Shown: piece after piece, positions 1-64,000 of the stretch
Position numbering within the stretch: the first letter of the stretch is position 1
How the letters are laid out: each line of letters begins with the position of its first letter
Origin: Cloeon dipterum
Lineage: Eukaryota > Arthropoda > Insecta > Ephemeroptera > Baetidae
Direction: 5' to 3'
NCBI RefSeq assembly: GCF_949628265.1
Contig: NC_088789.1
Span: forward strand, 15,058,886 to 15,122,885
Length of the DNA stretch: 64,000 nt
Notes under the pieces: generated by a model
The model's database searches: none
Told to the model about the DNA's origin: nothing
The model's input: the letters and a program-made list of their open reading frames with translations, nothing else
Made by a program: the position numbers and the translations under genes

Positions 1-1830
<1,830 letters not shown>

Positions 1831-2592
1831 AGCACGCGATCAACCGAGCTGCTGAAACACTCGCCCGGCTCACGGTCTGCACTAGAACCGAAAAAACGGG
1901 ACCGGCCGCCTCTGGAACGGTGGAAAACTGGCAAAACTATACCCGACTGCGCGGCCCACAAACAAACGCTCCTCTGTTCTGTGTGTACTTCCAGTCCGCG
2001 AGCTAGCCAGCCAGCCGACCCCACATCACGTCAAAACGCTCTCGCTGGCTCGCAATAAAGGGGAGGGGGTGCTGCCGCCGCGTGCCGCAGAAGGGGAGGG
2101 GAGTGTGAATGCTTGTGCTGTTCAAAGCGCATTCTGAGCTGCGAGGAGAATCAGCAAGGGTGGGGGAACTTGCTCCTTTGACTCTGCTGGGGCAAGGATG
2201 GAAGATGATTTTAATTCTACAATATACCTCAAGCACTTTTAATATCCTTAAATTCTTTCACTTCGCACCTCAGCAATTTATATTGTTTGATTTTCGCCAT
2301 GAGTGTTTCTCATGTTCTCATTTTTATTTTTTGGGCATATTGTAACGAGACCATGGTTATAATTTATTATTTTAAAGATTATAATTATTATTTTATTTAA
2401 TCAATAGTTTAATGTTTTCCTAAAATTAGTTTTAAAATTTGAAAAATTATACAAAATGTCACAGCTGCTCTCTGAAAAATCCTTCTTTGCTAGGAAAAAT
2501 CCTCATGGTTATTTTCCTCCTTTAAAAGATGCGGATTGTAGCAAAATTAAAGTGACTAGACCAGTTTCCTGCCATCCTGCATGGATTATTAT
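1831..2592. other. exd 5' region and Fam20B 3' UTR
   Basis: Interval between two minus-strand genes. The part near 1831-2100 is GC-richer and should hold the exd promoter and 5' UTR. Minus-strand AATAAA signals (TTTATT on plus) at 2363-2368 and 2392-2397 are good candidates for the Fam20B poly(A) site. The open frame at 1618-2058 (+) is the antisense of exd exon 1 and its leader. Confidence 0.5.
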
Positions 2593-4418
2593 TTAGAGCA
2601 ATACAGGTGGCAAGTGGTTCTCATCTCGCTTCTGTAAGCACAATGAAATGGCACCAAGAACAATTTTTAGTCTTCTGTCGAGTGCTAGCAAGTGTTTGTC
2701 TGTCAGCACAGGCGAAATGTGACTCCACTGCAGCGATTTCTCCAACGCAATTGACAGGGTTCCACCGGTGTAAAGGAGAAGCCTTTCATAGGTGGTCCGC
2801 CGCAATCTGCAATCCACTTGTTTAGAAACTAATAAATAGGTTAATAAGTAGAGAGCTTACATGCAACATTGATAGAGAGGCGCTAAGATGTCAATGTGGT
2901 CAATGGCAGGGTTTCCAAAACTGCAATGAAAAATTAACCAAGAAATTTGAAATTGTTTTCTTAATAAAGGTCAAAACCACCTTTTTCCATTGTCCAGCAT
3001 CACTATCATTGTCGAGCGCTGTTTTTCGAAGATTTCAAAGTGGTGTCTGTCACCATTGTCGATGAGAAAATCAAAAATTGATGCGTCAACCAAGTCCAGC
3101 AAAGTTGTCAGGCCTCCAATTTTCCTGATGTCTTGTGACTTGACATAATCACAGAATTTTTCATCAGCCTCCCACCTTAATCAGCCAATGTTACCTTAGA
3201 AGATAATTAAAAAACAACAATACGTACTTGGCTCTTTTCCCATCTTTGTAGACTCTCTGCCAAGGGTGTCTGATTTTCCGCAGTTTCACTTTATTTGGCA
3301 ACCATAGAATAAGGGACCCTTCTAAAATGTCTTGTTTGGCGCAAATTGGATCGTGTGGTCCGCAATAAGCACAAATACCATCAAAGCAAGTATTATTGCC
3401 TGGAAATAAATACTTTAAAAATGACTTCTATAAGTTGATCAAGTATTATAACCTTCTTGATGGAAAGTTTCGAGTAATTCATGGTCTGCGACAGGCATCA
3501 CTTCTCTGTGAAGATTGATTTTCCTGCCTACAGCAAGGGGGATTTTACGGAAGCCCAATATCAAACCTAAATGGAAGGCAGCAATTTCTGCGTTGTGTCT
3601 GTCTTTTCCAGCATACACTGGCCCTTCTATTATTTGTTCTCTTGGGTACCTAGATATTTCAATAAAATTTTGAAAAATTTAAGCAACTTTTCTGTGAGCT
3701 TCTTACCACTGAGGCTTAAAAATGGCAGTCATGTTTCCCTCTAAAGTAAGCAAAATTTTTAATTGAGTTCCAAGGCCTCTGCCACTCCGTGCTTTGAGAA
3801 TTTTTGAGTTGCAAATGGACTTGAGGACTGATCCAAGAAGAGGTGCGGACTCGGGAACAATTTCTTCGTTTGTGACCCACTTAAATGATAATGGATTAAT
3901 AAATACTCACTATATTACTCCAATAAATTTTTAACTTGGTCTGTCAACTGTTTGACATCTGAGGAACTTAGTTCGGAAGAAGGTGTGAGATCATAAAAAA
4001 TCCTGTGCAAAATTTCCCTGTGTTGTTCATTGAGTTCTAAGTAATGGGATGGCAGCTTCTGTGTTAGAAGGAGTATTTGTTGAGCAGCAATTATGGACGC
4101 GTTTTGGTGTTTGTAATATTTCCTTGTCATTTTATGACCGTCTTTGTTTTGGAAGTTCTGATTTTGATGTTCCTTAGCACTTTGCGCTTTCTGACGATCC
4201 TGAAAATTTATTGTCAAGCTTGAAAATATTAGTAAACCTTAACAATAACTAACCAGCTCTGCGGTGGTTTCTTTTGCTGGTTCATTGCTTTTTGACGTTT
4301 TTTCATCAACAACAATATAGATGAAATAAATATTTGTGACTATTACTAGCAGCAGCATGAAAAGCAGTGCTGTAGCAGCATATTTTCTCCTTAACATGGC
4401 ACGATACGTTAAACTCAT
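2593..4418 (-). CDS. Fam20B: Fam20B glycosaminoglycan xylosylkinase
   Basis: Golgi kinase that phosphorylates xylose in the proteoglycan linker and licenses glycosaminoglycan chain growth. Eight exons: 4254-4418, 3936-4199, 3707-3879, 3453-3649, 3228-3399, 2981-3175, 2861-2920, 2593-2806; 479 residues in one frame (human 409). N-terminus: short cytosolic tail and one signal-anchor helix (residues about 11-36), i.e. type II membrane protein. Kinase landmarks: [44 protein letters not shown] with the Cys-rich insert, catalytic Asp in GDRHH (about D366) and metal Asp in LDNGKSFG (about D385), then PLYQCCI. An alternative start is at 4397. The exon 2 donor (CAA/gttaaa) is weak, but gives the family-typical Q-W junction. 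The long N-terminal spacer is lineage-specific. Confidence 0.93.
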
Positions 4419-4973
4419 GTATTCTAAATTGAAAGCGAAATCACTTCATATTGTACGAATGCAGTGGTTTAAACATTATTGAGGATAGTAAGATTTTTCC
4501 CAACATTGCGCATCTATCTACTCTATATTTCATCTGTAGGGCACTTAAAAATCTAAACAAACCAATTTTTCAAGGGGAAAATTAGAGTACACGTAAGGAG
4601 GCAACAAACCAACACGACGAACTTGTTGTTGTTACCCCCTTGCCATATGTGCTCAAGCTCAAAGAGAAATTTTTTATCCTTAAGTTTGTACAAGTGATTC
4701 CACTCCCTGTTCTACACTCTCTTTTAGCCAAGGAGCATCCGCAGCTGTGCCTTTAACCCCCACCCATCTCTCTAGTTCAAATCCGCTCCTCCGCTCAGAA
4801 CGCGTCGCTTGCAGAACTTCCATGAAGTTTAGGCAGCCATCTTTATTTACTGTTTGGGAGGTGTGACTGTCGGTAAAGCGGTTGTCGGCTTGGTGCCCGA
4901 AATCTGAGGAAAAAACCAAAATTTCGGGCGAAAAGCTGATTTTTAACTAAATTAATACAAACATTCGTTCGGT
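4419..4973. promoter_or_regulatory. Divergent promoter region between Fam20B and hnRNP U-like
   Basis: 555 bp separate the two start codons, which face away from each other, so both promoters must lie here. I see no clear TATA box and cannot place transcription starts. The frame at 4680-4919 (-) has no recognisable features. Confidence 0.5.
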
Positions 4974-7900
4974 ATGAGTGACGTGGACTTAAATAAGCTC
5001 AAAGTTGTTGAGCTGAAAGCCGAATTGCAATCCCGCGGGCTCGACACGAAAGGCAACAAGCCGGTCTTAATAGACAGGTTGAAAGAAGCGCTCGAAAAGG
5101 AGAAACAACAGCAGTCTGGTGAATATTTTTGCATTCTATATCATCCCTCTAGTGAGATTTCTCTTGGTATAATTAGTTTTGGGGAGATTTCATTAGAAAA
5201 ATTGTCAAAATAACGAGAGGCAAAAAGTGGAGCAACGATCAAGCATTGTAGCAAACACAATCCACGTTCAAGTTGCTCGACCACGCAAATATAATATTTT
5301 TATTTGCATTCTGCTGTCAAATTTATCGTTTTACAAATCTACTTTAACGATATATGTACAGGCGACGTCTCAAGCAACGAAGTTGCTGTGGAAGAGCCTT
5401 CTCCAGACCCTACAAACGAAGAGGAGCTGGATGAGGATGCTGAAGAGGCGATGTTGGCAGAAGAGCCCCCTGTCACAGAACCTGAGCCTGAAACTGAGCC
5501 CGAACCCGAGCCAACTCCAGTTCCTGTAAAGGAACCAACCCCACCTCCAGCCTCAGTCCCAGTAGAAAGCAGTCCCCCTGAAGATGTGGTTGAGCCATCA
5601 CTAAAGAAAGAGCCATCACCGCCACCTGAAGCTGAGCAGCCCCCGCCACAGGAGGAACCTTCTCCTACTCAAGAGATAAAAGAGGAACCTGTCCATGAGA
5701 TAAAAGAGGAACCTGTTCTTGAGACAAAAGAGGAACAACCTGTCCCTGAGACAAAAGAGGAACCTGTCCACGAGGAAACAGAGGACGTGAAGGCAGAGGA
5801 ACCTGAACCTGAAAATGACAATGAGAAGCCTGCAGAGGCTGAGGTTAAGGAGGAAGAGAAGGCTCTTGAGGCAATGGAGACAAACCAAACTGAGGAGGTG
5901 CGGTGCTTGTTGAAATTTCTTTGTAGTTGCTTGTTTGTTAATATTTTAGTGATTATTTTAGACAAAAGATGATGTAAACAATGACGAGAAGCGGGGAAAG
6001 AAGAGGCAGCATTCTCCTGAAAGTGTCAAAGAGAGGTAAAAATGAGTGAACTTTATGGAGAACAGGTTAATTATTATATCTTTTCCAATTTTAGCAAAGT
6101 GCCACAAGAAGATGAGCCTGAATTTGACCAAAAGCTTTGTCTACTCAGTTGGTGTAAGTATAATTTTTGCATTTTCTTAGCTGAAGTTAATTCAACGCCC
6201 TACTTTATTCCAGTTGATTCTGACTTGAACTTAATCATCAACAAAAATGAATTCCTGAAGGCCGAACCAATGTGCAAAGGAGGCTTCGCCTTCTGCTGGG
6301 CCGGCGCTAGGGCCAGCTTTGGCCTGAAAAGTGGTAAAGCCTTTTTTGAAGTCATGATCGACAAATACTTGGACGTTTCCCACCTTGAAAATGAGACCAA
6401 TCCAAATGTTGTCCGAGTTGGTTGGTCCGTCCAGTCTGCTTCAATGCAGCTGGGAGAGGAAGAGCTCACCTATGGATATGGTGGCACAGGAAAAATCTCA
6501 ACAAACTGCAAGTTCTCCGATTATGGAAAAGTTTTTCACGAGGGTTCAGTCGTTGGTGCATATTTGGTGAGAATAGATCAAATATTTTACTTTGAAACAT
6601 AATGTAACTAAAATTTACGCCACAGGATATGAGTGGTGATGACATCACCATGACCTATACAGTCGATGGCGAAGACCAGGGAGTTGCATTTACAGTGCCA
6701 AGAGCTGATTTGAACGGCCAATCCCTATTCCCCCACGTTCTCACCAAAAACTGCAGTTTTTCGTGCAACTTTGGTAATGATGAACCCTGGTTCCCTCCTT
6801 CGGACAGCTCATTCCAACAAATCGGTCGGTTGGTAATCGACGAGAACGTCGTGCTTGGTCCTCAGCGGCCAGCGAGCAAAGCGGACTGCGAAGTTCTTAT
6901 GATGGTTGGAGTTCCCGGCAGCGGTAAAACCTTCTGGGCCAATAAACACACCAGTGAAAACAGCGAAAAGCATTATAATGTTCTTGGAACTAACACCCTC
7001 ATCGATAAAATGAAGGTAATGTCTCATTATAATTATTTGCTATCAAATTGAAATTAATCAAAATTTTATGTTTGAAAACATAGGTTATGGGCCTGCCACG
7101 GCGCCGCAACTACAATGGGCGGTGGGAGGAACTGATTTCCTCATGCACGGATTGCTTTAACAAGCTTCTACAGGTGGCAGCAACGCGTCGCCGAAATTAC
7201 ATTCTGGATCAGGTAAGAAAAAGGTTTTTAAGCTTATCAGCAGTCAAACTAATGGGAACCCCCAATTCCGCAGACCAATGTCTACTCTTCAGCTAGGCAA
7301 AGGAAAATGCAAGCTTTCAAGGGCTTCAACAGAGTGGCCGTGGTGGTCGTTCCCACTCCAGAAGAATTGACCAGGCGCACCGAAAAGCGAGAAAGAGAGG
7401 AGGGCAAGGACGTACCTGACTCTGCTGTATTTGAAATGAAAGGTTGGTTACAAACTTCAATAATCAAATGGTTCATGTATTAAGCAATTCGATTTTTAGC
7501 AAACTTCGTGCTGCCATCTAAAGGTGACGTCTTTGACGAGGTGCGTTTTGTCGAAGCACCTGAGGAGGAAGCAGTAAAAATAGTTGACGAGTATGTCAAA
7601 GAGGCCAGTGCAGCTGGTTACCGGAAGAAGGAGGACGCCAAGGTGCCTCGCTACGAAAATAAACAGGGCTACAGCAGCCACAGAAGTAACACCGGCAACA
7701 CGAATTCGAGGTACCACTCTGGTGGCGGCAGTCAGAGCCGTTTCAGCGGTGGTGGAGTCCGAGACTACAGGAATCAGCAGGACTTCAGAAATCCCAGATT
7801 TGGCGGCGGGAGAGGTGGAGACAACAACCGCTTCATGCGCCGAGACCAGAGAGATGGGTGAGTGGTGTTCATTTTTATGTGGTTTCTAGCTAAGCACAAC

Positions 7901-9045
7901 AAAATAATTTGCTGCTATCGTTCATTATATTAAATATGATGTTTTAATGGTTGGTTTAGAGAGCAGGTGGCGCAATAATTGGTTCTCATTATTTCTTCTT
8001 TTCCTAAATTGAAGGAATTGAAGGCGGGGGTAGCCTAGAGCTATCTGTTATAGTTTTTGGTTAAGCAGCAGGCAAACTTTGGATCAATTTGGTATAATGA
8101 TCGGTAGATAAGCTTACCACGGGTCTTCTTTAAAGATTATAGCATCCTAAAATGAAAATGAACAATAACTCCGAATTTTTTGTTTGTTTATTAATGTGTC
8201 TTAACCTTATTCATCAATTAGTACTGAAAAATTCCTATTATATTAATCAAATTCTCTCTCTCTATTAGTAGTTTCAGAGGTGCGAGTGGTGGCGGCGGCG
8301 GTGGTTTCCGTGGAAGCGGCGGCGGTGGTGCTTGGCGTGGAGGCCGCGATAACAGGGACACTAGAGGCTACGAGCGCCAAGACTACAATCGCCGCGGAGG
8401 CGGTGGCGAGTACAGACGCCCACCCAAAGACTACAACAAAGACAGAGGCTATAATAGGCACCCTGGTGACAGAGATCGCAGAGTAAGGCTATTAAATTTA
8501 TCCGAGAAGCGCGGCCAGTTAATGGGGATATTCCAGACCGAACGATATGGAGGTAACCAGTGGTCCAGTGGCGGTGGCACCGGCTCAAACTACAATTCAG
8601 GTGGATATAATCAGTCCAGTGGATATGCTGGCTACGGCCAGCAGCAACGAAGCTACAGTCAAAACCAGTATGGGGGCTACAGCTCGTTCTCATCTTATCC
8701 AAATCAACAACAGCAACCGCAGCAGCAAACTGGCTACCATCAGTCCGGCCAACAGAGCTGGTCCGGGTATGCACCTCAACAACAACAGCAGCAGCAGCAG
8801 CAACCGCAGCAATCGACCTATGGAGGTGGCTGGCAACAGGTTAGTGTGCAGATTTATTCACGCGAGCACAAGCTAACATCTCTTCTTCCTTTGCAATTGG
8901 AACGGAACGTGTATAAGTAATGTGTTTGTTTCAGTATGGAGGCTATGGTGCTGCTCAGTCTCAACCGGGATACCAGCAAAGCTATAGCACTACTGGATAC
9001 CAGCAAAATCAGACGTCAGGAAGCTACAGCACTGCCCCGAAGTAG
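4974..9045 (+). CDS. HNRNPUL1: hnRNP U-like SAP/SPRY/P-loop RNA-binding protein
   Basis: Nuclear RNA/chromatin-binding protein of the hnRNP U (SAF-A) family. Twelve exons: 4974-5118, 5362-5897, 5962-6035, 6095-6153, 6214-6566, 6626-7015, 7084-7212, 7274-7442, 7500-7857, 8269-8482, 8537-8839, 8935-9045; 946 residues, all phases agree. Order: SAP domain (about 5-40); acidic Pro/Glu-rich region with tandem EEPV-type repeats (about 50-230); SPRY domain (about 270-455, [21 protein letters not shown]); polynucleotide-kinase-like NTPase with Walker A GVPGSGKT (about 484-491) and [23 protein letters not shown] box; Gln/Tyr/Gly/Ser-rich low-complexity tail with a run of nine Gln. Which vertebrate paralogue (U, UL1, UL2) it matches best is not settled by eye. 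Poly(A) signal AATAAA at 9156-9161. Confidence 0.94.
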
Positions 9046-10423
9046 ACAGACATTTTTGTCAGTTTGTGCGAGCGTTGCCGCCGTTTCTAATGTTTTGATT
9101 AATTTTCCTGTAAAAATGGACAGTGGATGAATTCATTATTTGGATGAAACTGTATAATAAAGTAATTGTCATTTTGGAATTGATGCAGAAAAATGAATTT
9201 AGAGTTTGAATGTGAAGTGATCTCGCACTGACAGTAGCTAATTTGTTGTGGTTGCAACCCTTGAAAGTTAGAGCATTTCTTATTTTGACATGTCATTATG
9301 TACAAATAATACACTATGAAACATTTTTGAATTAAATAGTACAATATCTTTGAAGCTCCCTCCTTTGGCTTTTCATAAATCAAAACTAGATCAGTTTATT
9401 CACCACCTCTCCATTTTATTTCCATTGCTTCGTAGGTTGAGTTCACACATGTTTATTTACACATCAATTTCACTTGGTAGAAAAATTTCAAGCGCAGTGC
9501 GAAAAATAGGAATATTCAAATGATGTTAAAGCAATCATTTTGGAAATAATACTCATTGATGCTCGCAGGCTGTTTTGTCCGCGCGATCACAACTTATTTG
9601 AACATCAAAAAAGGTGCATGAATATCTTAAATTGGTCAACTTTGCCACATACGTTCTGCTTCAAGTCGAACGAGAGGTAAACAAATATGTTTAGACTGCA
9701 CAGGACGGCTTATTTTATATTATCGTTGGAATCATAAGTATAGGGAAAATTGTTTGTGCTGCTAGTATAAAAATGGCAGTGGCAACGTCAAGCAATCATC
9801 AAAATTAGAATCAATCCAAGCACATTTCCTTACGTTCTAGTCGCCTATTTGGTCATGAGATCAAATGCACACAAGCACATACATATTCACAAATCGGATC
9901 AGCCCTCGGATTGTGCGCTTCCTTACAGCCTAACACAATACATCATTCCAGACAAATGAATAAATACAGAACGCCGACATTTCTTGTCAAATCTCATGAA
10001 GCCTCTTGACTAGCTGCATTTTGTCAAGTCAGGATGGTTTGGAGTCGCAAGTGAAAATTAACTTTGGCACTGACACAATCAGATCCTACGCACACTAACA
10101 TAATGTAACCGGTTTATAACCTGTAGTATTAACAAAGCCCGTTGGCTCAAGAAGCTACTTTAGGCCTAAAATGATGAATCTTGAAAGAGCTGAAAACTTG
10201 GTTTATAAGAACAGCTGAGAGACTACAAAATTTGTGCTTCCTAGTACATGTTTTCTCACGATTAACATTGCTAATTTACTTATTTCATAGAGAGTGGTAC
10301 ACGCTATAAGACCTTAAATGGCTAACACCAAGAAATAAAGTGAAACCGACATCCGAGGGTTCAAAAGGTACATGCAGTAGTTTTGGAAACATGGCATGAA
10401 ACGCCCCTGGCGATGCTGAACAG
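9046..10423. other. Convergent 3' region of hnRNP U-like and ARL6IP1
   Basis: Contains the hnRNP U-like 3' UTR with AATAAA at 9156-9161 and, on the other strand, presumably a long ARL6IP1 3' UTR. No coding signal or recognisable repeat seen. The 94-codon frame at 9099-9383 (-) is AT-driven and lies within UTR. Confidence 0.5.
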
Positions 10424-12071
10424 TTAGTTGCTCTTCTTCTCTTCAGGTTCTTTCTTCAGCAACCCATGCACCATGCCCATCGCCTGGCCAAAGTACTGCT
10501 GGATCAGGTTGCGGTGACGCAAACCAGGGATCACCGAGATCAGAACAGCTGAGAGGAAAATGTTAAACAGGTTTTTTTTAAATTTAATAGTAGCTACCTA
10601 GCAGATAAGTGAGGAAGAGGTTGTTGACGATTGATCCCATATAAGAGGTGAACAGCAGCGTCACGATGACGGTTGCGAAGTACTGAAAAATATTTTTATT
10701 AAAATTTCTTAAATTATTTTGTAGCATGAGTTTCTAATTTCAAAAAACTAATTACCATAATTAACACAATCTAATATTAATTGCCTTGGCTCAGTGATAT
10801 TTGATTTCATTTAGCAGCACAAGATACCAAATTAAATTTTTTATTGGCATATCAAGTAAATTTACCAGCTTGGGTCTGCTCTCCCTCCAGGTGTAGAAGC
10901 TGTTCCAGAAGTTGTAGACGCTGGCCTCTGCGTTGGCAAGGATTTTGCACAACTGCTCAAACTTCTTTTCCTTGGCCCCATCCCAGTTCTCAGGGCGGAA
11001 CAGGTTGGACGCAAGCAGTGGAACAAAGAAGTCCACCAGTACGCCAATGAGACCGATCAACGAGAAGAGCGTCAGGATCGTCGGGTCCAACCACCACACC
11101 AACCTGAAACATCGCGTGTGTGGTTAGCATTTGTTAACTTCACAAAATGAACTGTATAAAATCTCATAAACGTGGCAATTGTGTAGACATGATTAACACT
11201 TTATTATAACACAATGTTGTGGTAGGTTTGGGACAGTACCATAATATGTTGTTTCCTGCATTACCTCAGTGACATGTTGACGACATGCACGTAAAAAGTA
11301 AAAAATTAGGTCTTTCACACAAGGCTAGCAGTATTGTTCAATAATTATATGAACAGAATAATTAACAATAATTACAAAACGAAATTAAAATTATTGGAAA
11401 AGCAAAAATATTATTTATCAAGAAATTCATTATGCATCATTTTAGCTTTAATCAAGTAATGGATTTCTGGGATATCTTACAAAAACTTGGCAGTGATGGC
11501 TCCAATGATTGCTCCCAAGTGCCATTGCTGCTCCCAAATGAACACCGACTGGAGCAGAAGGACGATCTCACGCCATCCTTCAAGGCTCCTTTTCAGCTGC
11601 TTCACGCGCTTCTCCTGCAATTCAAATATTTCGCAAATTGAAGACAATTCATAGCCTGCTTTTCAAGAAAGAAATTATGTAGGCGTTCCCGTTTTAATGG
11701 AATGATAAATGCGAGGTCTAGATTGCAATTTGCTGTGGTAATTCAAATGCAAACGTAAGTGGATAATAACCGTCATGGTGGGAACTTCGATTACAGCCCA
11801 CGAAAATGAGAATAAGTCAAACGAGGGAGCTGCAAGATGAAATTGATGATGATCGAGAGAGTGGCCAGCCCCAAAAGTCAAATCATCTGATGGCCATTCC
11901 GCGCCTGTGTGCAAAAGCAACGCGCACCCTCGGCGCACCCCAACCCCAAAAGAAACAAAACAAGCGCAGAGAACGCGAACTAAAATTTGGACTTTGTATG
12001 TGTAAAGGCTTTGCGGGCAATATCATTATTCGACAGCTGCGTCGCCTCACCTGGTCGTTGGCCAATTCCAT
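10424..12071 (-). CDS. ARL6IP1: ARL6IP1, ER-shaping reticulon-like hairpin protein
   Basis: ER membrane protein that shapes tubules and, in mammals, binds ARL6. Five exons: 12051-12071 (MELANDQ only), 11481-11614, 10866-11103, 10598-10682, 10424-10548; 200 residues against 203 in human. Membrane segments: one pair around WHLGAIIGAITAKFL and LTLFSLIGLIGVLVDFFVPL, a second pair around YFATVIVTLLFTSYMGSIV and LFLTYLLAVLISVIPG, as expected for hairpins. The loop has FRPENWDGAKEKKFEQLC; the C-terminus is short and Lys/Glu-rich (EPEEKKSN). Exon phases agree and the PKL-YFAT junction matches human PKM-YFMT. The 7-codon first exon is unusually small, but its start is the only ATG that joins in phase. 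Confidence 0.93.
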
Positions 12072-12861
12072 TTTTCGATCGTTGCGAAGCTCGAAGACAG
12101 CACAAATCGAACGTCAAAATAGTTCTTTCAGCTAAAGTGGACGCGCTTTTAAGGAGGGGCTGTGCCTGCTGCTGTTTTATTTTGCTGCGTACTGCGCTAC
12201 TGATTGCGCGTGAGGCGAAGGGGTGTGTTCCTCGCGCGCAGCACTAATAAGTCTAGGAAGGAGGGGGATACGAACGCTAACACCAGTGTTGAAGCAAACT
12301 CGGTTGCCAACAAAGAAAATAAACATTTTGCGCATTATTGAGTGTCACTATCGTATCCAAGACTTTTCATCGGTCTCGTTCGTAAACAAATACAAGAACC
12401 GCGAGAGTAGTCGCTAGTCGCCATACTCGCCATACGAGGACGGTGAAAGGGTGAGAGATGTCGCAAGCATACAAACCGAACGACAACCTTGAATAGAAAA
12501 CCCAGAAAACCAAAACCGCAGTAACCTGAAATTACAGACATCAGTCGGTACCACGTCCATGCTTACATCATATTATATGTCATGTGTTTCCCTTTTATTG
12601 TTTCATTCTTTAAAACAGTGCTTTTAATAAAAAAATGTTTATATAAATAAATTATTATTCCAAATTGTTGTGAATATAGTTCTAATGTTTAAAACTGAAC
12701 CAAAATCTACAGCAAATTTAATATTATTATCACATAAAATTCACATAATATGTATATTATACATATTACATATGTAATTATTATAATCTCATCTCGATTG
12801 TTTTATAATATTAATTTTTTGGTCGGTTTTTAGGATGACATTATAAAACTAGCTCGACACT
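12072..12861. promoter_or_regulatory. Divergent promoter region between ARL6IP1 and TAF1B
   Basis: About 790 bp between two start codons on opposite strands. The half near ARL6IP1 (12072-12540) is GC-richer and promoter-like; the half near TAF1B (12560-12840) is strongly AT-rich. No coding signal supported. Confidence 0.45.
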
Positions 12862-15800
12862 ATGGTTGTCTGCAACGTGTGCCAGGGCGATTCCTTTGAG
12901 CTCCAGGATGGACACTACTTTTGCAGGTTGTGTCACACTCAGGCAGAGGTACAGAAATCCTCCCTCTCGATTGTTCTTTAGAATTATAACTGGTTTCACA
13001 TTTCTAGGACTGGAGGGAGGAGGAGATGGAAGTCAATTATTCGCAAAATACAAAGCTCAGCATCATTATGGCCAGCTTTAAGTCCACTGAGGAGGATGAC
13101 GCTGGTAACACTACGCAGAGAAAGGAACCTGCAGATCCAGGTTGAAATTGAGTTATCCTTAACTCAAGAAAGAAACTTTATGAAAGTGTTCAATGTCCAG
13201 GCACTTGGTCCACGTGGGAAGGCCTCAACAGCATCTTGGTGGGGCAGATAAGAGAGATGGAGCACCTGATTACTTTGCCAAAAGACTTTAACTTCATGGC
13301 ATTTAATATTTGGGCAAAGCTGCTTCAAAACAATGGCGTTTGCTTCACAAAAATGAGTTTTCCCGTGAAAGCTGCCAAATGCATTCGGTAAAATATTATT
13401 TTCCATCATAGCATTACGTTTATTTAGCTGTTAAAATGTGTCCATGTTTTAGAGATCAGAAATGGCTTATGCAACAAAAATTGCATAACAGGAGGAGTAA
13501 AGGGAGGAGGAAGAGAAAGAAAGTTGAGTCTGAAGATGAATCTGGCGCATCCAGCATAAGAAGTGCAAATTCTCTTAGAGTAATGATGAAGAAATTTAAA
13601 CAAATTTGACTCAAAACAAATCGAAATTGCAGACAAAACTAGTGAACCAGCAGTATATTAGTGATACTTCAGCCACAAGCAGCATCATAAGCACTTCAAT
13701 CTCAGAATTTGAAGATCAGTATGTAAAGCAACCTATACAAAAAACTTCAGCATTAAAATTCTTAAATAGGGCGTCAGAGACTGAGTCTAAAAGCTCGTTG
13801 AGAACTCGACACAAGGACACGAAATCAATCAAGCTCACCAGGAAAACGCTACTTGGAGTCATCTACCTGGCTCTGCGTCTTACGAACTGCAAAGTGCAAC
13901 TATTCGATCTAATCAGGTAAAATATTTAAACCGAAAAAAATGCCTTGGATAAAGATTGTTTCTGTAGGCGGTGGCGATAGAATGTCAGCCTTTCCATCTT
14001 CGTTAATCCAGTGTAAAAGCACTACAGTTTTCATTCATGCACAGATTTTGCAACAAATTGTTTTAATGATGATAGCAGATGACTAAAGCTCTGTTTGGGC
14101 ACTGTTAAACATGCATTTATTTAGTCAAAAAAATATCCCTGGTAAAATTTGAATTATGACATCGTTTCAGCATTAATTTTAAAACTTTTGCTATTCATCT
14201 TCCTATCACGAAAGCAAATAATCTAGAATTTAATTTGTTTCTAATCAAAGAATCTTTTAAGGAAATTGAGCAAAAATGTAATTTTGCAGATGGCTTAATT
14301 ACAACCACGTTTCCTATCGGTGGATTGAGCACATGCTGCCTGGTGAATCTTTCTTAAAAGGCGGCGACAGAGAGCTCTTTGGCCCGAAGCAGTCTCTGTT
14401 GGACAGAGGAACCAAGAGCATGGTCAACTTGATTCTCACCGAAGCAAAACACATTCACATGATCCTCGACTACCCTTACATCTTACCAAGTGACCTGCAC
14501 TCCTTGATTCCGCGCTTGGTCAGAGAACTGTGTCTGCCAGGTTAGATCTCTTTATGAAAATTTATTTAAACGGAAACAAATTATTATCTAGAACATGCCG
14601 TGGTGTCATGGTTATCTTAAACTTCACAATAAAAATCCAAGAATATTTTTTGGACTACAAAATAATTTTTTCCTGCTAAAAATTGGGCTCAAAATGAGAA
14701 CGATTTTAATTTCAAACATTTTATGTTTAAATTTAATAATATCAGTGTAACTGGTAACGTGATTCATGCTGCAAAAAAACTGGAACTAGACCTTGTCAGA
14801 ACCTTGGTATCGCAAATTCCATTTTGCGTCATTTATGTTTGAAGATATTACAGTTTCGACGCAATTTTACACTCCCTATTCCAGCAGTTTTTCTGTGACT
14901 TAAAATAATTAAAAATATTCTTAAAAAACAGCATAAATATTAAAAATGCACCTGAAGGTAATTTTATGAAAAAAATCAACCTATTATTGGCTCTACTGTA
15001 ATGCAATCTAATAGTGTAGACTGATTTTTTGTGTAAATTTCATTGAGTTATGCTTGACCGCATGCTAATTTTGTCCTCATTATACATATTTCGTCTAAGT
15101 CTTGTATTGTTCAACAAATTTTATTTCTCTGATTCCAGATGAACTGGTGGATGTGATCAGTAAGCTGTTTTTGGTGGCGAAACCGAATTTGGAGTTCAGA
15201 CCAGACATTTCCAAGCACAATTATATTCCTGTTGCTGAGATCCGCGTCATTGCTGTGGTCATCTTTATTCTGAAACTTCTCCTGGGTCTAGACGACTTGA
15301 CTGAGCATCAATTATCAAATTGGGTCGACGCAGAAGTAAATAAGTTAGAACTTTTCTCCTGGACCAGATGGGTTGAGTTCACTGAGTTGCGGAAAACGAT
15401 CCTGGCCGACCACTTTTTCTGGGCCAAACAAATGTTCAATAAGCAGGCTGTGCAGACAGAAAACAACACTTTTCACCTGGACCCTTCATTTCTGCCTGCA
15501 TACAAAAACAAGGAATCCACTGCTTTAAACTGTAAGCTACAATTTTTTTAGTACATTCACAAATAAAGATGTTTTTCCAGGTGACAAGAAAAGGCTTCTC
15601 CTCGACCTGTCTGCAAAGCTTTTGAAGCAATCTGATCGTTCTCAAGCAGAAAGTGCCTGTTACTTTTCACAGTCGGATTCAAACAGACCTGATCCAACGA
15701 AGACGCTTACACCAATGACAGAAGGCATTAAAATTGCTCTTGAGAGTGGCTCCTTCGATTCAATGACTGAAGAGGTGGAAAAGAAAACTGATTCATTTTG

Positions 15801-16254
15801 CTCATCCAAGTGTAATTATCTGATTGATTTTCTGAGCAAAACGGAATTCAAATCTATGGATTTGGACCCTGATTTGCGAGAAATGCACGAGAGGTTTGAT
15901 TTCAAACAAGCTAATGTGAGCGTTCGTTTGTACGAAAACAAGGTTGCTGAAGACGCAGAAAACAGGAAAAAGTCAAAGAGGGGAAAATTTCCACCTGAAA
16001 ACTTAAAGAGATCTTACTGGATATTTCCTCTCCAGATGGACATTGGGGAATTGGCTGGGGAGCAGTTAATGCAATCCACCTTGCCCATTTCCTTCTTGTG
16101 GCTCCTGCGGTTGTGTTCCTCTATCATTGACTCGACCCCCATCACTGTTTACAAAGAATTGCTGATTGTTGAGACTGAATTGTTTTTGAAAAAAGAAGAT
16201 ATTGCGAATCCGATTTTGAGGAGAATTGTGAAATCCTACAGGGATGTGTATTGA
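12862..16254 (+). CDS. TAF1B: TAF1B (Rrn7-like), RNA polymerase I initiation factor
   Basis: TFIIB-like subunit of the selectivity factor SL1 that recruits RNA polymerase I to rDNA in the nucleolus. Eight exons: 12862-12948, 13008-13081, 13169-13387, 13453-13579, 13633-13916, 14290-14540, 15139-15531, 15581-16254; 702 residues (human 588). N-terminal zinc ribbon with C4-x2-C7 and C21-x2-C24; then TWSTWEGLNSILVGQ, equivalent to the human GWDWYVCEGFQYIL cyclin-fold start; a basic/Ser-rich linker (KGRRKRKKVESEDES); a second cyclin-like part with LGVIYLALRLTN; and IRVIAVVIFILKLLLGLDD, the most conserved block. The donor at 13082 (AA/gtccac) is non-consensus, but it is the only choice found that keeps all later exons in frame and yields the family-like FKKK junction. 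Poly(A) signal ATTAAA at 16278-16283. Confidence 0.88.
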
Positions 16255-16324
16255 CTAATTAGGTGCCATACTTTGCTATTAAAATGAATCTAACTATTGA
16301 AATTATTTATTTTAGTTATTTTTT

Positions 16325-16575
16325 TAACCTCTTCTCAGCCCATGCTATGGGCTATGAACTCTCCAGGTCCCAATAATACCGTCAATGGGGCCTGACTGAG
16401 TGGCTGCAGAGAAGATTGATGCGTAGTCATCTTTTCGCCTCCCCGCACTGAGTTCTATTGAAACGCCAAACATTAATTGTCCCAAGAGCCACTGGAAAGG
16501 TGCGAAAACCAGCAGTGGTGACTGGCAAGTCGATGTCGGTGCGCCTCCCAGCCCGTTAAGCGATAATGAGCATTT
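16325..16575. other. GC-rich block with hairpin, possible decayed retroelement end or structured RNA
   Basis: A 250-bp island clearly richer in G+C than its AT-rich flanks, with no open frame. It begins with a perfect inverted repeat, AGCCCAT-GCT-ATGGGCT, around 16338-16354. Read on the minus strand it ends in GAAGAGGTTAAAAAAA, which resembles the tail of a non-LTR retroelement or SINE, but I cannot match it to a family or to a known ncRNA. Confidence 0.25.
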
Positions 16576-16758
16576 TGAACCATCTAAACCTTTTAAGACA
16601 AATAAAGTAATACACAGGTTTAATCATCACAAGTTTAAGAAAAACTTAATGGCTCTACTTGGTGTTGAAAATTAATTTTGGATGGTCAGCTATTAGGGAA
16701 ATTTCGAAAGGAAAAATTAAATAACACATTCTCGTACCGCAGGCCTCTTCAGCAGTAT

Positions 16759-16896
16759 TTAACCTCTAAAAAATTCATAACCTTTTGCCATCTCTGACAT
16801 ATGCAGCCATAACAGGTCCCCGAAATGGTCAAATATCTCCTGAGGCGTTGCCACTTTTGGGAATGCCTTAACATAGCGAGCCAACGAGCCGGTCAT
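16759..16896 (-). other. 45-codon open frame, protein-like composition, unrecognised
   Basis: A minus-strand ATG at 16896 opens 45 codons to TAA at 16759. The composition is protein-like rather than AT-driven (KAFPKVATPQEIFDHFGDL, then WLHMSEMAKG), with amphipathic helix character. It could be a micropeptide gene, a coding exon of an unseen minus-strand gene (a possible donor AG/gttaaa precedes the stop), or a transposon remnant. No family recognised. Confidence 0.25.
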
Positions 16897-17470
16897 AGTA
16901 AAGTATCAATAAAATTAAAAGTATTACTTGCCGGTTTATATAACGTTAAAATTAAATTGAAGTTTTATTTTACGTAATAATTTCCAGCTCCAAATTTAAA
17001 TGAAGCGTATATTCGTGAGATGAAATGATAAAATTTAATGATTATCTTTATTAGCAAGGCTTAAGGTATGAAACTAAAACATAAAAAGACAGCAATTTCA
17101 ATTTTTAATCTTATCGCTATGTCACAAAATCACTCTTAAGGATCTTCTTACTCAGTGTCAAAGGCGATTTAGAATCATACGACTATATATCGTGTTAAAT
17201 GCCGATAATTAGATCTGTGTATGCAGTGCAATATTAAATGAATCTAATCTAAACAAGCGCTGCAAACAAGCCGTGCCTCACGTTCACACGATTTATTTAG
17301 CATTCGTCTGCCTCAAATCATCTCCTAAATTGCTGGTCTCCCATCTCCTCAATTTTTTTCCCACAAGGAAAAGCGCAAGAGAAAAAATTACAACACCAAA
17401 GGCTTATAGGCACCGCCAAGAGGGAGGTTCAAGGTCAGAAGGAAGTTAAGCGCGGAGAAGACAAACTGGC

Positions 17471-17551
17471 TATCTAAATAACTCGCGCGCGGCCGCGGAG
17501 CTAAAAGCCAGTCGTGAGCGAGCAGTCGGTGAGCGAGGCAGCTTACATCCT
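17471..17551 (+). promoter_or_regulatory. Candidate core promoter of the lipoxygenase gene
   Basis: A TATA-like element (TATCTAAATA, 17471-17480) lies about 30 bp upstream of CAGTC-type initiator-like sequence (about 17508 and 17524), and the ATG follows at 17552. This implies a very short 5' UTR. TATA promoters are typical of regulated rather than housekeeping genes. Confidence 0.4.
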
Positions 17552-20500
17552 ATGCTCGCGCTCCGTGCAATGCTAAGCTACTTTAATTCGTGGGTCGGGT
17601 CGCTGTGGGATGTTTCGCGCTTCAAGGCGCACGTCACCACGGGCGACCGACTGTACGCCGGCACCGATTCGACCGTCTATCTGCAGCTGGTGGACAAGAC
17701 AGGGGCCCAGTCCGAGGCATCATGCCTGGACAAAATTTTCGTCAACGACCACGAAAGAGGCGAGACCCACTCTTACGGGATCAACGCCAAAGGGCTGCAG
17801 ACTCCAAACGAGCTGGACCACATAATTGTTTGGAGACACTCGAGCATCACTGGAGACGATAGGTGGTTCCTTGACAGAATTGAGGTAAGTGTTACCCTAA
17901 ATTTAAAATTGAACCCATCCCACGCCTTTGGGACTTTTTATTTCGAATTAATAATAGTTATATTTTGCTCTAAATTTATGAATTTTTGTTTAAATTTGAT
18001 ATAGTATCATTTTTTTAAGGATATGGTTTTTCACAACAAAAAAGCTCTATATTAATTGCTGCATAGCAATTAAAACATAAATATCTGGTGCATGATTTTT
18101 GTGGTTTTCAGAACGATTTGAATGATGAATTTTAGTTTTTAATCGTTTGATTTTAATATAAAACTTCGCACTTGGTAAAAGTTTAGGCGGTTAGGTTGCA
18201 GTTAATAATTTAGAGAATACTTTACAAAATTCTGCTTTTCCGATTTAATGAAGCACTTCCTAAACTTTGTAAGAAACATTAATCAAATTCATTAGCAATG
18301 TATCAACACAGGAAAGCGCTCATTTCATGCACGAATGGTTTTTATTTAATAAAACATATAATCAGTAACTGCACTGAGCACCGCAAATATAAAACACTGG
18401 AAATTCTTTAGGGCTATTCAGTTACTGGACTTTGAAGGAAATAAATCCAGAGAACTGAATATTTATTTTGTAAAATACGCGGCTATGTTATAAACAAGTT
18501 CTTAGAAAATCCACGGGAGTTCATTTGGTATCGTTTATTTTACAAACAAATTACTCATTTTTAATTTGAGAATCTGCGTGCTGCGTAGCAGGAGGAAAAC
18601 ATAATTGTATAATCAAAAGCTCCGATTGGTAAAAGTTGGAGCGGTTAGGTTGCAGTTAATAATTTGGATATTAAATTCGCTTTTTCCAATTTGATCAAAC
18701 TCTTCCTGAACTTTGTAAGAACCAAGAACAAAATTAATTAGCAATGAATCAAAACAGGAAAGCGTTAATTCCATGCACAAAATGTTTATTTGCTTATCCC
18801 AACCCTCCCAAAAGAAACTATTTCTGTTAAAAAATGCTAACAATCCAATTCGAAAGAGAAGTTAATTATTCTGTCCTACAGATTGAGGACAGGACACAAA
18901 AACACCGATACATCTTTCCGGTGCAGAGGTGGATCGAGGTGGAGCGCCGCTATTACTTGTATGAATTCGACGCATTTTTGCCGCAAGACGACAGGCAACC
19001 AGACAATCGGCGGCTAGAGTTGGACCGCAAGAGAGAACTTTACAAGTACAAGGAAACAATTGAAAGGGGGCCAAGACAGGTTAGCTGCACGGAAAAAGGA
19101 GCGTGGGGTCAACATTCATTAACATAATTGGTTGCAGATCCAGGAGTTACCCGACGATGAAAAGTTCTCGGAACGCTACATGGTAGGAAAATTTAATTGA
19201 TTCGCGGAAGCACATTTTCCGCGCGTTTCGTGAAGCTAATTTGATGTCGGTTTCAGTTGGATTTCTTGAAGCTGAAAGGAAAACTGATTGCCAGGCAGTA
19301 CCACCTGAAGTTCACCACCGAGGAATGGGCATCATTAGATGACGTGAAAAACATCTACCACCCGGACAGCACGCTGCACCGCCCAGAGGTAAAAATTACT
19401 TCCCAATCGCGAGTCTCGTTTAAGCAGTGCAAATTATCAGTTCGTTATCAGTTTTCACAACTTCCCCGCGAGAATCAGTTTTCACGCGATATACAGTATC
19501 CTTTCATGGTTAGGTGTGGAAAACCGCAGGATCCGCTTCCTGTGTGACAGAGTGCATCGTATTACGAAACGCAAATAAATAGTAAAGTTGCTAATTTGCA
19601 TGGATATTTTTTTTCATTACGGTTTTATTACCAAATATAAATTTTTTTGTTATTCTAGTGCACGGAATATTGGACTGAAGACTGGTGGTTCGGACTTCAG
19701 AGAGTGCAAGGAGTGAATTCAGTGTTGGTCTCTCTCTGCAACGAAATCCCAGCAAAGTAAGATTATCTATGGTGGATGATAAATTTTTGACACGTTTAAA
19801 TTCAGGTTGGCCCTGGAGGTGGACAAGGTCGAGCCGTTTTTGGAAGGTTACACTCTGAATGATGCCCTGCAGAACAAAAAATTGTTCATCGTTGATTTGG
19901 TTCTACTGAATAGAGCACCATGCAGAGGAGAAATGCCAGTGGTGAGAAAAGTTTATTTATAATTTTTCTTATCAAATCCACTTTCTCAGGGAATATAAAA
20001 TATATGCAACCTGTTGGACTGACGTCCACAGCGTGTTGCATAAGCTTCGATGCCAATCACTTATTTTATTATTTGTGTCACGTGAAATCGCTTTCTTTGT
20101 TTCGCAGATGATTGCGCCAATTGGTTTATTCTATTTGAACAAAAAGGACGAGCTGATGCCGATCGCGATTCAGCTGTTCCAAGAACCGTCTCCCACGAAT
20201 CCAGTGTACTATCCCAGCGACTCCCGTCTCACTTGGATCATGGCCAAAATGTTCTTTAACATGGGCGACGCGCAACAACACCAGTCATGCACGCACTTGG
20301 GCAAGTTATCAAGTTACTTTTTAAATCAAGATCGCGGGAAGCGGGAAACATAAAAACAAGTAAATTTAAAAGGAGGAATATCTTTACACAAATCACAAGG
20401 TGAAGAATTACTTTAGGTCTCAAATTAATGTAAATAATTACCGATTATTTAAAATTTAAAAATTAAAACAAAAGAAAAATGTCCAAGCGCGAAGAATAAT

Positions 20501-22122
20501 TTAATATTATGGATTTTTTCTTGGCTTTTAACCCATTTAGACGGTTATAGAAGATTTTAAATATGGTTCAAATGGCTTAAATTTGTATGAATTGTGTTCA
20601 TTAGATAGTTCCGCAATTATTGGAAGCTCAGAAAAAAATCGTCAATCGTCTTAAATAATTCTTGTTTCCTTTGTATCAAGGAAAGTCTAATTATTATTGT
20701 TTAGGCCTAACGCATTTGTTGATGGAGACAATGTGCGTGGCCGCGCACAGGCATCTGTCGCCATCCCACCCGATCTTCCGACTCCTGGCGCCCCACTATC
20801 TATACCTGCTGGCCATCAACTCGTACGCAACTGCTGTGTTTATAATTGACTGCTTTATTTAGGAGTATATTCTGCAGGCGCGGTTTAGAGAAGCTTATTT
20901 CGCCCGGCGGATGGGTCGACAGCGGAATGATTGTCGGCAGAGCCGGAATGTTCAAGCTCATCAGCAGGGGGTAATGAGAATTACTTGTTAACCTTGAAAA
21001 TGTCAACAGAAGCGCGTTTTGTAACACTATACGCACTCGTACCAGTTACAACAACTGGAGGTTTATTATGTCCTGTTTAGCTTCTTTAAAAATAGATACC
21101 CCAGCTGTGCGAAGCAAATTAGAAAAATGTGTTCGTGGAATTGGAGCGTGCATGAGACGGGGAAATAATCGTTATGGCACCAACAGTTTCAGGCGTTGGC
21201 GCTTGGACGTCCACGGCGACGTGGAAAAGGAACTGGAGTCCCGGGGCGTGCTTGACCCCAAAGTCCTCCCTTACTACCCATACAGAGATGACGCAGTGCC
21301 ACTGTTCAAAATCATTAAAAATTACGTCAGAAAGGTGGTCACGCATTACTACAGTGAGCATTTTAGCTGTGAACGCGTAATTTGAAAATTAAATTTTTAT
21401 AAATAAAGGCACCCCTGAGAAATTGGAAGGGGATTACGAGGTTCAAGGCTGGGCGAAAGAAATGGCTACCTCGCAGATGGAGGGAGGACTGGGAATCGGA
21501 GGAATTCCCGAAAAACTGGAAAACATCGACCAGCTAGTGCAAATTTGCACAGCCGTCGTGGCTGCTTGCAGCATGGGCCACGCAGGCGCCAACTTCCAGC
21601 AGTACGATGCCTACGGATTTGTGCCTAATTACCCTGGCATCCTGATGAAGTTGCCACCGCAGACAAAGGTAACAATATATTAGCGAAAAAAATTGGATTG
21701 AAAGGTAATTAAATTACGATTACAGCGGGAAATGACCGAAAAGGATCTTCTCGAATTTTTACCCAATAAAAGCACAACCCTTGATATCATGGTGAGAGCA
21801 AAATTATAAAAATCAATCATAAAGAAATTTAATATGAACCTAAACGCAGGTGATAACCAAACTCTTGAGCATGAAAGGAACAAAGAGCCTCGGAGACTTT
21901 GAGGTGCAGTACATTTACGACCCTAGTGTGGTCCACATTGCTGAGGAGTAAGAACAACGATTCTAAGCCACTAAACCAGTTTTATACAATTTTGTGTCCT
22001 CTTTTAGATTTCGGCTGGAATTGAAAAAGCTGTCGCACGAAATAAAAGTTCGCAACAAGACAAGAAAGTTCAAATACGAATGGTTTGACCCTGACATTGT
22101 TCCCAATTCCATCAGCATTTAA
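17552..22122 (+). CDS. PLAT-domain lipoxygenase, predicted R-specific
   Basis: Non-heme iron dioxygenase that peroxidises polyunsaturated fatty acids. Fourteen exons: 17552-17884, 18882-19079, 19138-19182, 19257-19388, 19659-19756, 19806-19941, 20108-20300, 20705-20822, 20878-20970, 21193-21353, 21409-21668, 21726-21791, 21850-21947, 22008-22122; 681 residues, the normal animal length, in one frame. PLAT/C2-like domain about 15-120. Iron ligands all present: H372 and H377 (HQSCTH, after WIMAK), H560 and N564 (GHAGAN), and C-terminal I681 (NSISI). The stereocontrol position in AINSRGLEK (about G420) is Gly, as in coral 8R-LOX (INSIGR), where S-enzymes have Ala. Intron 20301-20704 is GC-AG (G/gcaagt). 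An alternative acceptor at 20862 would add 15 nt. Poly(A) signal AATAAA at 22340-22345. Substrate and position cannot be read from sequence. Confidence 0.95.
18172..18795. repeat. Direct repeat of about 180 bp inside lipoxygenase intron 1
   Basis: Segment 18172-18350 is repeated at about 18624-18795, offset about 454 bp, with scattered changes. Shared blocks include GGTTAGGTTGCAGTTAATAA, AACTTTGTAAGAAC/A, GCAATG.ATCAA.ACAGGAAA and CATGCAC.AA. Either a local duplication or two copies of a short dispersed repeat; no terminal repeats seen. Confidence 0.7.
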
Positions 22123-22436
22123 CCTAAATTGACTTCCAAAACGAGTATATTCCACGATCATTTTTATTTTATTTCCCCGTCGGAGACAGATAATCAAATA
22201 AGAAATCCAAATTTTAATTATTGAATTACTATCTCTATAATATGTCATTTATTTTCTTTGAATGCTTGTGAAACTTATGCATTTTTTCAGATGAAAGTAG
22301 TGCACTCATGAGACAATAATTTTTATTATTATTACCAAAAATAAATCTTTGATTTCAGATTGTACTTAATAAATATGAAATGTGTATCACTGAAAAGTCG
22401 TACTTATCATTTAAATAGTCATCATTTTGGGAGCAC

Positions 22437-22970
22437 TCAATAAGAGCTATGGTGGGATTTGTAGAATGACTTGTTTCTCTCCTTGAAGAACTGCAGCATT
22501 TCTTCAGACTCAAATAACGCCTGAAACAGGGAAGGACCAAAAAACCTTACATGAAATATCCAAAATATTTAGAATAAGAAGAGAATACTGACTCGTTTCT
22601 TCTCGTTCAGGATTTCTTTCAAGAGAGCATTGTTTATGAGCTCCTGTCTAGCCTGCTGGACGGCGGCCTCGTCCACCTGGTTGGCCACCATTGTAGAGTC
22701 CTCTGCGTCGGTAGTTTCCATGTCAGCGTTGTCCTCCCCCGTTGACGCATACTCGTCTTTTGGCTGTCTCCGCGATTTGCTGCCCGATGGCTTGCTACTG
22801 CTTTTGCTCTTTTTCGAGCTCTTTGCTTTCCTCGACGACTCTTTAGGTTCTTGCTTCGAAGAGTTACTTCTGCTCCTCACGCAGAGGGTGATTTTTTCGC
22901 TTGACTGTCCGCTGGATGAGTTTTTGGTGGAATCATTTCTGATCTCCCACCGACTGCTGCTGCTTGTCAT
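22437..22970 (-). CDS. Unrecognised 153-residue Ser/Lys-rich protein
   Basis: Two exons, 22593-22970 and 22437-22520, give 153 residues (donor CGA/gtcagt, acceptor ttcag, phase 0). The first about 95 residues are low-complexity Ser/Lys/Arg-rich (KSSKKSKSSSKPSGSKSRR), probably disordered and nuclear. Then an acidic stretch (DADMETTDAEDS region) and a C-terminal helical part with ELINNALLKEILNEKK and ALFESEEMLQFFKERNKSFY, which looks conserved and could be a protein-binding helix pair. I do not recognise the family. The 3' end converges on the lipoxygenase gene, whose poly(A) signal is under 100 bp away. The long plus-strand frame at 22630-23040 is its antisense shadow. Confidence 0.72.
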
Positions 22971-23830
22971 TTTTATTATATCGTCCTATGAAAATGAAAT
23001 TATTTGGATTCTTTGGATTCAGATTCAAAAGCAGTTTTAATTATTGTGGTACTCGGATCAAATATCAAAGCTATGTATAAAAAGATTTAACTCTTGCCTG
23101 GACCCTTATAGTTGAAGGACACGGTGCCGTTTAAGCGAAAATTCAGGCAGCAACAACTGGCAATAACTGACTAATGTTTACATTCGACGAGTCCAACTCC
23201 AATGACTGATGCTGATTGGCTGAGAACCGCTGAGACCGCGCATTCGCCACTGACTATGTATTTATAGACCTATCGCAACTGTCGCAAATTGCAAGCGCCT
23301 TTTGAGTGTTAAATCAAAACTTTGACAACTTCAAAAATTGTATAGAACGGCACAATTTTAGCTATAAATTGTCTGTGAATAAAATTCTTAACGTTTCCAG
23401 GAATTTAGTGGAATTGATGCAATGTATTTCGCATTATCAAAGGTTTATTGAGTGCCAAGACAAATTTAAAGAGAGGACAGACCTGAGTATGTAATCACAA
23501 AATTCCATACATTACATCTTCCTCCAATATATAATCAACGTCACACATTCCAGAGGAAATAACCCGGACAAAATAAAAGTACCTGGTGTTTTGTTGCCAG
23601 AAATACAACAAAGTAGTATGTGTATTTTAATCGTAAATAATTGAAATTATCAATGCGCAACTACTTACAAAACTATTTTCCTGGCAAGCACAATTTTCTC
23701 CTTGTTCAAAGTTTTTTACATCACATAAACACAATTCTGCAAGGCTGCTAGAACAACACCTGAAGCCAAGGGGATGACTTCTAGGCCCTAGACTGATGTC
23801 AGGTCACGCGGAGACAGGTGCACTTTCTCA
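22971..23830. other. Intergenic region between the 153-residue gene and Cul4
   Basis: Contains the promoter of the minus-strand 153-residue gene, including an ATTGG (reverse CCAAT) motif near 23216-23220, and the Cul4 3' UTR. A 62-codon plus-strand frame (23306-23494) lacks an upstream ATG and is directly preceded by a stop; it is treated as unproven. Confidence 0.45.
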
Positions 23831-31820
<7,990 letters not shown>

Positions 31821-32913
31821 CTGGCTGGTTCGAGTGAGATGAGATGGTTTCTATCAAGTGTCTTGCCCTGTCACATTCCCCAGAAACAAGACTTGTTTCT
31901 TCGTCTGGCTTTTACTTTTTTGTCATTAACTAAAGATTTTTAACTTGCAACACTTTCAAAGTCTAATGATATATTTAGATATTTAGCTAATTTGATCTAT
32001 TTTCTTGATGGCTACCATAATCAATCTTCTTTTAACTTATTTCACGCGACAACGCGGCAAATCTGACACTTGTTTTTTGTGAACCGTCACTTAATTAGTA
32101 TTATCGCCTTCATTTGTAAGAAATCTATCTTCTAGTTCCGGGTTGTGCGCGTGAACTTGTGGTCACAAGCAAGCTTGCTCTATAGAACTGTACATAATTG
32201 GACTCCTGACGTTAAGGCTCATACATTGCGAGAAATTTAACTGAATGAAATCAACTCACGCGAAATATATTATGTTTCATAGATTTTCAAATAATTTATG
32301 ACGTTGATCACCTAGACTAGATAAAAAAACTAATGTTGATGGATGCGTATTTAAATATTTTTGCAAAGCTTGAAGCTCAATTGATTCCATATTGTGCTAG
32401 GCCTTTTCACTGACGCGATTTTGATGATAATGCATTAAATATTTTGGCAGCTCCAGCACCTCATCATTATTATTTTTCTTTTCTCCATCCTTCCACAAAT
32501 AAACTGGCAGTAAGCATTATCATTGATATCTTGTGCGGGATTGGAGTTAATTTAAAATTTTGTATAAAAAATTGGTGCTTGGCGATCAGTCTCAAAATTT
32601 GCATTTCTCTTCAAAATCACAAAAAATCAATTTTATCATCTAAAAATGTTTCCCAATTAAACACTGCAATTTATCCCACCTTAAGGGATAACGTTTTCTA
32701 TGGTACAGGTTTATCAGGCCGCTAAAGTAAGTCGACTGGGCGCCTGTTAAGCCTGGTCCCAGACAAGTCAATATCGGGTTATCATGTAGCACGCAATAAA
32801 TTTTCATTGATTTTACTTGACACATTTTCTTGATTTCAAGTTCACTTTCCCTCGTATTCATGGAATTACATTTGTGCTGTGCACCCCCATTGTCCTTAAC
32901 TGCCGACTTTCAG
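31821..32913 (+). other. Rab6 3' UTR / intron before the distal exon
   Basis: For the proximal isoform this is 3' UTR, with AATAAA at 32498-32503 and another near 32797. For the distal isoform it is intron. No coding signal otherwise. Confidence 0.5.
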
Positions 32914-32984
32914 CCGTTGATTTGCAGACACAGCAACCGCAGCATTCGGAGAGCGTGGACGAGGAAGGCCGGTGCATTTGCTAG
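32914..32984 (+). CDS. Rab6: Alternative 3'-terminal exon of Rab6 (-CIC tail)
   Basis: After acceptor tttcag at 32908-32913, a 71-nt frame joins exon 6 (ends 31623, phase 1) in phase. It encodes TVDLQTQQPQHSESV then DEEGRCIC and a stop, making 210 residues. The tail aligns with vertebrate Rab6A ([21 protein letters not shown]), including the D-I/L core and PQ, and ends in a CxC prenylation motif, which is hard to explain by chance. It replaces the proximal exon at 31753. A nearer AG at 32926 would be out of phase. Confidence 0.72.
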
Positions 32985-35900
32985 GTGGACAGTGCGCCGC
33001 CCTCTCGCCACCGCTTTGCCCTCTCTCACCAACTACTGTGATGACCACAACTGCTTGCAAGTAGCGCCCGCATCACTATCATGTTTATAAAAGTAGCAAA
33101 CTCTTTGTATATTGCTGTGCTTCCTACAAAACTGTAGATTCCTCTTGTCGAATTGAGGAGGAAAAAATTGCTCTCTCTTGTGTACAACGAGTTCGCCGCC
33201 GTTTGGTGCGGACAATTTAAATTAAGATTGGATTATCGTCGAAGGAGACAGTATGGCGCGCATTGTCAGTTTTAAGAGCAGTTTGGTAGGAAAAGCAATT
33301 GCAAAAGACACGAATTTCAATCCCTACCCAACCCGTGCCAACTCGAGAGAGGGCCTGTAATTTTTTCAGAATTTCACACACCACACACCTGGTTTTTAGG
33401 GGTTGCCAGAATGCAATCAAAAGTGTCTTTTGAATGAAGCCAGGCCCCTCGCGGCTTGACTCATTATTCAAACACTTGGAATCAAAAGCACCCTACTGGC
33501 AGCCATAGTTTTTCAACATCTTATGCAAGTTGCATCTGGTTACGCACCGACAAAGGGAATAATTATACACATATAAGCTTATGATTTTGCTTCATTTCGC
33601 TCTTCCCACGTGTCAATACGCTGTGATTGTTTTCAGAGAAGTCCACTCTTTTGGTTCTGCCCTTGATTGTTCTCACACCTGACGTTGTTTGCCTTTAATG
33701 CCACATAAAAAAATGATAATTGCAACGGGATGCTTGACGCAACAGTGCAAGCACCTGCATTTAGATATATTGAGCTCATTCGAAATAAAAACCTTTGTGT
33801 GTAATGCGAAATGGATAAATAATTAATTTTTCGTACCGCGCGCTGTGTGTGCATTTCTCATAACAAAAGTAAAGAAAGGCAGTTCAATTAAAAAGGTGGA
33901 TGCTGATTGGTCAAATGGGACTGCTCCACTTTCGTTAAACGTCAGCTTGGTTTTCCGAGCTGTGTGTTGCCGACGTGAGTATCTGGATGTGAAAAAGTCA
34001 AAAGAGGATAGGCAAGTGGTGTGAATGCTAATTAGCACACATTGTAAATTTCGTGAATTTCATTGATACTTTTGTTTGAAAAAGTCATTTATTAGGATAA
34101 AATGTATTCATAAAAATTATCACGCTAATTTCGCTTTTTTAAAGCAGAGATGCATTTACTTCAACATTAACAAAAAATTAAAATTAAAATGACACCTGCT
34201 ATCTGATATGACCCCAGTGAAAATTTTAAAACGGTTGATTGCACAGAAGCTAAAGGTGAAATGGATGATGCATTTTAGGTTGAAGACGAGCATTATATAT
34301 TGCTGTCCGAGTAAAGTAAGATCATTGCCTATTTTTATTCCGTACGTTCATTTCATATTTTGCTTATCTGGCTTATATATTAATTCAAAATTTTGTAATA
34401 CTTTTGAAGGGTGCTACTAAAATCCTTGTCGCAGTGTAGCTTTAGTGTTTTTATACTTTCTTGCCGCTGCACAGTAAAATTTTTAAATGCAACATAATTT
34501 AGACGAACATGAAAAAAACTGGCAAGGAAACTGAATTAAGATAACATTGTGGGAAGATGGCTAAGACACGAGTTTTTATATGAAATGTGAATTGTTCGTG
34601 CTGCTTTTAAGCTTTACTATTGTTTTGAATAAAAGATAACGTGTCACTACAATTTCTTATCTTTGAGTTATTTCTTTCACCGTTGAATTTCACCTGGGAT
34701 TATGGAAACGACTATTAAAATCATAATATCATTTATTATATACTCTCTCACAATGTTGGTTAAAAAATGAAAATGAAAAGACTTCCTCTCACATTGTGTG
34801 TTGCTAAAGAAAATTTATCAATAACTGCCAAAATCAACTTGTTAGTGCTCAGTGGGAAAGAAGGAAACGTCTGAATAATCCATACAGTGCATGACAAATA
34901 GCTAAAATAATCATCATGACAGGACGGCACTGCGTGGGAGTTTTCCCGCCTCTCCCATTCTCTCAAACTTGGCGCGTCCGTCGTGAAAGATGGCGTGGTG
35001 CCATACCCTCTCAGTCAGCTTTGGATTATTTCCTTGTTCCGTCTTTGTTGTGGTCGGTCGGGCAGCGAGTGTTTTCGTCGTCATCGCCAGTTGCTCGTCG
35101 GTGCCAGCGTTCATGTCCAAGCAGCCGTGTGCAGACATGTCCGAGTAGGTCTGCGTGCGGTTCTCGCGCCCGTCCAGGTAATTTTACCGACGATCCGCCC
35201 ACGAGCCTCGGCAGGTCCCGCAACCAGTCCCTCTAATGCAATCCTCACGTACATACAAAATATATCGACAAACCGCGCCCACCGTGGGCCTCTTGGGCCC
35301 CTCGATGGCCGTCCCCAGAGAACCACAAAGGACGGAAGGTCGGCCCAGCCAGGATTGGCTCTTAAGCGGCGCTGCTGACGTATGCCCTTAGAAATAAACG
35401 AGGCTTGAAATCGAATACGGACGCCGAGATACACCCTTTCGTTTAGTATTATGTACACAAAGCCGCTTAATGACAGATTATTATGTGTAATCAATGTTTG
35501 CCCGAGATTCCGAATGCGATTGCTGTAAGCCATTTACTTTTTCCGGCAATGTTGACCCAGAAAATAGAATGATTTGTAGAAAAGAGCTCCGACAAAGATA
35601 GATTTATATACACATACTTATTTTTCTTCTGTACAAAGTTATATCATCTGTTGAAAGTTGATATTTATGTTAAGGGTTGGACTATTATTTGGGAAATTTA
35701 TTTTTAGAGTCAACCTCTCAGGAAAAAATGTTTATAATTCAAAAATATAGTTGGAGAGAAACAGAAGGAAAAAGTAAATCATTTTTCACGTCGAAATATT
35801 ATATTATTGCCATTCTACCCTAACTGGTTAAAATTCTCAACTTAATTCAGAGTAATGAAGAGTTTGTTTTCATTTGATCAAATTTCGCCCGTCCAGTCAT

Positions 35901-36029
35901 TTTGGTAGCACTACCTATTCAATCAATACAATTTACTATTGTTCTGGTTATCAGATTGAACTCTGTGTGTGACACGTCGTTTCGGCTAAAGAGAGACCAA
36001 CACTGGCCCCGACTTCAGACTCTCCAGAC
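32985..36029. other. Rab6-kurtz intergenic region with kurtz 5' region
   Basis: Mostly AT-rich DNA without supported genes (about 33100-34900). An AATAAA near 33785 could end the distal Rab6 transcript. From about 34910 to 35380 the DNA becomes GC-richer and promoter-like. A consensus donor CAG/gtaatt at 35177/35178 makes a non-coding first exon of kurtz likely, spliced to an acceptor (tctccag, ending 36027) just before the ATG at 36030. A short upstream ORF of 11 codons lies in that leader. Confidence 0.45.
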
Positions 36030-39000
36030 ATGGATGAATCCAGTTGTAAAAGACAGGCGACAAGGTAAACAAGACGCCGATTCTATTTACGTCGTCTATT
36101 CATTAGCACAAAGTCTATATACGCACGTAGACATGAATGTATTCATTACCTACCAAGTGCTCAACGCCGAGCCCTTAACACAACACACCTCTCTGATTAC
36201 ATTATTAATTTATTACTTGTTGTTTTGTTAAATAATCTCAGACTTTGTCCCATGTTTGCAGGGTGTTCAAGAAGAGCTCGCCCAACAGCAAGGTAAAAAA
36301 TCTGTTGCAAGGTTTTTGCAAAATCCTGTCATTGCTAACAAGTGGGAGTAATAGTGGCGCAGTCACGAGTACCGTCGCTTATTCCCACTGCTAACCAATA
36401 AACAAATAGAGCGGTGATACCAAACATGGCAAAGATCAGCACTACTTGTCCATTGACATCCGCTCGTCAGTCAAATTCTGAGCTGGGGGCTTCGACTGAC
36501 GTTAGGGCCGCCCCCACTTGTTTATTTAGATGCACGCCGCTAGCTATGAAATTTTTCCTCTTTAACTTTGAAACTATTTGTGGATTTTTTAAACTCCCGT
36601 TGATGCCGAAAACACGTTACAAGTTGATAACTTTGGACACGTCAGATAATATACACTTGCGGTTCGGAATGGCTAAAGGAAGTGCGTTTCCTTTAAATAT
36701 ATTCAAGGAAAACTGAGTACTAGATAAAATGAAAAAAATATACGAAACAACAATTTAAACACAGGATTGATACTGCAAAGTCGTGGAAAATCCTTGTTAC
36801 CAAAGCATGAACTCAGTTGAAGCCAAAATTGACCAAAGTAGAACTATAAATTTTTTTAAAAAGTGGCTGAAAAGTTAGCATGCTTTTCAAATGGTGAGGA
36901 CTGTCTCCTAACTTTATAATATCTTATTTTATGTCACAACAAGAAGTTTCCCTAAAAGACACAAATCTCGACGAAAGAAATGGAAATCTGCCAAGAAAAT
37001 GTGGTCAAGCGCTGTAAATTTTGGGGAAATTTTTTAATTTACACTGTAGAAAGGTCCTTTTTTATTACTGCAAATTCCAGAACAAATTGTTCATCAATCA
37101 ACTGCTTATTGCATCCAATAATTCAAACAATTTTCAACTGTCGCCCTTTATGGATCCACTTCAAATTTAGTTAACAATTATTTTCTTCTTTCAATGAACT
37201 AAAAAGATAGCTTACTTATTGGTAACTCAATCGGTTGAATAACAACTAACAAGCTAGAAGTTAAGCTTTTGAAATAGAACTAGAGATAAAAAAAATTTCT
37301 CAACGTTCGAAAAATAATGATCTTGTTACATGACACTTCATTAAAATACTTTCCTCTCGCGTTTCAGATTACTGTATATCTTGGGAAAAGAGATTTTGTG
37401 GACCACATCACACATGTGGATCCAATAGGTCAGACCCAATCAATGAGTTTTATCGATCAAAATCGAAATAAGAAAAATTGCAGATGGAGTGGTACTTATA
37501 GACCCTGATTATGTGAAAGACCGCAAAGTCTTCGGCCACGTGCTGGCCGCATTCAGATATGGTCGCGAGGATTTGGATGTGCTTGGCCTAACCTTCCGCA
37601 AGGACCTCTACTTGGCTTCTGAGCAGATTTTTCCTGTGCTAGAGGCGACAAGCAAACATCCACTCACACGCCTTCAGGTTTGAAATTCCTGCCGACTTGA
37701 AGGTGAAGTTTTGACTCTCCACTTGGTGGGTTTGCAGGAGAGGTTGATAAAGAAGCTGGGACCCAATGCTTACCCTTTCTACTTTGAACTGCCTCCACAC
37801 TGTCCTGCCTCAGTCACTCTCCAGCCTGCGCCAGGGGACACTGGGAAACCATGCGGCGTTGATTACGAGCTCAAAGCTTTTGTTGGCGAGACCCAGGATG
37901 ACAAGCCACATAAAAGGTAATAATACCGCTGGCGGAATCACCAAATTTGTTTTTCATGATTTTTATACTCTGCACTCAGGAATTCAGTTCGTTTGGCGAT
38001 AAGAAAAATAATGTACGCACCGAGCAAACAAGGGGAACAACCCTCAGTGGAAGTCAGTAAGGATTTTATGATGAGTCCCAACAAGTTGCACCTAGAAGCG
38101 TCTCTTGACAAAGAGGTGAAGTCTTGAATTGAGATTGTGTAAATAATTTTTACTTTGCGCTATATATATTTGCAACAGTTGTATCATCACGGGGAAGACA
38201 TCGCAGTGAATGTGCATATTGCGAACAACAGTAACAGATCAGTGAAGAGAATTAAAGTTTCGGGTAATTAGTCCCCAAGAGTGTCATCGATCACTTTGTA
38301 TATTGTATTTGTTTTGCAGTGCGCCAGTTTGCAGACATTTGTTTGTTTTCAACGGCACAATACAAGTGTACAGTGGCTGAAACCGAGAGCGAGTAAGTTA
38401 ACGCATTCTAACGTATATTAGTTTATTAAACTTGACTTAATTTTTTATTAATCTGCACTTCTCCAACTTCAAGTAATCTTGGTACGCGTGAATAGTTTGA
38501 GTTGTAACTTCTGCTCTCATTTGTTGTATAAATTTATAATTTTTCATCCCTGTCGTAATTGGCAGGTTTTTCAATACTTATTAAAATATATTGCTTATTT
38601 TGGAGGTCAAAACGATCATGGGCATGGTTTTTTGACGTTTTAACCCTCCGTGGGCTCCATCATCGTCCAGTACGGGAGCCCATAAATCGAAGCTTAGTTG
38701 ACGCCGCAGTTTGCTATTGCAGAGAAGGGTGTCCGGTTAGTCCAGGTTTCACGCTGTCGAAGGTATTTTACCTAACGCCGCTGCTGGAAAAGAACAAGGA
38801 CAAGCGAGGGTTGGCGTTAGACGGCCAGCTGAAACACGAGGACACAAACCTCGCATCGTCGACAATGTGAGTTGCGAGCTGGGACTAATAAGTATGGTGG
38901 TCGGTTGCAGGGAGGGGTGTCCGGTGGGGCCTGGGTTTACCCTGAGCAAGGTTTTCACCCTCACGCCCTTGCTGGCCAACAATAAAGACAAGTGGGGATT

Positions 39001-40302
39001 GGCTCTTGACGGCCAGCTGAAGCACGAGGACACAAACTTGGCCTCGAGCACTCTGTAAGTCGCTAGTAGATGGATTCTATGGATGGCTCGAATTTCCATG
39101 TAGTTTCATTTTAACGTCGACAGCTGAGTGTGCAAAGTGGCTAAAAATGTCTTAACCGTCTGAAATCGAGCATTAAATTCTACACTCCCGACGCGCATAA
39201 TATGACGCTTTTTGAAGTTGCTCTCCTTTTGTTGAGAGAGGACAAACGCTGCTGCCTTTATACATATTACCATGTTTGTCAATGGGCCGTGTCTGTTGTT
39301 TGTGCTTGCTGAGGCTGTTCAGAACAACCGCTTGACCCCCTGCCTGCTACCAATCATCATCCTTCTACGTCTGTTGCATTCAATTCTTCTATGTTTTTTG
39401 ATCTTTTTTTACACTCCCTTGAGCTGTAATACTGCCCTTTACAGAGGCAAAATTTAAGCTTTTGGCAGTGAGCAATTCAATCAATCATGTTTGTGTATAG
39501 TCTTTCATCTTTTTATCAACTTTGCAATACAGTGAAAGCTGTTGAGCTTTACACCCACTAAATTTCACGCTTTATTTTAAGCTGAAATAATCAATCACTA
39601 CTGTAAAAACTTAACCTTTGTCCACGGTGTAAAACTAAATACAATTGTGGCAAATATTCAAATGTACAGTGGCGCACCTTTTTGGACTTAAATTATTTTT
39701 CATAACATGTTCCTAACCTTTTTTCTCAGCATCAGTGACACGTCTCAACGAGAAAACCTTGGAATTATTGTTCAGTATAAGGTTAAAGTGAAGCTTTGTC
39801 TTGGAGCACTTGGAGGGTGAGTAGAGAGAGCATTGCAAAAATAATATGCACCATTACATTGGTCGTTATCCTCGTGGCCACATGTATTCATTTAATATTT
39901 CTTTACTGAAAATACGGATATCAGAATATAATCATATTTTAATTTAAAACAATATGATTGTAAAATAGGTGTTATATCTCATTTTATGTGGCGAACAATT
40001 TCAGGGACCTTGTGGCTGAGCTTCCATTTATTCTGATGCATCCAAAACCGGAGGAGGATCCTCTGCCGGTTCTCAGTTCAAGTCCGTCCCATGCTGCTGA
40101 CGCTTCTGATGGACAAAAATCTGATATCGCCGTGGACAACCTCATCCAGCTTGATGCGTGAGTATTTTTAACAAATAAAATATCGCGAATGGGCAATAAC
40201 TCTTGAAATAGTAGCGAAGGCGTTCGGCCCGATCCTGATGATGACATAATCTTTGAGGACTTTGCCCGACTGAGGTTAAAAGGAGGAGAAACTGAGGCTT
40301 AA
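36030..40302 (+). CDS. krz: Beta-arrestin (kurtz)
   Basis: Non-visual arrestin: binds phosphorylated active GPCRs, stops G-protein coupling and links them to clathrin and AP2. Twelve positions: 36030-36064, 36262-36292, 37368-37428, 37484-37677, 37738-37916, 37980-38115, 38179-38263, 38320-38392, one of 38723-38866 or 38911-39054, 39730-39816, 40005-40157, 40212-40302; 422 residues in one frame. Landmarks: [57 protein letters not shown]; the lariat loop [19 protein letters not shown] with the polar-core Asp; a LIQLD clathrin box; and [16 protein letters not shown], the AP2 beta-adaptin motif. The last two mark it as beta-arrestin rather than visual arrestin. Poly(A) candidate AATAAA at 40552-40557. 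The ninth exon is duplicated. Confidence 0.96.
38651..38682 (+). promoter_or_regulatory. Intronic hairpin upstream of kurtz exon 9a
   Basis: Perfect 8-bp inverted repeat TGGGCTCC (38651-38658) and GGAGCCCA (38675-38682) with a 16-nt loop, 40 nt before the exon 9a acceptor. A GC-rich stem in an otherwise AT-rich intron could influence the choice between exons 9a and 9b. Confidence 0.35.
38723..38866 (+). CDS. krz: kurtz exon 9a (first of two alternative copies)
   Basis: 144 nt, entry phase 2 and exit phase 2, acceptor attgcag, donor AT/gtgagt. Encodes [35 protein letters not shown] and the lariat-loop end. It keeps the KRG found in vertebrate beta-arrestins. Differs from exon 9b at about five or six residues. 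Confidence 0.85.
38911..39054 (+). CDS. krz: kurtz exon 9b (second of two alternative copies)
   Basis: 144 nt, same phases, acceptor gttgcag, donor CT/gtaagt. Encodes [35 protein letters not shown] and the lariat loop. The KTFT/LLANN side resembles vertebrate TITPLLSDN, but KWG replaces KRG. Only 44 nt separate it from exon 9a. Confidence 0.88.
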
Positions 40303-41132
40303 AATGGGCCCAGGGGATGGAGAGAAGGGTTTTTATGAAAATCATTAATTTCAACTAAATATTATAACTCTATAACTGCCAACTCTGCTGCATCGATCAT
40401 GCTCTCCGCAGGCCAGTCTTTTAGAAAATTGGCAGAAGCGTTGTTTGCAATAAACTTGCGGGGGTTTAGATAGGTGGCCAGCATGGATTGACGATTTCTT
40501 TTTGCGAATGGAAAAATAGATGGAAACACCGCTGGCCACTTGGCGTGCAGCAATAAAAATTTCGAGCGCGGTTCGCTTTCAAGGGACTTGTCGGGAGTGT
40601 GATCGTTGGGATGGTTACGGTGGGAATAATGCAAATTGGCCTCTAGATTGGCCAAGAAATGCTAATCAGAGGTCTGCCAGCAATTTTATTTGTGTACTGG
40701 CAGAAATTCTAGCATTCATACAGAATTTCTGCTCTAAAATAACTGATGTAAGCCGATGTGATTGTGCATTTTTCATAAATAATATTATATTGTTGCATTC
40801 ACTAATGTGAACAGCATTTACTACCATTTTTCCTGAATGTGTTTTTGGTCACCGAATCTCAAAACATAATATTTTCATGAACACAAACTGCAAGCTGGTT
40901 CCAATCAAAATCCGACGCTCAAATATGATGATTGTATTTAACTTTTTTTTGTATCGCTTTGTTCTCAATTTGACACAAAATTTGAAACAATACCCGTCTG
41001 TCAAGCTGTGGACTAACCTTGCTTGAGGTGTATCCTTGATTATATGGTCTGCTATGTGATTCAATCAAGAAAACCATTATTTTATTAAAATATGCTAACG
41101 AAGTCCTTTTCTTCATGTTGAATATTGAAAAT

Positions 41133-41156
41133 TCCGGACATTTTCCTCGAAGCAAT
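41133..41156. repeat. Short match to the tip of the 48.9-kb MITE
   Basis: CCGGACATTTTCCTCGAAGC at this site differs by one base from the corresponding stretch of the left arm of the element at 48903-49384. No second arm could be found, so it is read as a truncated or decayed copy. Confidence 0.4.
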
Positions 41157-43129
41157 GCTATTTATTCAGCTCAACCAATAACCATTATTTATAGTTTAGT
41201 TAAATCTAATTATTTCGCCATCGAACTCGTAAAGGCTCCTCTTAGTTACGGTGATTGGAAAATCAGTTCCATTTTCTGAGACTTCGTAACATCTTTGCTC
41301 TAAATAAAGTTACTTTATTTATACACTCTATACACATAATTTGATGCCTGCGTTCTCTTTACTGAAAACCTTAAGCAAGTATCTAACTAGAGCTCAAATT
41401 TGCAGTGATTCCTTCTTGGTGAAAATTTGTTTGTTAAATGTTTTATTTTTCTCTTCCTAAATTAAGGCTAAAGAAGGTGACAATTTTAAGCGCAGATGGC
41501 TTCCTTGAAGCATGAAATGTCTAAAAAATATTGTGTAAATTATTATTAAAATAAATATAATGTTGCATATTATATATTTCTTTCACACAAATCGCCATTT
41601 GGCAAATGTGATGGTCAGTGTTACTATCTTTGCCTATAAAGCACAATTTGGTTGGGTGAAACAGAGACTAACAATAATGCGAGAAGATGATTACTATACT
41701 ATACTTCGCTTCCCCACGAATTTACTTTGCAAAATGTGTACATATTTTTGCTGCGCTGTATTTAATTACGAAATTACAAACTACACAGAATGTTCGTACG
41801 TGCGAGGGGGAGACGTGTATTAACTCGTATTCCGTCAACGAGAAATAATGCATTTTGGGTTAGCCTGAATGGGATGCCATCATTTGATTTATTATTTCAT
41901 TATAGTCACACACTCACTGTATAACTATAATGATAGAAATATATTTATATATTATTTATAATGCAACAACCACTTGAGGCAAATTATGACCTGCAGAAAT
42001 TTACCTCAGTTCTAAACTGTATTTTATCTGTTGACTTTAAAATCAGGGTGTGTACATTTATAATACATAATTATTATGTTGTTGAGCAACAATCCAAAAA
42101 AATCCGGCAATGGAGCTTGTGTGAACCTTTTTATTAGATTGTAACAGTGGGTACAGGACTAGAATTCGAAATTTTATTTCGAATGAGCTTAAATTATCTA
42201 TTTTGCCTTCAAAAATTTAGTTTCCTGGTAAACACAAAATACACATTTGAAATTGATGTGTATTTTGTCCCTTGTTTGCTCTCTATATTATACAATGAAT
42301 GAAAAGTCGTCTGCTACGTAAATTTGACCTTAATAAAAATAGAAATGTTTGCCTTACGAAATTTACATCTGAAAATGCCCACTGTTGCTTGCGTGCGAAC
42401 CACTGAACTTGAATTTTGCTGTTATTCTCAGTATTAAATCCGATTTATTATTTAATTCCTAGTAAATCTCTTTTGGTCATGCACAATACAAAAAAATTGA
42501 AGACTAGTGACTATATATATATATATGTTCTATGTATGCCATTTAAATAATTTGAACTCGTAAAGATGAATTGTATATTCCTGCATTATTATTTTCGTGT
42601 GAGGAATAAATTGTGACCTCAATGTTACCTAACGCTAGGCTAGTTTCATTGAAAATATCATTACCCTTTATCTTTCTCAAAATTTTAACCTCAGAAATAA
42701 TAATACTAATATTATTTATAGGCCTCTATATATAATAATTCAAAAAGCTCCAAGCTTATCATTTTTAACACTTAAATACTTTCTCCTTAAAATGGTAAAA
42801 TGGTCCCTTTATTTAAAAAAAACTAATTCATATTGACTGACTGACATAACTAGACTTGGAATTGTAATAAAAGTTGATACTAATAAGTAATATTCACCTC
42901 TTCGTGTTACAATAAATCCGTAATTATTATAATAATATAATTATGAGACTTAATATTATGTCTGTAGCGAAAATTAGCCTGTTAGTAAGATGCAGAGTGA
43001 AATGATCTCAAGCTGTCAGGTTGAAAGGTAATTTTTCATTTTAACGATTTCTATCTCATTATCTAAAACACATGACTAAATAATGTCATGAGAAACGAGA
43101 ACGCACACTGCGATCCATTAAGGGGCTAA

Positions 43130-43685
43130 TTAAGATGTGTGTGGAGATTGCGGCGTAGGGCGCTTTTGACGGTGGCGCCGTCAGGCGGACGGCCCCGACA
43201 CCGCGAGCAGAGCAGAAACCAGCAACACGAGCAAACAGGCTCGGGCAGTCGGTCGGTAGGGCCAGTCCTTTGTGTATGCGCGCGCGAGCCACAGAGGTGT
43301 ACACACAGAAGTCGGCCACCGAGGTTTGTCGGGCACAGTGTTGACGGTCGAGTGTGACACGAGCGAGTCGGACAGCAGGGGAGCCGATCTGGGCCTGGAG
43401 TGGCCTCGCGGATGCTGACAGTGGGTTCGCGGGGCACCGGGGGGCCGCTGGGCTCGGCGCCGAGGGGCCCATGCGTGTTTTGCTGTGAGAGAGGCGCGCA
43501 CTACTCGCCCGCTGGTCCAATTGCCCCTGCCGAATAGGCCACCGACGATGGACGGCGGCGTCCGAGCAGGTCGCGCTCGCCACTGACCAGCGCAGCTCGT
43601 CGGGACACGCACGACCCCCGGGGGCAGCGGCGGGGACAGCCGTAAGAGGCAATTTCGAGCGAGAAACAGCAGCAACAGAGGCAAG
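43130..43685 (+). promoter_or_regulatory. GC-rich promoter and 5' leader of Gprk1
   Basis: A roughly 550-bp GC- and CpG-rich block directly upstream of the Gprk1 ATG at 43686, sharply bounded by AT-rich DNA on its left. No TATA box seen. Transcription start not placed. Confidence 0.5.
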
Positions 43686-59000
<15,315 letters not shown>

Positions 59001-62000
59001 GTTGACGCAGTAAATTTGCTAGGGAACTCGGTTGTGCTGACTTCAAACGGTATGAACAAGTTGTCAAGGTTAGCAATAATTTTTTATCGTTTTTCTAAAC
59101 TGAAAAATTGCCACCAATTGGGTTTCGAATGATTGGGACGATTGAAGTTCGCATGGTCACTGCGTGACCCAGCTAAAATCAAAAATTGTGGATGCCCTCT
59201 AGAGGCGTCCACCAGCCATCTAACGACAGTTGGTTGGCGTTGAAACCGTGGAATCCGTTTTTGCTGCCGCCAGAAACAGATTTTGCTCGTCGGCTGATGA
59301 TGACACCGACGATTTATTGCAGTAGGCTCTCAATCATGCATTTTTACTTGAACCAAAGGCTGTGAGATTAAGTATTGGCAAGTTTTGTTTGCAGCAAGAC
59401 TACTGTTTTTATTTTTCTCCTAATTGGACACATCTTGTGTTATGTCTTCGGCACAATTTATTGAATAAGCACCTGCAAGTGTGACGCACAAATTACGATA
59501 ACAAATGCTAGTATTTATTTAGTTTGTCGTATTATTTTGTGTTTGAAACAATCATGACGACCCCTTTTTTATTCAATTAGATCGTTACGTCTTAAGATTA
59601 TTTTCGTTCAGGCAAAGAATGGACTTGACTAAAGTTTGAATATTCGTCATAGCCCATAGCCTGTCCGACGCTGCAAAATCTGTGATGGGCGGCAGGGGGC
59701 GAATTGTGGTTTCGGGGATGAAAACCCACAAACATGTCAAAAATCAAAAGCTCGTACACTTTGTTTGATGAATCGTCAGCACCTAAGGAATGTTCCCTGG
59801 CACAGTGAAAGAGCGAAAAACGCAGAGGGACTCGCTTGTTGAACTGCGTGTTCTGTCTTAATACGAAAAAAAAATGCTTCGCGCGAGTGAGTGCATCCGA
59901 CACGGGGAGGAAAAGCAAAAGCGGCGGAAGAAATTTCCACACAGCTAGGCAACAAAAGCGACGAGCGTTAATTTTAATATAACAAAAACCCACACACACA
60001 GCAACACACAGATGGACAATTTTGTGCTCCACAGTAAACAAGTAACTCTATAATCTATATTTAAAATGGATATTTTGCGAACTAGCCAAGCGCGCATTGG
60101 AAGCCAGTATAGAAAATTGTGCTGAGAGCGGTGGCGAGAAGAACTGAAAAGTTACAAAATTTTAACCCGCAATGCGACGTAATTAGATGAGAGCGAGTGA
60201 GAAGAAAACAAATCAATTAATAACCCTGTGAAATTGAAGCCAAACGTTTCTCTCTTCCCATTAAAACTGTATAAATTTCAATATTGTGTACGTTGTCCTA
60301 AAGAGTAATACTACTGACAGACGAAAAAATGAACACCTGACTTACGCGTTGAGTTCTCATTTCAAATGGTGACAAATATATAATTAGATGTCTGTTGTTC
60401 CGAAAAAAATCATTGCCGATTTGAAGGACGCGAAAGAGCAATGCCATGTAGAAAAAGAAATGATATGCGATTGTATGTTCTTATTTTCTAATTTAATGTC
60501 GTATAAATACCCTATTATTTAAAAGAGGCAAAAGATGGCAGTGAGAAGAGTTAATTAATTATTGTGTACTAGAATCTGTGTCATTAATCTACAAAAAGTG
60601 AAAAAATACACAAGGAAAAAAGAAATATAAGCTTCTATTTGAACTGCATGTTAAGTTGGGTGGCAAATTTTCTAATTTTCTCTGATGAATAGCTTTGTGC
60701 GAAGAAATGAAAAAAAAATGTGGAAAAAATGTTATTACAAGTCATCGCAAGCACGTTTTGTATAAAGAGATGATAACTATTATACACGAATATATTATAT
60801 ATCCCGCGTTTTTTGTTGATTCGTGTAAATAACAATTAACTACAAACTTGTTCTTGATCATTGCATTTAGCCGCTTGTGGAAGTTAACTAAGTGAATATT
60901 TATTTTGTGAGCGAACCATAGAAGTTAAGGTGTTACATTGAACTCGACGTGGATCTGAATTTAAATATTTAATGAGAGTTGTGTAAATCACCGGGCTGGA
61001 AATGCAGCTGTTGGTTTTTGTCGTTTAGTCCCAAAAAGTCGTCTATTTTTAATGTCAAAACCAAACCGCGCGTCAAAGAAGGCGGCCAACTGCCGCGGCC
61101 AAGATGATAAAAGGATTTCCCGTACCTTTGCGGTTCAAGTTTGGTACGAGAAACCACTTTCACTGAATGCATTTTCCACCAGTTTTGTCTTGATGGAATC
61201 CCTCTCATGTGTAGCGTTAACATTTTAATTGTGTAGACTTATCAAAAACAAATTCTCAACTCTGTGATTATTGAAATTTGTATAAAGCGCTAATTTTAAG
61301 CATCGAATCTGTGTTTTTGCGTTTTAGCTGCAAAGAGTGTTGCTTTTTTGCCGCGTCCAGGGGTGCGCAGGACCAATCAGCGATCCCCTGAACATTCGAG
61401 TGCCATTTCGCCAGGATTTTTCCAGCAGAGTCGATCCAGGGATCTGCTCTTTGAAATAGACCAGATATTTTAGGCAACAAGTTGCTTTCTTTCTAGAATT
61501 CAAAACTATTACAGCAACAAAGAACTCCTTGATTTTTGTCAGTATGCTTCCACTTTTCTATGATAAAACTACGATTTATGTTAATTGTACGAATACGCCT
61601 TTTGTGTAAAACGTGTAACACAAATTAACCAATCACGTAAAAAATCATCTCTTGATTGCCAGTGTTTCTTCTTCAATCCCATCGTATAAAAGTGTCAGAT
61701 GATCAAATTGTTGAATTGATTTATGAGGTGTGATATTACTCCGTTGTTTCGTTTAGTTTCATTGGCTAGATGCATTGATCAATAAAATTTCTTTTTTTAA
61801 TGAGCATCAACCCAGTTTTTTATTTATTTGCTTTGCCCTCGACGAGAAATAAAACTCTACACTCAGGTGAAAAAATATAGAATTTAATCCAACACATTCA
61901 CAAAGTAATTATTTACACAAAAGCACAATTTACGTTTACACACAAGTGCGACATTCATGCTATAGCTAAGATATGAAAACTTCAGTTGTAATCGCGGGTC

Positions 62001-62396
62001 ACATAGTCACAGTCAACTCCTGACATCTGCGTGACTTTTTCCTACAAAGTTAAAACTAGAAACACCCTTCATAAGTTCCAATCAATAAGAAAATGTTAAT
62101 AATTTTGTGGCAAAAAATTGTGTTAGATATTTTCGTCTTAAATCTCTCTCCCACCTCATCCAGCCAGGAACTTTTGCTGCACCAGTAAAAGTCGCAGATC
62201 TCAAAGTTGACGCACGCTTGAAGGTTCCTCCTACTGCCGCGTTATTTTCGCCGTGTTCAAGGCTCAAATAGCGCGGCGAGGAGCTAATTGACACAAGAGT
62301 GAATAAATATTTGTTGGTGCATCGACGGTGAAACACAAAATGCGATGGGAACAAATTCGTCCAGCCTTTTAGAGGGCTTTACGTGTATTTGGCATT
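59001..62396. other. Gprk1 3' UTR and convergent SDR 3' UTR
   Basis: Gprk1 (+) and the dehydrogenase (-) converge here. A plus-strand AATAAA at 61781-61786 and a minus-strand signal (TTTATT) at 61819-61828 lie about 35 bp apart, suggesting the two transcripts abut near 61800. This would give Gprk1 a 3' UTR of up to 2.8 kb. No other gene supported. Confidence 0.5.
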
Positions 62397-63841
62397 TTAC
62401 TCGTGAGAGTCGCATCCACTGTCGATCAAGTCGCGCATCACCTCGCTAAACTTTTGGGGCAGCATCCTGGAAACACAAAATTTATATTGTTAATTAACTA
62501 ATAAAATTGGCAGGAAAATGGCCAAGAAGTTTTTTCAAAACCACAAAAGTCAACAAAAAATAGTTATCTTAATTTTTGGAGCTTGTACTTTGGTATGAAT
62601 TATGTTTTGGCGATAAAGTACTGCTGGACAGTACAAGATTTTATATTTTCTTTTAAAAATTATTTATATTTTTGAACCATCCATTCCGTATTTGTTATGG
62701 ACATATTGACGGACGCCTCTGATCGGCAAATCCGCCTTAACAAAGGGGATCGACCTAGTATGAGCACACAGACACAAATATGATGCACTTGAGCGCTCGG
62801 TTTGATATTTTGTTATTTAATTTACCTGGTGACATTGTTCATGTGGAAAAGGGCCCGGGGGATGGTCATCTCGTGCTGGTTCCTCCTCATGGCGAGGATG
62901 ATGCTGCTGGCAGCGGTCTTGGGCGACACGATGCCCAGCAGGGTGGGGAACCTGATCTTGGGCTTGTGCACGAGGCCGGTGCCCACGATGAAGGGGTAGA
63001 TGGTTGTCAGGTGGATTTCAGGCTTCTTGGGGTCCTGCCTGAGCTCCTCCCTCAGGGCCTCCATCATTCCTGAAAATTGAAGTCAAGATTTAGAAACGTG
63101 GCTGATATTATATGGGTGCTGGGACATGCCTCGGACGGCGAATTTGGCTCCACAATAGGGCACCAGGTTGGGCAGACCGCAGATGCCGGCCATCGAGGAA
63201 AGGGCGACCACGTGACCACGACCCAGGGCTCGCATGTCGGGAAGGAAAGCCTCCAGCATCTGGATTTTTTTTAATTTGATGTGATTTTTAAAATATTCGC
63301 GAAATTTCTCAGTGATCGTTTTTTTTTCTTCTAACAAATTAACATTTCTGTAAAAAAATTGTGCTCACCCAGAAGTGAGAGATAATGTTGACGTCGAAGT
63401 TCTTTCGGATATCTTGTTCAGAGTGTTTTTCGAGCGGCTTGCAAGGCATAATTCCAGCATTGTTGATCAGAATGGTGACGGGTCCAACCTAGAATTAAAT
63501 ATTTATTTACCACGCCAGCAATACAAACAGGCATCGATTGTGTTTTGGCGATTTCAACGGCCGCAGCTAGTTAACAAACGCGCGCGCGGCCTCGCCGAAC
63601 GCACACAAATTCGATTTTAAAAAGTGTTTACCTGCTCCTTAGCCTGCTTAGCCAGTTCGAGAACCTTTTGCCTGTCGGTCACGTCGCAGCAGAATGCAGC
63701 GGCTGTGCCTCCCAGGGACTTGATTTCCTTGGCTACCTGTTCGCACTTGGCGCCGTCCATATCCCAGAGCACCAGCTTGGCTCCCAGGCTGTGCAGCTGG
63801 AAGGCCAGCTCGCGGCCGATTCCCTGACCAGCCCCGGTGAC
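62397..63841 (-). CDS. SDR16C-like short-chain dehydrogenase/reductase (partial, N-terminus off window)
   Basis: NAD(P)-dependent oxidoreductase of the retinol/17-beta-hydroxysteroid dehydrogenase branch of classical SDRs (SDR16C, RDHE2/HSD17B11-like), usually on ER or lipid droplets. Five exons: 63632-63841, 63369-63488, 63130-63259, 62826-63069, 62397-62466; 257 residues plus a missing N-terminal exon. Motifs: cofactor loop VTGAGQGIG; LWDMD, acidic residue suggesting NAD over NADP; CDVTD; INNAGIM; active site SSMAG with YCGAK; then TIYPFIVGTGL. The intron after 63130 uses a GC donor (G/gcatgt). No GT donor keeps frame, and the resulting FAVRGMMEAL is family-like. Substrate unknown. The first exon, with any membrane anchor, lies beyond base 64000. 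Confidence 0.9.
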
Positions 63842-64000
63842 CTGGTTCGTAATAGGAAAATGCACGTGTTTTATTGGCCATCAATTAATTTCGACCTTTC
63901 AATTGTCCGTGCATTCTATGCACGCGTTTCCCATAAAAGGCCACATTCTGTGATCTGTGCTCAGCTAAACGTTTTCATTATTTATGGAAAAACGATTTTA
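63842..64000 (-). other. Intron of the SDR gene (right edge)
   Basis: Upstream of acceptor cgaaccag at 63842-63849. No N-terminal SDR exon is visible before the window ends. Confidence 0.5.

Follow-up and report, generated by a model that had tools for sequence, protein, structure and literature searches.

Beta-arrestins switch off many cell-surface receptors and are central to GPCR pharmacology, where each gene is usually assumed to provide one fixed receptor interface. In Drosophila, Kurtz is described as the single fly beta-arrestin, and no splice pair is mentioned for it in the available sections of that source (PMC9624432). Mutually exclusive duplicated exons are an already known kind of arrangement. 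The closest described cases are alpha-tropomyosin and exons 4a/4b of OGDH, presented in the available part of PMC7969005 as homologous adjacent exons of one phase, with a short intervening intron whose donor-to-branch distance is below a proposed limit. For vertebrates, this limit is placed near 50 nt in the accessible text of PMC7969005 and PMC5740500.

Exons 9a and 9b of a beta-arrestin gene of the mayfly Cloeon dipterum share these properties, taking the branch point from a candidate motif. They lie in a 64,000-nt stretch of DNA, hereafter called the window. We consider it likely that this one gene yields two proteins, with Arg when exon 9a is used and Trp when exon 9b is, and that an old duplication, a 44-nt intron that bars joining of the copies, and the swap of a receptor-side residue together account for the arrangement.

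The exon pair of the beta-arrestin gene

The window belongs to an assembly of 190 Mb in 10 contigs. The beta-arrestin coding span, from ATG to stop (stop included), occupies 36030..40302 on the + strand, as obtained from a spliced alignment of protein P0002 and hand reading. The exons upstream of 9a are located at 36030-36064, 36262-36292, 37368-37428, 37484-37677, 37738-37916, 37980-38115, 38179-38263 and 38320-38392, and those downstream of 9b at 39730-39816, 40005-40157 and 40212-40302, all on the + strand; the first two exons were placed by eye, the others through the P0002-to-window alignment. Across the 380 residues compared, the product spliced with exon 9a has 100% identity with P0002 and P0003, the Cloeon dipterum proteins named 'arrestin red cell isoform X1' and 'X3', respectively. 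Its assignment as a non-visual beta-arrestin is based on PF00339 and PF02752, which are listed for P0002, and on neighbors annotated as beta-arrestin/kurtz. The tail of the translation reads NLIQLD and DFARLR, which we take to be putative clathrin and AP2 binding motifs, respectively.

P0002 and P0003 both carry 9a; a single serine at the last intron (window 40158-40214) distinguishes them. This intron ends in AATAG then TAG, so that a 3-nt alternative acceptor would account for the difference between X1 and X3. The arrestin gene is adjoined by Rab6 (window about 29-32 kb, + strand) and Cullin-4 (24.7-28.4 kb, - strand) genes. About 15 kb downstream, on the same (+) strand, lies a GRK2-type kinase (window about 55845-57914); receptor kinases of this type are partner enzymes of arrestins.

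Exon 9a, the Arg form, is found at 38723..38866 (+ strand) and is included in NCBI isoforms X1 and X3, while exon 9b, the Trp form, is found at 38911..39054 (+ strand) and is present in P0001, a protein from another Cloeon assembly that holds both copies. Each has 144 nt and encodes 47 residues, and sequence reading places between them an intron of 44 nt (38867..38910, + strand, GTGAGT...TTGCAG). The exons have the same phase: each opens on the third base of a codon, closes on the first two bases of another, and has AG/GT borders. Adjacent homologous exons of equal length and phase, the pattern by which mutually exclusive pairs are recognized, are hence what the locus contains, as the first-pass annotation had proposed when it described tandem duplicated exons in a beta-arrestin separated by a 44-nt intron. 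The 47-residue pieces themselves gave no match in a Pfam scan.

The copies agree at 105 of 144 nucleotides (73%) and at 42 of 47 residues. Third codon positions differ in 25 of the 47 codons, and 22 of the 42 shared residues are encoded by different codons, with dN of 0.15, dS of 1.58 and dN/dS near 0.1. Given that most residues are shared yet about half of them are written differently, 9a and 9b constitute an old pair kept by selection, and at the level of sequence both the duplication and the purifying selection on both copies are clear.

The repeat finder reported one two-copy family of 162 nt at the exon pair. An ungapped 144-nt scan of both strands of the window found 9b (105 matches) as the sole place with at least 60 matches to 9a, and a search of the whole assembly with the segment gave, among the best candidates scored, four matches: 9a, 9b and two other arrestin genes (the C1 and C3 loci). 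The latter match the segment at 68-70% identity, read RRG at the key site and, by our own reading of their sequences, are presumably visual-type. Since matches in the window and in the assembly are restricted to these, the pair is neither a chance resemblance nor a duplicated piece of assembly. That 9b is a dead second copy or an assembly duplicate is accordingly a vanishingly improbable reading: the copies retain only 73% nucleotide identity, their dN/dS is low, their splice sites are intact, and the same pair occurs in other species, which contradicts its loss in all relatives. No evidence for a dead copy or an assembly duplicate was found, and an artefact of assembly was rejected on the grounds of divergence, splice sites and presence in relatives.

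Distribution and use of the two copies

Three protein searches were performed and the best 120 matches of each (of 3,607, 4,270 and 3,893) were retained, yielding 239 distinct proteins: 162 hits with a species name, from 99 species, and 77 hits with lgn/jgi/ena identifiers only. At the position of residue 285 of beta-arrestin-1, these 239 matches comprise 72 proteins with Arg only, 137 with Trp only, 27 Arg-Trp tandems and 3 Arg-Cys tandems. In terms of the 99 named species, the matches listed give 22 with separate Arg (R) and Trp (W) models, five with R, W and tandem models, and 24 with a tandem and at most one single form, so that at least 51 of 99 have both copies among the matches listed. 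A further 28 are W only and 20 R only, a status that is weak because it is drawn from the best 120 matches per search.

Insects with both copies include a mayfly, termite, grasshopper, cricket, bugs, lice, beetles, sawflies, ants, bees, wasps, caddisfly, sand fly, mosquito and fungus gnat, and crustaceans with both include shrimp, crab, isopod and the ostracod Darwinula (Oligostraca by taxonomy). Among the matches listed, Arg only was found in the myriapod Strigamia, the chelicerates Centruroides and Nymphon, and three Daphnia species, and Trp only in three moths and butterflies. The upstream copy carries Arg in all 30 tandem proteins, and the downstream copy Trp in 27 and Cys in three. A search for the duplication in related insects had been suggested at the outset; judged from these proteins, the pair is not a mayfly peculiarity and occurs across Pancrustacea, beyond the insects and more widely than first claimed, with a fixed order of Arg and Trp.

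The Cys-bearing downstream copies belong to two lice species (P0015, P0024, P0025). A large set of environmental arrestins (P0173-P0238), perhaps from copepods, reads EDGFPLGSGSTLSKVYELKP...KWG and has the Trp form only.

The closest segment from another species is of the same copy type for 60 of 60 copies, a result that is partly trivial between close relatives. When the closest segment was taken from another order, the same copy was retrieved in 28 of 34 cases; five of the rest tie, and 9a of Formica is nearer a 9b. The copy tree was built from 41 columns and 39 rows: 17 of the 30 tandem proteins contributed both of their copies, and five single proteins one row each. It is poorly resolved, with good support for 6 of 31 inner branches. 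Copy labels require two changes on this tree (shuffled mean 11.2; 0 of 500 shuffles as low). A clean two-sided split of the copies (one change) was obtained in 0% of 200 bootstrap trees: surrounded by b copies, 9a of Cloeon groups with a copies of crustaceans, and the b copies of lice fall among a copies. Most simply, these segments would reflect a single duplication close to the root of Pancrustacea, after which the upstream copy kept the ancestral Arg and Trp arose in the downstream copy, followed by later losses, although a tree of 41 columns falls short of proof of a single duplication.

Regarding use, R and W models of one species were paired, and the 29 pairs chosen (27 species) were compared outside the segment. 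No difference was found in 28 of 29, as alternative splicing would predict, the exception being a second Zootermopsis pair, which differs by an alternative start. Since 28 of 29 pairs are identical elsewhere, the R and W models correspond to one gene, which bears on whether the copies are ALTERNATIVES. Among the matches listed, R-only plus W-only gene models occur in 27 of the 99 named species. The 77 lgn/jgi/ena-only hits, which are not independent (many W sequences are near-identical), comprise 66 W, 11 R and no tandem; each is a contig of 1.4-5.6 kb with a whole intronless protein, which suggests these hits are transcripts.

A different reading is that 9a and 9b are ordinary cassettes, of which one, the other or both are included, so that an arrestin with 48 extra residues would be a real third isoform. 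The reading frame is kept with 9a, 9b, both or neither, hence a frameshift cannot enforce the choice, and every combination is open to a cassette. In-frame tandem proteins account for 30 of the 162 named hits and 29 of the 99 named species among the matches listed, some being NCBI models. One example is Lygus P0017, which is a UniRef entry lacking a genome contig; another is Cloeon P0001, predicted with the 44-nt intron spliced out. However, tandem proteins are absent from all 77 lgn/jgi/ena-only hits, even though the tandem queries P0005 and P0023 would favor such hits, and we regard free inclusion of both copies as rather unlikely. AlphaFold models built with the same 43 rows have a mean pLDDT of 40.7 for the tandem form and 57.0 for the single form, both being poor models. 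Of the initial claim of mutually exclusive use, the alternative use of the copies is supported by gene models, and its strictness is weakened by the tandem models in 29 of 99 species. No 9b-only model of Cloeon or Neocloeon was present among the matches listed, where the single Cloeon models are all 9a-only; that mayflies use 9b alone is therefore something we infer.

Intron length and the exchanged residue

Alternative use of one copy at a time could be imposed in Cloeon by the intron between them: once both exons are recognized, 44 nt would be too short to splice. In comparison, 15 other placed introns (ten in the beta-arrestin gene, one in Rab6, two in Cullin-4 and two in the GRK2-type gene) range from 53 to 1,075 nt. 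Donor-acceptor pairs across 290 kb were also used to estimate intron lengths; as they presented no clear excess over the control, they were dropped in favor of introns placed by protein homology. The best-scoring candidate branch motif is CTAAT at 38885..38889 (+ strand), whose fourth base, A at 38888, is intron nucleotide 22, rather than about 19 nt from the 5' splice site as first stated. Of 9 other short introns, 3 likewise have their best-scoring motif no more than 24 nt from the donor, so the motif is not decisive on its own and total length carries more weight. Since splicing here does use introns of 53-63 nt, the limit in insects is lower than in vertebrates, and 44 nt would probably be below the insect limit as well. 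Exclusion by crowding in Cloeon is thus a plausible reading of the sequence: the original proposal of steric enforcement is retained in terms of length (44 nt against at least 53 in 15 introns) and gains little from the branch point taken alone.

Regulators or RNA pairing might instead make an exclusive choice, which we consider unlikely, if somewhat less so than the cassette reading. Insect introns whose donor lies nearer to the branch point than the vertebrate limit of roughly 50 nt are spliced, six of 54-63 nt in the beta-arrestin gene among them. In favor of pairing, nucleotides 38574-38583, in the intron before 9a, form a 10-nt perfect complement with 38886-38895, over the branch motif; yet by our estimate a complement of this length is expected about once by chance in 1337 nt, and inverted repeats presented nothing above the chance estimate.

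In the alignment to PDB beta-arrestin-1 chains, query positions 5-47 correspond to chain residues 262-304, and the Arg/Trp residue is 285, encoded by CGA at 38805..38807 in 9a and by TGG at 38993..38995 in 9b (both + strand). The KRG/KWG change, singled out beforehand as notable, is thereby located at R285. In Cloeon, 9a and 9b do not differ at residues 286-304, a stretch that we take to include H295 and the polar-core positions. In the sections available, R285 (or R292 of visual arrestin) is a receptor contact in five complexes, all but the paper's own lower-resolution one, and is called always in contact with the receptor (PMC10866553). Likewise in the accessible text, changing R285 to alanine almost abolishes glucagon-receptor binding, the residue forming a pi-cation pair with receptor W425 (PMC10447241), and ligand-dependent states are described at R285, a site linked to ERK (PMC7519161). 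No test of R285W was found in the literature searched.

The first-pass annotation had envisaged receptor- or phosphate-sensing variants. With no change between the copies over residues 286-304, a difference in phosphate sensing is not supported in Cloeon and was set aside there, and a receptor-contact switch is favored by the sequences. Among tandem proteins, copy b has Asp at H295 in 5 of 30 (decapods, an isopod and two bees) and copy a in 0 of 30; the same residue occurs in 4 of 137 Trp-only proteins. In such lineages, a lariat-loop change or an effect on phosphate sensing is possible. The proteins concerned are P0023, P0029, P0058, P0060, P0113 and P0168-P0171, from decapods, mantis shrimp, an isopod and two bees.

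The isoforms could also be alternative yet functionally equal, the pair being kept for dosage or regulation. The identity of 42 of 47 residues in Cloeon is compatible with this, as are the named species that have W only (28) or R only (20) among the matches listed. However, 27 of 30 tandem proteins, from very distant taxa, have the fixed combination of Arg and Trp, and residue 285 matters for receptor binding in beta-arrestin-1, according to the available part of PMC10447241; we assign functional equality a low probability. Under the favored receptor-contact switch, the swap would involve one receptor-facing residue and a few residues of the preceding strand, leaving the stretch behind unchanged, and the isoforms should differ in the receptors, or receptor poses, that they hold.

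Comparison with known systems

Unlike alpha-tropomyosin and OGDH 4a/4b, as described in the accessible sections of PMC7969005, the present pair belongs to another gene, its branch point is predicted, the whole intron has 44 nt, and the limit, derived from vertebrates, may not be that of insects. The C1 and C3 arrestins of the Cloeon genome also differ from the beta-arrestin pair, being separate genes with one segment copy each. A description of the arrestin pair was not found among the matches listed, by title and abstract and mostly from open-access literature, on arrestin with exclusive, duplicated or alternative exons; both isoforms are present as database models, without comment found.

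With Arg and Trp exchanged naturally at R285, and the exchange deeply conserved, an experiment on the role of this contact already exists. Exon choice could let a cell make either of two arrestins, an extra layer in insect and crustacean neuromodulation that Drosophila work would miss if the fly has the Trp form only, as is presumed of the Kurtz sequence. ARRB1 and ARRB2, the vertebrate beta-arrestins 1 and 2, are of the same family and have the same lariat-loop segment with Arg at 285, and their known splice variants are, we assume, near the C terminus and not in that segment; they are, however, two genes. As a tentative proposal, which we hold to be somewhat less probable than its converse, a splice switch older than the insects may give Pancrustacea two beta-arrestins from one gene, by an Arg/Trp swap at a residue that touches the receptor in every published pose examined, and tissue-specific splicing may thereby retune which GPCRs are silenced, as vertebrates do with two genes.
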